This document shows, piece after piece, positions 1 through 64,000 of a stretch of DNA of 64,000 nucleotides (position 1 is its first letter; every line of letters begins with the position of its first letter). The stretch comes from Fidelibacterota bacterium (GTDB lineage: Bacteria; Fidelibacterota; Marinisomatia; SCGC-AAA003-L08; JACNLC01), in contig JAJRUW010000015.1 of the NCBI GenBank assembly GCA_024277615.1, positions 1 through 64,000 of the forward strand. Direction: 5' to 3'. The notes beneath the pieces were generated by a model. That model searched no databases and was not told where the DNA came from. It was given only the letters and a program-made list of their open reading frames with translations. Made by a program: the position numbers and the translations under genes.

Positions 1-34
1 ACCGAGTCAATTCGGCTTCGGGCAACACACCGAT

Positions 35-83
35 CCCGGCTTCGCCGGGGAAAACAGTCAAATGAACTTCGTTCATCCGACCA
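35..83. repeat. Two short hairpins downstream of the FISUMP gene
   Basis: Two adjacent inverted repeats lie just after the stop of the minus-strand FISUMP gene. CCCGGC-TTC-GCCGGG occupies 35-49 and TGAAC-TTC-GTTCA occupies 63-75, and both have a TTC loop. Read on the minus strand, the second sits in TCGGATGAAC..GTTCAT, which closely resembles the hairpin at 43568-43584. They may act as a weak transcription end signal for the gene, but there is no T-run. I see them as members of dispersed palindromic repeats. Confidence 0.5.
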
Positions 84-95
84 CTGACGGACAGC

Positions 96-1115
96 CTAAT
101 CCCGGACGCAACGGACCGAGATGCCGTCCGGGTTAGTGTTGCTGTTCCGGTAGACCCCTGAACTGCTGTAATACAATATCCGGCCCCAGGCGCTGGCGCT
201 ATCGCTCGTCGTCGAAGACCAGAAGTAGCCACCGTTGCCCATATCGTCGTAGCCCCATTGATATAGTTGCGGTAACCACCCGGAGGGGCCAGAAAACCGG
301 ATGACCCGAATTCTCCATTGTTTCCCAAGTCACCACTGTTCCACACACCGGCATTGCCGGCAAGCATACTACCCTCATTTGTCCCCCGCCATCCGGAACT
401 ATGGACCTCATCATAACTCATGCCCAATGCCATCTCCAGATCCATCCATTCTTCATCGCCGGGTACATGCCAGCCTTCCGGGCAGACGCCCAGGTCGTCA
501 TCCACCGCATACCAGTTGTAGAGATTGCTATAGGTTTCAACATTGGCAGGATCATTATCATAAACCTCATAGGCGCTGGTTGACAGATTAACCCATCCCG
601 AATTACTGTAATCTGTGGGTATGAGATCACCATTCCGATAATGAGTCACTTTCAGGTTCTCTGCCATCCATTCCTGGCTGCCGATAGCGATCGTCTGGTA
701 GGTGTTGCCGTCAATATCGACTACTGTATTTGCAATGCCAACAGAGATGACTTCACAGGCCGTATCATATCCATCGCCGGTAGTAACCCTCAGGCATACA
801 GAATATACTCCCGTATCCGTAAAAATATGCATTGGGTCCTCCTCAATGGAAATCGGACTGCCGTCGTCAAAATCCCATTCATATAGCAGGTCTATTCCAC
901 TACCGATGCAGGATGTGTTGGTGAATGTAACCTGCAGTGGTGGTTCACCTCTGTCGGATTTGCGATGAAACCGGCCTGCGGTGGCGGATTTTCCAGTATG
1001 ATATAAACGAACTCTACAATGTCACAGACATTCAACATGCCGTCACCGGTCACATCACAAACCTGACCGAATAACGGGAATAAAAAAATCAGAGTGATAA
1101 CAATATTTTCTTCAT
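96..1115 (-). pseudogene. Dockerin-PKD-FISUMP secreted protein with three 1-base frameshifts
   Basis: A good Shine-Dalgarno (AAGGAGA) precedes an ATG at 1115, but frame 0 stops after eight codons. Reading through three one-base deletions restores a coherent protein of about 340 aa. In order it has a signal peptide (ITLIFLFPLFGQ), one dockerin-like repeat (DVTGDGMLNVCDIVEF), a PKD domain (YEWDFDDGSP, VCLRVTTGDG) and a FISUMP domain (IGSQEWMAENLK, CPEGWHVPGDEEW, ending ISVRCVRD before a TAG). The breaks lie near 1104 (T-run), 949 and 254 (G/C-run). The middle segment from 948 to 256 is open throughout. FISUMP proteins are secreted or surface proteins of unknown function, common in Fibrobacter and relatives. 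The clean reading in every segment argues for very recent decay or homopolymer errors in the assembly. Confidence 0.8.
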
Positions 1116-2265
1116 AGTTATTTTCTCCTTTGATAAAATAATTTGGTTCTCACATGTTCAATTTTAATATCTAAAGGTCATCTATTAAAACCTATAATCA
1201 AAATATGTATTAGTGCTATTGGGATAAGCTATTTCGACCGGCCGGAGCCTGCATTGATGCTGCCGACAACAACTTCCCATTGTGCACACTTTGTCAAATA
1301 AATCTCAACATACTATGTGAAAATGAGTGATATGCTTTCGGACCTGCCGTTAAAATTAAAATCAGGCAGAAATTAATACCATCTGCAATTGAATCGGCAT
1401 TTCTGAAGACCGATACCCGCGCATTATTAATATCCGCTGAAATTAATACAGAAACCCCGGTTGGATTCAATATGGAATCTTGGTCATAAGAGTATTTTTG
1501 TGAGATCATCAGGAAAATTTTCATCTTATAAAACTGCCGCGTTTCACTTTTTATCCCGACATGATCCCAAAAACAACCGGGATTTCATACCGATTTGTTG
1601 GACTTAACTCTATTGTGGGACCGGCAAGGTGAATGATTCCAGCTATTGTGAAAGCATTAACAGGATTATTCCGGGGATTGTAAGCACATTGCGATATTTC
1701 TGTCATCAATGAGTTATTTATTTGTAAATTCCAACCGGATTTGAGATATAAATAAAATCTTTTGACTGATATGAATTTATGTGATGGAAATGGCGAGTTT
1801 GCCACAAAATTCAGGCTTGGTTTTATATTTGGTGCCATTCTTTTCAATTTTCCACATGAATTCGTTAATATTTGCGTACTCAAGACATATTGGTTGCATT
1901 CCTGACATTCATCAGAATCCCTGAATAAATAAGTCAAACAAACTTACCGGCAGATATTGATCTGTTGGTAATTGATAAAAATGAGAACGAAACCGGTATT
2001 TGAAGCCATCAAAATCCTTAACATAATAAATGTTTAACTACTTTCGAGTTTACTTTATCCAAAAAGGAATAGTTCTGGATACTCCTTCGCTTCTGACTCA
2101 TCGCTGGTTTAAAACTTAATTTAAAGCATTGAAGATAAACCAAAGCTCTTTGCGATAAAAAGACTATCATCATGTTCAACTTTGCATCCTACCGTTTGAT
2201 GGCAGAATTTTTATTTGGGTTTCTCTTTGATGAAAATGTTTTATGTACTAATGAAAGGATTCCAG
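1116..2265. other. 1.15-kb spacer with no convincing gene
   Basis: I find no convincing gene here. The longest open stretches on the minus strand (1294-1524 and 1551-1937) start with weak codons and lack ribosome binding sites. The second reads somewhat like beta-barrel strands (YLYLKSGWNLQINNSLM), so it could be a decayed outer-membrane gene. On the plus strand around 1234-1310 a short open stretch contains ACIDAADNN, reminiscent of the CIDAGN motif in the beta-helix gene at 44.9 kb. The spacer is AT-rich and must carry the promoter of the gene starting at 2266. Confidence 0.4.
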
Positions 2266-5200
2266 ATGAATATAACTATAAGACCTAAATTCCCCTTCAT
2301 TATCTTGATATTCAATGTTTTTTGCCTGTCGGGCGAGAGAAAACCCACAGTAAATCAGCATATCCCAGAAAATAATCCGACAGCACATGCCAATATTCTT
2401 CTGTTGGACACATATCAGATAGATAGCACCAAGACATTGACAATGTTAGATTGGCAGAATCTGCCCCCTTCACTAAGCCGCCCCGAGTCCAAATTTGCCG
2501 CCAATGGCAGCCCGGATGTAGTCCCCACAAACCCCGTGCGAGACATGGATTTTGTTATTCCCGAGGCAAATCGTCTTGAATACACAAAGAGAAGAACCGA
2601 GCCCAAAGTGACCATCATTAAGAATAAGGAGCGTATTCCCCAGGATGATGGTGGTTTGAATAATTGGGATGAATCTCGTAATCCGTATAAAAGGCGTAAA
2701 GACGGATTCACAACCCCAATTGCAGACCGTGAAAATCCAATACATTCTCAAAATCCGCAACCTCATGCATCCAATTATGGTATCATTGAAAAAGAAGTGG
2801 TAAAATTTGCAAACAGTGATGATGAGATTATCTCCATTCTTACCGCCAATCACCTGCCCTATGACTACAGGAACGGAGAGTTCATTTTAGATCATTCTGT
2901 AACTGGCATCCTTAGACAGATGGATGTACTGTTTTTGAAAATCGGTAGAAATTTCACTCCGGATGCATCGGCGAAACATGACAGCACGGGCGGGCAGAAT
3001 GTTAACAGAAACAACTGGACGGACAACGACGATAACAATCTCGACATACCTGACTACAGCGGTCATGAACCTTTTTATGTGGAGTCAACATTAACTTGTG
3101 CCAATTCAGGAACTGTCTGGAATGTGGAGTATAGTCTGTTGGCTCAACATCCCTATCCGGGAGATCTTGACATTTTTATCGTTCATAATTCCGGTGTTGA
3201 AGTCCAGCATCTGATTTGGCAGCACAATTATTTCATCACTGATGACAATGGTCTGGATGATGATCCTGAAGCGGATGATGATATTTATTTCACAGACAGA
3301 ATAACCAATGCCTTTGACGGCATGGATGCCGGAGGGACCTGGTCGCTGCAGTGCTGGGATGTATATGCCGGCTATGTGGGTACCCTTGATTGGTGGTCTA
3401 TCACCGTTTACTTTGGAAATGATTGTGTTACCGAGGCACCCTTTGATGAAGATGACGCCTGTTACCAGGAAGTGATTGAGAGTGACTCCTATTGTTGTAC
3501 GAACATCTGGGATACAACTTGCGATAATGAATATTGGAATTGCTATTCTGCTACTTGCGTTGAAATGCCCTTCGTTCCCGTTGATAATTGCTATGAGGAA
3601 ACGGTGATGAATGATAATTACTGCTGTGATACACAATGGGATAATATCTGTCAGTGCAGCTATATGGACTGCGTGGGAGGTGGTGCGGATATACCACAGA
3701 TTTTATCAGCCGAAATTGTGGATGCGGTTGATAGTGACGAAGACGGTTATCTCGAAAGTTGGGGCGTAGATTTATATCTGGATACGGTCTGTGAGGGCAC
3801 TGCTCCCAATGTGCTGTTGAATTTCACAGACGATCACGGTGGATTTTCGTATGAATACGGTCCCTTTGTACTTGACGGAAGTGGGGATTCGTATTATTTT
3901 CACACCTCCGGTTGGGATATGATAGATTATGATATGGATGGACCTGAGGAGGTGGTAATTTCATTTATCATTTCCAACTACTATGGTAGTGACGAAGTTA
4001 CATTACCTGTCATGGTGGACCGTGACTGCGTTGCATCACCTTATCTGCTTAGTGATACCTGCTATCAGACGGTAGTCGGGGAAGACACCTACTGCTGTAG
4101 CACTCTTTGGGATTCAATCTGTGAAGACGAATACTGGGCCTGTTACTCCGCCACCTGTGTTGAAGCTCCCTACGATTCAAATGACGATTGCTATCTTGAA
4201 ACTATAATAAATGATCCCCATTGCTGCGACACCGACTGGAATTTGACATGCGTTTGTGATTACCACTATTGTACACCTGAAGATGACAGTCCGTTTTTCA
4301 TCAACAGTGTAGATATCATCAATGGTATAGATGATGATGATGACGGCTGGCTGGAGTCCTGGGATTATTCCGTATTAGTCAGTACATGTTTGGGTACTGC
4401 GGCTAATGTTATGTTACATGTATTGTTCACCGGGATGGGTGTAGATTACGGAATAGGTACATCTCTGGGGAATATTGAGCCGGGTGGTGTACATGAGTTC
4501 ATCTTAACTTCATACAGATACTCAAGTACATTTCTCGGTTTGGATACGCCTCAGGATATCAACTTTACCATATTTGCCATAAATGATTATATGATGACTC
4601 CCAATTATGAAATTGACGTCCCGGTTGACACTGGATGTGCTGCAGACCTTCCCGAGCACTCATTTCCATGGTTTATTTGTTACGATGATGTCATTTCCAC
4701 AGACTCCTATTGCTGTGATACAGCATGGGATGATAGTTGTGAAGCGGAGTTATGGGATTGCTATACGGCCGACTGTGTGAACCCCTATCCTATTGACGAT
4801 ACCTGTTATCAGGATGTGATTTCATTCAATTACTATAACTGCTGTGGAGATTGGAACGAATATTGTCAAATGGCATACTCATACTGTGTTGACACAGCTT
4901 GCAACGACATTCCCGGCGATATCAATCAGGATGGAATGGTAGATGTGACTGACATTATAAATCTGGTGGGTATTATTCTGGAATTGCTGCCACCGGCCGC
5001 TCCCTGCGAATTTTCGGTTGCGGACCTGGTTCCTGACGGAACACTCAATGTATCCGACGTAGTCAATCTGGTAGGGATGATCCTCAATCCTGCAATGACC
5101 GCTGCTTCCCCCGTTACTCAGGCTACCCTGTACCTGAGTGGAACCGCCTTGAAAATCAGTGCCGTCGGACAAGTGGCCGGAATCCAGTTGGAAACCGAAG

Positions 5201-5667
5201 GTGATTTCAGTATCAGCACTTCATATCTGCCTGAAAACTGGAAATTGCAGCGCTCCGATCATATCATACTGATCTTTTCCAATGACGGCAGCCCGCTGGA
5301 CGATGACAGGCTCTTTTCCTTTGATGGCGATCTCACTATCCGGTCAGGTATTGTGGCGGATTGGCATAGCCATAGTATCTCTGCAGATTTGACTGTCCGG
5401 AGCGACCGTTTTGAACTACTCGGGGCTTACCCGAATCCCTTTAACCCCGCCACGGATATCACCTATAACCTGCCCCGGGACAGCCGGGTTGACCTTGCGG
5501 TTTATAATGTACTGGGGAAACGAGTGGAGCAGTTGGTTAAGGAAAAACAAACTGCCGGACAGTACCATATTTGGTGGGATGCTGCAACCCTGCCAAGCGG
5601 TATTTATTTTGTGAAAATGGTCACACCTGAGGATGAAGACACTCAACAACTGCTGCTGCTGAAGTGA
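2266..5667 (+). CDS. Secreted P-domain / Cys-rich repeat / dockerin protein with T9SS sorting tail
   Basis: The ATG at 2266 is preferred because AAAGGA sits 6 bases upstream and a signal peptide follows directly (FPFIILIFNVFCLSG); an open frame extends to 2215. About 1133 aa. Order: pro-region; proprotein-convertase P-domain at about 262-386 (HPYPGDLDIFIVHNSG, GGTWSLQCWD); three pairs of Cys-rich modules at about 388-472, 588-670 and 792-878, each unit like CYQxVxxxDxYCCxxxWDxxC; two beta-rich spacers; two dockerin-like repeats at about 880-943 (GDINQDGMVDVTDIINLVG); a cohesin-like beta domain; and a T9SS type A sorting domain at the end (YPNPFNPATDITYNL, LPSGIYFVKM). It should be exported by T9SS to the cell surface. 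No catalytic domain is visible, so an adhesin or scaffold is more likely than an enzyme. CC-W-C modules of this type recur in large secreted proteins of environmental bacteria. Their function is unknown to me. Confidence 0.85.
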   Translation: MNITIRPKFPFIILIFNVFCLSGERKPTVNQHIPENNPTAHANILLLDTYQIDSTKTLTMLDWQNLPPSLSRPESKFAANGSPDVVPTNPVRDMDFVIPEANRLEYTKRRTEPKVTIIKNKERIPQDDGGLNNWDESRNPYKRRKDGFTTPIADRENPIHSQNPQPHASNYGIIEKEVVKFANSDDEIISILTANHLPYDYRNGEFILDHSVTGILRQMDVLFLKIGRNFTPDASAKHDSTGGQNVNRNNWTDNDDNNLDIPDYSGHEPFYVESTLTCANSGTVWNVEYSLLAQHPYPGDLDIFIVHNSGVEVQHLIWQHNYFITDDNGLDDDPEADDDIYFTDRITNAFDGMDAGGTWSLQCWDVYAGYVGTLDWWSITVYFGNDCVTEAPFDEDDACYQEVIESDSYCCTNIWDTTCDNEYWNCYSATCVEMPFVPVDNCYEETVMNDNYCCDTQWDNICQCSYMDCVGGGADIPQILSAEIVDAVDSDEDGYLESWGVDLYLDTVCEGTAPNVLLNFTDDHGGFSYEYGPFVLDGSGDSYYFHTSGWDMIDYDMDGPEEVVISFIISNYYGSDEVTLPVMVDRDCVASPYLLSDTCYQTVVGEDTYCCSTLWDSICEDEYWACYSATCVEAPYDSNDDCYLETIINDPHCCDTDWNLTCVCDYHYCTPEDDSPFFINSVDIINGIDDDDDGWLESWDYSVLVSTCLGTAANVMLHVLFTGMGVDYGIGTSLGNIEPGGVHEFILTSYRYSSTFLGLDTPQDINFTIFAINDYMMTPNYEIDVPVDTGCAADLPEHSFPWFICYDDVISTDSYCCDTAWDDSCEAELWDCYTADCVNPYPIDDTCYQDVISFNYYNCCGDWNEYCQMAYSYCVDTACNDIPGDINQDGMVDVTDIINLVGIILELLPPAAPCEFSVADLVPDGTLNVSDVVNLVGMILNPAMTAASPVTQATLYLSGTALKISAVGQVAGIQLETEGDFSISTSYLPENWKLQRSDHIILIFSNDGSPLDDDRLFSFDGDLTIRSGIVADWHSHSISADLTVRSDRFELLGAYPNPFNPATDITYNLPRDSRVDLAVYNVLGKRVEQLVKEKQTAGQYHIWWDAATLPSGIYFVKMVTPEDEDTQQLLLLK

Positions 5668-5876
5668 GCCTTTTGACAGCTCACACATTGCCCAAAGGCA
5701 TTGGGACAGAGATTGAACCCTGCCTGAACGGTAAACAGGACCCGTTCATTCCTGGTACTCGCCGGTCGGGAATACAATTTTGCTGAATATGTCGAAAGAG
5801 AAACTACCGGCAAATCCGACGAAGTAATATGATCTTGAATGTATGGGTAACCGAAAATTAATAGAAGCCGGGATGA
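5668..5876. other. Spacer with small inverted repeats
   Basis: GTGAGC (5664-5669, overlapping the stop codon) can pair with GCTCAC (5679-5684). CCCAA and TTGGG form a second small stem shortly after. Neither is followed by a T-run, so a factor-independent terminator is possible but weak. No coding signal is visible. Confidence 0.3.
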
Positions 5877-6135
5877 CTGGAGAAATTTATTCTATTTGGC
5901 GGTTACCCCCGAAGTAGTAAAATTACCTGCAAAAGCCCCTATAATTAAACACCTGCACGAGATGCCCAATGACTATGTCATTAAAGATATCGGAGCAACT
6001 TTTACTATCGGTAACATTGAGCAGTTCAATCATCTGCTGAAATACCTGGCTTTGAATACCGGCAGTTTATTTTCCGTGAATGCCGTTTCAGAGTCTGCGC
6101 CGGACGGATTATTACTGCAATCCATGTTGGGATGA
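5877..6135 (+). pseudogene. Remnant of an AAA ATPase with DUF4143-type C-terminus
   Basis: Translation gives LEKFILFGGYP, then after removing one C from a five-C run at 5906-5910, EVVKLPAKAPIIKH and later LLKYLALNTGSLFSVN. This matches the junction and helical segment of the archaeal/bacterial AAA ATPases carrying DUF4143 (typical L-x-YLLYGGYPEVV and LxxYLLxNxGSxxSxN). The P-loop ATPase half is missing upstream and the rest of DUF4143 is missing downstream, so this is a fragment of about 86 codons. The open frame alone could be annotated as a short hypothetical gene, but the motif order and the frameshift say decayed gene. These ATPases are often mobile or laterally acquired. Confidence 0.6.
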
Positions 6136-6187
6136 ACCTCTGTACCCCCCTTTTTGTGGATTGTTTTTTAGAGTGCACTGACCATAA

Positions 6188-8665
6188 TCAGTCGCTGTTG
6201 GGGGACTGATTCAGAATCAGATTCACAACCAGCACTATATCCATTACATCGATACTGCCATCACTATTCAGATCACCGGCCCATTCCTGATATTGTGTAG
6301 GTTCCGTTTGACCTAAAATAATATTGATCATCAGGATTACATCAAGTATATTCACCGAATTGTTCTGATCCAGATCACCGAGAGATGTCACGGATACCAA
6401 TTGAAAGGAACTTTCCTGAGACCATTCTGACCAGGATAAATTCTGGTCACGGTATCTCACCCGCCAGCGGAAAATCTCTCCGGCAACCAGAACTCCCGTT
6501 TCAATCTCATATCGGCTCAGGTCGATGCCCTCGTTCAGGTCCACAGGCAGATACTCAGGCACTCCCGTATCACCGTAGATATTTTCCCAGTTCTGGACTC
6601 CATCGACCAGGGGCAAATCCCAACTGCCTGTTTCATCGATCAACTGGAACTGCGAGCTCATTACTTCCGCATCACCGGTGTAGGCTGATGCAATTAAAGT
6701 GACCGGTTCCAAAGCCAGGGACTGCGGAGCAAGGACAACTGGAGTCGTGGGCGGCTGAAGATTACGATCCCTTGAGAAACTGTCGATGAGTACATTTTCA
6801 AGCGGAAGGTCCGTGTTCCCCAGGCTGTAAGTCCTGGCCGTGTAGCTGTTCCCTGCAATATCCACATCGACGAGGGTATAATTGTAGTGATCATAGGCGC
6901 AGGTGATTTCCGGATAATCCTGTTGATTGCCGTACATTCCCCAACGATCCAAAGCACTGCCACCGCCGCCTGAAAGCATCAATCGCAAATTACCTTCTGC
7001 AACAGCGCCCCGTTCGTAGTTGTGAGAATGACCGTAGGTGAGCAGTTCGGCTTCGTCGTACTGATTCAACAGAGGGATCACCTGTTCCTGAACCCAGTTC
7101 GTATTTCCGTCGGGCCATATTTCACTGTGCCCCGGATGATGATCGAATATAAAAATCCATTGTATGGACTCGTCCCCGTCTGCGGCAGTGAGTTCTCCCT
7201 CAAGCCAGCTCAGTTGCATATTCCCCTGAATATTGCTGTTCAATGCTATGAACAGAACCGGACCAATCCTGAAATCGTAATATTTCTCTCCCTCGGCTCC
7301 GCTGAAATCATCATATTGCATATAATCATAATAATAGGGTGCCTCCCCCTCATGATTCCCGATGCTGACCATATAGGGTAATGATTGTGTCAGCGATGAT
7401 ATGGGGCTGAAATACTCGTTGCGATACTGCGGGAGGGTCCAGCCGTTGGTGACAATATCTCCCACATTGAAAATGAGATTGAAATTGTTTGCATAGTCCG
7501 TACCGTACAGCTCCGTGATTTTCTCCTTCATCGCTTCAACAACCATGGTATGCGCAGCTACATCCGTACGCGAATCTCCGTAAACGGCAAAACGGATGTG
7601 CCCTGCGTAATTATTATCCGGTTGTGTCCGGAACGAAAACACCGGCGAAGAGGCAGAATCGGTGAGGCACTGATAAAAATAAGTGGTGTTGGGCTGCAAT
7701 CCGGTAAGCTGTACTGTATGCCAATAGGTTTGCTCATCCAGAATCTGTGTTGTGCCGGAACCCTGCTGCCCTAGTAATTCGGTGAGACCGTAATTCACAA
7801 GGGATTCCGTGGAAAGGGTCGAATGCCAGCAGATGTAAATAGAATTGGGCGTGGGACTCTGCAGATAAGGTTTCATTTCTGCATTTTCAGGAGAAGGGAT
7901 GTCATGGCCAAACCCTCCGAGAACGGCTATTTCGGAGGCTGTCAGATCTGTATCATAAAGTGCTACCCGGGCGATATCAAATGCATTATCTTCCCCGTTA
8001 TTATCCGCGAAAAAAAGTACCATGTTCTGATCGTTCGACGAATATAAGGCAAACCGTCCCTCAAATGTCTGGGCGCCTCCGGCATGCAGGAACTGACCAT
8101 CCAGATAATAGTCATAGTGAACCCCAAGATTACTGCTGATCACAAGCCTGTACCATTCTCCGGGGATGATCTGATAGTCAGAATATCCGGTATCGCCCAC
8201 ACCGATTGTATTCGCAGGGGATACAAAAGCATCCGCATCGTTGCTGTTAGACCAATTGGTCTGATAGAAAGCATACCATTGCCCGCCTGCAGGTATCCTG
8301 AAATCAATGACAATGGAGAAGCGGTTAACCCATTGTGGATTATCGCCGCCGCTCCCGTTGGGTGGAATATCATGGTAACAGCGATAATAACTGCCCGTAC
8401 CGATACTTACGGCTCCATCTTCATCAGTTGGACCCTCTGTCGGCTGGTGAGTTCCCACCAGCTCCAGTGCATTGCCGATTTCGGCCGCAGTGAGACTGTC
8501 AGGATTGTCAAAAGTCCAGAGTCCTGCCAGATCCCGCGTCAGGCGGGAGGCGTTATTGACCCAGAAAGGATTCCGGGCCGGTTGAGTGTATAAATTGCCT
8601 TCTGTTTTCTCACCGTATAGAAAAATGAAAAAGAGAAAAAAAACCGGTAGATATCTTCCGTACAA
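6188..8665 (-). CDS. Secreted LamG / purple-acid-phosphatase-like metallophosphoesterase with dockerin
   Basis: 825 aa from a TTG start at 8665. There is no in-frame ATG near the signal peptide (YLPVFFLFFIFLYG), and AGGGGG lies just upstream. Residues about 30-255 look like a LamG/concanavalin-like fold (LAGLWTFDN, FDIARVALYDTDLTASEI). Residues about 260-350 are fibronectin-like (LTGLQPNTTYFYQCLT). A calcineurin-type phosphoesterase follows with all blocks: GDSR at about 362, GDIV at 400, GNHE at 433, HHPGH at 505 and GHSHNYERG at 543. The C-terminus is two dockerin-like repeats from about 761 (GDLDQNNSVNILDVIL, GDLNSDGSIDVMDIVL). It probably hydrolyses extracellular phosphomonoesters or nucleotides. 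It lacks a T9SS tail. A phosphodiesterase role is an alternative. Confidence 0.85.
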   Translation of the reverse strand: MYGRYLPVFFLFFIFLYGEKTEGNLYTQPARNPFWVNNASRLTRDLAGLWTFDNPDSLTAAEIGNALELVGTHQPTEGPTDEDGAVSIGTGSYYRCYHDIPPNGSGGDNPQWVNRFSIVIDFRIPAGGQWYAFYQTNWSNSNDADAFVSPANTIGVGDTGYSDYQIIPGEWYRLVISSNLGVHYDYYLDGQFLHAGGAQTFEGRFALYSSNDQNMVLFFADNNGEDNAFDIARVALYDTDLTASEIAVLGGFGHDIPSPENAEMKPYLQSPTPNSIYICWHSTLSTESLVNYGLTELLGQQGSGTTQILDEQTYWHTVQLTGLQPNTTYFYQCLTDSASSPVFSFRTQPDNNYAGHIRFAVYGDSRTDVAAHTMVVEAMKEKITELYGTDYANNFNLIFNVGDIVTNGWTLPQYRNEYFSPISSLTQSLPYMVSIGNHEGEAPYYYDYMQYDDFSGAEGEKYYDFRIGPVLFIALNSNIQGNMQLSWLEGELTAADGDESIQWIFIFDHHPGHSEIWPDGNTNWVQEQVIPLLNQYDEAELLTYGHSHNYERGAVAEGNLRLMLSGGGGSALDRWGMYGNQQDYPEITCAYDHYNYTLVDVDIAGNSYTARTYSLGNTDLPLENVLIDSFSRDRNLQPPTTPVVLAPQSLALEPVTLIASAYTGDAEVMSSQFQLIDETGSWDLPLVDGVQNWENIYGDTGVPEYLPVDLNEGIDLSRYEIETGVLVAGEIFRWRVRYRDQNLSWSEWSQESSFQLVSVTSLGDLDQNNSVNILDVILMINIILGQTEPTQYQEWAGDLNSDGSIDVMDIVLVVNLILNQSPNSD

Positions 8666-9126
8666 AATGTGCCCCCTGATGATACAATATTTGATTTTTA
8701 TGACATTGAAATTTAGGGCATAAAAATCTTCCCGGTAAATTATTATTGAGGGGAATTATTTATGTCAACCCCTGCAGGGTTGCAAAACATCCTATAACCC
8801 ACAATTTTATTTCCGGAGAGCTCGACCTGCAGCTCCTATAAACCGTTAAAACGGATACATTATTTTTTCTCCTCCTGTTCCCACGGATGAATCCGTGGAC
8901 TACTGATGACGACGGGTGCACCAATTTTAACCTCACCTCTGCCGGCTACTTTTCTCTCCCCCTGACAAGGGTGAGATGCCCGAAGGGCAGTGGGGGTCCA
9001 AAAATCCTAATAGCCTCTTTTGAGAGTGACAGCGACTGCAGTCGGCCCTGTCAGGCGCGGGGCGTTCCCGCCGGTTCAAATCAAATCCGGAAAAAACATC
9101 ATTGCCCGTATTCTCAAAGCTTTGTA
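8666..9126. other. Hairpin-rich intergenic region, no gene
   Basis: The spacer runs between divergently transcribed genes. A 99-codon plus-strand ORF (8887-9186) is only an accidental opening through palindromic sequence. It shows no family features and runs into the lexA control region. The sequence is dominated by the short inverted repeats described in the next entry. Confidence 0.6.
8766..9071. repeat. Cluster of at least six short palindromes
   Basis: Inverted repeats in order: CAACCC-N5-GGGTTG at 8766-8782; GAGCT..AGCTC at 8818-8835; CCGTT-AA-AACGG at 8843-8854; CCACGGAT-GA-ATCCGTGG at 8881-8898; a nested element at 8958-8996 with outer CCCCC/GGGGG and inner GCCC-GAA-GGGC; CGACTGCAGTCG (perfect 12-mer) at 9033-9044 inside GACAG..CTGTC; and GCGGG-N5-CCCGC at 9057-9071. 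Stems have different sequences, so this is not one tandem repeat but a pile-up of different REP-like units. Three of them recur elsewhere in the window. Confidence 0.7.
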
Positions 9127-9180
9127 ATTTACTTACGATTTACTTACGAGCTTTTGCAACTTTGTCTGTACTTTGAACAG
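9127..9180 (+). promoter_or_regulatory. Candidate lexA control region (tandem 11-mer and CTGT-N7-ACAG)
   Basis: A perfect head-to-tail 11-bp repeat, ATTTACTTACG at 9127-9137 and 9138-9148, spans one helical turn per copy. It is followed by the dyad CTGT-N7-ACAG at 9166-9180, 34 bases before the lexA start. LexA boxes differ between phyla; CTGT-N8-ACAG is the enterobacterial form, so the dyad is one base shorter. Which element, if either, LexA binds is inference. Confidence 0.35.
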
Positions 9181-9214
9181 GGTTAATCGTCACAATAAAA
9201 AAAACGGAGGTTCT

Positions 9215-9814
9215 ATGCATCTATCACCAAAAAAACAGCGTTTCGTGGATTTCATACGCACTTTCACAACTGACAATGACCGCCCCCCTACTTTCATCGA
9301 GATCATGGAAGGACTGGGTATGAGTTCCCTGGGCACAGTCAACTGGTATGTGAACGAACTGGAAAAAGAGGGCGTCCTCAAACGCATGAAGGGCTTTAAC
9401 GGCAAACGGGCTCTGTCCGTCCTCGAGCAGAAAATGGACAACACCCTGCCACTGCTGGGCATCATCGCCGCAGGCTATCCTCTTGAAGTCTTTGAGAACC
9501 GGGAATTCATGGAAGTCCCCCCCGCCTATCAGCATCCGGATAATTACATACTGCAGGTGCGGGGAGATTCCATGATCGAAGACAATATACAGGATGGCGA
9601 CTATGTGATCATTCGTCGGCAGGATGAAGCTGACAGGGGACAGAAGGTGGTAGCCTATGTGAATGATGAAGCTACCCTGAAGCGCTATTATCCTACAGAC
9701 GACGGCATTGAACTGCATCCCCGCAATCCCGATTATGATATCATCAGGGTATCTCCGGAAGATGATTTCCGCCTCGGCGGCGTGGTACTGGGATTGATGA
9801 GGGAATACCGGTAA
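9215..9814 (+). CDS. lexA: LexA repressor, SOS regulator and autoprotease
   Basis: The ATG at 9215 is chosen because GGAGG lies 5 bases upstream; an open frame extends to 9173 without such support. 199 aa, the usual LexA length. Residues 1-65 form the winged-helix DNA-binding domain (RPPTFIEIMEGLGMSS, GTVNWYVNELEKEG). Residues about 75-199 form the S24 latent peptidase. Its scissile Ala-Gly is in GIIAAGYPLEV, the nucleophile Ser in GDSMIEDNIQDGD, and the general-base Lys in ATLKRYY. It represses SOS genes until RecA filaments trigger self-cleavage. It is followed by imuB-like and dnaE2-like genes, so it probably controls this cassette as well as itself. Confidence 0.93.
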   Translation: MHLSPKKQRFVDFIRTFTTDNDRPPTFIEIMEGLGMSSLGTVNWYVNELEKEGVLKRMKGFNGKRALSVLEQKMDNTLPLLGIIAAGYPLEVFENREFMEVPPAYQHPDNYILQVRGDSMIEDNIQDGDYVIIRRQDEADRGQKVVAYVNDEATLKRYYPTDDGIELHPRNPDYDIIRVSPEDDFRLGGVVLGLMREYR

Positions 9815-9815
9815 G

Positions 9816-9978
9816 AGTGAAGAATTAAAAATTAAAAGTGAAAAATTAATGAAAGCTGAAAAGTTTGGGAAAGCACAATGACAGATATCGGCTCCAAAAT
9901 TACAGAGAGATCCATCACCTACCCGCTGAAGACCATTAACGAATCTGGATTACTAACTTTTAACTTTTCATTTTTTAA
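9816..9978. repeat. AT-rich segment with imperfect inverted ends between lexA and imuB
   Basis: The left end (about 9822-9850) is built of AATTAAAAATTAAAAGTG-like sequence, and the right end (about 9950-9978) is its imperfect reverse complement (ACTTTTAACTTTTCATTTTTT). The 100 bases between are of normal composition and contain a 42-codon ORF from 9878 that overlaps the imuB start and looks meaningless. A small MITE-like element or simple-sequence insertion is possible. It splits what would otherwise be a tight lexA-imuB operon. Confidence 0.35.
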
Positions 9979-9981
9979 GTT

Positions 9982-11139
9982 GTGTTTCGCTCCGTATTTC
10001 ACATAAGATTAAACGACTTTGAGGTTCAGGCCGAGCGCATGCTGGATGCCAGTCTGCGCACCCGGGCTCTTGCCGTCATTTCATCCCATCGGCAGAACGG
10101 CACTATTGTGGCGCTCTCTTCCGAGGCCATTCAGGAGGGGCTGCAGCCGGGCATGAAAGTTTCCCTCGCCCGTAAGATGTCTCACAGCGCTATTCTGCTG
10201 CCCTACAATACAGTACTGTACGACCGCATGAACCGCTATCTCTATCATACTTTGTCCGCTTTTTCGCCCCTGGTGGAACCCGCTTCATTCGGGCAGTTTT
10301 ACACGGATATGACCGGCATGGACAACATCTATCGCAGCCAAAAGCAGGCCGCAGCCCTCATCTCGAAAAATATACAGTCTAAGGTCAGTCTCATCAGCCA
10401 GGTGGGCATCAGCTCCAGCAAACTGGTAAGCAGTATTTCCACAGCCGTTGTGCCGGAAAAGATCAATGAGGTGGAAACGGGAAACGAGCCCAAATTTCTG
10501 GCGCCTCTGCCTTCTGAACTACTGCCGGCAATCCAGGAAAAACCGGTGAAGCGGATCGTAGATTTCCTCTTCCTCCACTGCATCCGGAATTTACAGTCCG
10601 TCGTGAGGCAGGATGATACGGGCAGGCTCCTTTTCGGCCCCTATTACAGGCGGGTGGCTATGGAAACACAGGGACAGGATACCTCCGTGGTGAAGCCGCC
10701 CCGCTACCGCAATCACATTATCGAGCAGAAAGTGCTTACGGCTGACACCAACGATGAGACTATTCTGCGTCCGGTGGTGCAGCATCTGGCGGAACAGGTG
10801 GCCTTCCAGCTCCGTCAGCGCCACCAGGTAGCCGGATCAATTTCGCTGGAAATTCATTACACCGACGGCTTCCGCAATGCCCGTAAAGGTTCGGTGCGCT
10901 TCAACGATGACAAGACAGTAACTGATGTCTGCCAGGACCTCTTCACCCGGGTGAACTATCGGCGTAACCGCATTCGCTCTGTTTTTGTAGATGCCGGAAG
11001 ACTGAAAACCACTGCCAATCAACTAAATCTGTTTGAAGACCAGCAGGCACAGGATCTGGCACTGGCCGCTGCCATGGATAAGATTCGCAGCAAATACGGT
11101 TTTACCAGCGTGGTTCCTCTGTCCGCATTGAGGGCCTGA
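9982..11139 (+). CDS. imuB: ImuB-like Y-family polymerase homologue, probably catalytically dead
   Basis: 385 aa, GTG start at 9982. The N-terminal half follows the Y-family palm/fingers (QPGMKVSLARKM, PLVEPASFGQFYTDMTGM), then a helix-hairpin-helix-like region and little-finger part. The metal-binding acidic residues are lost. The usual D-x-D-x-F-F motif reads HIRLNDFEVQAER, and the S-x-DE motif reads ASFGQFY. This matches ImuB, an adaptor that brings DnaE2 and the sliding clamp to lesions; LNQLNLFEDQQ-like sequence near the C-terminus (NQLNLFED) could be a clamp-binding peptide. Position between lexA and dnaE2 supports this. ImuB proteins are often longer, and no imuA is present here. A diverged DinB is the alternative. 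Confidence 0.8.
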   Translation: MFRSVFHIRLNDFEVQAERMLDASLRTRALAVISSHRQNGTIVALSSEAIQEGLQPGMKVSLARKMSHSAILLPYNTVLYDRMNRYLYHTLSAFSPLVEPASFGQFYTDMTGMDNIYRSQKQAAALISKNIQSKVSLISQVGISSSKLVSSISTAVVPEKINEVETGNEPKFLAPLPSELLPAIQEKPVKRIVDFLFLHCIRNLQSVVRQDDTGRLLFGPYYRRVAMETQGQDTSVVKPPRYRNHIIEQKVLTADTNDETILRPVVQHLAEQVAFQLRQRHQVAGSISLEIHYTDGFRNARKGSVRFNDDKTVTDVCQDLFTRVNYRRNRIRSVFVDAGRLKTTANQLNLFEDQQAQDLALAAAMDKIRSKYGFTSVVPLSALRA

Positions 11140-11143
11140 ATGT

Positions 11144-11243
11144 CACTGTTTTGGGATCTCGCCGGATGCCACACCGTCGTGACTACACAACACACAACCC
11201 TGAAGGGGTTGAATATGGAAAACCAACAATGTGGCAAACAGTG
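11144..11243 (+). promoter_or_regulatory. Interrupted stem-loop covering the dnaE2 start region
   Basis: The 3' arm TGTGGCAAACAGTG (11230-11243) contains the GTG start of dnaE2. Its complement is present upstream but split: CACTGTT at 11144-11150 and TGCCACA at 11167-11173, with about 16 bases between them. Inside the loop sits CAACCC-N5-GGGTTG (11195-11211). If transcribed as one mRNA with imuB, the structure could mask the GTG start. An alternative reading is a repeat element with an insertion in one arm. Confidence 0.4.
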
Positions 11244-14200
11244 AGTTGTCGCTACTGATGTTCGTCCATCTGAATACCCATTCCTTGTTTTCGAGAATGT
11301 GTGGGACCGCCTCCCCCCGGGAACTGGTCGCCTGTGCAGCAGCCCGGGGCATGACCCATTTAGCTCTGACGGAAGTGAATGGTCTCTGGGGCTTCATCCG
11401 TTTTGTGCAATTTGCCAAAGATCACGGTATTCTTCCCATTGCCGGGGTCAACCTCATAACCGCAAGCGATGACATCGTTCTGCTGGCTGAAAACCAGACC
11501 GGTTATGAGAATCTGTGCCGGGTAGTCTCCAAAGTTCATGATGATCCCGGGCAGGGCATCAAGACACTTCTCAAACACCATTACAACGGTTTGTTCGTCC
11601 TCGCCCACCAGCCCCGGACTCTAAAACCACTCTCCCGGTTCCTGCAGGACTCCCATCTGTTTGTCGAATTGCGCCCCGGTGTCACCGAACATCAGGCACA
11701 ACAGTTATCCCGAAAATTCAAATTGGAGATTGTGGCTACGGGCGATGTGTATTTCATCCAACCGGCGGATCAGAAAACTCATAAAGTGCTCCGGGCCATC
11801 GACAAGAATGCAACTCTCTCCCAACTCACACCTGCTGACTTCAAAGATGAACGGCACTATTTTCAGACTGAGAAGGATCTGATACGTCAGTTCCCCAACA
11901 GTCTGGAGGCCCTGAACAATGCCCAGTACCTGGCGGAGCGCTGCAAAACCGATTGGAATTATGTCAATACCATCTTCCCGGAGATGTCACTGAAGGATAC
12001 CCGAAATGCCGGTGAACAATTGCGGAAACTTGTATATTCAGGCGCTCTTCAGCGCTACGGTAAAATCACCCGCACCGTAAACAAACGCATCGAATACGAG
12101 CTCTACCTCATCACCCACAAAGGTTTTGCACCCTATTTTCTGGTGGTGCACGATATCGTAAAGCGGACCAGGGCCACTATCGGCAGGGGATCTGGTGCCG
12201 CCTCCATTGTGAGTTACTGTCTGTTTATCACACAGGTTGATCCCTTGAAATACAATTTACAGTTTGAACGTTTTATTCATCCAGAGCGCGTGGACATGCC
12301 GGATATCGATATCGATTTCCCCTGGGATGAGCGGGACGGCATTCTCGACTACGTTTTCAAAAAATACGGGATGCAACGCACGGCCATGGTGGCCAGTCAG
12401 GTTTTCATGCAGCCCCGCTCGGCGGTGCGCGAAGTCGGTAAAGTTTACGGATTGTCCAATGAAGAGATTAAAGCTGTAACCAAACGGATTGGCTGGAGCC
12501 GGCGGCATGCCCAGCTCACCGAATGGATAAGGAGTGATGACCGTTTTAAGAATCTGTCTCTTGATGACACGCTGTTGGAAATCCTGGAGCAGAGCGAAAA
12601 GATTCTCGGCGCCTTTCGTTATCCCTCGGTTCATCCCGGGGGTGTGATCATTGTACCGGATGAGATCCGCAAATATGTACCGGTCCTCACCGCTCCTAAA
12701 GGAGTGCAGATCGTAGAGTGGGAAAAAGACCAAGTGGAGGATTCCGGACTGCTCAAAATAGATCTCCTGGGTAACCGCTCACTGGCCGTAGTCCGGGACG
12801 CCCTGAAACAAATTGGGATTTACAACAGCGAATATATGGATTACCATAAAATCCAACCCGTAGGTGATCGCAAAACCGAGGCGCTCATGAAAGCCGGGCG
12901 CACTATGGGTATCTTTTACATTGAGAGCCCTGCCACCCGCCAATTGCTGGCCAAAGCGGGAGTTGTGGATTTTGAGCACGTGGTCATCTACTCGTCCATC
13001 ATCCGGCCGGCGGCAAACCGCTTCACTAATCTCATGCTGGAGCGGATCCACGGCAAGCCCTGGCAGCTGCCGCATCCGGACCTGCATTTTCTCAAGGAGA
13101 GTTACGGCATCATGGTTTATGAAGAACAGGTCTCCATGACAGCCCGGGAAATGGCGGGTTTCGGCTATGCGGAGGCTGACTATCTGCGCAAAGTTATTTC
13201 CCGTCCTTCACTGCGCCACCTGGTTCCCCATTGGCGGAAAAAATTTATCACAGGCATGCTGAAACGGGGCTATAAAGAAAAGCTGGCCCGGGAACTCTGG
13301 GACATGGTGCAGTCTTTTTCCGGATATTCCTTCTGCAAACCCCATTCGGCCTCTTACGCCATGCTGTCATTCACCTGCGCATATTTAAAAGCTCATTATC
13401 CGGCTGAATTTCTCTCATCGGTCATCACCAATCAGGGCGGCTTTTACGGCAGTTACGCCTATCTGAGCGAAGCCCGGAGGTTTGGCATTAAAATTCTGCT
13501 GCCGGATATCAATCGCAGTGCCCGGGGCTTCCGGGGCAGAAAAGACCGCCTTCGCATGGGCTTCATGGCCATCAAAAATTTGCAGGAGAAAACCATAACA
13601 TCAATTTTGGCCGAACGCAAAGCCGGAGAATTTACCTCGCTGAATGATTTTTTCCTGCGGGTGGAACTTGACTTAGCAGATGCCATGGCCCTCACCAATG
13701 CCGGTTGTTTTGCCACCCTGGCAGCGAATATGACGCATAAGGAAATCGCCTTCAGGGTTGCCTGCCTGCATTTGCAGAATGGACACGGGGACAGCCTGCC
13801 TCCCGCCGCCAACCGTATGCCCCTGACCCGGGCCGAAAGGATAAAGCTGGAGATTGAATCTTTCGGTTTTCCCGTCACGGAACACCCCCTTAGTCCCTAT
13901 CTCAGCTATTTTTCAGGCCGGATCAAAAAAGCCCGGGATATCCCCCGCTGTGTGGGCCAAACCATCAACCTTGCCGGTGTGTACATCACACGCAAAGTCA
14001 CTGCTACCCGCAAGCACGAAGCCATGCAATTTGTCACCTTTGAAGATGAGACTGATATCTATGAATGCGTTATGTTTCCCGACGTTTTTGCTCAATATGG
14101 CGATCTGCTCAATTGGGAGAAACTCTTTATATTACGGGGTAAGGTGGAAGAAGCATTTGGGGTTTATACAGTGACCATCGAGAAATTATCCAGTCTGCAG

Positions 14201-14302
14201 AAAATGGTAAAACGTCTGTATCCCCGGCATCATGCAGAACATCCGGAACTGGCAGTGGGAACAGCCAGCGAGTACGCACCGGATGAGATAGTGATGAGAT
14301 GA
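11231..14302 (+). CDS. dnaE2: Error-prone DNA polymerase III alpha subunit (DnaE2-like)
   Basis: 1023 aa from GTG 11231. ATG 11258 is an alternative that begins directly at the PHP domain (MFVHLNTHSLFSRM). Order: PHP domain 1-~200; polymerase palm with the catalytic acidic triplet in PDIDIDFPWDERD at about 355-367; fingers and helix-hairpin-helix (residues ~700-830); OB-fold at about 905-990 (INLAGVYITRKV, QFVTFEDETDIYECVMF). The length is shorter than replicative DnaE1 (~1150) and close to DnaE2. Together with the LexA and ImuB-like genes upstream, this is the polymerase of an inducible mutasome. Being the only DnaE in a short contig is not possible to exclude, but the linkage to imuB favours DnaE2. 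Confidence 0.88.
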   Translation: MANSELSLLMFVHLNTHSLFSRMCGTASPRELVACAAARGMTHLALTEVNGLWGFIRFVQFAKDHGILPIAGVNLITASDDIVLLAENQTGYENLCRVVSKVHDDPGQGIKTLLKHHYNGLFVLAHQPRTLKPLSRFLQDSHLFVELRPGVTEHQAQQLSRKFKLEIVATGDVYFIQPADQKTHKVLRAIDKNATLSQLTPADFKDERHYFQTEKDLIRQFPNSLEALNNAQYLAERCKTDWNYVNTIFPEMSLKDTRNAGEQLRKLVYSGALQRYGKITRTVNKRIEYELYLITHKGFAPYFLVVHDIVKRTRATIGRGSGAASIVSYCLFITQVDPLKYNLQFERFIHPERVDMPDIDIDFPWDERDGILDYVFKKYGMQRTAMVASQVFMQPRSAVREVGKVYGLSNEEIKAVTKRIGWSRRHAQLTEWIRSDDRFKNLSLDDTLLEILEQSEKILGAFRYPSVHPGGVIIVPDEIRKYVPVLTAPKGVQIVEWEKDQVEDSGLLKIDLLGNRSLAVVRDALKQIGIYNSEYMDYHKIQPVGDRKTEALMKAGRTMGIFYIESPATRQLLAKAGVVDFEHVVIYSSIIRPAANRFTNLMLERIHGKPWQLPHPDLHFLKESYGIMVYEEQVSMTAREMAGFGYAEADYLRKVISRPSLRHLVPHWRKKFITGMLKRGYKEKLARELWDMVQSFSGYSFCKPHSASYAMLSFTCAYLKAHYPAEFLSSVITNQGGFYGSYAYLSEARRFGIKILLPDINRSARGFRGRKDRLRMGFMAIKNLQEKTITSILAERKAGEFTSLNDFFLRVELDLADAMALTNAGCFATLAANMTHKEIAFRVACLHLQNGHGDSLPPAANRMPLTRAERIKLEIESFGFPVTEHPLSPYLSYFSGRIKKARDIPRCVGQTINLAGVYITRKVTATRKHEAMQFVTFEDETDIYECVMFPDVFAQYGDLLNWEKLFILRGKVEEAFGVYTVTIEKLSSLQKMVKRLYPRHHAEHPELAVGTASEYAPDEIVMR

Positions 14303-14338
14303 AATTCTTAAATCTGCGTTAACCCTTTGAGCAGAGCG

Positions 14339-14370
14339 GAGCCTGAATTGCAGTCGTGCTCTGTCACTCT
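14339..14370 (+). repeat. Second copy of the GCCTGA..TGCAGTCG..CTGTCACTCT repeat
   Basis: Blocks GCCTGA (14341-14346), TGCAGTCG (14349-14356) and CTGTCACTCT (14361-14370) occur in the same order on the opposite strand at 9056-9023. Spacings differ slightly. The shared blocks with variable spacers suggest a dispersed intergenic repeat. It lies in the 108-base spacer between dnaE2 and the HAD gene. Confidence 0.55.
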
Positions 14371-14410
14371 TTAACGGCAGCATATAACGGAAGAAAGTGA
14401 GATTATTAAC

Positions 14411-15070
14411 ATGCCGGCTTTCAAGGCAATAATTTTTGATCTGGACGGAACCCTGCTCGATACCATCGAAGATATCGGCGCAGCCGTGAATGCCGTCTTA
14501 AAAGATTTTGGTTTTCCACCTCATGAACTTGAAAAATATAAAATGTTCGTAGGAGATGGCGCCGAAGAGCTGGTCTCCAGGGCCCTGCCGGAGGACAACC
14601 GAACAGATGAAACGATCCGTAAGGGGGTGGATCTTTTCGTGTCGTATTATGATGAATTCTGGCGAAATCACACACATCTCTACCCGGGTATCGGTGACTT
14701 ACTGGATACACTTCTCCGGCGCGATATCCCCCTGGCAATTCTCTCAAACAAACCCCATGCTTTCACTCTGGCAATGGTTGAAGAGTTGCTGCCTGACCGG
14801 GAATTTGAAGTTGTTCGGGGTCTGCAAAACGGAATTCCTAAAAAACCGGATCCTGCAGGCGCCATTTTGATTGCCGAGCAATTGCGGATCCTGCCGGAAC
14901 ATTTTTGTTTTGTGGGAGATTCCGGTATCGATATGCACACTGCCGGGAACGCCGGTATGTTCGCCTGTGGTGTCTCCTGGGGCTTTCGCAGTGAAAGGGA
15001 ACTGCACTCAGCCGGTGCAAGAAAAATCCTGAATACCCCGGATGAACTTTTGGACCTGATGGCACGGTAA
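14411..15070 (+). CDS. HAD-superfamily phosphatase, phosphoglycolate-phosphatase-like
   Basis: 219 aa. HAD motif I is IIFDLDGTLLDT at residues 7-18 (nucleophile and acid Asp), motif II is AILSN near 114, motif III Lys lies in IPKKPDP, and motif IV is FVGDSGIDM near 165. The helical cap between motifs I and II makes it subfamily IA. Such enzymes hydrolyse 2-phosphoglycolate from DNA 3'-end repair or other small phosphomonoesters. The substrate cannot be read from the sequence. It starts the plus-strand run with ade 8 bases downstream, so nucleotide or sugar-phosphate clean-up is plausible. Confidence 0.85.
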   Translation: MPAFKAIIFDLDGTLLDTIEDIGAAVNAVLKDFGFPPHELEKYKMFVGDGAEELVSRALPEDNRTDETIRKGVDLFVSYYDEFWRNHTHLYPGIGDLLDTLLRRDIPLAILSNKPHAFTLAMVEELLPDREFEVVRGLQNGIPKKPDPAGAILIAEQLRILPEHFCFVGDSGIDMHTAGNAGMFACGVSWGFRSERELHSAGARKILNTPDELLDLMAR

Positions 15071-15078
15071 TATAAAAT

Positions 15079-16722
15079 ATGACAGAAAAAATGAAATATT
15101 CGGGGAATATCGTCGATGTAGTAAAAAATGAGATCTACCCCGGGTCCTTTTTCGTGGAAGAGGGCCGGATCGAAAAGATCACGCGGGACAACAACGCCTA
15201 TGATCAGTACATTCTGCCGGGGTTCGTTGATGCACATATCCATGTTGAGAGCTCCATGCTGCCGCCCTCGGAATTTGCCAGAGTTTGTGCTCTACATGGC
15301 ACGGTTGCCGTCGTGGCAGACCCTCATGAAATCGCCAATGTTCTGGGAGTTGGGGGTGTTCGGTTCATGCTGGATAGTGCAGCTAAAGTACCGGTCAAAT
15401 TTTATTTCAGCGCTCCTTCCTGTGTGCCTGCGACCGATTTTGAAACCAGCGGAGCCAGGCTGGACTCTGTACAACTGGAAGATCTGCTGAGCCTAAACGA
15501 GATAAAATATATGGGCGAAATGATGAATTATCCTGCTGTCATCAACGATGCCCCGGCAATTATGGAAAAACTGACCCTGGCAAAAAATCATGCCAAACCA
15601 GTTGATGGTCATGCGCCCGGCTTATCCGGGCAGGAGCTGAAAAAATATATTTCAGCCGGCATAACCACCGACCATGAATGTTGTACCCGGGAAGAAGCAC
15701 TCGAAAAAATCAGGCTGGGCATGAAAATTTTGATCCGGGAGGGTTCAGCTGCAAAAAATCTCGAGACACTTCTGTCGGTGGCAAAGGCTTTCCCCCGGAA
15801 TTGTATGTTCTGCAGTGATGATAAACACCCCGATGACCTGGTGAGAGGACATCTCAATGAAATGGTGCGCAGAGCCCTGGATTACGGTCTTGACCTGCTT
15901 ACAGTTATGCATATTGCCGCTCTGAACCCCGTGCGGCATTACGGCCTTGATGTCGGCTTGCTGCAGCCTGGTGACAGCGCTGATTTCCTGATCATTGAGA
16001 GCCCCGAGAGCCCGGAAATCAAACGCACGGTCATTGGGGGGGTTGCCGTCGCTCTGGAAGGGAAACCCCTCATCCCGCAGCGAAGGGAAATTCCGTCAAA
16101 TAACTTCAACGTCGGTGAACAGGTGATATCAGACTTTGCAGTACCTGCCCAAACCGATAAAAATATCAGAGTCATCGAAGTGCAGGATGGGCAATTGATT
16201 ACAAAAGAGCTAAGGACCCGGCCTAAGCTTTCAAATGGACAGGTCATCCCGGATACGCACCGGGATATCTTGAAACTGACCGTGGTCAATCGTTACCAAA
16301 AGACCGCCCCGGCTATTGCTTTCGTTAAAAATTTCGGCTTGAAAGCTGGTGCCATTGCTTCTTCTGTGGCCCATGATTCACACAACATCATTGCAGTTGG
16401 AACAAACGATACGGAACTGTGTGAAGCAGTCAATCTGGTCATCCTGCACGGCGGCGGAGTGGTTCTGGTTGACAAGCATCGGGCTCTGAAAAAAGTACTG
16501 CCCCTGCCCATTGCAGGACTGATGAGCACATTAAGCTATCAGGAAACAGCCCTGGCATATACCGGTTTGAATCAGGCCGCAAAACAATTGGGGACAAAAC
16601 TACAGGCTCCTTTCATGACCCTGTCATTTTTAGCCTTACTGGTCATACCTGAAATTAAACTGAGCGATCTCGGTCTCTTTGATTCCAACCGGTTTCAATT
16701 TGTCGATCTGTTCATTACTTAA
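15079..16722 (+). CDS. ade: Adenine deaminase
   Basis: 547 aa, in the size range of bacterial Ade (about 550-600). It is an amidohydrolase: metal-binding HxH plus the family-specific glutamate in DAHIHVESSMLPPSEFA, then VADPHEIANVLG, VDGHAPGLSGQELK, DHECCTREEALEKI and the Asp in CSDDKHPDDL. The C-terminal domain (VAHDSHNIIAVGTND) is characteristic of adenine deaminase. The enzyme converts adenine to hypoxanthine and ammonia for purine salvage, using Mn or Fe. It sits between two HAD phosphatases with short gaps, consistent with an operon. Confidence 0.93.
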   Translation: MTEKMKYSGNIVDVVKNEIYPGSFFVEEGRIEKITRDNNAYDQYILPGFVDAHIHVESSMLPPSEFARVCALHGTVAVVADPHEIANVLGVGGVRFMLDSAAKVPVKFYFSAPSCVPATDFETSGARLDSVQLEDLLSLNEIKYMGEMMNYPAVINDAPAIMEKLTLAKNHAKPVDGHAPGLSGQELKKYISAGITTDHECCTREEALEKIRLGMKILIREGSAAKNLETLLSVAKAFPRNCMFCSDDKHPDDLVRGHLNEMVRRALDYGLDLLTVMHIAALNPVRHYGLDVGLLQPGDSADFLIIESPESPEIKRTVIGGVAVALEGKPLIPQRREIPSNNFNVGEQVISDFAVPAQTDKNIRVIEVQDGQLITKELRTRPKLSNGQVIPDTHRDILKLTVVNRYQKTAPAIAFVKNFGLKAGAIASSVAHDSHNIIAVGTNDTELCEAVNLVILHGGGVVLVDKHRALKKVLPLPIAGLMSTLSYQETALAYTGLNQAAKQLGTKLQAPFMTLSFLALLVIPEIKLSDLGLFDSNRFQFVDLFIT

Positions 16723-16751
16723 CCTGATGTCCGAACTCTTGAGAGATATCC

Positions 16752-17390
16752 ATGAATAATTCATTCCACAACGTGATTTTTGATATAGGCAATGTACTGT
16801 TACGCTGGGATCCGGCCGGTGTGATTGCCGAGCAGTTTTCGCCTGATACGGCCGAAAAGCTGAAGTCTGCCGAATCAGCTATACACGATCACTGGCATGA
16901 TCTCGACCGGGGAGTACTAACCCGCGATGAAGCAATAAATCTCTTTGCCGAACTTGCAGAAATTCCCCTTAAACTGATGCGGGAGGTTTATTATGCACTG
17001 AAAAATTCTCTGTATCTCAATGCAGGTACTTATGACCTGCTGATGGGTCTCTCTGAAAATGGTTTCCCGCTCTTTTGTATCTCTAATATGTCGTTGGATT
17101 TCTGGGAATATCTCAAGATCCGTTACTCGTTCTGGTCTGTTTTCAGTGCTATTATCATTTCAGCCGAAGTACGCCTGATCAAACCGGATAAAGCAATTTT
17201 CAGACACGCCTTCGACAGGTTCGGAATCGAGCCGGAACACAGTATTTTTATCGATGACAGTCCCCTCAATATAGCTGCTGCTGATGAACTGGGCCTGAAG
17301 GGGATTCTCTTTCGGGATGCCGGCAGCTGCCGCCGTCAACTCGAAGAGATCACAGGAGTTCAACTTTCGCGTAATTCGGTCGCTCACTGA
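16752..17390 (+). CDS. HAD-superfamily hydrolase, YihX-like subfamily IA
   Basis: 212 aa. NVIFDIGNVLLRWDP carries motif I with the FDxGNVL signature of YihX-type glucose-1-phosphatases and haloacid dehalogenase-like enzymes. CISNMS is motif II, RLIKPDKAIF motif III and IFIDDSPLNIAAA motif IV. It probably hydrolyses a small phosphate ester; glucose-1-phosphate is a reasonable guess given the GH13 gene two positions on. The stop codon overlaps the next ATG (TGATG), indicating translational coupling to the SRAP gene. Confidence 0.85.
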   Translation: MNNSFHNVIFDIGNVLLRWDPAGVIAEQFSPDTAEKLKSAESAIHDHWHDLDRGVLTRDEAINLFAELAEIPLKLMREVYYALKNSLYLNAGTYDLLMGLSENGFPLFCISNMSLDFWEYLKIRYSFWSVFSAIIISAEVRLIKPDKAIFRHAFDRFGIEPEHSIFIDDSPLNIAAADELGLKGILFRDAGSCRRQLEEITGVQLSRNSVAH

Positions 17391-18058
17391 TGTGCGGCCG
17401 GAAAACACTCACCAAAGGCAAGCGGAAAATTCTGGAAGAACTTTCCATAGATGAATGGGAAGAAGGGTTCGAATGGTTCCCGCATTTTAACATCGCTCCG
17501 ACACATACTACGCCTGTTTTAATCCGGGACAGCCTCAATCGTGTTGTGCCCATGCGCTGGGGGCTCATCCCCCATTGGGCAAAAGATATGAAAATCGGAG
17601 CAAAAATGATCAATGCCCGGGCTGAAACTCTGACTGAAAAGCCTTCTTTCCGCTCATTGGTCGATCGCCGGCGCTGCATTGTAATCAGTGACGGATATTA
17701 CGAATGGCAAAGGGTCGGGGATCAGAAAATCCCTTTTCACATCCATTCCCCCGGCTTTTCAATCATGCCCATGGCGGGATTGTGGGATAGCTGGACTTCC
17801 CCTGAGGGCCAAATCATTAAAACTTACACAGTCATAACGACAACGCCCGCTAAATCCATCGCCCATCTGCATTTCCGGATGCCGGTCATCCTGCCTCGTG
17901 ACAAAATAGATCCCTGGTTGGACTCCGGCAAAACACCTAAGCAAAAAGCTGTGGAGTTTCTGCAACCCTATCAGGGTGAACTGGAATATTACCGTGTCTC
18001 CATGAGCGTAAATTCACCGTCCTTTAATTTTCCAACCTGCATCGACCCCATTTTATAA
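17390..18058 (+). CDS. SRAP / HMCES family abasic-site crosslinking protein
   Basis: 222 aa. Cys2 directly follows the initiator Met (MCGRKTL); in this family it forms a thiazolidine crosslink with abasic sites in single-stranded DNA. Other family hallmarks are FNIAPTHTTPV, MRWGLIPHWA, INARAETLTEKPSF with the catalytic Glu, CIVISDGYYEWQR, and the His in IAHLHFRMPVIL. The role is protection of abasic sites at forks (YedK in E. coli). It is overlapped at both ends by neighbours (TGATG and TAATG junctions), so it is co-translated with a HAD enzyme and an amylase, an unexpected setting for a DNA repair protein. Confidence 0.92.
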   Translation: MCGRKTLTKGKRKILEELSIDEWEEGFEWFPHFNIAPTHTTPVLIRDSLNRVVPMRWGLIPHWAKDMKIGAKMINARAETLTEKPSFRSLVDRRRCIVISDGYYEWQRVGDQKIPFHIHSPGFSIMPMAGLWDSWTSPEGQIIKTYTVITTTPAKSIAHLHFRMPVILPRDKIDPWLDSGKTPKQKAVEFLQPYQGELEYYRVSMSVNSPSFNFPTCIDPIL

Positions 18059-19323
18059 TGGCTGCCTACGCTTCCTCAGTTATTTACGAGGTCTTCCCCA
18101 GGAACCACGGTCACCGGCATAATTTTCGTGACATCATCGAAGATCTCCCCAGGATCCGCTCTCTGGGAACGGATATTATCTGGATCATGCCTGTTAACCC
18201 CGTTGGCAAACTGAATCGAAAGGGGAGTCTCGGCAGTCCTTATGCAATTCGGGATTACCGGGCTCTTGACCCCGGATTGGGAGATCTGACCGCTTTCAAA
18301 GCTCTGACCGAGGCCGTTCACACCAATAGCATGAAACTCATCATCGACATCGTTTTCAACCATACGGCCTGCGATTCAATCCTTGTGGAACAACATCCTG
18401 ATTGGTTTCTCCGGGGAGATTCCGGGGAATATATCCGAAAACAGCCCGACTGGAGCGATGTATATGATCTGGATTATTCAAATCCGGAACTGGTCCATTA
18501 CCAGATTGAGACTCTAAACTTCTGGAAAAAACGGGGAGTCGATGGGTTCCGCTGTGATGTCGCCCCGCTGGTTCCCCTCGATTTCTGGCGAGCGGCACGG
18601 AAAGCCGTAGATCCCCACAGGAAGATGATCTGGTTGGCGGAAAGCGTCCACAAAGCCTTTGTTCACCGACTGCGCAAGGCCGGTTACATCTGCAGTTCCG
18701 ATCCGGAATTACACGCGGTTTTTGATCTGACTTTTGATTATGACGGTTATGAGTATCTTGAGCCCGCGCTTGAAAAGGGACGGTCCGTGGGGCCCTTGCT
18801 AAATCACTTGTTCATACAGCAGACTCTGTATCCGGCTGACGCCTGTAAACTCAGGTTTCTGGAAAACCACGATCTCCCCAGAGTTGCAGGGCGAGTGCCG
18901 GAACCGGAACGTTTGAAAAACTGGAGTGCTTTTTATGCTCTTCTACCCGGTGCAGCTCTGATCTATGCCGGACAGGAATTTGCCATGACCCGACTGCCGA
19001 ATTTATTCCAATGGGACGAGATCAAGTGGCCGGAAGAAGAGACTGAATTTTATATCTTTTTCAGAAAGTTGATGAGAACCTGTAAGGCTGTCAAACTAAA
19101 AGGGAACAATTTTGATATTCTGGAATGCCAGCCGGGTTTGATTAAAATTGACTGGTCCGGTAGCAAAGAAAAATTTACAGCGCTGATGGATCTTGCAGAT
19201 GAAACTTCAGAACTGCATTTGGAAACACCCCTTTCAGGTGAGGAATTATTGACCGGCAATCTCCTCTCCCGACAAAACCGTATTACCCGGCGGATGCTTC
19301 CGTTGATTTGCAAATCAAATTAG
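18058..19323 (+). CDS. GH13 alpha-amylase-family enzyme
   Basis: 421 aa with no signal peptide, so cytoplasmic. The (beta/alpha)8 barrel motifs are all present: LIIDIVFNHTA (region I), GFRCDVAPL with the nucleophile Asp (region II), WLAESV with the acid/base Glu (region III), and RFLENHDLPR with the third Asp (region IV). IYEVFPRNHG at the start and a short C-terminal beta domain fit small maltodextrin-acting GH13 enzymes. It probably acts on alpha-glucans or on a glucoside or sucrose-type substrate; specificity cannot be read. Its ATG overlaps the SRAP stop. Confidence 0.88.
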   Translation: MAAYASSVIYEVFPRNHGHRHNFRDIIEDLPRIRSLGTDIIWIMPVNPVGKLNRKGSLGSPYAIRDYRALDPGLGDLTAFKALTEAVHTNSMKLIIDIVFNHTACDSILVEQHPDWFLRGDSGEYIRKQPDWSDVYDLDYSNPELVHYQIETLNFWKKRGVDGFRCDVAPLVPLDFWRAARKAVDPHRKMIWLAESVHKAFVHRLRKAGYICSSDPELHAVFDLTFDYDGYEYLEPALEKGRSVGPLLNHLFIQQTLYPADACKLRFLENHDLPRVAGRVPEPERLKNWSAFYALLPGAALIYAGQEFAMTRLPNLFQWDEIKWPEEETEFYIFFRKLMRTCKAVKLKGNNFDILECQPGLIKIDWSGSKEKFTALMDLADETSELHLETPLSGEELLTGNLLSRQNRITRRMLPLICKSN

Positions 19324-19344
19324 CATTTACGCTTCGGATCCGTA

Positions 19345-20415
19345 CTATTCAATAAAATCTGAAATATAAACATTAGTTGCCCTTGGATTGTCTGCATCGC
19401 GGTTTGAAGCAAATACCAGCTTTTTCCCGTCAGGCGAGAACATGGGAAAGGCATCAAAAGTGTCGTTATGCGTCAGCCTGATGAGGTTCGTTCCGTCCAC
19501 ATTGATCATGTAAATTTCAAAGTTGTGACCATAAGCGTTATATTCCTCATTCCAGTCGTCCATATTGGAGGCAAACACTATTCGTTTTCCGTCCGGATGC
19601 CACGAGGGTGCCCAGTTTGTTGCCCCGTTGTGAGTAATCTGAACCTTATCAGAACCATCGGCATTGGCAACATATATCTCGAGAGGAACCGCATTGATGT
19701 AGCTTTTATCCAGATTATTTTTCCACCGGGCGCGCTCTTCTGGAGTCTTCGGATACCAGGCACGCCAGACAATTTTCGAGGCATCCGGTGAATAAAAGGC
19801 TGCTCCGTCATAACCATACTCATCGGTGATACGCTGAATATTATTCCCGTTGTAATCCATGGTATAGATATCGATATCCCCATCCCTTTGAGATGTAAAG
19901 ATGATTTTTTTCTCAAACGGATGAACAGTAGCTTCGGCATCATATCCGGGATTCCGCGTCAGCCTGACAATTCCGGAACCATCGGGGTTTGCTTTATAGA
20001 TTTCAAATTTACGTAAAGGCCAGACATACTCATGCGGATTCTCGGGGACGAAAACATCCGGACAATCTTTTCCCTCCTGACTGGTAGAAGCATAGAAAAT
20101 AAAATCCATATCTTTGGACCAGTAGGAGCAGGTATGGGCTCCCATAACCGTGGAGACCATTTTGATATCCGATCCGTCAACATTCATAGTATAGATTTTA
20201 TCGCATTCATTGCCGTCCCGTTTTGACTGGAAGATTAGCTTTTTACCGTCAGGTGAAAAATAGGCCTCTCCATTGTCACCTTTGAAAGTGAGTTGTACCA
20301 GATTTGCAATTTTGGGCTCTTCGGCACAGCTCTTATGTTTTGAGCAAATTAAACTGCAGGAACTGAAAATAAGTGATAAAATAACCACACTCAGGGTCAT
20401 CAGAGTTGAGCGCAC
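19345..20415 (-). CDS. TolB-like WD40/PD40 beta-propeller lipoprotein
   Basis: 356 aa from a GTG at 20415, with AAAGG 8 bases upstream. The N-terminus is a lipoprotein signal with lipobox around SLIFSSC. The rest is a beta-propeller of about six PD40 repeats, each like AYFSPDGKKLIFQSKRDG, WHPDGKRIVFASNMDD and MFSPDGKKLVFASNRD, with the IYTMNVDGSD linker typical of TolB-like proteins. It is probably anchored in the inner leaflet of the outer membrane, and no enzymatic residues are evident. It lies convergent to the GH13 gene with a 21-base gap, and upstream sits a small HMA-like gene. Confidence 0.85.
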   Translation of the reverse strand: MRSTLMTLSVVILSLIFSSCSLICSKHKSCAEEPKIANLVQLTFKGDNGEAYFSPDGKKLIFQSKRDGNECDKIYTMNVDGSDIKMVSTVMGAHTCSYWSKDMDFIFYASTSQEGKDCPDVFVPENPHEYVWPLRKFEIYKANPDGSGIVRLTRNPGYDAEATVHPFEKKIIFTSQRDGDIDIYTMDYNGNNIQRITDEYGYDGAAFYSPDASKIVWRAWYPKTPEERARWKNNLDKSYINAVPLEIYVANADGSDKVQITHNGATNWAPSWHPDGKRIVFASNMDDWNEEYNAYGHNFEIYMINVDGTNLIRLTHNDTFDAFPMFSPDGKKLVFASNRDADNPRATNVYISDFIE

Positions 20416-20433
20416 GGGAATTACCTTTCTTTG

Positions 20434-20745
20434 TTAGGGAATGAGCTTATGAAATAAAATGTTTTTGGGATAGCAACCCCATTTCGCTAAAATTCCTTCG
20501 ATCTCATTTTTCGTAAGATTACGGTCATCATAAAGCAGCGTCATAGTATTGGTCATCAGGTTGGATTCGCATAACGAAACGCCGCTTATTGAGCGAAATT
20601 CTTGCTCAAGTTTAGTTTGCAGTTCGCAGGAATTTAAATTCGGAATGGATATCACTGCCTGGGTTAAATTTTGAGTAGAAGTGCTTCCGGATATTAAAAA
20701 CAAAGCACTTAATACAATGATTGCCAGACCAATCAGATGTCTCAA
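20434..20745 (-). CDS. Small secreted HMA-like (ferredoxin-fold) protein
   Basis: 103 aa from a TTG at 20745, supported by GGAGA with 5-base spacing. A signal peptide or N-terminal anchor (LIGLAIIVLSALFLISG) precedes a ~75-aa domain. Its pattern VISIPNLNSCELQTKLEQEF...SLCESNLMTNTMTLLYDD..KNEIEGILAKWGC resembles a heavy-metal-associated domain. The metal-site CxxC of MerP/CopZ is reduced to a single Cys (NSCE), with two other Cys elsewhere. Metal binding is therefore doubtful. The role is unknown. Confidence 0.6.
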   Translation of the reverse strand: MRHLIGLAIIVLSALFLISGSTSTQNLTQAVISIPNLNSCELQTKLEQEFRSISGVSLCESNLMTNTMTLLYDDRNLTKNEIEGILAKWGCYPKNILFHKLIP

Positions 20746-20867
20746 ATTTATCTCCAGTGAAAAAATGCAGGATAAAATAACACATAATTTTACAAATGAA
20801 TATGTTCCCGGTCAAAACAGATTTTTCTACTGCCCGTATTCGTCATTTGCTCCCTTAGCATCTGTTA

Positions 20868-22166
20868 TCAGCGTTTTACTTTTTGAGGTTCTTTTACAAA
20901 TAGCAGAATTACTCCGCCGATGACAAAGAACACCAGTAACACGGCAATTCCCGCCCGCTGTGAGTGAAAAACCGTAGTAAAAATTCCCAGCAATAGCGGG
21001 CCGATAAATGATGTGGCTTTGCCGGAGAAAGCATAAAAGCCGAAAAATTCGGTTTCTCTCGCTGGCGGTACCAGCCTGGCCAGGAGTGAGCGGCTTGCGG
21101 CCTGGTTCGGTCCCGAGAATAATCCGATGAGCACACCGGCCACCCAGAACATTTCCCTGCTGCTGGTCAGTACTGCGATCAGTACACCGCAAAATAACCC
21201 GGCAATGCTGATGAGTACGGTTTTCTTTCCGCCCAGTATATCATCCGCAAAGCCCATTAAATAGGCGCCGCTGCCGGCTGCCACATTAAGGACGATCCCA
21301 AAGATAAAAATCTCTTCAATTGAAAACCCGAAAGTACCGGCTGCATAAATTCCTCCGAAGGCAAATATGGTGGTCAAGCCGTCATTATAAAATAATCTTG
21401 CGATGAGAAGCTTGAGAATCTCACGGAATTTTTTTATCTCTTTCAGGGCCGGGATGATCTGCCCAAACACGGAGCGTATAGTCGTCACTTCGGCCGTTTG
21501 GTCAGATTTCTTATCCCTGATGCTCAGGAAGAAAGGGATTGAAAACAAAGCGAACCACCCTGCAATGAACAGATTGGTTGCTCTGATATTTCCAAAGGAA
21601 TCCGCAGGGATTCCAAACAAGGGCGGGTCTGGTTTTACGAGCACAAGCCAGCAGAACAGCAAGGCAAGCAGTCCTCCCAGATACCCGACTGCCCAGCCAA
21701 AACCGGACAGACGCCCGAGTTTTCCTTCAGGGGCAATATCCGGCAGGTAAGCATTATACAGTACTAATCCCAGTTCGAATCCGAGGTCTGCAATCACAAA
21801 AATTATCAAAGCGGGCAAGACATCCCCTGCCACCGGGAAAAAGAGCAGAGCGGTCATCAGTATTGAAGTGACGGTCCAAAAAAGTAAATAGCGCTTACGA
21901 TGCCCGAAACGGTCTATGAAGGCTCCCATTACCGGTGAAACAAGCGCTGTAAGCAAGCCCGTCAATGTAATAGCCCGGGACCAGAGCGTCGTTCCCAATA
22001 CCGCATCACCCACAATCACTTCGGTGAAAAATGTACCGTAAATAAAAGTTACAACTACGGTTATAAAGGCCGAATTGGCAAAATCATATAGCGACCAGGC
22101 AATTATCCGGGAGTTCATCATATCAGAGCGCATAGGATGCCCTGCACTTTCTACTGGTAATGACAT
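20868..22166 (-). CDS. MFS transporter, Atg22 / UMF1-type
   Basis: 432 aa with about 12 predicted transmembrane segments. The N-terminal IIAWSLYDFANSAFITVV is the hallmark of the Atg22-like (UMF1) MFS subfamily, and GAFIDRFGHRKRYLL is the loop 2-3 signature. ATG 22166 has no clear ribosome binding site; ATG 22133 or 22121, nearer the conserved start of helix 1, are alternatives. It lies 3 bases downstream of namZ and is thus coupled to the peptidoglycan-salvage set. It may export or import amino sugars or muropeptide fragments, but the substrate is not visible. Confidence 0.85.
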   Translation of the reverse strand: MSLPVESAGHPMRSDMMNSRIIAWSLYDFANSAFITVVVTFIYGTFFTEVIVGDAVLGTTLWSRAITLTGLLTALVSPVMGAFIDRFGHRKRYLLFWTVTSILMTALLFFPVAGDVLPALIIFVIADLGFELGLVLYNAYLPDIAPEGKLGRLSGFGWAVGYLGGLLALLFCWLVLVKPDPPLFGIPADSFGNIRATNLFIAGWFALFSIPFFLSIRDKKSDQTAEVTTIRSVFGQIIPALKEIKKFREILKLLIARLFYNDGLTTIFAFGGIYAAGTFGFSIEEIFIFGIVLNVAAGSGAYLMGFADDILGGKKTVLISIAGLFCGVLIAVLTSSREMFWVAGVLIGLFSGPNQAASRSLLARLVPPARETEFFGFYAFSGKATSFIGPLLLGIFTTVFHSQRAGIAVLLVFFVIGGVILLFVKEPQKVKR

Positions 22167-22169
22167 GCA

Positions 22170-23489
22170 TCATTGCCGAGAGTCACCATATAACAGGTAC
22201 TTCTCGCGCATCTGTTTAAAAGATAATTCGTCTTCCGCCCAGCCGGATACAATTGCACGGGCAGATTCCCCCCCGCGTATCCTTTTCCGTAAATTGTCTG
22301 ATCCGTATAATTTATCAATATAGTTTGTTGCGATGAATTCAAATTTGTCAGGATAATTTTGCTGCACAACCCGGAGAATACTGATTGCGGTCAGCAGGGG
22401 ATCACAGCTTTCAAAATCGGTTATGCTGATTCTGATGCCCCGGCAGGTCTCACCCTCGTATTTCGGCCAGCGGGCCTTCCCGGGAATGGATTCAGGAATA
22501 AACCGTAATGCCCTAAAAGTGACCCCTGGCAGGTTCAAAGAAGTTAGTTCATCTTCCAGTTCACTGCTGTTGATCCAGGGAGCACCAAATGTGAGAAAAG
22601 GCTTTGTGGTCCCCCGTCCTTCGGAAATATTTGTTCCTTCAAGCAGGCACATACCATTGTAGATCAGGGCGGTTTCAAAATCCGGAATATTTGGCGAAGT
22701 AGCCACCCATTCTAAACCTGTCCGGGGCCAAAGCATATTCCGCTGCCAGTTGGAAATGGGTATAATCCGAAGATCGGCTCTGAGGCCGGGGCCGAGCCAG
22801 CCTGAGTCATTGATCATTCCTGCCAACTCTCCGGGTGTCAACCCATATCTTATGGGGATAGGATGCATACCCACAAAGGATTCAAATCCCGGTACAACTT
22901 TTGGTCCCTCCACAGTTTCACCCCCCAGAGGATTTGGCCTGTCCAGCACGATTACGGATATTTGATTGACCGCAGCGATTTTTAGAATATTGGTCAATGT
23001 GCTGATGTAAGTATAGTATCTTGAGCCGACATCCTGAAGGTCAAAGACGATGATATCCAGGCCGGAAATATCTTCTGATGAGGGTATCCGTTTTTTACCG
23101 TACAGACTGACAATTTTCACATCTGCCGTATCCAGTTTGCCGTCGTCAATCCACTCCCCCGCACCGACAATACCTTTAAGACCATGTTCGGGTGTGAAGA
23201 TGGTTTTGAGATGAAAAGCTTCGCTTTCGTCGAGCAGTACATCAACCAGGTGTCTGCCTTGCAGGTCAATGCTTGTCTGATTGACTACGACTCCAATATT
23301 TTTCCCCTTAAACCCGGCAAATTTACTCTTTTCCAGATTATCAATTCCCAGCCTGATCTTCCCGCTGACATCTGATTTGCTCCCCGTTTGACTCAGCCCG
23401 CTGATTTGACCGCAGACAGTAAATAGTACTGTAATTCCGAACAGTACCAGATTTCGTTTAAGGGCAGAGCTGAAGCCTGTGGGATACAT
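22170..23489 (-). CDS. namZ: Exo-beta-N-acetylmuramidase NamZ (DUF1343 family)
   Basis: 439 aa, N-terminal signal peptide (LVLFGITVLFTVCGQISG). Family motifs are GKNIGVVVNQTSID, TIFTPEHGLKG, IIVFDLQDVGSRYYTYIST, VIVLDRPNPLGG, PIRYGLTPGELA and GMCLLEGTNISEGRGTTKPF. DUF1343 proteins (GH171, YbbC/NamZ) release MurNAc from the non-reducing end of peptidoglycan chains; Glu/Asp in these motifs are the likely catalytic residues. Its ATG overlaps the stop of the symporter gene (TAATG). It is neighboured by a symporter and a NagZ-type fusion, which would process the alternate GlcNAc ends. Confidence 0.92.
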   Translation of the reverse strand: MYPTGFSSALKRNLVLFGITVLFTVCGQISGLSQTGSKSDVSGKIRLGIDNLEKSKFAGFKGKNIGVVVNQTSIDLQGRHLVDVLLDESEAFHLKTIFTPEHGLKGIVGAGEWIDDGKLDTADVKIVSLYGKKRIPSSEDISGLDIIVFDLQDVGSRYYTYISTLTNILKIAAVNQISVIVLDRPNPLGGETVEGPKVVPGFESFVGMHPIPIRYGLTPGELAGMINDSGWLGPGLRADLRIIPISNWQRNMLWPRTGLEWVATSPNIPDFETALIYNGMCLLEGTNISEGRGTTKPFLTFGAPWINSSELEDELTSLNLPGVTFRALRFIPESIPGKARWPKYEGETCRGIRISITDFESCDPLLTAISILRVVQQNYPDKFEFIATNYIDKLYGSDNLRKRIRGGESARAIVSGWAEDELSFKQMREKYLLYGDSRQ

Positions 23490-24898
23490 TAAATTTTACG
23501 GTCTCCTGCAGCGCCGGATACAACGAAATCAGTCAGATAAGTCACTGCCAGATTTATCAGGACCGCTACTCCGATGTAGAGTGTCCAGGCAATACCCGCA
23601 ATCTGCAGGAGGAAGACGGAAGCCAAACTGCTGATCAATCCCATATTCAGACTGAAGGATTTGAATTTACGGCGGGTTTTGGATAAGATGAACAAACCGA
23701 TGAGTCCCCCGTAAGTGAATGAGGCGATCTTCAATCCCACAACGATGATAGCATTGTCGCCCTCGTTGAAGAAAAGAGCGATCCCGATGAGGATACCCGC
23801 CCACATAAAGCTGAAAAGCCGCGCGGTTTTGACGGAGACTTTTTGCGTGAACCAATCGGAAACCGTAGAAGATGCCAGGGAATTAATAGAAGAACTCAAG
23901 GTGGACATGGCTGCAGAGAGGACACCGGCCAGCAAAATTCCCCTTAACCCCACCGGCAGACTCTGAGCGATGAAGGTTGAAAACTCTCTATCCTTGGTGA
24001 GCTCCACTCCCTGAAAATAAATGTACATCAGGGAGCCTACTGTAAGGAATAACGCAAATTGCAGGAAAACAAAGAAACCGCTGCCGACCATAGCTTTTTG
24101 CGCCGCTCTCAAATTCCTGCATCCCAATGCCCTTTGGACCATCATATAATCAACGCCATGAGACCCCAGCGACAGCAGTATCCCACCGATGAGTGCGGAA
24201 AAGAAGGACCACGGATCGGTGAAGATGTCCCAGTTAAAAATGAAAATTGAAGTTTTTCCCGTATCGGCCAACTTGCTAAACATCTGCGGGAGTGTAGTCG
24301 GTGAATGACTGACGATAAACAGAATTGAGATCACTGCACCGGCAAGGTATAAAATGAATTGAAAGCTGTCCAGCCACACCACTGTTTTTATTCCACCGGT
24401 AAGCGTATAGATAAGCGTTACAGTACCGATAATGAGGACAGAGGCAGAAAGAGACCAGCCTGTGATTACCTGTATGATAACGGCCGTTGCCAAAAATCTG
24501 ACGCCGTCCGCAAGCACACGCGTTACCAGAAACACCAGAGAGGCGGTTTTCTGAACCCCTCTTCCAAAGCGCATGCCCAGTACTTCATAGATGGAGGTAA
24601 CCCCCTGCTGATAGTATTGGGGCAGTAAATAGAAGCTCACAATTACTCGGCCGATAATATATCCCAGGGCCAGTTGCAGGAAGAACCAACTGCCCCGGTA
24701 TGCCAGACCCGGAACGCTGATAAATGTTAAAACAGAAGTTTCCGTTGCCACTATGGAGAACATGGCTACTACCCAGGGTAAGCTGCGATGGGCCAAAAAA
24801 TAGTCTGCAGTGGAGCGGTTGGAACGACTCTGCAGTACGCCGAAGCCCGCCATAGCTCCCAGAAAAACAATGATGATCGTTAGATCAATAGGGTTGAT
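23489..24898 (-). CDS. Sodium:solute symporter (SSS family), probable amino-sugar importer
   Basis: About 469 aa and 12-13 membrane helices. SSS motifs: STADYFLAHRSLPW, FSIVATETSVLTFISVPG, GGIKTVVWLDSFQ, GILLAGVLSAAMSTLSSSINS. The first ATG (24853) falls inside helix 1 (INPIDLTIIIVFLGAMAGFG). The coding frame continues upstream to an ATC at 24896-24898 with a strong GAGGAG 5 bases before it. So the real start may be ATC, or the ATG has been mutated or misread. It is translationally coupled to namZ and lies downstream of the GH3 fusion, so MurNAc, GlcNAc or their disaccharide is a good substrate guess. Confidence 0.85.
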   Translation of the reverse strand: MNPIDLTIIIVFLGAMAGFGVLQSRSNRSTADYFLAHRSLPWVVAMFSIVATETSVLTFISVPGLAYRGSWFFLQLALGYIIGRVIVSFYLLPQYYQQGVTSIYEVLGMRFGRGVQKTASLVFLVTRVLADGVRFLATAVIIQVITGWSLSASVLIIGTVTLIYTLTGGIKTVVWLDSFQFILYLAGAVISILFIVSHSPTTLPQMFSKLADTGKTSIFIFNWDIFTDPWSFFSALIGGILLSLGSHGVDYMMVQRALGCRNLRAAQKAMVGSGFFVFLQFALFLTVGSLMYIYFQGVELTKDREFSTFIAQSLPVGLRGILLAGVLSAAMSTLSSSINSLASSTVSDWFTQKVSVKTARLFSFMWAGILIGIALFFNEGDNAIIVVGLKIASFTYGGLIGLFILSKTRRKFKSFSLNMGLISSLASVFLLQIAGIAWTLYIGVAVLINLAVTYLTDFVVSGAAGDRKI

Positions 24899-25015
24899 AA
24901 AAACTCCTCAGTTATGACGCCGATTGAAGTAAAAATACAACTAAAGTAAGAGAGGCCCGGTACAGAATGTCGCCCGGCTTACAGCTGTCGTATCCGGCAA
25001 TAAGGGCAGAAGTGC

Positions 25016-27859
25016 TCATTGTAGAAGAGCCTGCATAACCGCCGTATAAAAGGACCTGCGCACGGCCCACATGCCACCCTTCTCCCGCGTGGGATAAACC
25101 CGGTTTGTCAGCAGAATGATGATGATCTTCCGTTCGGGGTCAATCCAAAGTGAAGTACCCGTAAAACCCAGATGACCGTAAGAAGATTTCGAGAACAGGT
25201 CTCCGGCTGAGCTTCTGTCGTTCCTGGATGGTGTGTCCCAGCCGATAGCGCGGTCTGACCCGGGTGGTAATTCCTGCCGCCGTGTATATTGTCTGATCTG
25301 ACGGCTAGAGAAATAGCGGGTTCCGAGAAATGTGCCGCCGTTAACAAGCATTTGTGCGTACTTCCCGATATCCTCTGCAGTTGAAAAAACGCCTGCATGG
25401 GAAGCAACTCCTCCCATTAACCAGGCATTTTCATCGTGGACTTCTCCCTTGATCTGTCTGTGCCTGAAGATTGAATCATTTTCTGTGGGAGCAATTGACG
25501 GAAGCCATTTTCCCTGAGGATTGTACATGGTGCGGTTCATCCCTAACGGACGGAAGATCCACTTTGCAGCGAGTTCATCGAGCCTTTGCCGGCTGACCTT
25601 TTCGATCACGGCACCCAGTAAAATAATGCCCAAATCACTGTAGGCAAAGTCCGTCCCGGGCATAAATTCAAGGTCACGGGTAAGAATGTCGGCGAGAATG
25701 TCAGTTTTGGATTGGAAATTATCATCGAGAAAATACCGATAATAAGCCGGCAGGCCTGAAGAATGGGTAAGTAGATGCCGCAAAGTCACTACCTCCCGCC
25801 CACCTCCTGTAAATTCCGGATAAAACTGCCGCACTTCCTGGTCCAGTGCAAGCTGATGTTTTGCAGCCATTTTCATGAAAACCGGTGTAGTTGCCAAAAC
25901 CTTCGTCAGTGAGGCGACGTCATAAATAGTTTCCCTGTCAACAGCCGGAGCATTTGGAGCATAGGTTAGCCTGCCAATGCCCTCATCGGTAATTATGTCG
26001 CCATCCTGGGCAATAAAAATTTGAGCCCCGGGAAAAATTTGAGCATCTATCGCTTTATTCAGAATCTGTCTGGCCTGTTCCAGATCATATTGGTGATCCG
26101 CTTTGCCAAATCCCCAGGTTCGCTTTTTAATATTCACACCGTCCCCCCGTCGGTATTCTTCATTGAGGTCCACCGGCAATTTCCCCGAAACGGCAATTCT
26201 GCCCCACAGAGCATCTGCAGCAGCTCTTTGAGAAACAGCACCATAGCCATAGGCACAGAGATAAGTGTCGAGTATGTCATAATCGGGTAAATAGGGACTC
26301 CCAAAGCCAACTGTAACAAAAGAGATATTTTTATCATGGAGATTACTCAACAATTTTTCGTGGCTGGGATCGATTGTTGACAATCCCTTGTTCATTTTGA
26401 TCCGGACCAGCAATGTGACCAAAACTTTATCTGCTTTGGATACCCGCCTTAGAATATCCTCCATTACTGCCGAATCGAGCTTGTCACTGACGAAAATTTC
26501 TTCTACATTGCCGTGTGTCCTCGCAACATCCGAAATAAAGGGATTCAACTGGTCTCTGCCGTTGGCATCCGTAGTGAGAATCAGATGAGCCAGTTTCCTG
26601 ATTTTTTCAGGCTTCAGCGGCAGGTTACCTGAATCTTTGACTACTGTAATAGACTTTTCGGCGATATTTTTTGCAATATTTCGATGTTCAGTAGTACCAA
26701 CATCTTTTTCGACTTCAGACCAGTTTTCAGCGGCTTTTTTATCGAAAAGTCCCAGAGTGGTTTTTAACTTCAGGATCCGGTTTACGGATTCATCGATACG
26801 TTGCTCAGTAAGACGACCTGTGATTACAGCTTCTTCAACAGCATCGATAGTATGCATAACATCCATGGGCAGAAGCAATATATCGGCTCCGGCCTCAATC
26901 GCCCTAACAGCCGATTCGCCGGCCCAGGCAAGCTCTGTAAGTCCACCCATTTCCATACCATCCGTAACAATTACACCGTCAAAGCCCCAGGTGTCCCTCA
27001 ACAGCCCTTTTGTAATTACAGCGGATTGTGATGCCGCCCGGCCTGACGGATCCAGTCCCGGAACTGCAATGTGACCAACCATAATCATCCCGACGCCGGC
27101 CTCCACGGCTTTTTTAAAAGGTTTTAATTCAACGGCTTCCAGTTGTCTTCGATCACCGGGAATGGTCGGCAGACTCGTATGACTGTCCGTCGCAGTGTTG
27201 CCATGCCCGGGAAAATGTTTTGCACAGGCAATCAGACCTTCACTTTGAAGCCCCTTGATAAACCCGGTGCCATACTGGGCAACAATGTCAGGGTCGTCAC
27301 CGTATGATCTAAAATTAATGATGGGATTTTCCGGGTTATTATTCACATCCATAACCGGTGCAAATGCGATTTGGACTCCCAGGCTTTTGGCTTCGACGGC
27401 TGTGACTCGTCCCTGCTGAAATGCCAATTCCGGATTCCCCGTTGCTGCCACTGCCATGTTTGTGGGGAAAAGAGTGCCGCCGCTCAGCCATTGTCCTGTT
27501 CCCCGCTCATAATCTGCCGCTACCAGTAAAGGTACATCAGCCCAATGCTGAAATTCTTCAATATTATAGAATGAACCGTGCACACTACCGCCAAAAGTGA
27601 TGAGACCGCCGATTCCGGACTCAGTGATCCAGCTTCGTAACTGCCGCCTGTACCAATTTTTGTCCGTATAGAAATCTCCCCGGATCCGGACCATGATCAT
27701 TTGAGCTATTTTTTCCCTTAAAGAAAATGACTTGCCGGATATCTGCAGTTTTACGGACTTCGATGCCGGTTCCGGAAGGGTAGTATCCGACAGTGAGGGC
27801 TTGTTTGAGCAATTCAGACTGAAGAGGCAGATTAGAAGGAAGAAACGGAATCTGTTCAT
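25016..27859 (-). CDS. NagZ-type GH3 beta-N-acetylglucosaminidase fused to a class-C beta-lactamase-like domain
   Basis: 947 aa. The N-terminus is a lipoprotein-type signal (FFLLICLFSLNC). GH3 barrel: KHFPGHGNTATDSHTSLP at about 213 supplies the NagZ-specific His/Asp acid-base dyad, and VIVTDGMEMGG at about 298 the nucleophile Asp. A GH3 C-terminal alpha/beta domain spans ~420-580. From ~600 a serine hydrolase domain follows with S-x-x-K in ASLTKVLATT (~648), Y-S-D in FAYSDLGIILLG (~738, YxN variant) and GFTGTS (~896, in place of K-T-G). This fusion is known in Bacteroidetes-type genomes. It should cleave GlcNAc-MurNAc linkages and perhaps bind or cut peptide stems. It heads the symporter-namZ-MFS group. 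Confidence 0.9.
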   Translation of the reverse strand: MNRFRFFLLICLFSLNCSNKPSLSDTTLPEPASKSVKLQISGKSFSLREKIAQMIMVRIRGDFYTDKNWYRRQLRSWITESGIGGLITFGGSVHGSFYNIEEFQHWADVPLLVAADYERGTGQWLSGGTLFPTNMAVAATGNPELAFQQGRVTAVEAKSLGVQIAFAPVMDVNNNPENPIINFRSYGDDPDIVAQYGTGFIKGLQSEGLIACAKHFPGHGNTATDSHTSLPTIPGDRRQLEAVELKPFKKAVEAGVGMIMVGHIAVPGLDPSGRAASQSAVITKGLLRDTWGFDGVIVTDGMEMGGLTELAWAGESAVRAIEAGADILLLPMDVMHTIDAVEEAVITGRLTEQRIDESVNRILKLKTTLGLFDKKAAENWSEVEKDVGTTEHRNIAKNIAEKSITVVKDSGNLPLKPEKIRKLAHLILTTDANGRDQLNPFISDVARTHGNVEEIFVSDKLDSAVMEDILRRVSKADKVLVTLLVRIKMNKGLSTIDPSHEKLLSNLHDKNISFVTVGFGSPYLPDYDILDTYLCAYGYGAVSQRAAADALWGRIAVSGKLPVDLNEEYRRGDGVNIKKRTWGFGKADHQYDLEQARQILNKAIDAQIFPGAQIFIAQDGDIITDEGIGRLTYAPNAPAVDRETIYDVASLTKVLATTPVFMKMAAKHQLALDQEVRQFYPEFTGGGREVVTLRHLLTHSSGLPAYYRYFLDDNFQSKTDILADILTRDLEFMPGTDFAYSDLGIILLGAVIEKVSRQRLDELAAKWIFRPLGMNRTMYNPQGKWLPSIAPTENDSIFRHRQIKGEVHDENAWLMGGVASHAGVFSTAEDIGKYAQMLVNGGTFLGTRYFSSRQIRQYTRRQELPPGSDRAIGWDTPSRNDRSSAGDLFSKSSYGHLGFTGTSLWIDPERKIIIILLTNRVYPTREKGGMWAVRRSFYTAVMQALLQ

Positions 27860-27905
27860 TTATATGGTACTCAATGTTATATTGTGGAGAAAATGCAACC
27901 CTGAT

Positions 27906-30900
27906 TCATTTCACAGGTATGAGGATATTCAGACTTGTACCTTCCCCAAGAGCACTTTCTACCTTGATCTCACCGTCAAATTCCTGCACGATGCTGTGTA
28001 CAACTGAAAGCCCCAGGCCCGTACCGTCGCCGATCTTTTTACCGGTGAAAAAGGGTTCAAGGCAGCGCTCTCTTTCTTCATCTGTCATACCGGTCCCGTT
28101 GTCTTTAACGGTGAATACAACCGCTTTGGCTTTGCGATCGAGGGAGGAGATGAGATCAATATATTTACGATAGTCAAGACCTTGTTGCTCGGCTTTTTTA
28201 TTTACTGCATACTGTGCATTTGACAAGAGATTTACGACGATTTGCTCGAATCGGCGAGAGTCCAGAAATACTTTCGGCAACCCGGCCTGATATTTTTTCC
28301 GCAGCTCTATTTCCTGATCCCTGAATTTCTCAACGAAAAACTGACAGGCTTTTTCCACAGGCTCAGAGACATCTATCTCTTCAATTTCCTGATTGGAGCC
28401 GCTGGCAAAGCCCCGCATATTATCAATGATCTTCGATGCTCTTTCCGTCTGGACAATGATTTCATTGATATCTCTTTCGAGTTGGGAGGGATCATCAAAT
28501 CCATAGGTTGCCATGAGCTTTAGAACATCTGCCTGAGCTCTGATGATCGCCAGGGGCTGATTCAGTTCATGGGCAATCCCTGTTCCCATTTCGCCGAGAT
28601 AATTTAATTTACCATGTTGGATGAGATCAGCCTGTTTTTCTTTTTCTGCCGACTCCTTGTGTTTCATCGAGGAGATATCGAGAATGTAGCTGTAAAACAC
28701 CTTCCTCACCGCACCCCGGTTTGCAGGATGCGCTTTAGTGAATTCATAAACCCAGATTGGTTTCGCTTTCTTCTGGATAACCCGGTATTCCAGTTCCCAT
28801 TGCCTGGCCTCAGTATTCAGCTTGTCATGGATATATTCCAGGACCCTTTCGCGATCTTCTTCGGCGATCTGATCCCTGTAATTAATTGAGCCTTTTACCA
28901 GGTCAGACCTGTCAAGTCCAATTTGCTGAATGTTTTGAGATACATAGGCCGGATGAGCAGATTCATCACCGACCTTTTCCCAACGGATCACCATTACAGG
29001 TCCGCGAACAAAAAGATCCCTCTCCTGTTTTAACTGTTCACAGGTTTTGGACAGTTCACTGGTTTTCTCATCGACCAAAAGATCCATTTTTTCGCTAAGT
29101 ACTCTGATTTTCTCCTCAATCGCTTTACGGTCCGTAATGTCGTTTACAACTGCGTGGAGAAAATATTTTCCGGAGAGTTCGATCCTGCTCAAAGTAAGTT
29201 CACCCACAAAGGGTGTATTGTCCTTCTGCAAAAAATGCCACTCAAATGTCTGAGAACTGCCGCCGTAGGCATACTCGATTTTTTTGAGGAGCTTTTCTTT
29301 CGATTCCTGATTACCAGGCTGCTGCGGCGGTGAAAAATCATAGGGGGCTTTCCCCAGCAGATGATCCCGCCCGGCGCCAAAGAGTTCCAGGGCAGCAGGA
29401 TTGCAGTCGATAAATTGATTCCCCTCCAGCAGGAAAATAGCATTTGATGATGAGTCCACGAGCGAGCGATATTTTTTATCGCTGTCGATAAGGGCGTTTT
29501 CAAATGTCTGATTCACGGATGTGTCTGCAATGACAGCCAGGCTGCCGGCAAGCTTACCGTCCTGGGTAGTGACGGGTACCGCCGTAACTTCCGTTGTTAT
29601 TCGACTGCCGTCTTTGCATGTCCAGTCCAAGTTATATTGCGTTTGAGCTCCCTTTTCGGGATTTACGAACTGACCGGCTGAGAGTGGTGTATCATTTTCG
29701 ATGAAGTCGGTCAGGGGTTTCCCGATGAAGTCTGCCGGCTTATATCCCAAAAGTTTAATCAGGTTTTCATTTGCGAAAGTTATATTGCCACGGTCATCAA
29801 GACGGCATATCCCGTCTTTAACGGTTTGTGCCAGATCATCAAATAAACGGGTAATCTGTTTTAAACCGGCTTTCGCATCATGCAGAGCCCGGTTATCCTT
29901 GATCACACCGTAAGCATGGGACTCACCGTCTTGTTTAATGAGTGCTGCATTTATCACCACAGGGATTTCAGTACCGTCCTTATGTATCAGGCTGGTTTCG
30001 AAAGGTTCGATCTTCTTATGGAGAAACAGATCCGTAACGAGCTTCAGATTTGATTTACGCTTTGTACGCGACACAAGGTCCATGAGAGGAGTATTGAGCA
30101 GGGCATCCGGCTCGTAACCTGTCAGGTGGGTAAATGCCGGGCTCAAATAAATCAGTTTCCCGGTTTTGGTCATTTCGAAAATAATATCGTTGGAGGCGTC
30201 CGTCAGGAATCTGATCTTGCGGTTGAGTTCGGAAATTCTGTCCTGGAATTGTTTTTTTTCTGCCAGGTCACTGATAATACAGACGGTGCCGAGATATTTC
30301 CCTGAGCTGTTGATAATTCTTTTAAAAGTATTGACGGCTTCGAAAGTCTCTCCATTGTGTGTGGCAAATTCAAAAGTATATTCCTGATCTTTCTCTTCTG
30401 CACCAAAGACGCAGCTTTTGAAAATTGAAAGTATTTCTTTTCTGCTGCCCTTTGACCAAAATGGATAAGGAGGTTCGTGTCCCAGGAGATCGGCTTCTGT
30501 AAATCCGGTTAGTTTCTAGAAAGTCCTGCTGACAATTCGAATCCTGCCAATTGGATCCACTACGAAAACACCATCTGCCACACCGTCCATCGTGGCGCTG
30601 CGGATGCTGCATTCCCAGTCGAGCTGTGCATTCAGTTTACGGGTCTCAGTGACATCCTTGATTCGCAACACAATGCTTTTTACACCACCGGCTGCCTCTG
30701 TTTGCGGGAAAACACTCACCCGGTAATCTGTTTCAAGTATTGACTTATCAAGATCAGCGGGCTTACCGGTCACTGCGACTGATTTGATCAATTTCCGCAC
30801 GGCGGATGCCAACTCTTTAGGCAGGTTCTCATATATCGGGACACCCTGAATTTCCTGTGCCGGTTTCCCCGTCAGGTCGAGAGCAAAGTCATTGGCCAAG

Positions 30901-32576
30901 AGTACTACTGCATCACCGTCAAGCAGGAATTCCTGTTCAGCAATTGATGAGTCCAGGATTGTCTGGGCATTACGGATCAACTCAGTGTGCGTTTCACGAG
31001 CCCGGAGTATATTGGTTCTGTCGCGGACGGCCACGATGTACTGATTGTCTCCAAAGCCTGAGATCCTGACCTTCAGCGCCATCTGACGGGAATTTTGTGC
31101 TGCTTCAATTTCAAATGTTTGTAGAGCACTGGAAGCATCTACCTGTTGTAAAGTTTCAACAAAGACCCTTTGAAATTTTTTAAAGACGGGCATTTTAAAC
31201 AGGCTTTTCCCGCTGATTGACTGATCTTTTTCAGCAAGGATGTTAATATTATCGGTGTAGAGTTCTTTAATAAGGCCGTCTTTGTTGATGATAAAAATCG
31301 TTTCGTCGGTAACTGAAAGCAGGGCGGAATTTTGCGCCTCAAGATTTTGGAGTTTTTTGATACTCGAGATATCCGATCCGAAGAATCTGAACAGAGATGC
31401 AGACTCATGTTCTTCGGGAATCGTCATTATTTTCACGGCCAGATTTACAAATTCACCATCTTTCCCCCTGACGGCCAGTTCCAGGTCCACATCTCCGGCG
31501 CCGTCCTTCAGCATGCCGAGTTCTGCTGTCAATATTTTTTTATCTGCAGAGAGCAGTAATTTTTTTAAATCCTGTCCGATAATTTCATCACCGGAAAAAC
31601 CCAGAATATCTTTAACAGCCTGATTCGACCAGGTCACCTGCGATTTTTTATCTATTTCAAAAATCCAGGTTGACACACAATTTTCGATATTTTCCTGCCG
31701 GACGGTCAAGCGCTTCTCTTCCAGCCGGTGTTTGTCAGATATTTCTTCCAGTTCTTTATGAAGGCCCAGTAATTCCCTTTGTATCTTTTCTTTTTCAGTG
31801 ATATCGGTGGCAATCCCTTCCACAAGCAGGACATTCCCGTTGTTATCTTTTTTGGGAATTTCGGACAGGAGCAGTTTTCGGGGTTCACCCGATCTGTGTA
31901 AGAATTCGAGTTCGTATTCGTTTGAAATTCCGCTCAGACTTTTTTTCTGCTGACTGTTAAAATGATCATTTAAAGGATTTTGGCTGAGGTATTCCCGGTA
32001 ATGCAGAATAAAATCAGCGGGTGCATATCCAAGGATTGATTTAACTGAACTGCTGACATTGGAAAATACTTTATCTTTTTGGTATTCGTAGAAGAAATGT
32101 TTATGCTCCAGGACCATATCTACCCGTCGGTAGCTGTCTTTCATGGCCTGTAAGTCTTCTGCCTTCTTTTTCACCTCAAATTGTGCCAGGGTAACCTGAT
32201 TCTGATAGTCCGTCATTGCCGTTGCAAAGTGAACCATCGTAAGCAATTCTTCCGGTCTGTGATCTTTGTTCAGGAAGGACCTGGCGCCCAGATTGTAGCA
32301 GAACCTGACATTCTCATCATTTTCAAAATCGGTAAGAATGATCACGGAAAAAGAAGATCCGGGTTTGATCTCAACCCGGCGGAGAAATTCTAAACCGTTC
32401 ATCACAGAAACAGTGATGTCCAGAATCACGACCGGCGGACGGTGGTCTCTGAAAACATCCAGACCGGCTTTGCCGTTGGAGGCATGCAGAACCTCATAAC
32501 CGGCTCGTATCAATTGTGCAGATACGCGGTCCCGATATTCATCGGATTCATTTATTATCAGAATTTTATTTTCCAC
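27906..32576 (-). pseudogene. Large receiver/multi-PAS histidine kinase interrupted by an in-frame TAG
   Basis: From GTG 32576 the frame encodes a receiver domain at 1-120 (VVILDITVSVMNG, phospho-Asp near 52), several PAS domains with coiled linkers, then a TAG at codon 687 (30516-30518). The same frame continues with KLTGFTEADLLGHEPP, an ordinary PAS continuation in which the codon before K is normally Glu. Further PAS domains follow, then HisKA (IAHELNQPLAIIRAQ, His near 1334) and HATPase (VKDNGTGMTDEE, GDGTGLGLSVVHSI). Total is about 1555 codons. Annotated separately it would appear as two genes, 30516-32576 and 27906-30173; the 340-base gap between them is open apart from the TAG. No membrane segment is visible, so it is a cytoplasmic sensor. 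GAG or GAA to TAG by one base is the simplest explanation. Confidence 0.8.
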
Positions 32577-32743
32577 TTTGTATTCTTTTATTTGCAGAAA
32601 TCAAGTTAACAGATTTGGGAATGTCACTCATTAATAAACCCTCAAATTTACGAAAACCCGACACCTGAGGCCCAGCCTGTAATTATAGCAAGAATCATGC
32701 AATTTCATTTTACAAATTCAATTAGATTTAGCCTGTCCGGAAT

Positions 32744-33838
32744 TCATCTGATATACTTCCTCACAACCCTTTTTGAGACCCCGGTGAGAAATTCATAAGG
32801 CAGCTTTCCATATTGGCGGGCAAAGTATTCAACCCGGGTGTGTTCTTCATCAGCCCCCCAAATTGTAACCATATCTCCTTCTTTAGCCGGACTGCCGTTG
32901 CAATTGACCGAGGTCATGTCCATGGAAACACGACCGGATACCTTTAGGGATGAAGATTTATGAAACAGGACCGCTGAGTTTGAAAACTCCAGTGGAACAC
33001 CGTCGGCATACCCGGCCTGGATCACACCATATTTCCCCTTCCCGGAAACGGTAAATGTTCTGCCATACCCGATAGTATCGCCCTCTCTCATTTCCCTGAT
33101 CAAAACCAGAGGAGCTTTAAACTGCATGACCGGCCGCAGATTCGAATCGATCTGCCGGAAGGGTGAAACGCCAAAAAGTGCCACACCGGGTCTGACCATA
33201 TTGAAATGCGCCTCGGGTTTATCCAGCAAGGCAGCGCTGTTCGCAATGTGGAAAAAAGAAACCGACGGGATAATATGCTTAACAAGGCTGATCAGTTCGT
33301 TAAATCTGTCCAGTTGTTGCTCCCTGAAACCTGATGCTCTGTCTTCCGCAGTGGCAAAATGTGACCAAACTCCCTCCAACTCGACATTTGGTATTTGTTT
33401 CAGTTTCACTAAAACTTCTTTTGTAGCAGAATAGGGAATTCCCATGCGGCCCATACCCGTATCGACTTTCAAATGTATTTTGAGATGAGCCGCAGATTCC
33501 GGTCGATTGCTGATGAGTTCGAGATCATTATAACTGTTGACTGTACATCGCACCTGATCGAATCTACAGGCAGCAAGTATCTGATTGTTGAGTTTTCCCA
33601 AATGCAGGATAGGTTTTTTGACACCCTGTCTGATCAGATCCAATACTTCAGTGAACAGGGCAACCGAAAATCCGAAGATTTCCGTTTTATCGAGTGCTAA
33701 GGCCACCTCGGCAAGTCCGTGACCGTATGCATCCGCTTTAACGACTGCCAATATTTTGGCTTCCCCCACCAGGGACTGGAGATATCGATAATTGTGTTCA
33801 AGATTACTCAGGTTGATTTCGGCAACGGGGAAATACAT
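32744..33838 (-). CDS. alr: Alanine racemase
   Basis: 364 aa, standard length. The PLP lysine lies in ILAVVKADAYGHG (residues ~29-41). LKVDTGMGRMGI, FHIANSAAL, MVRPGVALFG and GDTIGYGRTF with the second catalytic Tyr are all present, and VSMDMTSVNC follows. It makes D-alanine for peptidoglycan. Its ATG overlaps the stop of the BadF-type kinase gene (TAATG), so it is the last gene of the ABC ATPase - permease - kinase - alr unit. Confidence 0.95.
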   Translation of the reverse strand: MYFPVAEINLSNLEHNYRYLQSLVGEAKILAVVKADAYGHGLAEVALALDKTEIFGFSVALFTEVLDLIRQGVKKPILHLGKLNNQILAACRFDQVRCTVNSYNDLELISNRPESAAHLKIHLKVDTGMGRMGIPYSATKEVLVKLKQIPNVELEGVWSHFATAEDRASGFREQQLDRFNELISLVKHIIPSVSFFHIANSAALLDKPEAHFNMVRPGVALFGVSPFRQIDSNLRPVMQFKAPLVLIREMREGDTIGYGRTFTVSGKGKYGVIQAGYADGVPLEFSNSAVLFHKSSSLKVSGRVSMDMTSVNCNGSPAKEGDMVTIWGADEEHTRVEYFARQYGKLPYEFLTGVSKRVVRKYIR

Positions 33839-34812
33839 TATATTTTCCCGACAATTTTTTCAAGCGCTATATCCACGTCAATTAATTTGGCTGCGAGCAT
33901 TGCTGCGCCATAGGCCGGAGATATCTTTGAGAACAGCCAGCTGATTTTATTGAAATCAAATGAGAGGGCATCGTTCAATGTTTGCCGGAAAAGTTCGTTC
34001 ATACACAAGCTGCCGTTGCCACCAAGGACTATATTTTTCTCTTTATATTCCGCTTTCCGAACCAGCTCAAGTATGTATCCGGCAATTTCCTGAGTACCTT
34101 CCTGTATGAAAGACAGCGCCATTTCATTGCCCGAGGCTGCAAGCTCACAAATAGATTTTGTCAGACCGGCTATTATAGGAACCGGATCTTCGGCAGCGGC
34201 ATAGTTTTCAAGAGCGAGGGAAATATCCTTTTCCCCGATATTTTCCAATACAACCTGTTTGAGAGCCATGAAATCTGAGTAGGAATAGACATGAGTCTCA
34301 CCCAGAGCTACACTGATGAGCAGCTTACGACCCATCCAGAAACCGCTGCCCTTATCCCCCTGGTAGTGTCCTGCGCCGGCCGTCCGATGAATTTTGCCAT
34401 CGGGAGTTCTGGCCATGCAAATCACACCTGTGCCCACTGACACAAGAAAACCGGGCACCATGGGACAGGTTACTTCGTAGGCAGCCTCACAGTCGCTGGT
34501 GATCAATGTACTGCGAGTCAGGTTTTCCTTCTCGATCTCCCTGAAGACCATATCCCTGCCAATCGTATCGCTTGAGCCCGCCAACCCCAAACCTATCGCA
34601 TCCACATCGTAAGGCGAGATACCTGCCTGACGGCAGAGGGTGTGTATTAAATTGATAATCCTGCCGGGACATGATTCCCGATGCAGGCTCAGGCTCATTC
34701 CGCCGGATTGGCTCTGAGCCAGCGTTTTGCCCGTATCATCAATTAAAATGCCTGTGCTGTTCGTTGCTCCGCCGTCAACACCGAGTATATAATATCCTTC
34801 TGTCGTACCCAT
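33838..34812 (-). CDS. BadF/BadG/BcrA/BcrD-family sugar kinase (GlcNAc/MurNAc kinase-like)
   Basis: 324 aa. ASKHA-fold kinase with phosphate-1 motif LGVDGGATNSTGILID at the start, GLGLAGSSDT, SDCEAAYE, a phosphate-2/adenosine region LVSVGTGVICMA and NIVLGGNGSLC. The family includes eukaryotic-type GlcNAc kinase and bacterial MurNAc/GlcNAc and glucosamine kinases. Given NamZ, the NagZ-type fusion and the symporter 9-15 kb away on the same strand, phosphorylation of salvaged GlcNAc or MurNAc is the best inference. It overlaps the permease gene by one base and alr by one base. No MurQ etherase is in the window. Confidence 0.82.
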   Translation of the reverse strand: MGTTEGYYILGVDGGATNSTGILIDDTGKTLAQSQSGGMSLSLHRESCPGRIINLIHTLCRQAGISPYDVDAIGLGLAGSSDTIGRDMVFREIEKENLTRSTLITSDCEAAYEVTCPMVPGFLVSVGTGVICMARTPDGKIHRTAGAGHYQGDKGSGFWMGRKLLISVALGETHVYSYSDFMALKQVVLENIGEKDISLALENYAAAEDPVPIIAGLTKSICELAASGNEMALSFIQEGTQEIAGYILELVRKAEYKEKNIVLGGNGSLCMNELFRQTLNDALSFDFNKISWLFSKISPAYGAAMLAAKLIDVDIALEKIVGKI

Positions 34813-35567
34813 TATTTTTTCCTGAACAAGGTGCTGGAGAGGCTTCCATTGATCAAAAACGTTATCAGGCCGAGAATGAGTGTAGTGATACCGGCCCCGG
34901 GAGACCCTTCATGATGAAGCATGATGCTGTGAGCCCTGGTAATACAGTCAATAACTGGGATGCTTCTCAGTATGCCGGCATAAGAATCGGGAAAGTTTTC
35001 CAGCGGTATGAACCCGCCGCTCCCCAATGCAAAAAATAAAAACAGGATCATGGTAATTATTACCTGAAACTCACTGCTTTTCAACCACGAACCAAGAGTA
35101 TTGCCTGCAACTGCTGAAAAGAAGATTACCGGAATAATTTGCAGCGAGAGCAGGATCATTTTATCCGCTACGATAATCTCGTTGGTGATTGTGCTGATCA
35201 TGATGATTGCAGCGAAAAACTGCACCAATCCGAGTATAAAAGCCCAGAGAATTAGACCGGTCTGAACCCTCCAGATGGAAACTGGAGATTTGAGATACAG
35301 ATCCAGCATATTATTTTCGAATCTGATTTTTCTGATCTCGGTGTATGCGGTTGTAAACGCTGCATAAGAGGCTGTTATCAACCAAATACCCGGAGTTACC
35401 CAATACAGATAATTGAGTTGGCTGACACTGGGTATGAGACGGTAAAGCGGCATTGCAAGCAGCAGGAACAGAAAAACCGGCAATAATATGAGACTGAATA
35501 TATTAACGATCAGCGAATTTTTATACGCTATCAACTCTCGTTTGATGACAATAAAAACGTATTTCAA
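34812..35567 (-). CDS. ABC-2 type exporter permease
   Basis: 251 aa, six predicted transmembrane helices, starting MKYVFIVIKRELIAYKNSLI, which is the cytoplasmic interface helix of ABC-2 permeases. LNYLYWVTPGIWLIT and GFIPLENFPDSYAGIL fit the family (drug, polysaccharide or Na+ exporters). It is coupled by a 4-base ATGA overlap to the ATPase gene upstream. The substrate is unknown. Nearness to the amino-sugar kinase may be only positional. Confidence 0.85.
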   Translation of the reverse strand: MKYVFIVIKRELIAYKNSLIVNIFSLILLPVFLFLLLAMPLYRLIPSVSQLNYLYWVTPGIWLITASYAAFTTAYTEIRKIRFENNMLDLYLKSPVSIWRVQTGLILWAFILGLVQFFAAIIMISTITNEIIVADKMILLSLQIIPVIFFSAVAGNTLGSWLKSSEFQVIITMILFLFFALGSGGFIPLENFPDSYAGILRSIPVIDCITRAHSIMLHHEGSPGAGITTLILGLITFLINGSLSSTLFRKK

Positions 35568-36490
35568 TCCAAACCTCCGCCGGTCAATCCCTTATACAGA
35601 TCCTGCAAACGACAAAGTGAAGTATCGATGTTGTCCACTTCATGTTTCAGGGCAATCCGCAGGACATTGAAAAATTGTCTTCTTTCTCTGGAATAGAACT
35701 CAAGGTTATTACCGCTGATCACCGGACGCACGACTTTAGGATATTGCTGCAATTCTGTGAGGATTTCCGGCGATGGTATCTTTACAAATGTGATGATGTA
35801 ATGAGTGAGTCCCCGGGTGGTTTCAATCAGATCATCCAGTTTACCGATCATTTTAAAATTACCGTCATGAAGAATGGCAATTCTCACAGAATAGCGTTCG
35901 GCTTCTGAAAAATTCTGGGTTGTAAACAGTATCGTTTTCTTACCCTGTAATTGATCAAGTGTGTGCCAGATTTTGGCTCTGCTCTGCAAATCAAGTCCGG
36001 TTGTGGGCTCATCCAGTAAAATTACTTCAGGGTCGTGGATCAGCGCTCTGGCAAAGCAGACCCGCCGCTGGTGGCCGAATGACAGCACGGGCGAATAATC
36101 GTTGAGATGCTGTGAAAAGTTCAGAACTTCCGACCAGTGCCGGGCCTGTTGCCGGGCATCTTTACTGCTCATACCATGCAGCTGACCTGATAAGATCAGA
36201 TTTTCCATAACCGTCATTTCATCATCCAGATCTGATTTCTGAGCCATGTATCCCGTAATTGAACGGGTCTCAAAAGGTCTCGAAGTAATTTCTTTGCCGT
36301 GAATATAGGCTTTACCTGCATCGCGTGTCAGACGGCCGGCTAATATTTTCAGTAAAGTTGATTTGCCTGCACCGTTTTCCCCCACAATGACAAAAGTTGT
36401 GCCCCTTTCCACGCCGAATGAAAGGTCTGCGAGGATTACTTTGTTGCGATATTTTTTTGCAATTGATTTAAGTGTAATTGAAGCTTCCAT
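35564..36490 (-). CDS. ABC transporter ATP-binding protein
   Basis: 308 aa. Walker A GENGAGKSTLLK (~37-48), Q-loop MAQKSDLDDEM, signature LSFGHQRRV (an LSGGQ variant), Walker B VILLDEPTTGLD, and the switch TTQNFSEAE, where the usual H-loop histidine appears to be Gln. A ~90-aa C-terminal extension (~218-308) has the beta-rich character of regulatory domains in ABC-2 export ATPases. It partners the permease directly downstream. Confidence 0.88.
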   Translation of the reverse strand: MEASITLKSIAKKYRNKVILADLSFGVERGTTFVIVGENGAGKSTLLKILAGRLTRDAGKAYIHGKEITSRPFETRSITGYMAQKSDLDDEMTVMENLILSGQLHGMSSKDARQQARHWSEVLNFSQHLNDYSPVLSFGHQRRVCFARALIHDPEVILLDEPTTGLDLQSRAKIWHTLDQLQGKKTILFTTQNFSEAERYSVRIAILHDGNFKMIGKLDDLIETTRGLTHYIITFVKIPSPEILTELQQYPKVVRPVISGNNLEFYSRERRQFFNVLRIALKHEVDNIDTSLCRLQDLYKGLTGGGLD

Positions 36491-36530
36491 TATATTGTAA
36501 CAATCAACGTTTTATGGCCATCATCAAAAT

Positions 36531-39254
36531 TCAATGCGCCTCATACCAGTTATCACCTGCCCCACAATCAACTTTAAGGGGGACCTTCAGCCTAATGGCA
36601 TTTTCCATTTCAAAAGTAACCAGCCGGGTCAGCTTTTCCAGTTCCGCTTCCGGGACCTCAAAAAGTAATTCGTCGTGAATCTGCAAAATCATCTTTGACT
36701 TGTAGCCGTCACTCGTTAATTTTCTTTCGATTCGAATCATGGCAAGTTTTATCAGCTCTGCCGCCGTGCCCTGGATGGGCAGGTTGATGGCGGCCCGTTC
36801 TTCGGCCTGGACCTCCTGGACCCTGGCAGATGCGAGATTTGACATGGGGCGTTTGCGGCCGAATAAAGTTGTAACATAACCCCGGTCCCGGGCGCTGATC
36901 AGGGTTGCTTCCATATACTTTCGTATTCCCGGATAGGTGTTGAAATAAGAGTTGATCAGCTCTTTGGCCTGCTTCATCGGGATACTTAACTCCTGAGACA
37001 TGCGGTATGGACCCGCACCATACATAATACCAAAATTCACTACTTTGGCGGATCGACGCATGTCGGCTGTGACCAACTCGGGAGGAACATCAAACACTAG
37101 GCTGGCTGTGCGGCTATGGATATCAATTCCTTCCGTGAAGGCTTTTATAAGTTCAGGCTCGTTTGAGTAATGCGCCATAATCCGCAATTCAATTTGTGAA
37201 TAATCAGCAGAGAAAATTTTCCAGCCTGTCCTCTGCGCGGTGAAAGCTTTACGGATTTCACGACCCAGTTCGGTTCTGATGGGAATATTCTGAAAATTGG
37301 GTCTTGTGCTTGAAAGTCTCCCCGTTGCCGCAATCGTCTGGTTCAGGGAGGTGTGGATGCGACCTGTAGCGGGATTGACAAAATTGGGAAAAGCATCGAT
37401 ATAGGTTGTTTTCAATTTTTTTAAATGCCGATAATCCAATATTAACCGGGGCAGGGGATGATGATTTTTTAATCTTTCCAGAACTGTCACATCCGTGCTG
37501 CGTTTGCGGATGGGTTTTAGTCCGAGTTCATCGAACAGGATCACACCCAGCTGCTGGGGCGAGTTAATGTTGAAGGTCCTGCCTGCCATTTCATGGATTT
37601 GTTCCTCCAGTTTCTCGAGCTCACGACCAAACGAATCGGATAATTCATTGAGATAAGCAAGATTCACATAGACGCCGTTTTTTTCCATATCCGCCAGCAC
37701 CGGGATCAGGGGCAGCTCAATCTCACGCAACGGAGCGGACAGTTTTTCCTCTGATATTCTTTCCTTCAGAACAGCTGTTAGCTGCAGAGCCACATCGGCA
37801 TCTTCCGCAGCATAAAAGGAGATCTCTTCGAGAGGGACTTCAGACATCAATTTCTGGTTTTTTCCCGAACCGATCAGGTTTGATATCGGGACCATTTTAT
37901 ATTGTAAATACTCCAGGGACAAGACATCCAGCTTATAGGAACGGGCTTCCGGTTTTAGAAGATGAGCGGCGATCATGGTGTCAAACTCCATTCCTCTAAG
38001 AGCTATGTCATAGCGGCTGAGTACAAGCGCATCATACTTTATATTCTGGCCGCAGAATTTTATTTTTTCATCCTCGAATACCGGTTTTAGTTTACTCAAA
38101 AGTTCGCCGAGCTCCAAGGACGGGACTGGAGATGTATTTCTTTCGGGAAACAGCACTGGAATGTACCAACCAGTATGAGCTGCGATTGAAAAGGATAAGC
38201 CCACAATTTCGGCCTCCAAAGCCACTACGGAGGTTGTCTCCGTATCAAAGGATACCAAATCAGCATGGGTCAACTTTTCTATCAGGTTTTCAAGTTCAGC
38301 TGCTGTCGTCACCAATTCGTAATTTTTCGAATGTGTTTCAGATATACGCGGTTCCGGTTTGACCATGTGGCTTATTGCACGCAGAACGGACGGCATTTCC
38401 AGGTCTGTCAGGAGCTTTGTCAGAGCGTCAATATTCATGGGGCGGCGCTCTAATTCACTGACATGCAGGTTGATGGGGACATCAAGACGTATGGAAACCA
38501 GATCCCGGGAGAGCGGCAGGAAATCCCTGCCATTTTCGAGACCGGCTCTGACCCGCCGGTTACCGATTTCATCGATATGACCGAGGATGTTGGTAATTGT
38601 CCCATATTTTTGCAGTAGTTTTGCAGCCGTTTTAGGTCCGACACCGTCCACTCCGGGGACATTATCCGAAGCATCACCCACCAAAGCCAACAACTCGATA
38701 ATTTGCTCAGGTGGAACGCCCCATTTATCAATGACGGCCTGCCTGTCGTAAACTGTCGTCGGCCTGAACCTGGTGCCAGGTGAATAGACAAAGATCGAAT
38801 CGGTAATGAGTTGCATCATATCTTTATCACCTGTATAAATATAAGTGTCAAGTTGATGCTTTTCAGCCTGAACGGCCAGTGTCCCGATGATATCGTCAGC
38901 CTCATAACCGGAAAGCCGAACCATGGGAATATTAATGGCGGCAATAACCTCATAAAGCGGTTCAATCTGTTCAACCAGTTCTACCGGCATCTTTTCACGA
39001 GTCGCTTTGTAATCTGTATAAATCTCATGACGAAAAGTCTTTTCAGGAGAATCTAAAACCACTGCGAGATAATCAGGATTCTCATCTCGGACCAGCTTTA
39101 TCAGGCCGTTCATAAAGCCATAAATCGCTGAAGTCTCCCGCCCGTCCCGGGTCTTCAGCGGATTGTTGATCATGGCAAAATAAGAGCGATAGATCAGCGC
39201 CATGCCGTCAATTAGGAATAATCTTCGCTTAGTCTGTTTGAGCTCTGTATTCAT
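36531..39254 (-). CDS. polA: DNA polymerase I
   Basis: 907 aa, full three-domain enzyme. The 5' nuclease at ~1-290 has LFLIDGMALIYRSYFA, SGYEADDIIGTLA, YTGDKDMMQL and GDASDNVPGVDGVGPKTAA. The 3'-5' exonuclease at ~315-500 retains its acidic residues (VSFDTETTS, YAAEDADVAL). The polymerase at ~520-907 has FSADYSQIELR, RRSAKVVNFGIMYG (O-helix) and LQIHDELLFEVP. It processes Okazaki fragments and fills repair gaps. The proofreading site looks intact, unlike in many bacteria. A CBS gene lies upstream on the same strand with a 195-base gap. Confidence 0.97.
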   Translation of the reverse strand: MNTELKQTKRRLFLIDGMALIYRSYFAMINNPLKTRDGRETSAIYGFMNGLIKLVRDENPDYLAVVLDSPEKTFRHEIYTDYKATREKMPVELVEQIEPLYEVIAAINIPMVRLSGYEADDIIGTLAVQAEKHQLDTYIYTGDKDMMQLITDSIFVYSPGTRFRPTTVYDRQAVIDKWGVPPEQIIELLALVGDASDNVPGVDGVGPKTAAKLLQKYGTITNILGHIDEIGNRRVRAGLENGRDFLPLSRDLVSIRLDVPINLHVSELERRPMNIDALTKLLTDLEMPSVLRAISHMVKPEPRISETHSKNYELVTTAAELENLIEKLTHADLVSFDTETTSVVALEAEIVGLSFSIAAHTGWYIPVLFPERNTSPVPSLELGELLSKLKPVFEDEKIKFCGQNIKYDALVLSRYDIALRGMEFDTMIAAHLLKPEARSYKLDVLSLEYLQYKMVPISNLIGSGKNQKLMSEVPLEEISFYAAEDADVALQLTAVLKERISEEKLSAPLREIELPLIPVLADMEKNGVYVNLAYLNELSDSFGRELEKLEEQIHEMAGRTFNINSPQQLGVILFDELGLKPIRKRSTDVTVLERLKNHHPLPRLILDYRHLKKLKTTYIDAFPNFVNPATGRIHTSLNQTIAATGRLSSTRPNFQNIPIRTELGREIRKAFTAQRTGWKIFSADYSQIELRIMAHYSNEPELIKAFTEGIDIHSRTASLVFDVPPELVTADMRRSAKVVNFGIMYGAGPYRMSQELSIPMKQAKELINSYFNTYPGIRKYMEATLISARDRGYVTTLFGRKRPMSNLASARVQEVQAEERAAINLPIQGTAAELIKLAMIRIERKLTSDGYKSKMILQIHDELLFEVPEAELEKLTRLVTFEMENAIRLKVPLKVDCGAGDNWYEAH

Positions 39255-39449
39255 ATCGTTTTGATCCGAATGAGAGGGAAAAATGAACGCCCAACCGATT
39301 GGATCTTATCAGAAATTTGAGCGAAAAGTTAACTGTTATGATTAAGTAAGAAACAGTGAATTATCTGCAGTTCCGTTTAATTATTGACTCGTCTTCGGAA
39401 GGGTTATGGACGGGTGGGAATAATAAACCGGAACATGGAAGGGTACAGA

Positions 39450-39926
39450 TCAGGAACCCTTGGAACCATCGGACAGAGAGGCCTTCATCTCATTAGTAAT
39501 ATAACCGTAATCTTTTTCTTCTTCAAACAGTCCAGAGCTTTCTTCCTGAATGGCTCTGAGAACATCCCGGCGGCTGATCTGACCAACAAGTTTTTGCTCC
39601 CGGACGACAGGTACCCGGCGGAAATTGTTTTTTAGGAATATATCGGCAACGGCAAAAATATCAGCATCGGGATGAATCGTATGCACCGGTGTACTCATAT
39701 AGTTGGAAACCGGGCCACCCGGAAGCTCATGGAAAGTTCCGTTGGCCAGAATGCGCAGACAGTCTTTCTCGGACAATACTCCAACAATTTTGTCATCTTT
39801 GACAATGGGCGTACCTGAAATTTTCCGTTCGAGCAGTTTATGAATAGCTTCGTAAACGTCCGTATCCGGGTCAAGTGTGACGACGTCGGTTATCATGAAA
39901 TCTTTGGCTCTGGGTATCCTGTCCAT
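39450..39926 (-). CDS. Tandem CBS-domain protein
   Basis: 158 aa. ATG 39926 is chosen because AAAGGAG lies 5 bases upstream; the frame opens back to a TTG at 39953. Two CBS domains make up almost all of it: AKDFMITDVVTLDPDTDV...VGVLSEKDCLRIL and VSNYMSTPVHTIHPDAD...VGQISRRDVLRAI. Such Bateman modules bind adenosyl ligands (AMP, ATP, SAM) and sense energy status. No partner domain is attached. An inverted repeat AAGGGT..ACCCTT straddles the stop codon and may help end transcription. Confidence 0.9.
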   Translation of the reverse strand: MDRIPRAKDFMITDVVTLDPDTDVYEAIHKLLERKISGTPIVKDDKIVGVLSEKDCLRILANGTFHELPGGPVSNYMSTPVHTIHPDADIFAVADIFLKNNFRRVPVVREQKLVGQISRRDVLRAIQEESSGLFEEEKDYGYITNEMKASLSDGSKGS

Positions 39927-40333
39927 CAGTTCTCCTTTAGAGTTGGATATCAATTACTCATGACGCGGTAATAGAGCTTTCCCCGGTCATCCGCGAAGAC
40001 AATTTATGAAGCCGATAAGATACGGTTCAACTGATTCCTTTCTCCAAAAAAGATAAAATCAATTGATATTAATCCCCGGTTTTGTACCCGAACGTAAAAC
40101 CAAACTGCCTTTATAAGTACAATTGTATATATTTGTTTTACTGTTAATTTTGTCTTTGGCCTGACTTGCAGTTGCTGTAAATTCTGTCAGTAATTTGAAG
40201 AAAGGTTTGACTGACTGAATGATTAATTCCTGTGGATTTTTTCTATTGATTTTTCAGAAATTCGGATTCGATTATTAAAAAGCATAAGGACCATATTACA
40301 ATCTCCCCGGCACAGGGCGAAGGAGCAATTTAT
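39927..40333. other. Divergent spacer holding a histidine-kinase remnant
   Basis: The spacer runs between the minus-strand CBS gene and the plus-strand receiver gene. It includes a 10-bp palindrome TACAATTGTA at 40118-40127. Its last 84 bases (40250-40333) are open in frame with the receiver gene and read SDSIIKKHKDHITISPAQGEG, the tail of a HATPase domain (typical IIKKHxGHIxVxSxxGxGT). The upstream kinase portion is absent; a TGA at 40247-40249 closes the frame. No other gene is visible. Confidence 0.6.
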
Positions 40334-40789
40334 TTGGCCGCTGCAGCTTCCTCAACCCGGGAAACGGATGCACAGCAGCTGCACAGGGCTGATCTGTCAG
40401 AACTAAAAGTATTGGTAATGGATGATGAGCCGGTAATCAGAAAGGTCGTCCGGGCCATGCTTTTGCGACTGGGATGTAATTTAATATTATGCAAAGACGG
40501 AGCTGAAGCAATTGAGTCATATTCTGAATCCTTAATAGCCGGTGAACCGGCCGATATTTTGATCATGGATCTGACTATCCCCGGCGGTATGGGTGGTAAA
40601 GCTGCAGTTGAAGCTGTCCTCAAACTGAATCAGGATGCCATCGTTATTGCTTCCAGCGGATATTCAAATGACCCGGTCATGACAGATTACACCAAGTATG
40701 GTTTTGCGGCCGCTATTGCCAAACCCTTTAGATTTGCCGACCTGGAATACCTGCTCATTCAGGTCATCAAAAATAATATGCAAACCTGA
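40334..40789 (+). CDS. Single receiver-domain protein derived from a hybrid kinase
   Basis: 151 aa from a TTG at 40334, with AAGGAG 8 bases upstream. Receiver domain ~25-145: MDDEPVIRKV acidic pocket, phospho-Asp in ADILIMDLTIPGGMGG, Ser/Thr in VIASSGYSND, Lys in IAKPFRFADL. The LTIPGGMGG form and the kinase-like residues encoded just upstream show it is the C-terminal receiver of a former hybrid histidine kinase. The TTG plus ribosome binding site could allow stand-alone expression. With no output domain it may act as a phosphate sink or partner of the receiver-GGDEF gene 0.8 kb downstream. Confidence 0.8.
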   Translation: MAAAASSTRETDAQQLHRADLSELKVLVMDDEPVIRKVVRAMLLRLGCNLILCKDGAEAIESYSESLIAGEPADILIMDLTIPGGMGGKAAVEAVLKLNQDAIVIASSGYSNDPVMTDYTKYGFAAAIAKPFRFADLEYLLIQVIKNNMQT

Positions 40790-40799
40790 AGTTCAGGCC

Positions 40800-41591
40800 A
40801 TGAACGACTTGTTAAAGACTATCCATCAAAGAAAATCCGTCAGGGCCTATAAAAGGGTTCCCATCCCGGAAGATGTAAAAACGCAGATCATTGACGCCGT
40901 ACTCCGTTCACCCACAGCCGGGAACCTCATGCTTTACTCCATTCTTGAAGTCGCCGACCAAAAGAAAAAGGATGCCCTGGTAATGACCTGCGACAATCAG
41001 GCCTTCATCGGCCGCGCACCCTGGGTACTGCTTTTTCTTGCCGATTATCAACGCTGGTACGATTTTTATCAAATCGCAGGGGTTGGATCAGACGTCAATC
41101 AGCCTTTACGCAGGCCGGAAGTCGGGGACCTCTTTCTGGCATGCTGTGATGCCATGATTGCCGCACAAACCTCGGTATTGGCAGCCCAGTCCCTGGGAGT
41201 CGGCTCCTGCTACATTGGAGACATCATGGAAAACTACGAAACCCACCAAAAGATGTTTGCTCTGCCGCCCTTTGTTTTTCCTATCACCTTAGTCTGCTAC
41301 GGTTTCCCGACGAACCAACAACAAAAGAAGCGGAGAAGTCCAAGATTTGCCAAAGAACTTATTTTGCATCGAAATACTTATCAGGGTTTGACGGAAGACC
41401 TGGCAGAGATAATGAATTCGGACCTGAAATCCCGTTTTGCAGGACAACTGTTGCAGGAAAAATATAATTCCAATATGGGACAACTGATGTATAATCGTAA
41501 ATTCAATTCCGATTTTACGAAAGAAATGAACCGCTCCGTGAAAGTCATACTGGAAAATTGGCGCGGGAGTAATTTAGGTGACGATTGCTGA
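40800..41591 (+). CDS. Nitroreductase-family flavoprotein
   Basis: 263 aa from ATG 40800; an open frame extends upstream into the receiver gene but without family similarity. N-terminal IHQRKSVRAYKRVPIPED is the FMN-binding start of nitroreductases. SPTAGNLMLYSILEV, CCDAMIAAQTSVLAAQSLGVGSCYIGD and LVCYGFP complete the fold at about 200 aa. The ~70-aa C-terminal tail with basic KKRRSPRFAKE and further helices is longer than usual. It likely uses NAD(P)H to reduce a small organic substrate, not identifiable here. Confidence 0.88.
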   Translation: MNDLLKTIHQRKSVRAYKRVPIPEDVKTQIIDAVLRSPTAGNLMLYSILEVADQKKKDALVMTCDNQAFIGRAPWVLLFLADYQRWYDFYQIAGVGSDVNQPLRRPEVGDLFLACCDAMIAAQTSVLAAQSLGVGSCYIGDIMENYETHQKMFALPPFVFPITLVCYGFPTNQQQKKRRSPRFAKELILHRNTYQGLTEDLAEIMNSDLKSRFAGQLLQEKYNSNMGQLMYNRKFNSDFTKEMNRSVKVILENWRGSNLGDDC

Positions 41592-41615
41592 TTATGACAA
41601 AACCGTAGATAGTAA

Positions 41616-42566
41616 ATGAGTGAAACGATGGAAATTGAGAAGATCTCTGTGCTGCTGGTTGAGGACGAACCCGTAGCGCGTAAAATTGCCGAACGCATGC
41701 TGCAGAATGCGGGGTATCAGGTCAAGTCTGCCAAGAATGGCAAAGAAGCCTGGAAACTGCTGAACACAGAATTTTTTCCTATCATTATTACAGACTGGCT
41801 GATGCCGGAGATGGACGGCGTTGAATTGTGCAAAATGGTCAGAGCAAACGAGTTCCCCGGATATATTTTTATCGTTCTTTTGACTTCTATGGATTCCCAG
41901 ACCGATATCATTGAAGGTTTGGAATCCGGCGCTGACGATTATCTGACCAAACCGGTTGACAAAGCGGAATTGATAGCCAGACTGAAAACTGCAACCCGCA
42001 TCCTAGAGCTGGAAACCAAGCTGAAACGCGCCAATGAGGAAATCACACAGCTCTCAATTACCGACCCACTGACGGGAATATACAATCGCGGTCACATGGT
42101 TCAGCAACTCACAAAAGAGCTGATACGGGCCGGCCGTTACAATCGGCCTTATGCCATTGTCCTGGGTGATATTGATCATTTTAAAAAAGTAAACGACACC
42201 TTCGGACATCTTGCCGGTGACACTGTGATCAAGGGTTTTGTGAACTGTTTGAGGAATTCCTGCCGCAAAGATGTGGATCAGCTTTTCCGTTATGGCGGTG
42301 AGGAATTCATAATTTCGTTACCGGAGACAACTTTGGAGAACGCCCTGCTGCTGGCCGAACGCATCCGCAAAAAAGTCGCCGAAGAAGTCATTTATTATTC
42401 CGGTACTGATATCAGGATTACGGCCAGTTTCGGAGTAGCCGGTATTCGTCCGGATAGCGTGAATTCTCAGTTGAAACAGGAAGCTGTTATTAAACTTGCG
42501 GATGATTTTCTCTACAAATGTAAAAAAGAAGGACGTAATAAAGTTGCCGGCGGATATCTCGAGTAA
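41616..42566 (+). CDS. Response regulator with GGDEF diguanylate cyclase domain
   Basis: 316 aa. Receiver 9-125: VLLVEDEPVARKI, phospho-Asp in IIITDWLMPEMDG, Thr in VLLTSMD, Lys in DYLTKPVDK. A coiled linker (LELETKLKRANEEI) leads to a GGDEF domain at ~145-310: ITDPLTGIYNRGHM, GDIDHFKKVNDTFGHLAGD and active-site YGGEEF, so cyclic-di-GMP synthesis is likely active. The position of the inhibitory RxxD reads KDVD, so product inhibition at the I-site may be absent. Its cognate kinase is not obvious. The broken hybrid kinase at 28-32 kb is a candidate. Confidence 0.93.
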   Translation: MSETMEIEKISVLLVEDEPVARKIAERMLQNAGYQVKSAKNGKEAWKLLNTEFFPIIITDWLMPEMDGVELCKMVRANEFPGYIFIVLLTSMDSQTDIIEGLESGADDYLTKPVDKAELIARLKTATRILELETKLKRANEEITQLSITDPLTGIYNRGHMVQQLTKELIRAGRYNRPYAIVLGDIDHFKKVNDTFGHLAGDTVIKGFVNCLRNSCRKDVDQLFRYGGEEFIISLPETTLENALLLAERIRKKVAEEVIYYSGTDIRITASFGVAGIRPDSVNSQLKQEAVIKLADDFLYKCKKEGRNKVAGGYLE

Positions 42567-42638
42567 CCGCATCCCCGACAGTCCTCCGTACAACAGTGAT
42601 TTTGTGATCTTTTATGACTGGTTTTCTGCTTCTCAGTG

Positions 42639-43526
42639 ATGCGTAAATATTACTTAGTGGTAAACCCGCATGGTGGCAATGCCAGGGGAAATGCCGTAAT
42701 GGAAAAAGTTAAACCTGTTTTTCAGAAAGCCGGGGCCGAACTGGAAATCAAGCAGACGCGCTACGCAGGGCATGCCCGTTTCATGATCAATTCGCTCGAC
42801 CTGGAGGGGTACGACGGATTCTGTGCCATTGGGGGTGATGGTACCATGCACGAACTTGTAAACGGGCTACTGACCCGATCCGACGGCAATAAAATTCCCA
42901 TTGGCCTCATAACCGGCGGGACCGGTAATTCCTTCATGCACGATATGAATTGCCTGGACCCCGTTGTGGCGGCAAAGCGAATCCTGACCGGTCGCAGGCG
43001 GAAACTCGATATTGCCCGAGTGGATGCTGCTGGTGAGATAATATACGGTTTTAACATCGTCGGCTGGGGGCTCCCTACTGATATCAATATCAGGGCAGAA
43101 AAAATGCGCTGGTTGGGCAAACAGCGCTATAATGTTGCTTCACTGATTGAAGTTTTGAAAAATACACACAGGCTGGCCAGAATCACTATGGATGATCGTA
43201 AAATCGCCGGGGATTATGGCTTCATTCTCGGCTGCAATACCATCCACACCGGCAATGCCATGAAAATGGCTCCCCTTGCACAGATTGACGACGGTCTCAT
43301 AGATCTCATCATTGTCAGGAAGGCCAGCCGCCTAAAACTGCTTAAACTTTTTACCAAAATCTTCAAAGGAGGTCATGTGGGCGACCCGGTGGTTGTCTAT
43401 CATCAGGTAAGGGAATTTTCCATTGTACCCCTTGAAGATCATACTCTTAACATTGACGGTGAACTGGTCGGCAGTACTCCAATCCATGTAAAAATGCTCG
43501 CCGGTGAGATTGAAGTCTTGGTTTAG
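42639..43526 (+). CDS. Diacylglycerol/sphingoid lipid kinase family protein
   Basis: 295 aa from ATG 42639; a GTG three bases earlier is also possible. DAGK catalytic domain: YYLVVNPHGGNARGN, ICAIGGDGTMHELVNGLL-type core (CAIGGDGTMHELVNG), IPIGLITGGTGNSFMHD, and the C-terminal beta domain with IDGELVGSTPIHVKM. The family phosphorylates diacylglycerol, sphingosine or ceramide. With a probable serine palmitoyltransferase and SDR 2.7-4.9 kb away, a ceramide or sphingoid kinase is possible, but YegS-type or DgkB-type activity is equally allowed by sequence. Confidence 0.88.
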   Translation: MRKYYLVVNPHGGNARGNAVMEKVKPVFQKAGAELEIKQTRYAGHARFMINSLDLEGYDGFCAIGGDGTMHELVNGLLTRSDGNKIPIGLITGGTGNSFMHDMNCLDPVVAAKRILTGRRRKLDIARVDAAGEIIYGFNIVGWGLPTDINIRAEKMRWLGKQRYNVASLIEVLKNTHRLARITMDDRKIAGDYGFILGCNTIHTGNAMKMAPLAQIDDGLIDLIIVRKASRLKLLKLFTKIFKGGHVGDPVVVYHQVREFSIVPLEDHTLNIDGELVGSTPIHVKMLAGEIEVLV

Positions 43527-43567
43527 CCCGGGCTTTGCTCTGCCGTAACGGCCGGCGGGACAATTTC

Positions 43568-43584
43568 GGATGACTCGTTCATCC
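43568..43584. repeat. GGATGA-N5-TCATCC hairpin
   Basis: Stem GGATGA / TCATCC lies within TCGGATGAC..GTTCATCC. The same flanking words (TCGGATGA and GTTCAT) occur in the reverse-strand hairpin at 63-83 near the left end of the window. A second small stem, GCCGT-AA-CGGC, lies about 30 bases before it. They occupy the 141-base spacer between the lipid kinase and GNAT genes. Confidence 0.5.
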
Positions 43585-43667
43585 CTCAAAAATATTCCAA
43601 ATTGTCAATTTGATGCAGAATTCAATGAGTACAAATTTGCAAATGAGCCCTAAATTTAGTCCACGCT

Positions 43668-44231
43668 ATGGAACAACTAACACTGGGAATAATCGAAAAA
43701 TCCAAGGTCAGGGTCATTGCCTCGTCCGCATTTAATTTCAGGATTGAACTCGTAGAAGAAATCGGCAAAGACGATATGCCGGATCTCGTAGAGGTTTCGG
43801 AAGAGATGGCAAAGATTTACGGAAAGCAGGCCTTACTGACTAAATCCAATATCAAAAAGTATTTCAATGAGAATACATTACCTTTTGTAGCCAGGGAAAA
43901 AGGACATATCATAGGATATATCATTGGTGTCCCTCTGGAACATTTCAAAAACGAATCCTGGTCACATTTTGATGTAAACCTGGGCAAGAAAAATACACTT
44001 TACACTTATGCTTTTGTCCTCAAAGAAAAGTACCGTAAAAAAGGCGGCTATGCCAAAACCTTAAAAAGGATTTTCATCAACTGGGCCCGGAAACAGGGCT
44101 ATCAGTACATTACAGGTCATACTCAACAGGGTGTTGCCAGTCATTTTTCACAAAAAACCGAAATTGTAAAAGTCTTTCCGGATTGGTACGGACTGGGAGT
44201 TCCTTTTGAATATTACCGGCGGCCCTTGTAA
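43668..44231 (+). CDS. GNAT-family acyltransferase
   Basis: 187 aa. The acyl-CoA binding segment is TYAFVLKEKYRKKGGYAKTL, a variant of the GNAT motif A (V-x-x-x-x-R-x-x-G-x-A), preceded by the beta4 strand PFVAREKGHIIGYIIG and followed by FINWARKQGYQYITGHT. The ~50-aa N-terminal extension (EKSKVRVIASSAFNFRIELV) and aromatic C-terminus (FPDWYGLGVPFEYYRR) are not typical of common acetyltransferases. The acceptor is unknown. Position between a lipid kinase and the SPT/SDR locus makes a lipid or long-chain-base N-acyltransferase worth testing. Confidence 0.75.
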   Translation: MEQLTLGIIEKSKVRVIASSAFNFRIELVEEIGKDDMPDLVEVSEEMAKIYGKQALLTKSNIKKYFNENTLPFVAREKGHIIGYIIGVPLEHFKNESWSHFDVNLGKKNTLYTYAFVLKEKYRKKGGYAKTLKRIFINWARKQGYQYITGHTQQGVASHFSQKTEIVKVFPDWYGLGVPFEYYRRPL

Positions 44232-44315
44232 GCGGAATCATCCGGCAGATGAACCTTACAGGATGTTACAACTGGATAATACTCCCGCAAACCCCGAATT
44301 TAATAATATTTTAGC

Positions 44316-45227
44316 ATGATCGGGAGTAAATATTATCTTCTTGGAATACTTATGCTGGCCCTGAGTGCCGGCGAATCCCTCTTTAGTGTGTACCTGGCAG
44401 CCGGCCCTGCCGAAGGCTATGACAAATATCTTATTCTTGACCCTGAACTGCTGTACACAGGTGGGATTGGTGTGTTTGAGGGCTCCGTTTTCATCGAAGG
44501 TAACGGTGCTGTAATCGATTTACAGGACGGCAGCGGTATCTGGGTTTACGGCGAAGGCGAGACGGTTGGCTCCCTGGATATCCAGCGTTGTACAATTCAA
44601 AATGGGGGCGCGTACGGCGTCAATTTTGCCGGCATTGCGACCGGCTCATTGGTGAACTGCAATCTGGTCAATGACGGTATGGGACTTCAATTGATGGATA
44701 CCGTCTCCGTTTCGATAACTAACTGCAACCTGGTGGATAATGAAATTTACGGACTGGCCATTTATTCCACTAACCCCACGGCTGACATCAGCTATTGCAA
44801 TGCCTGGAACAACGGCGAGGATTATATGGAAAACTGCCCCGGGTGAGGTAACATCTGGACACCGTTGGTGCCCCTTCCCGGAACCGGACTCATCACCGTT
44901 GATCCCCAGTTCATCAATCCACAGGAGATGAATTACAACTATTTGGAATCATCAGCCTGCATTGATGCCGGAAATCCGGAAATTCTAGATCCCGACCAAA
45001 CCTGCAGTGATATCGGAGCAAATTATTTTCCCCAGGATGTGACTCCAACGGGGGACTGCAACTCAGATGCACAACTGGATGTAATGGACATCATAACCAT
45101 TGTTAATGGTTGTATTTTATGTGAGCCGGAAGATTGTATGGACTGCTTCTGCGGCGATCTGAATCAGGACGGCAATATCGATGTTTCTGACATTATCATC
45201 TTGGTTAATGCGATTCTTGCCATCTGA
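44316..45227 (+). pseudogene. Secreted beta-helix / dockerin protein with in-frame TGA
   Basis: From ATG 44316 a signal peptide (YLLGILMLALSAGESLFS) leads to right-handed beta-helix rungs (IQRCTIQNGGAYGVNF, SLVNCNLVNDGMGL, SITNCNLVDNEIYGL). A TGA at 44844-44846 interrupts the frame after MENCPG. The same frame then continues GNIWTPLVPLPGTGLI, IDAGNPEILDPDQTCSDIGA and two dockerin-like repeats (GDCNSDAQLDVMDIITIVNG, GDLNQDGNIDVSDIIILVN) to a normal stop at 45227. About 302 aa if repaired. GGA to TGA by one base explains it. Beta-helix proteins of this kind bind or cut polysaccharides; no catalytic residues can be assigned. There is no T9SS tail. Confidence 0.8.
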
Positions 45228-45344
45228 ACGAGTTTGTAGGGGGTGAACATTTTCCCTCTCCTGCGGACCGTTGACCCGCCTAATAAAGATTTCCTACGCC
45301 TGCCCGATAATTTTTGTCTCTTAATGAAGAACCCATACCGGGAA

Positions 45345-46163
45345 TCAAATGCCGTAATGTTTTTTCAGCAGAGTCAGGAACAATTTATCCGGAAGAATTT
45401 TCCGAAGTTTAAGTGATATTTTTTGATCAATATGTCCCGTCATATATCTAAACCGCGGATTTTTCCGGCGTATAATTTTTGCGATCAGGCGGGCAAAAAC
45501 CAGCGGTTGCGCCCCTTTTTCCTCATCTTTCCCGATAACTTCTAAGACTGATTGGAAGTCTTTATTCTCTTCAAGTTCCTTTTCTGAATATTGTCGGTTG
45601 GCTGTAAATGCGGTTTTGAAATCTCCCGGCTCGATGAGAACAATGTGGATATTTTTTGATTGATACTCCTGAAAGAGAGCTTCGGAAAAACCCTCAACAG
45701 CAAATTTTGAAGCACTATAGACGGCCTGGCAGGGAAGTCCGGCTAATCCTCCCAGCGAACTGACATTTATAATTAAGCCTCCATGTTGTTTCCGCATGAT
45801 CGGCAATACCGATTTACAGACATTCAGGACACCAAAATAATTTGTTTCCATCAGACGGTGGGCTGCAGCTAGGTCGGTTCCTTCGATGGAACCGGCAATG
45901 CCGACACCGGCATTATTAACCACCACATCGAGCTTTCCCGTTTCAGAGATAATTTTTTCAGTAATTTCACGACAGCTTCTCTCCCGCGTTACATCAGCCT
46001 GAAGGAGGTTGAAGTTATTGGATCCGAGTCGTTTATTAAATTTATCCGGATCTCTGGAAGTACCGTACACCTTGTGACCTTTTTCGGCGAGCAGGGTTGC
46101 TGCGGCGAGCCCCAGCCCGGAGGATGCTCCGGTAACCAGAATCGTTTTTTTCTCAATTTCCAT
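45345..46163 (-). CDS. Short-chain dehydrogenase, candidate 3-ketosphinganine reductase
   Basis: 272 aa. Rossmann motif TGASSGLGLAAATLL at 10-24, NNAGVGIAG, INVSSLGG with the catalytic Ser, and YSASKFA with the Tyr/Lys pair. The C-terminal ~60 residues (RRKNPRFRYMTGHIDQKISL...LPDKLF) are typical of classical SDRs acting on hydrophobic substrates. It lies 3 bases downstream of the palmitoyltransferase-like gene, so it is co-transcribed. Reduction of the 3-keto group of the long-chain base is the natural second step. Substrate assignment is inferred from context only. Confidence 0.85.
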   Translation of the reverse strand: MEIEKKTILVTGASSGLGLAAATLLAEKGHKVYGTSRDPDKFNKRLGSNNFNLLQADVTRERSCREITEKIISETGKLDVVVNNAGVGIAGSIEGTDLAAAHRLMETNYFGVLNVCKSVLPIMRKQHGGLIINVSSLGGLAGLPCQAVYSASKFAVEGFSEALFQEYQSKNIHIVLIEPGDFKTAFTANRQYSEKELEENKDFQSVLEVIGKDEEKGAQPLVFARLIAKIIRRKNPRFRYMTGHIDQKISLKLRKILPDKLFLTLLKKHYGI

Positions 46164-46166
46164 GTG

Positions 46167-47435
46167 TCAACGGATTACATGATATTTCTTACCGGCTTTA
46201 ATGATTGCCGAAAGTGAAAAATCAAGCTGTTCACGCGTGTGAGTTGCCATATAGCTGGTGCGCAACATTGAGCGGCCTTCCGGTACTGCGGGTGAAATAA
46301 TGGGATTCGTATAGACACCCCTGTTCATCAGATCTTTCCACACGCGGAAGGTCTTCATGTCACTTCCAATGATAATGGGGATGACCGGCGTCCTGCTGTT
46401 GCCCGTATCGAACCCTTCCGAAATCAAATTTTCCCGTACATAGTTTGCATTCTCCAGAGCCCTTTTACCCCTGTCAGGTTCACGCTGCAGGATTTCTATG
46501 GACTTGGTTACAGTTGCGGCGTTGACCGGAGGCAGTGCAGCTGTGAAAATCATGGTGCGCGCATGATGTTTGAGATAATCTATCACCGCCTCCTCTGCGG
46601 CTATAAAACCACCAATGCTGCCAAGAGATTTACTGAAAGTGCCCATAATCAGGTCAACTTCGCTGCTAAGACCATAATGACCACAAATTCCTTCCCCGTG
46701 GTCTCCGAATATACCCAGCGAATGAGCTTCATCGATCATGATCCGGCTGTTATGCTTATGGGCTGTCTTGACCAGGTCAGGCAAATTGACAATATCCCCT
46801 TCCATACTGAAAACACCGTCGGATATGACCAATTTACCATGTCGCAGCGGATATTTTTCGAGCTCATAATCGAGTTCAATCATGTCATTATGAGCATATT
46901 TTATGACTTCACAGCGTGAGAACCTGGCACCGTCAACGATGGAAGCATGGTTCAACTCGTCGCTGAACAGCAGATCTGCCTTGGCCATGGTAGAAGCGAT
47001 TACACCGAGATTAACGCCATAGCCGGTTGAAAATACTAATGCTTTTTCTTTGCCGACCAACTCCGCAATTTTATTCTCGAGTTCTTCGTGCATTTTTAAA
47101 TTCCCGTTAAGTAATCTGCTGCCGGTAACACCCGAGCCGTACTTTCGCAATGCTGAAACACCTGCTTCAACTACTTCAGGATGGTTTGTGAGTCCCAGGT
47201 AATTATTGGAGCCCAACATGATTAACTTTTTCCCCGAGATCGATACATCCGTGGCACCAAAGTCATCTATTGCGGGATAGTAGGGATAATACCCCAGTGC
47301 CTTTGCTGTTTTTGCTCGGGTGAAGGCATACATTTTTGTGAAGATGTCCTCCGAGTGGTACCATTGCCGCCGCATGGAGAACATTTTTTGTTTGGTCAGC
47401 GTTTTGAAAGTGTTAAAAGACGATATTCCAGACAT
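46167..47435 (-). CDS. spt: Alpha-oxoamine synthase, probable serine palmitoyltransferase
   Basis: 422 aa. ATG 47435 is chosen because AAGGAG lies 8 bases upstream; the open frame begins at a GTG 17 codons earlier. PLP-dependent AONS fold: ISGKKLIMLGSNNYLGLTNH, GSGVTGSRLLNGN, FSTGYGVNLG, DELNHASIVDGAR, MIDEAHSLGIFGDHGEG, and PLP lysine in GTFSKSLGSIGGF. The FSKS context with GGF rather than GKALGGAGG, and the N-terminal ~50-aa extension (YPYYPAIDDFG), fit bacterial serine palmitoyltransferase better than KBL or BioF. It would condense serine and an acyl-CoA/ACP to a 3-keto long-chain base. A 2-amino-3-ketobutyrate ligase-like role is the alternative. Confidence 0.82.
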   Translation of the reverse strand: MSGISSFNTFKTLTKQKMFSMRRQWYHSEDIFTKMYAFTRAKTAKALGYYPYYPAIDDFGATDVSISGKKLIMLGSNNYLGLTNHPEVVEAGVSALRKYGSGVTGSRLLNGNLKMHEELENKIAELVGKEKALVFSTGYGVNLGVIASTMAKADLLFSDELNHASIVDGARFSRCEVIKYAHNDMIELDYELEKYPLRHGKLVISDGVFSMEGDIVNLPDLVKTAHKHNSRIMIDEAHSLGIFGDHGEGICGHYGLSSEVDLIMGTFSKSLGSIGGFIAAEEAVIDYLKHHARTMIFTAALPPVNAATVTKSIEILQREPDRGKRALENANYVRENLISEGFDTGNSRTPVIPIIIGSDMKTFRVWKDLMNRGVYTNPIISPAVPEGRSMLRTSYMATHTREQLDFSLSAIIKAGKKYHVIR

Positions 47436-47612
47436 CAATCCATCTCCTTTTTCTAAATTGGTTGTAAAACCTTCTGAATTACTCACACAATACAGTTCAG
47501 GAATGAGCTTATGAATCCGGGCCTCAGGTCAGCAGGTTATCGTGTCTTCCAAATCTTCAATTAAATATCATGCTCTTTGACTTAACAGAATGATAGCTGT
47601 TCCGTCATTTCT

Positions 47613-47654
47613 ACCGGATCCCTTTCTTAATACTAACCTGTTTTAGGATCCGGT
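47613..47654. promoter_or_regulatory. Perfect 9-bp inverted repeat between tetR and spt
   Basis: ACCGGATCC at 47613-47621 and GGATCCGGT at 47646-47654 are exact reverse complements with 24 bases between. It lies about 180 bases upstream of the spt start, between tetR and spt. It could be an operator or an mRNA hairpin ending the tetR transcript; no T-run follows. Confidence 0.4.
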
Positions 47655-47687
47655 TACTGTATGTTATTTTGACCATATTTTAAATAT

Positions 47688-47695
47688 TTTCGAAA
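47688..47695. promoter_or_regulatory. TTTCGAAA palindrome at the 3' side of tetR
   Basis: An 8-bp palindrome, TTTCGAAA, lies 13 bases beyond the tetR stop, upstream of spt. The half-site TTTCGA matches those found upstream of tetR. It is a candidate operator half-site; the short length makes chance possible. Confidence 0.25.
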
Positions 47696-47707
47696 TAATG
47701 AATTCTA

Positions 47708-48289
47708 TTATTTCCTCAGGCGCAGTCCGTTAAAAAGTAAATCCAGCATACCTTCAACAATGGAGGCTCCTTTAATAGAACCCTTTTGCAGAATCAGAAG
47801 CGGTTCCATCCCCTTTATGGCCGCAATAATGGAATCGCAGGCATTTTGAATATTTTTAACACGAAAAATGCCTTTGATACAACCCTCTGTCAAAATGTGA
47901 TTGATCGTATTTTCTTCAAACAATTTAAACTTTTCACGTTCGTGCCGCACAAATGAATATTGATCAAGAAATTCATCCGTTAATGTTGAATAATAATTAC
48001 TTAATTTTTGCAGAGCCGTCATCCTGGCGGTAATATATGTTGTTAATTTTTCAATAGGTGTTGTAACCCCGGATAAATCTGTCCAAATTTTCTGACGCAG
48101 CATTATGGAGTCACGATCGATAACAGCGCGATAAATCTCTTCTTTACTTCGGAAATAATAGTAGAGAGATGATTTCGCCATCTTTGCCCTCCCGGCGATT
48201 CCTTCCAGCGTCGTTTTCTGCCAGCCGAATCGTGAGATGAAACTGCCTGCGATTTCAACAATATGATTTCTTTTTTCGTCTCTGGTCAT
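47708..48289 (-). CDS. TetR/AcrR-family transcriptional regulator
   Basis: 193 aa. N-terminal helix-turn-helix ~8-55: RNHIVEIAGSFISRFGWQKT, LEGIAGRAKMAKSSLYYYF, RSKEEIYRAV. The C-terminal ligand domain is all-helical (ITARMTALQKLSNYYSTLTDEFL). It is on the same strand as spt and SDR, 272 bases upstream of the spt ATG, so control of the putative sphingolipid genes by a lipid or acyl ligand is likely. Candidate operators flank the gene. Confidence 0.88.
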   Translation of the reverse strand: MTRDEKRNHIVEIAGSFISRFGWQKTTLEGIAGRAKMAKSSLYYYFRSKEEIYRAVIDRDSIMLRQKIWTDLSGVTTPIEKLTTYITARMTALQKLSNYYSTLTDEFLDQYSFVRHEREKFKLFEENTINHILTEGCIKGIFRVKNIQNACDSIIAAIKGMEPLLILQKGSIKGASIVEGMLDLLFNGLRLRK

Positions 48290-48298
48290 ATTAAATAG

Positions 48299-48327
48299 TT
48301 TCGAATAAATAATAAATACGGTCGAAA
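48299..48327. promoter_or_regulatory. TTTCGA-N17-TCGAAA upstream of tetR
   Basis: TTTCGA at 48299-48304 and TCGAAA at 48322-48327 form a dyad 10 bases upstream of the tetR ATG, where autorepression would act. The same half-site occurs as TTTCGAAA after tetR. Assignment to the regulator is inference. Confidence 0.35.
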
Positions 48328-48399
48328 TTTAAACAAGTTTCCACAATTATTAAAACTAAATTATGAGTCACCGGTGGCTAATGAAAAACCCTGTGCAGA

Positions 48400-48669
48400 T
48401 CAGATGGTCAGCTCAAATCCTAATATGTGGACATTGGTATAAACATTTTTCTCCCATTCGAGTGTAGCTTTAACGGGTTTTGTGTCTTCTTCAATCCTGA
48501 ACCAGACTGTCTCACCGAGGTCCGGTGGAGAATCTCCCACATAAACCACTGCTAACCCCTTATGGCTTTTGTTCAGTGTCTGTACTACAATTTCCGAATC
48601 TTCATCTGTTGAATAAGAGATCAGATCATTTACCGGATACCGTATCCATTTTCTTTTATTTGTGTCCAT
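48400..48669 (-). CDS. Stand-alone PilZ-domain protein
   Basis: 89 aa. The cyclic-di-GMP binding signature is present: RKWIR (RxxxR) at the start and NKSHKG ([D/N]xSxxG) about 30 residues on, followed by beta strands LGETVWFRIEED and VKATLEWEK. It is shorter than many PilZ proteins but complete for the core barrel. It probably responds to cyclic-di-GMP, for which the receiver-GGDEF protein 6 kb away is a local source. The target is unknown. Confidence 0.8.
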   Translation of the reverse strand: MDTNKRKWIRYPVNDLISYSTDEDSEIVVQTLNKSHKGLAVVYVGDSPPDLGETVWFRIEEDTKPVKATLEWEKNVYTNVHILGFELTI

Positions 48670-48711
48670 GATGAAAATTTACAAAAGATTTAGCAATAAT
48701 GCAGATAAATC

Positions 48712-48766
48712 TGTAGGCTGCCCGCGCTGTGGCCCAAATACAGACGGATGGATCCGTAGGCTGCCA
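48712..48766. repeat. Repeated GTAGGCTGCC with palindrome ACGGAT-GG-ATCCGT
   Basis: GTAGGCTGCC occurs twice about 43 bases apart, at about 48713 and 48756, and the palindrome ACGGAT-GG-ATCCGT (48744-48757) leads into the second. The same palindrome core, with GA as the loop, is at 8883-8896. It occupies the 108-base gap between the PilZ and YceH genes. Confidence 0.55.
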
Positions 48767-48777
48767 GGTGATTAAGA

Positions 48778-49431
48778 TCAGTCAAATTGGTTTTTAAATT
48801 CAGTAAATGCCTGGCCCAAAGCTGCCAGATCATTTTTCAGGGTGTCCAAGGCCTGTTCCAGATCCGAAAGACGCTGTTCAAACCCAGTTCCCGATGTCAG
48901 ATTATTTTTTCTTGCATCAGGCTCCTCAAGCTCGATCTCGCCTCCCAGCAGATGCATATAGCGGGCTTCTTTTTGACCGGGTACCCTCGGAAGTAACTGT
49001 ACATATTGATGCTCTGCCTTGCCGCTGAGTTGCTGCAGTCTCTCCCCAACTTCCGCAAGATCATCAAACTCATACAGGCGATGTGTTCTGCTTTTAAGTT
49101 CACCGGGAGTTTGTGGTCCCCGCAGCATCAAAACCGTCAGCAGAGAGAGATGAGCGTCGTTTACCTGCAAAAATTCCCGGAGCCGGTGTTTGAATTTCGG
49201 AACCCGGTTCTCACTTTTATGATACTGCAAAACCAGTTCCTTATGGATGAGGTTATTTATGACATCCATGACCTCTGATGCAGTATAGGATACAACGGGG
49301 TCACGACTCGTCTTCTGATTACAGGCATTCACCAGCGCATTCAGGGTCAAAGGGTAATATTCGGGGGTGGTGAGTTCTTTTTCCGCCAGGGATCCCAAAA
49401 TCCGCAGCTCGGCAGGGTTCAGTTCGATCAT
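48778..49431 (-). CDS. YceH / DUF480 family protein
   Basis: 217 aa, normal length. Two winged-helix-like halves: LNPAELRILGSLAEKELTTPEYYPLTLNALVNACNQKTSRDP and LSLLTVLMLRGPQTPGELKSR, with VVSYTASEVMDVINNL between. A C-terminal coiled coil (LSDLEQALDTLKNDLAALG) ends the protein. The family is widespread (UPF0502) but of unknown function; the winged helices suggest DNA or protein interaction. Confidence 0.93.
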   Translation of the reverse strand: MIELNPAELRILGSLAEKELTTPEYYPLTLNALVNACNQKTSRDPVVSYTASEVMDVINNLIHKELVLQYHKSENRVPKFKHRLREFLQVNDAHLSLLTVLMLRGPQTPGELKSRTHRLYEFDDLAEVGERLQQLSGKAEHQYVQLLPRVPGQKEARYMHLLGGEIELEEPDARKNNLTSGTGFEQRLSDLEQALDTLKNDLAALGQAFTEFKNQFD

Positions 49432-49743
49432 ATATTCAACCTCATAGTATTATAAAATCAGCTTGTTCAAGATAACTTGGTTCGTCGTTGTAAATAGTCG
49501 GTGCAAACAGTATAAAACTTAGCAACAAAAGGCAAACCCGAACAATAAAAATCCGGCGGCAACAGTAATTTAGAACATATTTAGAGGATATCACCTAATA
49601 TGAAAGACTTTCAGCTTTGACAGTGAAAATATTCCTAACCTATTATCTTTACACTCCGTTACATTAATTGATTGCCATCCCCGAAAGCAGGTAAAATAAC
49701 TTTCTATTAAGATATTTCAGTCAATTTAACGAGGATACGAATC
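49432..49743. other. 312-base divergent promoter region
   Basis: The region lies between divergently read yceH and the C25 peptidase gene. It is AT-rich with no open frame of note. The ribosome binding site GAGGAT lies 8 bases before the ATG at 49744. I see no clear operator or hairpin. Confidence 0.5.
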
Positions 49744-52700
49744 ATGAAACTGATCTTTCCATTTTTGCTGGCATTAACGCTGGCCAATGCAGCTCAAACT
49801 TCCCGTGATCATACCGGTTTCAAACTGCTCCACAGCAACGATGAAACTACTATTTTGGATTTCAAATCCCCTGCAATTACGCCGGTTGCAGATGGAGATT
49901 ATATGCGGCTTAGCGGTACAGACTTACAATACACCTATGCCGAGGGATTGCCCCAATTACCTCAGTTCACGGCACTGTATCAAATTGATCCCTACAAAAC
50001 ATATCAGGTTGGTTACACAGTCATTGCCAGTCATACTCTCGAAAATATTGAGATATATCCCACACAAAGCCATCAGGACAGTGAGCGGACTCCTACCCTG
50101 ACCAGGGATGATCGGGTCTATCAATCCTCATCTGCTTTCCCTGAAAGCAATCTGGTTGTATCCGACCCCATGATATTTCGCGAGACGGCCCTGATTGCCA
50201 TCAACCTCATCTCATGCAGATATTATCCATCTGAAAAACGCCTGGAAGTATTCGATCGGGTACAGCTATCCGTCACTGAAAGCGGCAGTCGGAATGATCC
50301 GGATTTCACACCAATGCCCCGGTCGCGGACTTTTGAAGCATTTTATAAAAGCAACATAATCAACTATTCAGTAAATGGACGGACCGACGATTATCAGACA
50401 CCGGCGATATTGTATATCTGCGGAGGAAATTCCGAAAATAATCCTTACACCCAAAGTTTGTTTGACTGGCGGCGTGAACGCGGATATATCGTTTATACCG
50501 CTTCAACCGGCGAAACAGGCAGCAGTGCATCCCAGATAAAAAATTATATTCAAAATGCCTATCAGACTTTTGACCCGCCGCCGGAATTTGTGGGTCTCAT
50601 CGGTGATACCGGTGGATCATACAGCATTCCCACCTATCATGAGTCGTGGTCGGGTTATGGCGGCGAAGGAGATCTTCCCTATTCCCAACTTAGCGGCAAT
50701 GATCTGTTACCTGAAGTGCTCCTTGGCAGAATATCAATCAACAACTCTACTGATCTTGCAAATGTAATCAACAAAACGATCAAATATGAAAAAGCAGCTT
50801 ATATGGGCAGTAACTGGTTTGAAAAAACAGCCCTTGTGGGTGATCCTTCAAACTCCGGCATTTCCGTCGTTATTTCCAATGAATACATCGATAATATCGT
50901 AACAAATTTCGGTATGGAAGATGTCCGCCATAATTATTCCGGTTCTTTCGCCAGCTGGATGCAGAGTCAGCTGAATGAAGGGGTGCTCTATTTCAATTAT
51001 CGCGGATATTACGGCGTCAGCGGCTTCGGAAGCGGAAACATCTCCAATGCGAACAACGGTTATAAAACACCTTTTGCTACATTTCTGACCTGCGGAACCG
51101 GCAGCTTTGACGGTACATCCCTGTCCGAGTCCTTCATTCGTGCCGGAACTGTGAGCAACCCCAAGGGCAGCGTGGCAGCTGTGGGGACGGCCACGTTGGG
51201 AACGCATACACTCATCAACAATATCATTGATATGGGAATCTATGACGGCATCTTTTCAGACGACCTGCATACGGCGGGCGCAGCTCTTGTCGCCGGAAAG
51301 CTGGCACTTTTAAATACCTATCCTTCCGACCCTGACCATAAAGTCAGTATTTTTTCACACTGGAACAATTTAATGGGAGATCCTGCACTCGAATTATGGA
51401 CGGATACACCGGTGCTGTTTGCTCCTGACTTTCCGGAATCCATCGGTGCCGGCAGCAATTATTTTGACATCATCGCGGCAGACAATTCAGGCCAGCCCGT
51501 TGCAAATGCCCTGGTGACGATTACCTCGAATGACGAATCGATCTTTGAAAGTATTTATACGGATGATGACGGAATGGCAACCCTTCCGCTGGACCCGGAT
51601 TTCACCGGTTATTTGAATCTGTGTATCACAAAGCGAAATTTCAAACCTTTTCTGACAGACATTTCCGTAACCGCTGCTGGACCTCAGATCAACCTGGCAG
51701 ATGAAGATTTAGGGCTCGATGACAGTAACGGTAACGGAGATGGAATTGTCAATAATGGCGAGCAGATCACTATCACAATCCCGCTCTTCAATTACGGTAC
51801 GGAGGAGGCCGCAAGTGTAAGCGCGATTTTAACGACCACTTCCGAACATGTTCTGATTGATGCCGCCGCCTTCGATTACGGTACATTAACCCCGGGTCAA
51901 TCCGCCGACGGCAGCTTCACTTTCACAGTCGGACCTGATGCAGTTCAGGCTGAAGACCTCGGCTTAAGACTCGGATTGACCGACGCCTCCGGCCACAGCT
52001 GGTCAGCAGTCATCCCCGTAGATGTCCATGCGCCGCTGCTTGTAGTCACAGGCTATGGTTTTGCCGATAATACCATGCTCCACCCCGGTGCAACCGAAGA
52101 ACTGTATATAATACTGGAAAACCAGGGTTCGGTGACTGCCACGGACATTACGGCAGCGCTTTCTACGACCAACAATCTGCTTGACATCTCCCCCACTCTG
52201 CTGACCTGGGAAACACTGCCCCCGGGAGTATCAGCCCAATCCGCCAACACGCTGGATATAACTGCTGATGGCGACATCATCAACGGTTCACTAATAACAC
52301 TGGCGGCTGATATTCAGAGCCTTGAAGGGTACAACCGCACGGAAAATCCACAGATCCAGGTGGGAGTGACTCTGGTTACAGATCCGCTGGGACCGGACGA
52401 CCACGGTTACTATATTTATGATTCCGGGGACAGCGCCTATGATCTGAGCCACCCCTATGTCTGGCAGGAAATCGATCCTGACCTCGGCGGCAGCGGTGTG
52501 AGCTTAAATATGACCGATAACGGTAACGGTCACCCCACGAGTCAGCATTCCGTGACCTTATCATTGCCTTTTCAATTCACTTTTTACGGCGTTAACTACA
52601 CTTCTGTTTCAGTTAGTACAAACGGCTGGATAGCTTTTGGGGAATCCGATCTGGAATCTTTCCGGAATTACCCCATCCCGGGTGCTGGCGGGCCCTCGCC

Positions 52701-54240
52701 CATGGTTGCCGCCTTCTGGGATGATCTCACTACCGATAACGGCGGTCAGGTCTATAAATACATTGATGCCGCCGAAGGCACAGTGACAATCGAATGGTCA
52801 CAAATGCGTACTTACGATCAGGGCAGTATTGAAACCTTTGAGATCATTCTGTATAATTCCTTCACTCCGAGCGGTGATGACGAGATCCTGATTCAATACA
52901 AAGATTTCAACAATACCTCCATCGGTGATATTCAGAATGGCGGCATAAATCACGGTGCGCACAGCACGATCGGTATCGAAAATCATCTCGGTAACGATGG
53001 CCTTCAATACAGCTTTGATAACCACTACCCCACTGCCGCCATGATGCTTCAGGATGAAACCACCCTGTTCATTACTACCCGGCTGCCTGAAATACTCCCC
53101 ATGCCGGTTCTGGATTATTCTGCTGATGAGCTCGATTTTACGCTCGAACAGGACGCCGTTTCAAGCGGCACTATTGAGGTCTCGAATGCAGGGGAAGAAG
53201 GTTCACTGCTCTACTACAATGTGTCAAAATCGGCCTTCCCCGTTCCCTCGGGAATGACGGATACATTCGGACACAGCTGGTCGGACACCGATCTCGACTC
53301 AGATATGGCCGTAGAATGGATTGATATCGACGGCATCGGAACACAGCTCTCCTTTGAACATAACGATCATGCCGCCGACCCCATTGACATCGGATTTGCA
53401 TTCCCCTTCTACGGAACCGACTACACCCAGTGCATCATCAGCGCCAACGGCTGGATCGGATTCGGGGAAGATAATACCGACTGGCATAATTACGGTTTGC
53501 CCGATTCGAATTCACCCCACCCGGCTATTTGCCCCTTTTATGACGATTTGAACCCCGTAAATGACGGGGACACACCTGACATGGCCGGCAATGTATATTA
53601 TCACACTGACGGAGAGCGCCTCGTCGTCTGGTTTGACCATGTAGCCCATTGGAATGGCGAGATATCAGGCAATTATAATTTCCAGGCCGTGCTGTATGCC
53701 TCGGGAGAGATCCATTTTAATTACTCCGAACTCACCGGCACCCTCAATCGTTGCACGGTGGGAATTCAGAACGCTGCCGCGGATGACGGATTGCAGCTGG
53801 CCTTTGACAGCGAGTATCTGCACGAAAATTTATCCGTCCGGTTCAGGGAAATGCCGTCCTGGCTGAACCTCTCAACCTCCGCAGGGAGTCTGAACGGTGA
53901 AATTGAGCAGGGCAGTTCGGAATTTCTATATGTGGATGTTTCCTCTGCAGGTCTGTCACTCGGGGATTATGCGGCTTATGTAACCCTCAATACGAATGCC
54001 CAGCCCAAAGTAGTCTGGCCCGTGACCCTCTCGGTGGTTGAAAATGCTCCCAATCTTCCCGGAGATGTGAATGGAGATCAGACCCTTAATATTCTGGATG
54101 TCGTGGCAGTGGTGGGTTTCGTGGTCGGGGAAACCGATCCGACCGAGGAGCAGTTCTGGGCTGCCGATCTAAACCAGGACGGTGAAATAAACGTTGTGGA
54201 TATCGTTCTCCTGGTAAACATGATCCTGAATGAATTTTAA
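49744..54240 (+). CDS. Secreted gingipain-type (C25) peptidase homologue with dockerin
   Basis: 1498 aa. Signal peptide LIFPFLLALTLANA. Propeptide-like region to ~215. Peptidase C25 domain ~218-550: ILYICGGNSENNPYTQSL, PEFVGLIGDTGG, LPEVLLGRIS, catalytic-type Cys in FLTCGTGSFDGTSLSE (~449), and HWNNLMGDPALELW. Where the catalytic His of gingipains (Y-x-GHG) is expected, this protein has FNYRGYYG (~417), so activity is doubtful. After that come Ig-like and CARDB-like domains (~640-875), two ~200-aa beta repeats each with an NGWI-FGE motif (~880-1110, ~1172-1372), and two dockerin-like repeats (~1439-1498). There is no T9SS tail. Confidence 0.85.
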   Translation: MKLIFPFLLALTLANAAQTSRDHTGFKLLHSNDETTILDFKSPAITPVADGDYMRLSGTDLQYTYAEGLPQLPQFTALYQIDPYKTYQVGYTVIASHTLENIEIYPTQSHQDSERTPTLTRDDRVYQSSSAFPESNLVVSDPMIFRETALIAINLISCRYYPSEKRLEVFDRVQLSVTESGSRNDPDFTPMPRSRTFEAFYKSNIINYSVNGRTDDYQTPAILYICGGNSENNPYTQSLFDWRRERGYIVYTASTGETGSSASQIKNYIQNAYQTFDPPPEFVGLIGDTGGSYSIPTYHESWSGYGGEGDLPYSQLSGNDLLPEVLLGRISINNSTDLANVINKTIKYEKAAYMGSNWFEKTALVGDPSNSGISVVISNEYIDNIVTNFGMEDVRHNYSGSFASWMQSQLNEGVLYFNYRGYYGVSGFGSGNISNANNGYKTPFATFLTCGTGSFDGTSLSESFIRAGTVSNPKGSVAAVGTATLGTHTLINNIIDMGIYDGIFSDDLHTAGAALVAGKLALLNTYPSDPDHKVSIFSHWNNLMGDPALELWTDTPVLFAPDFPESIGAGSNYFDIIAADNSGQPVANALVTITSNDESIFESIYTDDDGMATLPLDPDFTGYLNLCITKRNFKPFLTDISVTAAGPQINLADEDLGLDDSNGNGDGIVNNGEQITITIPLFNYGTEEAASVSAILTTTSEHVLIDAAAFDYGTLTPGQSADGSFTFTVGPDAVQAEDLGLRLGLTDASGHSWSAVIPVDVHAPLLVVTGYGFADNTMLHPGATEELYIILENQGSVTATDITAALSTTNNLLDISPTLLTWETLPPGVSAQSANTLDITADGDIINGSLITLAADIQSLEGYNRTENPQIQVGVTLVTDPLGPDDHGYYIYDSGDSAYDLSHPYVWQEIDPDLGGSGVSLNMTDNGNGHPTSQHSVTLSLPFQFTFYGVNYTSVSVSTNGWIAFGESDLESFRNYPIPGAGGPSPMVAAFWDDLTTDNGGQVYKYIDAAEGTVTIEWSQMRTYDQGSIETFEIILYNSFTPSGDDEILIQYKDFNNTSIGDIQNGGINHGAHSTIGIENHLGNDGLQYSFDNHYPTAAMMLQDETTLFITTRLPEILPMPVLDYSADELDFTLEQDAVSSGTIEVSNAGEEGSLLYYNVSKSAFPVPSGMTDTFGHSWSDTDLDSDMAVEWIDIDGIGTQLSFEHNDHAADPIDIGFAFPFYGTDYTQCIISANGWIGFGEDNTDWHNYGLPDSNSPHPAICPFYDDLNPVNDGDTPDMAGNVYYHTDGERLVVWFDHVAHWNGEISGNYNFQAVLYASGEIHFNYSELTGTLNRCTVGIQNAAADDGLQLAFDSEYLHENLSVRFREMPSWLNLSTSAGSLNGEIEQGSSEFLYVDVSSAGLSLGDYAAYVTLNTNAQPKVVWPVTLSVVENAPNLPGDVNGDQTLNILDVVAVVGFVVGETDPTEEQFWAADLNQDGEINVVDIVLLVNMILNEF

Positions 54241-54622
54241 TCTGAAGACGGAAAATATCCTGTACAAGCTCCCGGTGCTGAAACAGACAAGAGTCTCAAG
54301 AAGCGAAGCATTGGAAATCAAAACGGTTTACGCCATGCTGGAGATTTTTTGCTGGGCTCATCATCCTCACGATCAGCAATTGTGTACAGCCTGTTTCGAT
54401 ATCTATAAGTACGCTGTTGACAGGATTTTACGCTGTCCCGTCAGGATGACGAAACCGCCCTGTGAAATGTGCAAAATTCACTGTTACAAACCCGATTTGC
54501 GGGATTCCGTAAAAGTCGTCATGCGCTTTGCGGGTCCCCGGATGCTCTACCGTCATCCTCTGCTGGCTGCACGTCACCTGATTGCCAGGTATCGATTTAC
54601 TTACCTCACCTCGCAAGCCTGA
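54230..54622 (+). CDS. ygbA: YgbA-family protein (nitrous oxide-stimulated promoter family)
   Basis: 130 aa from ATG 54230, overlapping the peptidase gene by 11 bases; an internal start nearer SEALEIKT cannot be excluded. Family hallmarks: EIKTVYAMLEIFCWAHH, LCTACFDIYKYAVDRILRC, KPPCEMCKIHCYKPDLRDSV, VMRFAGPRMLYRHPLLA. Conserved Cys pairs suggest metal or Fe-S binding. E. coli YgbA is controlled by NsrR and is linked to nitrosative stress; the biochemical role is unclear to me. Confidence 0.85.
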   Translation: MNFNLKTENILYKLPVLKQTRVSRSEALEIKTVYAMLEIFCWAHHPHDQQLCTACFDIYKYAVDRILRCPVRMTKPPCEMCKIHCYKPDLRDSVKVVMRFAGPRMLYRHPLLAARHLIARYRFTYLTSQA

Positions 54623-54821
54623 AAAATAATACGAAATTATTTCTCTGATCAGGAGATTTGTATTTTGGGGTTGCGTGGCGCCACAGACTGCCGGGAACTA
54701 TAATCTGTCCCGCAGCTCTGCAGAGTACTAAATAATTAATTTGTCGAATCTGATATTTCCCAATAGGTGATATTCCCTAATTTTCGCTCAAATTTACCTA
54801 CAATTTCTATCGGATTAATGG

Positions 54822-56096
54822 ATGAAACTTATATACCTAATTTTACTATCCGGCATACTTGCGGCAGCTGATGTTATCAACTGCAACGATGCTATGGATT
54901 TTGCCCTGAAACATAATCCCACTGTGCTGCAGAGCGAGGCGGGTAAACAGGCAGCTGCCTTTTCACTCTGGTCGGCAAGCTCGGCCCATCTGCCGAAAGC
55001 GACTTTCGGATTTACCAATATTTGGAATGACCGTGAGATATTATTTCCCGTTGACTCAAATATTGTGGCGGTCATTCAACCAAAATCCCAGTGGCAGAAA
55101 AGTGTGGATATAACCCTGCCCCTGTTTACAGGAGGCTCACTGACCAGCAGTACGGCCATTTCCTATTACAGCAATCTGGTCGCGCGGCTGTCGTATGAAG
55201 AAACCCGCCAGGCTGTCCGTTACCAAACGCTTGAAGCCTATTATAATTTGTTGAAAATGCAGCGAATTCTGGAGGTCACTTCATCCGCAAAAGAGCTTGT
55301 GGATGAGAATATCAGGATGATAGAGAAGATGTATGCTCTGGGCATGGTCCAGAAAAAAGATCTGCTGCAGGCCCGTGTGAGTTCAGCCGAGATTCGCCAG
55401 CAGATCCTGCAGGCCCGGCAGGGTGAACGTCTGAGCCGTATCAGTTTGAATCTGACAATGGGAAAGCCTCTGGATGAGGAATATGAACTTGACGACGCCC
55501 TGGCTGAACCGGTACTGGATATCCCTCTTAAGGAACTCCTTTCCCACGCACTTGACAATCGTTCAGAATTCCGCTCGGCGCAACTCGGAGAAAAAATCGC
55601 CAGGTGGGGAGTTCGTGCCAACCAGGGAGCCTTGTTGCCGGGCGTGGCTGGCATCTTTCACTGGCAGCAGGATTCGGAACCCAATATTTTTTCGGGCAAT
55701 GAATCATGGCGGGCCATGCTGAATGTCTCTTTTGATTTACCCTTCGGGTTATCTAATGTCGCCAAAGTGGGTGAGGCGAAGGCACAGCACCGACAGACCC
55801 GCTATGCTTTGAAACAGGCCGAGGACGGCATCAAAATGGAAGTTGAAGCCAATTATCTGCAGTATCAGCTTTTGCAGGAATCCCTCGATCTTGCAGAGGA
55901 ACAGCTCACTGCTGCGGAAGAAAATTATCAAGCCCTGAAAGCCGGCTACGAAAATGGCGAAAGCACTCAATTGGAATTGATCGCTGCACGGAATTCCCTG
56001 CTCAGTGCCCGGACAAATCTGATCAACACAAAAATAGATCATTACATCAGTTATAACAAATTGATGTACAGTTGCGGTTACCCTTTCGGCAACTGA
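54822..56096 (+). CDS. TolC-family outer-membrane efflux protein
   Basis: 424 aa. Signal peptide LIYLILLSGILAAADV, then two outer-membrane-efflux repeats with long helices (ETRQAVRYQTLEAYYNLLKM, EEQLTAAEENYQALKAGYENGE, LIAARNSLLSARTNL). It is the outer channel of the tripartite pump encoded by the next two genes and begins the operon; 19 bases separate it from the adaptor gene. Confidence 0.92.
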   Translation: MKLIYLILLSGILAAADVINCNDAMDFALKHNPTVLQSEAGKQAAAFSLWSASSAHLPKATFGFTNIWNDREILFPVDSNIVAVIQPKSQWQKSVDITLPLFTGGSLTSSTAISYYSNLVARLSYEETRQAVRYQTLEAYYNLLKMQRILEVTSSAKELVDENIRMIEKMYALGMVQKKDLLQARVSSAEIRQQILQARQGERLSRISLNLTMGKPLDEEYELDDALAEPVLDIPLKELLSHALDNRSEFRSAQLGEKIARWGVRANQGALLPGVAGIFHWQQDSEPNIFSGNESWRAMLNVSFDLPFGLSNVAKVGEAKAQHRQTRYALKQAEDGIKMEVEANYLQYQLLQESLDLAEEQLTAAEENYQALKAGYENGESTQLELIAARNSLLSARTNLINTKIDHYISYNKLMYSCGYPFGN

Positions 56097-56115
56097 AGCA
56101 ACAGGAAGACACATC

Positions 56116-57231
56116 ATGAATGAGGTTAAGGTGAAATTAGAAATTTTATTGGCCATAGGTTTAGCAGTACTGCTCCTGCCAGGCTGTAATAAATCAAAAG
56201 ATAGTACAGAAGAGAAATCCGTCCCGGCGGTGGAAGTGCTTAAAGTCTCCAGTGAGCTGACCCGAAGGTATCAGGAGTTTTCCGGAGTTCTCGAGCCCGT
56301 CGCCGTAATTCAGATTTTTCCCGAGGCAGTGGGTAAGATCTCGGAAATCTATCGCAAGGAAGGCGCCTCAGTCCTGGCAGGTGAACCCCTGGCAAAGATT
56401 GATCAGACAGATTATCTGCTGGCCCTGGATCAGGCCCAATCCGCGCTGGATCTTGCCTCGGCCAATTTAAAAAATGCACAGGCAAATCTGGAACGGCAGC
56501 AACAATTGCAGCAGGAAGGTTTCAGCAGTGAAGCCGCTCTGGAAGGGGTCACGACAGCCTTTGAGATTGCCAACGCCCAATACGCCCAAGCTAAAACCGT
56601 CTACAGTATGGCGCAACGGCAGCTGGAACATACTACTATCACGGCTCCAATCGACGGTTACATCAACGCCAGGTATATCGAAAAAGGTCAGTTCGCCTTG
56701 AATTCCGCACCGGCATACAGCCTGCAGAATCTGGACAAACTCAAGATAATGCTGGCCGTCAGCGAAGACCTCATCGCAGAAATTACAGCCCGGGATGAAG
56801 TTGAAATTCTTTTTTCAAACGATACTGCCGGACAGGTTGCCGGCGAGATCGTGTTCGCGGGGAAATCGCCTGATCCAACCGGCAGCTACCCTCTGAAAAT
56901 TGAAGTAGATAATAAAAATCATGCTTTGCTGGCAGGTAAGTCAGTGGTGGTCAGAATCTTTTCAGCCAACCCTTCCAGGGAGGTTGTAATACCCGGTAAG
57001 GCTCTCTTAAGAAGGGCAGGCAGATGGTCTGCATTTGTGGTTGAAGCGGGAGTTGCCGAGGAAAGAACCATCATTCCGGCTAATCGGATTCACGACAGAA
57101 TGATCATCGATGACGGAATCAGAAACGGTGATCTTCTGGTGGTAACAGGTCAGGATTATTGTAAATCAGGTGAAGAGGTCAACATCGTGAAGATCTGGCA
57201 GTCCCTGGATGAAAGCTTGCAGACCGATTGA
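56116..57231 (+). CDS. RND periplasmic adaptor lipoprotein (membrane fusion protein)
   Basis: 371 aa. Lipobox LLLPGC near residue 22. Beta-barrel/lipoyl halves: QIFPEAVGKISEIYRKEGAS, AGEPLAKIDQTDY, helical hairpin ~75-150 (ALDLASANLKNAQANLERQQ), TITAPIDGYINARYIEKGQ and a C-terminal membrane-proximal domain. It joins the inner-membrane RND pump to TolC. An AGGA ribosome binding site precedes the ATG. Confidence 0.92.
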   Translation: MNEVKVKLEILLAIGLAVLLLPGCNKSKDSTEEKSVPAVEVLKVSSELTRRYQEFSGVLEPVAVIQIFPEAVGKISEIYRKEGASVLAGEPLAKIDQTDYLLALDQAQSALDLASANLKNAQANLERQQQLQQEGFSSEAALEGVTTAFEIANAQYAQAKTVYSMAQRQLEHTTITAPIDGYINARYIEKGQFALNSAPAYSLQNLDKLKIMLAVSEDLIAEITARDEVEILFSNDTAGQVAGEIVFAGKSPDPTGSYPLKIEVDNKNHALLAGKSVVVRIFSANPSREVVIPGKALLRRAGRWSAFVVEAGVAEERTIIPANRIHDRMIIDDGIRNGDLLVVTGQDYCKSGEEVNIVKIWQSLDESLQTD

Positions 57232-57284
57232 CCCGTGGGCCGAAAATCCATTTATTTTCCTCTAAATAATTTAGGTTTTACTCT

Positions 57285-60200
57285 ATGAACTTAATCCGAT
57301 TTTTCCTGCGAAACTGGCGGGTGGTGATCCTGATTCTCGTTGTAATGCCCATTCTCACCGGAATTCAGGCTTTGCGGACCATGCCCAAAGAATTGAATCC
57401 CGATATCTCCATTCCCATTGCCCTTGTGATCGTGCCCTATCCCGGATCTTCCCCGAATCAGGTCGAATCCCTGATCACCACCAAACTGGAAGATAAATTA
57501 AAAGGGCTGAACGACGTGGATTTCATAACCTCCACCAGTGCACAGGGTTCGGCCAGCATCGGTGTCAACTTTATTGTAGGCGCCGATATTGATGAGAAGA
57601 TACGCGATGTCCGTGAAGCTGTAGCCGATGCGGAGTCTGAACTGCCGGATGACATTTTGGACCCCATGATCCTCGAATTGAATTTCAGTGAAACTCCCAT
57701 ACTGGTAATCTCCTTCAGCGGCTCGGATTATGTGGGCCTCACCAAAACGGCAAAACGCCTGCAGGCAGATATCGAGAATATAAAAGATGTACTCAGCTGC
57801 GACATTGTCGGCGGTGTGGAACGGCAGTTCAATGTCTCAGTCGATCCCGCAACTCTCGAAAAATACCATCTCACATTGAATGCCATTGTGGGTCTCATCG
57901 CCAGCGGGAATCTTGAGATTCCCGGTGGTACTCTGGAACTGGCCGGAGACAAATATGTCACCCAGATCAAAGGTAAAATCAGTGATATCGATGAATTGGG
58001 AGACCTGGCAATCTCCGGGCTGGGCGGCAGTGTGATCCACTTGCGCGATATTGCCGAAATTGTTGACGGAAGAAAAGACCCGGACAGCTATGCCCGCATT
58101 AACCTTGAACCTGCCGTCACACTGGCCATCAAAAAGCGCCAGGGAACAAATACTCTGGAAATCACGAAAAATGTCCTTAACTATCTCGAAAGTGCAAAAA
58201 GCTGGCTGCCTGCAGGAAGTTCCTTTGCCGTGACAGGCGACCAGGCCAAATGGATAGGAAAATCTTTGGACCAGCTGAGTACCTCCGGACTTCAGGGCCT
58301 GGTTCTGGTAATCCTAATGTTATATTTATTCCTCGGACTGCGAAACGCCGCTATCGCTTCCACGGTACTGCCCCTGACTATACTGATAGCCTTCAGCCTG
58401 TTATGGATGTACGACATCTCAATGAACTCTATCACTCTGTTTTCTCTCGTGCTGGTGATTGGTATGATCGTGGACAATGCGATTGTAGTAGTTGAAAATA
58501 TTTATCGTCACCATGGGATCTGGAAAAAACGCTATATTGCAGCTCTGGCAATGGGGCTCTCAACAGATTGGGATGAGCTCAGGGCAAATGCGCTGCGCCT
58601 CGATGCGGCGACGGATGAACAGCTTTTATCGGTTGAGAAAAGTAAAATACCGAACTTGCGGATCCGCTCTTATGCGGCGGCTTTTGGAACTCAGGAAGTG
58701 GCCTTGCCGATCTTAACCTCAACGCTTACCACCGTGGCAGCCTTTATGCCCATGCTGATAATGCCGGGGACTATGGGTGATTTCTTAAAATACATTCCCA
58801 TCACCGTTTCACTCTCGCTGATGGCATCCTTTCTGGTGGGATTGGTAGTTAATCCCACCATCAGTTCACGGATCATGCGTTCTCCGATCACTCTTAAAAG
58901 TCGTCAAAAACTAAACATCGGGGTTCGTCTGACCGCAACGATCCGCAATTTATACGAACCCGTCCTGCGTTATGCCCTGTCGCACCGCAAACGTTTTTTG
59001 TTTGCCCTGATCCCCTATGTATTCGGCGCCATTGCGCTAATCGGAACGGGCATTGTCCCCATTGAACTATTCCCGCCTGACGATGTGGGTCAGTTAATGG
59101 TAAATATCAAAACACCAGTCGGTTCGGATTTAAGCACAACCGACCGCATCAGCGCCCAGGTGGAGGCGAAACTTGCCGCAGAAAAATATAAACCCTATTT
59201 CCAGGCTTTTGTCTCAAGTATCGGCGGGGGCGGCCCCTCTTCTTTCGATTTTTCAATCGGTACCGCCGATAATTTCGCCCAGATCATCATTGACCTGGTG
59301 GATGAGGATGACCGGGATAAATCGTCGGACGAACTTTTGGATATGATCCGTGAGGATGTCAGAGATATTGCGGGCGGTGAGGTTGAACCCAAGCAAATTG
59401 CCGGAGGACCGCCCTCGGATGCCCCGGTTGGTCTAAAGATCATCGGACCGGATTTTGATATTCTGCGACAATTATCGCAACAGGTACAGGACAGTCTGCA
59501 GACCATCACCGGAGCCATCGATATAAAAGATGACCTGGAGGAGGGATCGCCGGAGATCAGTTTTGAAATCGACCGGGAAAAAGCAGCGCGCTATAACCTC
59601 GGGGCTGCTGACATAATCGGGACTGTCAGAACGGCCATCAACGGCACGGAAGCCACCACGGTCAGGTTGGACGATGAAGATATCAAAATCGTCGTGAGGC
59701 TGGCCGAAAAATACCGGGATTCAGTGGAAGATCTGGGCAAGATCGCTATCGTGAACCGCCTTAACCAGCAGGTACTGCTCAGCCAGGTGGCGGATATCCA
59801 TGTGGGCCGGGGCATGTCTGCCATCCGCCATTACGACGGTGATCGGGTAGTGAGGATCTCCGCCAACAACCAGCCCGGTGTTTCAGCCGTAGAGATCACC
59901 AAAAAATTACGCCGTTCCCTCGATAAACTCGCCCTGCCAACGGGATATAAGTTTAACTATACGGGAGATTTTGAGCAATTTGCCGAATCATTTGTCGCGC
60001 TGGCAAAGGCCTTCGTCATTGCCGCATTGTTGATCTATTTGCTCATGGTGGCACAATTCCATTCATTCACACAACCCTTCACCATTATGCTCACTATACC
60101 TTTGGGAATTTTCGGAGCCATTTACGGCCTGCTCCTGGGCGGCCAGCCCTTTGCTCTGGTGGCGCTCATTGCCATAGTGGGGTTATCCGGAGTAGTTGTG

Positions 60201-60491
60201 AACATATCCATCATTCTCATCGATTATATCAACAAGCTCAACTCCGGGGGCATGCCACTGAATGAGGCCATCATACAGGCGAGCCTGGTGCGCATCAGGC
60301 CCATTTTGCTGACAACTTTCACAACTATTATAGGACTGCTGCCTTTAACCTATGCCGAAAAAGGCTGGCAGCCCATGGGGTTCTCTTTCATTTTCGGATT
60401 GGGCTTCGCCATGCCCCTGACCCTGATCATCATTCCCATCGTCCATTCGTATATCGAGGGTTTCAGGTCCGGAAATAAGGCGAAAGGTTAA
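57285..60491 (+). CDS. RND-family efflux permease (HAE1/AcrB type)
   Basis: 1068 aa, 12 transmembrane helices and two large periplasmic loops. GMIVDNAIVVVEN is the TM4-adjacent RND signature, GVVVNISIILIDYINK is its pseudo-repeat in TM10, and PGSSPNQVESLITTKLED is typical of the first porter domain. The loop between ~TM4 and TM5 carries an extra stretch (RYIAALAMGLSTDWDELRAN). Substrates could be drugs, bile-type amphiphiles or lipids. It completes the TolC-adaptor-pump operon. Confidence 0.93.
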   Translation: MNLIRFFLRNWRVVILILVVMPILTGIQALRTMPKELNPDISIPIALVIVPYPGSSPNQVESLITTKLEDKLKGLNDVDFITSTSAQGSASIGVNFIVGADIDEKIRDVREAVADAESELPDDILDPMILELNFSETPILVISFSGSDYVGLTKTAKRLQADIENIKDVLSCDIVGGVERQFNVSVDPATLEKYHLTLNAIVGLIASGNLEIPGGTLELAGDKYVTQIKGKISDIDELGDLAISGLGGSVIHLRDIAEIVDGRKDPDSYARINLEPAVTLAIKKRQGTNTLEITKNVLNYLESAKSWLPAGSSFAVTGDQAKWIGKSLDQLSTSGLQGLVLVILMLYLFLGLRNAAIASTVLPLTILIAFSLLWMYDISMNSITLFSLVLVIGMIVDNAIVVVENIYRHHGIWKKRYIAALAMGLSTDWDELRANALRLDAATDEQLLSVEKSKIPNLRIRSYAAAFGTQEVALPILTSTLTTVAAFMPMLIMPGTMGDFLKYIPITVSLSLMASFLVGLVVNPTISSRIMRSPITLKSRQKLNIGVRLTATIRNLYEPVLRYALSHRKRFLFALIPYVFGAIALIGTGIVPIELFPPDDVGQLMVNIKTPVGSDLSTTDRISAQVEAKLAAEKYKPYFQAFVSSIGGGGPSSFDFSIGTADNFAQIIIDLVDEDDRDKSSDELLDMIREDVRDIAGGEVEPKQIAGGPPSDAPVGLKIIGPDFDILRQLSQQVQDSLQTITGAIDIKDDLEEGSPEISFEIDREKAARYNLGAADIIGTVRTAINGTEATTVRLDDEDIKIVVRLAEKYRDSVEDLGKIAIVNRLNQQVLLSQVADIHVGRGMSAIRHYDGDRVVRISANNQPGVSAVEITKKLRRSLDKLALPTGYKFNYTGDFEQFAESFVALAKAFVIAALLIYLLMVAQFHSFTQPFTIMLTIPLGIFGAIYGLLLGGQPFALVALIAIVGLSGVVVNISIILIDYINKLNSGGMPLNEAIIQASLVRIRPILLTTFTTIIGLLPLTYAEKGWQPMGFSFIFGLGFAMPLTLIIIPIVHSYIEGFRSGNKAKG

Positions 60492-60498
60492 CGGCCGG

Positions 60499-61539
60499 TC
60501 AAACCCCCATTTTATCCCAGCTGACATTTTCACGGACCAGCTCCGTCCACAGGGCGATTTTGTCATTATCTTCGGCACTCAGCAGCGGCACACTCTGATC
60601 AATTTTTTTGGCAATCCGGTAAGTATCGCCCTGGGCCAGCAGAAGGGGGATATTCCTGCCGGCCGCTTTGGCAATGATATTGGGTGGCGGGAGGATGCTA
60701 TTGGTGAGCACCACTCCCACGCAATCTGTGTCGATAGCGGCGAGGATCATGTCGCTGCGGTCGCCACTGGTAATGACGATTTTATCTTTTATCTGAAATT
60801 GACGCATTCGCAGTACTGCATCGGCGGACATGGCGCCGACAAAGATCTCCTCCACCGTTCTGTGCAGCCCGCCAGCCCCGGAGAGGATTTTGGCAGACAA
60901 AATTTCCGCAATAAATCCTGTAGTGGGCCGGATGAGTTCTTTGCGGTAGGGAATGATCCCCAGAATGTTCAGACGCAGCGCAGCGAGTTTTGCCGAATAT
61001 AAACTATCGAATTTTTCCACATCTTTGATCCGATTGATGATCACACCGCCGAAATCAACACCCTCAAGGTCCACATTTTTCTGCAGGAAAGTGAGGTCGT
61101 CCATGACCTTATCGTGATTGCCGTGAGTGACGACAATCAGCGTACCGCCAAGGGCTTTGGCCATGGCTATGGCATCAAGCTGTACGGACATACCGAAATT
61201 GATATTATTACCGCTCTCAACCAGCAGGACCTGCTTTGTTTCCCCCACGGCAGATACAATTTCCGCCAGCTTTGCCGTACAGCCTGCCCCGTCCTGAAAT
61301 AAATAGCGCAGTTTTGAATGGTCGAATCCCAGACTCAAATTTTCCTTCGGTATCCGGATGCTGAACAATTTAGTGAACATATCCACGTCAAAATCCCAGA
61401 GTTTTTTTTCATGATAGACCAACCGGTCGCCAAAGGGTTTGCAGTACCCCAGAGGCTTGGCCCATACTTTACCGAGCCCTGCCATGATACCGGTTTTGCC
61501 AGCATCTCTCCGCAATGATGTAAAAACGAATTTCTTCAT
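60499..61539 (-). CDS. P-loop (BioD-like) ATPase with DRTGG domain
   Basis: 346 aa. N-terminal P-loop domain ~1-205: FTSLRRDAGKTGIMAG (the Walker A region), VLLVESGNN and IVVTHGNHDKVMDDL, FGGVIINRIKD. C-terminal DRTGG domain ~215-330: FVGAMSADAVLRM, VITSGDRSDMILAAI, VGVVLTNSILPPP. This architecture also forms the N-terminal part of long phosphotransacetylases. Its ATG overlaps the stop of the acetyl-CoA synthetase gene by 4 bases (ATGA), so it is probably a nucleotide-dependent regulator or partner of that enzyme. Function is not established. Confidence 0.85.
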   Translation of the reverse strand: MKKFVFTSLRRDAGKTGIMAGLGKVWAKPLGYCKPFGDRLVYHEKKLWDFDVDMFTKLFSIRIPKENLSLGFDHSKLRYLFQDGAGCTAKLAEIVSAVGETKQVLLVESGNNINFGMSVQLDAIAMAKALGGTLIVVTHGNHDKVMDDLTFLQKNVDLEGVDFGGVIINRIKDVEKFDSLYSAKLAALRLNILGIIPYRKELIRPTTGFIAEILSAKILSGAGGLHRTVEEIFVGAMSADAVLRMRQFQIKDKIVITSGDRSDMILAAIDTDCVGVVLTNSILPPPNIIAKAAGRNIPLLLAQGDTYRIAKKIDQSVPLLSAEDNDKIALWTELVRENVSWDKMGV

Positions 61540-63662
61540 GCCTTTTTCCTTTCTGGTTCTGATAACAATACGCGTACATCCACAGCTTTCACACCCTGGT
61601 CCCGCTCATATACGATCATGGGATTGATCTCAATATCCGAAATATCCCTGCAATTCAGCAGGATTGAGCCCACTTTGTTAATACAATCTTTGATGCCCTC
61701 TATATCTTTACGGCGCTCACCTCTGACACCCAGCAGCAGCGGGTATGAACGGATCTCTTTCACCATCAGACTGACATCTATCTCCCGCAAGGGCAGCGCC
61801 CGGAATGAGACATCCTGCATGACTTCCACATAGATCCCGCCCAGGCCGAACATGATCACAGGCCCGAAAGACCCGTCCCGTTTAGCCCCCACGATGATCT
61901 CCGTGCCGGATTTAACCTGCTCGACAACTTCAATGCCCTCGATTACAGCATTTCGTTTGTGTGCCTTGCAATTGTGGATAATGGCCTGGTAGGCATCCGC
62001 CACCTCGTGCCCGTTCTCAAGGTTCAGCAGTACACCTCCCACATCACTTTTATGCAGGATATCCCGTGAAACCACCTTCATAACTACCGGATAGCCGATC
62101 TCCTCTGCCCTGGCCACTGCCTCATCGATGCACTTTGTTACGGCTGAGCGGGGACCCGGCAGTCCCACTGCCTCCAGCAGGGCCTGTCCCTCGTGAGCCA
62201 GCAGAAAAGAACGCTGCTCGGCCCGGGCCGTTCTGATAAGGCGTGTGATTTCAGCATAGTGGATAGCGGCATTTTTAACCGGCGGGCTATCCGTCATCAC
62301 GGCAGTATAGTGGCGGAATAAAGCACCCAGGGGTGAAACGGACTCATATACATCTCTAAAGATGGGTATATTTTCCCTGCTTAGCCTGCTGATGGCGGAT
62401 TCGGCCAGTTCACCTCCGAAAAGCGAAAAAATGACCGGCTTACCACTTTGCCGATAGGCCGAATAAACCTGTCGGATCATACTCGTCAGTTCGTCCGATG
62501 TCATGCGGGCGGTTTCGCAGTACAGAGAGATCACGGCGTGGATATGCTCATCTTTAAGGGCCGAAGTCAAAGCGGTGATATATTCCTGCGTAGTAGCCTC
62601 TCCGGTGAGATCGACGGGGTTTTTAGTAGAGCCGAAACCGTGGGTAACTTCGCCGAAAACGGTCTTCAGGTGAGTTTTATCCTCATACAGTTTCACCTGG
62701 TATTTTTCACAGGCATCGGTAGCCAGCACGCCCACACCGCCGCCGTTGGTAATGATGACGGTATTGCGTCCTGCCGGCAGAGGTGTTGTGGAGAGAAATT
62801 TACACCAGTCCAGCGCCTCCTGAATACTCTCGGAGCGCAACACCCCGCATTGCTGCATGATGGCATCGAATATTTGATCGGACCCGGCCAGGGAGCCCGT
62901 GTGGGATGCTGCGGCAATGGCCCCCCGTTTAGAACGCCCCGATTTGATCACGACAACGGGTTTAATGCGCGTAGCCCGCTTGAGCATTTCCACCAGGCGC
63001 TCTCCGTGCTGCACACCCTCAATATACATGAGAATGCTGCGTGTATCACGATGTTCGATGAGATACTCCAGCAGGTCTGCCTCATCGATATCGGACTTAT
63101 TGCCCACCGAAATGATTGCTGACAAACCGATATTCTGGATGGCAGTTTTACCGATCATGGCTACACCCAGGGCACCGCTCTGTGTGATGATGGCAACATT
63201 GCCGGGTTTGATATCTCCGGGACCAAAAGTAGCATTCAGGGAAACTGCCGAGGAATAATGGCCGAAGATATTGGGACCCAGAACCCGCATACCGTGTTCT
63301 CTGGCAAAACCCGTAATTTTTTGTTCTTCCGCGAGATTACCAATTTCAGAGAATCCCGAACTGATGATCGAGAGAAATTTTACTGTTTTTTTTGCACACT
63401 GCCGCACCGCTTGATAGACGAACTTTGCCGGAATGGCGATAATGACCACATCTATGATGCCGTCAATATCTACCAGGTCGCAATATGCGGGCAGACCGCC
63501 GATCTCACCGCCGGCCGGGTTTACAGGGTAAATCCGGCCCTGATAACCGCTGTGGCGGATATTATTGAGGATCATCCCACCGATCTTGCCGGGTTTGTCG
63601 GATGCACCCACAATGGCGATTCCGCGGGGCTCGAATAAATATTTTATCTCTCGTGAAGTCAT
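61536..63662 (-). CDS. acdA: ADP-forming acetate-CoA ligase (fused alpha-beta)
   Basis: 708 aa. CoA-binding domain ~1-130 (IAIVGASDKPGKIGGMILNN), Succ-CoA-ligase-like domains ~150-460 with the phospho-His in AASHTGSLAGSDQIF and the glycine-rich NGGGVGVLATDACE, then an ATP-grasp beta part ~480-708 (GYPVVMKVVSRDILHKSDVGGV, FGLGGIYVEVMQDV, IEINPMIVYE). It interconverts acetyl-CoA (or other acyl-CoA) + ADP + Pi with acid + ATP, the energy-conserving end of fermentation in archaea and some bacteria. The alpha-beta order is the fused type. Confidence 0.93.
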   Translation of the reverse strand: MTSREIKYLFEPRGIAIVGASDKPGKIGGMILNNIRHSGYQGRIYPVNPAGGEIGGLPAYCDLVDIDGIIDVVIIAIPAKFVYQAVRQCAKKTVKFLSIISSGFSEIGNLAEEQKITGFAREHGMRVLGPNIFGHYSSAVSLNATFGPGDIKPGNVAIITQSGALGVAMIGKTAIQNIGLSAIISVGNKSDIDEADLLEYLIEHRDTRSILMYIEGVQHGERLVEMLKRATRIKPVVVIKSGRSKRGAIAAASHTGSLAGSDQIFDAIMQQCGVLRSESIQEALDWCKFLSTTPLPAGRNTVIITNGGGVGVLATDACEKYQVKLYEDKTHLKTVFGEVTHGFGSTKNPVDLTGEATTQEYITALTSALKDEHIHAVISLYCETARMTSDELTSMIRQVYSAYRQSGKPVIFSLFGGELAESAISRLSRENIPIFRDVYESVSPLGALFRHYTAVMTDSPPVKNAAIHYAEITRLIRTARAEQRSFLLAHEGQALLEAVGLPGPRSAVTKCIDEAVARAEEIGYPVVMKVVSRDILHKSDVGGVLLNLENGHEVADAYQAIIHNCKAHKRNAVIEGIEVVEQVKSGTEIIVGAKRDGSFGPVIMFGLGGIYVEVMQDVSFRALPLREIDVSLMVKEIRSYPLLLGVRGERRKDIEGIKDCINKVGSILLNCRDISDIEINPMIVYERDQGVKAVDVRVLLSEPERKKA

Positions 63663-64000
63663 CCTGGCTTTCCCTGTATGGTTGAAGCTTTCATTATCCC
63701 TACCGAATTAAATGAGTCTGTCTGTCTGCCGTTTTTTGGGTCCAATGAATTAAATTGCTGTAAAATCCGGAAATGAAATTTACACCTGCATGAAAATAAG
63801 CTCTTGATAAAAAAGTTAATGTAATACATGAATCTATCATGAATAATTAACAGACAGGAAATCGTTGTCTTGTTTGGGATTTGTGATTTAATATCAGTCA
63901 AATAATTTTTCAATAATCATGATTATTGAATTTTTCTCAAAACTGTCAGTTAAAGTCGAACTTTTACCTTATAAATCCTGAAAGAGAAATCATTTATGGA
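63663..64000. other. Right-end spacer; possible gene start at the edge
   Basis: This is an AT-rich upstream region of the ligase gene. A minus-strand ORF of 84 codons overlaps the ligase start and looks spurious. An ATG at 63997 with AAAGAGA before it could begin a plus-strand gene that leaves the window; only its first codon is visible. The notable element is the 22-bp palindrome below. Confidence 0.4.
63909..63930. promoter_or_regulatory. Perfect 22-bp palindrome (operator-like)
   Basis: TTCAATAATCA followed immediately by its exact reverse complement TGATTATTGAA occupies 63909-63930. An 11-bp perfect half-site with no spacer is typical of dimeric repressor operators. It lies 247 bases before the ligase start on one side and 66 bases before the edge ATG on the other. 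The binding protein is unknown. Confidence 0.5.

Follow-up and report, generated by a model that had tools for sequence, protein, structure and literature searches.

A TetR-linked spt–kdsR operon was found in the window (the whole 64,000-nucleotide stretch analyzed here), and its predicted products would make reduced long-chain (sphingoid) bases in one Candidatus Neomarinimicrobiota genus, with N-acylation, if any, encoded elsewhere; we put the probability of this sequence-based reading at about 0.7. The computed evidence comprises gene identity, catalytic residues, SPT clade, operon conservation, spt/kdsR co-distribution, and bCerS/CerR separation. No sphingolipid reports for this genus were present in the literature searched. 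A previous sequence-only reading had described a putative sphingolipid locus with all needed activities within 5 kb; its SPT, its reductase (here of KdsR type), and its nearby regulator were retained, whereas the roles given to GNAT and DAGK and the completeness of the set were not. The five genes that it named (DAGK, GNAT, SDR, SPT, and TetR) were confirmed in position and family. The features of the locus are as follows:

42636/42639–43526, plus strand: DAGK, YegS/DAGK-type lipid kinase (TIGR00147 above cut-off; 37/41 order genomes)
43668–44231, plus strand: GNAT, single-domain acetyltransferase (40/41 order genomes; Foldseek; hhalign)
44316–45227, plus strand: UGA-split frame, beta-helix plus dockerin-like, candidate secreted selenoprotein (in-frame UGA at 44844–44846)
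45345–46163, minus strand: kdsR, SDR of the 3-ketosphinganine reductase type (best NCBIfam NF049977)
46167–47435, minus strand: spt, SPT-type alpha-oxoamine synthase (AOS), 422 aa (identity to S. multivorum SPT; NF047600; SPT clade)
47666–47695, no strand: operator-like element, inverted copy in the tetR–spt interval (pairs with 48299–48328; places kept in sister genome)
47708–48289, minus strand: tetR, TetR-family regulator (Pfam TetR_N; upstream of spt in the same orientation)
48299–48328, no strand: operator-like element of 30 nt immediately upstream of tetR (complementary to 47666–47695)

Two open reading frames between the GNAT and SDR genes were absent from the sequence-only reading: 44316–44846 (beta-helix) and 44865–45227 (dockerin-like). 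They constitute a single reading frame interrupted by the conserved TGA, whose product is a candidate secreted selenoprotein; this frame does not belong to the sphingolipid module. Searches of the window for Rfam families and tRNAs gave no matches, and a promoter and terminator scan of the window gave counts not above those of shuffled sequences.

The spt–kdsR operon and its probable regulator

The open frame of spt extends back to a GTG at 47486 (46167–47486, 439 aa). Since a ribosome-binding-site-like AAGGAG precedes the ATG at 47435 and the start codon of spt is at the same place in the sister genome, the gene very probably starts at this ATG, giving the 422-aa product. This protein was 46% identical over 384 aa (E 1e-118) to the characterized S. 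multivorum SPT (PDB 3a2b, 8guh), from which it differs by an N-terminal extension (~35 residues) that is characteristic of the Neomarinimicrobiota clade. Its best NCBIfam model was NF047600, with a score of 499.9 bits that is below the equivalog cut-off of 640; the BioF model gave 388. All seven active-site residues checked were kept (N52, S81, H138, D210, H213, K244, and R367 in S. multivorum numbering; N94, S123, H180, D252, H255, K286, and R409 in the 439-aa frame), including R367, which we take to be an active-site residue, and the protein contains the GTFSKSLGSIGGF motif with its lysine in the PLP position. Most of the residue roles were taken from PMC10196870. In the tree, the window SPT was placed inside the SPT clade (95/96) within a phylum-specific group (100/100), while E. 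coli BioF and Kbl were outside this clade, the long BioF branches leaving the exact root unsure. The AOS genes from two family mates were Kbl in the same tree. The tree and the model scores ruled out Kbl or BioF as the identity of the window protein, which is the sole AOS at E<1e-60 in the window genome. The clade, the identity to a characterized enzyme, and the kept residues thus support the SPT-like assignment made earlier.

The most likely amino acid substrate of the putative SPT is L-serine, although sequence does not tell serine, alanine, and glycine apart. The S. multivorum SPT also accepts, less efficiently, alanine and glycine (PMC10196870), and 1-deoxyceramides and other odd sphingolipids have been discussed for the Black Sea (PMC11334938). 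An alternative is that the window enzyme takes an amino acid other than serine, such as alanine, and that the products of the pair are 1-deoxy or other unusual long-chain bases. However, the active-site residues of the window enzyme match those of the serine enzyme and no sequence feature points to alanine, and we consider this alternative unlikely.

The ATG of kdsR is located 3 nt past the spt stop codon. The encoded SDR is of the classical type, with TGxxxGxG and an invariant N-S-Y-K tetrad, and its best NCBIfam model was KdsR (NF049977), with 299.5 bits, below the cut-off of 400; KdsR was again the best model for the SDR of L020 (330 bits against the same cut-off). Adjacency of spt and kdsR recurred in 14 Neomarinimicrobiota genomes besides that of the window, in five families, bearing out the previously noted SDR directly after SPT. 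Extra neighbors of the pair included a cyclopropane fatty acid synthase in L160/L168 and a histidine kinase in genus g63; no candidate N-acyltransferase was a shared neighbor common to the families. The spt gene and the KdsR-type SDR gene belong together, and the upstream TetR gene, already proposed as the regulator of the locus, is probably part of the module.

TetR was conserved at 76% in the sister genome, and homologs of TetR precede spt in some Neomarinimicrobiota and in three Pedobacter. The 30-nt element at 48299–48328 was 77% complementary to that at 47666–47695, and both sites were conserved in the sister genome. The score of the repeat pair was reached by 1/500 shuffles in the window and by 62/500 for the regions of the sister, so that the pair is only suggestive of operators. 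TTTCGAAA alone was rejected as an operator, showing no excess in the window. TetR is likely to be the local regulator of spt and probably represses both tetR and spt–kdsR.

The neighboring GNAT and DAGK genes

Another explanation is that the locus is a complete phospho-sphingolipid cluster, in which GNAT acts as the ceramide synthase and DAGK as the sphingoid-base kinase. In its favor, the genes are within 5 kb, TetR, DAGK, bCerS, and SPT are clustered in relatives (L024), DAGK adjoins spt in Parabacteroides, and kinases acting on ceramide or dihydrosphingosine are known from bacteria (PMC10331486). However, GNAT and DAGK are on the opposite strand from the spt operon, and they are present in 40 and 37 of the 41 order genomes, respectively, whereas SPT was found in only two. 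GNAT also retains the beta-helix/dockerin gene as its partner in SPT-less genomes. It is a protein of 187 aa with one GNAT domain, in contrast to the tandem GNAT of the bCerS-type family. A sequence search of the PDB gave no match for GNAT, and Foldseek gave CBU0801, PaiA, RimI, Naa60, and Ard1 as structural matches. Comparison with the bCerS-type family gave an hhalign probability of 0.9%, indicating no detectable kinship. The ceramide synthase assignment was rejected on these grounds: GNAT, a small acetyltransferase of RimI/Naa60-like type, is encoded by a core gene of the order and lies outside the sphingolipid module. Since GNAT was rejected as a ceramide synthase and the bCerS family was not found in the assembly, the claim that all needed activities are encoded within 5 kb is wrong with respect to the N-acyltransferase.

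DAGK scored above the TIGR00147 cut-off as a YegS/Rv2252/BmrU-type enzyme and was 47–54% identical to counterparts in many SPT-less order genomes. Its identity to the kinases adjoining spt elsewhere was only 25–26%, and only a short 26% match was obtained with the kinase of the Roseomonas locus. The YegS type, the wide occurrence in the order, and the low identity to SPT-linked kinases leave the proposed sphingolipid-phosphorylating role unsupported, and DAGK is probably a core YegS/DAGK-type lipid kinase that is not sphingolipid-specific. We therefore consider a complete cluster highly improbable and favor an spt–kdsR module without GNAT and DAGK.

Distribution of kdsR, bCerS, and CerR in the phylum

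The bCerS-type family, taken here as bCerS, consists of tandem-GNAT proteins of ~370 aa that adjoin spt elsewhere; its identity derives from full-length homology to a Roseomonas protein that occupies the position of the Caulobacter gene, not from direct comparison with the Caulobacter sequence. Profile searches of the assemblies gave no match to this family in the window genome (a MAG 77% complete) or its sister (89%), and CerR was found in neither at E<1e-70; in a search for the canonical Spt, bCerS, and CerR set, the window genome had only weak CerR matches (1e-57 and 1e-50), which are likely other epimerases. Among the 44 SPT-bearing genomes of the phylum, the set that the co-distribution covers, KdsR profile matches at E<1e-100 occurred in exactly the 15 spt–kdsR genomes and in none of the 29 others. 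Conversely, the bCerS-type family was present in 2/15 genomes with kdsR beside spt versus 27/29 other SPT genomes (Fisher p 1.9e-7, a value that overstates independence because the genomes are related), and CerR at E<1e-70 in 0/15 versus 24/29. The two exceptions are G072 and G152, in which a bCerS-like gene occurs in addition to kdsR. Proteins of the bCerS type were also found in eight order genomes without this SPT, showing that the family is not strictly tied to SPT. Because spt-adjacent kdsR and bCerS are largely mutually exclusive, these results suggest two alternative sphingolipid routes in the phylum.

The incompleteness of both MAGs of the window genus, as well as the co-occurrence in G072 and G152, would also fit bCerS and CerR genes located in unassembled parts of the genomes, that is, an ordinary bacterial pathway plus an extra reductase. 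This explanation appears quite unlikely, since bCerS was missing from 13 of the 15 spt–kdsR genomes, some of them 91–99% complete, CerR was absent at the above threshold from all 15, and the SPT genomes in which bCerS was prevalent were of similar quality. As for the two-route reading, we hold it about even that the phylum has both a Caulobacter-type Spt–bCerS–CerR pathway and a eukaryote-like Spt–KdsR operon in hosts without bCerS.

Proposed pathway and comparison with known systems

For the spt–kdsR operon, we infer the following substrates, products, step order, and regulation, the last by TetR as described above. SPT would catalyze condensation of a long acyl thioester with an amino acid, L-serine being the most likely one, and the resulting 3-ketosphinganine would be reduced to a sphinganine-type base by the adjacent cytoplasmic-type SDR at the expense of NAD(P)H. 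Condensation followed by reduction is the order known from eukaryotes (animals and fungi). Any N-acylation would require an enzyme encoded elsewhere, neither the neighboring GNAT nor a detected bCerS-family protein.

Bacteroides thetaiotaomicron has the same two activities, an SPT (BT_0870) and a 3-ketosphinganine reductase (BT_0972), and the window SDR matches the KdsR model best; in that species, however, the two genes are unclustered (PMC9278070), whereas in the window they are joined in an operon, and no bCerS/CerR was found in its genome. The Caulobacter-type pathway, in which Spt is followed by bCerS and then CerR (PMC11087976, PMC11324152), shares SPT as the entry enzyme, and the Roseomonas plasmid locus used for this comparison includes a DAGK-family gene. 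In contrast, the window genome had no bCerS/CerR found, its reduction step would be catalyzed by a classical SDR, its GNAT is of another family, and neither a dedicated acyl carrier protein nor a dedicated AMP ligase is encoded beside spt. A Thioclava plasmid locus was discarded as a comparison since its AOS is in a different, polyketide-like cluster. Spt-like proteins from the Black Sea metagenome, e.g., those of Cloacimonadota, similarly have no bCerS/CerR nearby, and replacement by non-homologous enzymes was considered by the authors (PMC11334938); in the present case, the reductase can be assigned to the KdsR type, and the search extended from neighborhoods to whole genomes.

A 2024 study reported Spt, bCerS, and CerR in all sphingolipid-making bacteria and described the in vivo role of bacterial KdsR as not clear (PMC11087976). 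A conserved spt–kdsR operon confined to genomes mostly without bCerS and without CerR provides genetic evidence for a bacterial reduction-first route, and the question of reaction order is now testable with two genes, spt and kdsR. These results also caution that bCerS/CerR alone are a poor basis for calling bacterial sphingolipid producers and that a nearby GNAT or DAGK is not automatically a ceramide synthase or sphingoid kinase. If true, the Spt–KdsR route would imply either that N-acylation is carried out by a ceramide synthase not homologous to bCerS or that the membrane lipids contain sphingoid bases which are free or modified in some other way.

An spt–kdsR operon in Candidatus Neomarinimicrobiota

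The sequence-only reading had proposed a full sphingolipid locus of five genes, all of which were found where it had placed them:

42636-43526 (+): DAGK-type kinase, proposed as a sphingoid-base kinase
43668-44231 (+): GNAT protein, proposed as a ceramide synthase
45345-46163 (-): SDR (kdsR)
46167-47435 (-): serine palmitoyltransferase-type gene (spt)
47708-48289 (-): TetR gene

The spt frame most likely starts at ATG 47435, where an AAGGAG site is present and where the gene of the closest relative, an 'FCB group bacterium' MAG (JAADGM010000110.1; SPT 91% identical, same gene order), also starts; 3 nt separate the SPT stop from the SDR start. Over 384 residues, the SPT shared 46% identity with the Sphingobacterium multivorum serine palmitoyltransferase, and it kept all of that enzyme's residues N52, S81, H138, D210, H213, K244 and R367, the last of which we take to be an active-site residue. 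The roles of most of the listed residues have been described (PMC10196870). The best family model was SPT of the CFB type, at 499.9 bits (below the cut-off of 640), with BioF (388 bits) and Kbl behind. A tree placed the protein inside the SPT clade (95/96) and, within that, in a phylum-specific group (100/100); in two family mates, the alpha-oxoamine synthase was instead identified as Kbl. SPT distribution was patchy, as matches were found in only 2/41 genomes of the order (E<1e-90) and 45/245 of the host phylum, Candidatus Neomarinimicrobiota (Fidelibacterota) (E<1e-100). The phylum also has a second subtype of SPT (L188-L198; 47-53% identical), which in some genomes occurs together with the first; it precedes a conserved gene run apparently unrelated to lipids, encoding by eye an Ig-like lipoprotein and diaminopimelate-epimerase-like and mannose-1-phosphate guanylyltransferase-like proteins.

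The best model for the SDR was 3-ketodihydrosphingosine reductase (299.5 bits, short of the cut-off of 400), and its N-S-Y-K tetrad was kept. kdsR follows spt in 14 further genomes from five families. Among the 44 SPT-bearing genomes of the phylum, KdsR matches at E<1e-100 were confined to exactly the 15 in which kdsR adjoins spt (0/29 others), and it is chiefly on this pattern that a joint action of the two rests. The proposed SPT–SDR pair is a real operon.

Ceramide synthase, GNAT and kinase genes

In public genomes, a tandem-GNAT protein of ~372 aa was near SPT in 62 of 80 SPT loci, nearly always directly adjoining, and a CerR-like extended SDR was nearby in about 45. We took the former as the bCerS (ceramide synthase) family because a full-length alignment (hhalign E 2.4e-71) relates it to a Roseomonas protein at the place of Caulobacter CC_1153/CC_1154, beside cytidylyltransferase and LptF/G genes. 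No bCerS-family member was found in the window's MAG, which is 77% complete, or in its closest relative. Within the order, such tandem GNATs were also present in eight genomes in which this SPT is missing (e.g. G033, at L123, and other f5 genomes; once in tandem, in genome G034), and the family may therefore act on different substrates as well.

The window GNAT showed no family-level relation to bCerS. It was present in 40/41 genomes of the order (49-96% identity), SPT-less relatives included, and therefore does not travel with SPT; its predicted structure (pLDDT 83.6) matched small acetyltransferases such as CBU0801, PaiA, RimI, Naa60 and Ard1. The YegS/BmrU-type kinase was likewise a core gene (37/41), only 25-26% identical to the spt-adjoining kinases of Parabacteroides and of locus L024. 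Neither is assignable to the sphingolipid pathway, although the kinase may have an incidental role; of the proposed cluster, the operon stands, and these two are unrelated core genes that the sequence-only reading joined to it. A cluster near to the imagined gene set occurs at L024:4785-11257, in a Neomarinimicrobiota MAG, with co-oriented TetR, unknown, patatin, DAGK, bCerS-type (broken frame) and SPT genes.

A candidate selenoprotein beside the GNAT gene

Two ORFs between the GNAT and SDR genes, 44316-44846 and 44865-45227 (+), form a single frame split by a TGA:

44316-45227 (+): UGA-containing beta-helix/dockerin-like gene, in-frame UGA at 44844-44846

The TGA was at the same position, in the motif E[NS]CPG-TGA-GNIWT (ESCPG in one locus), in nine loci across the order (the window, L013:8497-9408, L119, L120, L122, L215, L216, L218 and L227), with 42-86% identity across the whole protein. 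A hairpin 13-30 nt downstream was 96% paired with both-side changes at two pairs, and its loop started with GU in 9/9 loci; single-sequence folding energies of this region were not unusual. Homologues of SelA (42%) and SelB (31%) are adjacent in the window's genome (G000:C62; L291:1193-4311), and a search of 1.2 Mb of sampled sequence gave no tRNA-Sec. With its CxxU motif, the frame makes a good secreted-selenoprotein candidate. This gene stays the GNAT's neighbour in SPT-less relatives, the pair (window 43668-45227 (+); L119, L120, L122) being an order-wide cassette independent of SPT. A large secreted, by eye C25-type peptidase-like protein (49744-54240 (+)) ends in similar dockerin-like repeats.

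Regulation and proposed route

Upstream of spt, and co-oriented with it, is the TetR gene. Other Neomarinimicrobiota have a homologue (34-36% identity) farther upstream of spt, and three Pedobacter have one (24-26%) immediately upstream. Next to tetR, on its upstream side, is a 30-nt element with an inverted copy between tetR and spt, a match reached in 1/500 shuffles in the window; the relative's regions (62/500) did not exceed chance, so that TetR autoregulation and control of spt are only suggested.

Among the 44 SPT-bearing genomes, bCerS was present in 2/15 with spt–kdsR, the window's kind, versus 27/29 without (Fisher p 1.9e-7, ignoring kinship), and CerR (E<1e-70) in 0/15 versus 24/29. 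The most economical reading of these distributions is a reduction-first route, as in eukaryotes, in which SPT would act first and KdsR second, with N-acylation by a further enzyme, or none; this would resemble the order proposed for Bacteroides BT_0972 (PMC9278070). Judged by its genes, the operon is a putative variation on sphingolipid synthesis as known from bacteria, of value because a ceramide synthase is missing. For some phyla, non-homologous enzymes have been suggested as possible replacements of bCerS and CerR (PMC11334938); here the replacing reductase can be named, as one predicted to be of the KdsR type.
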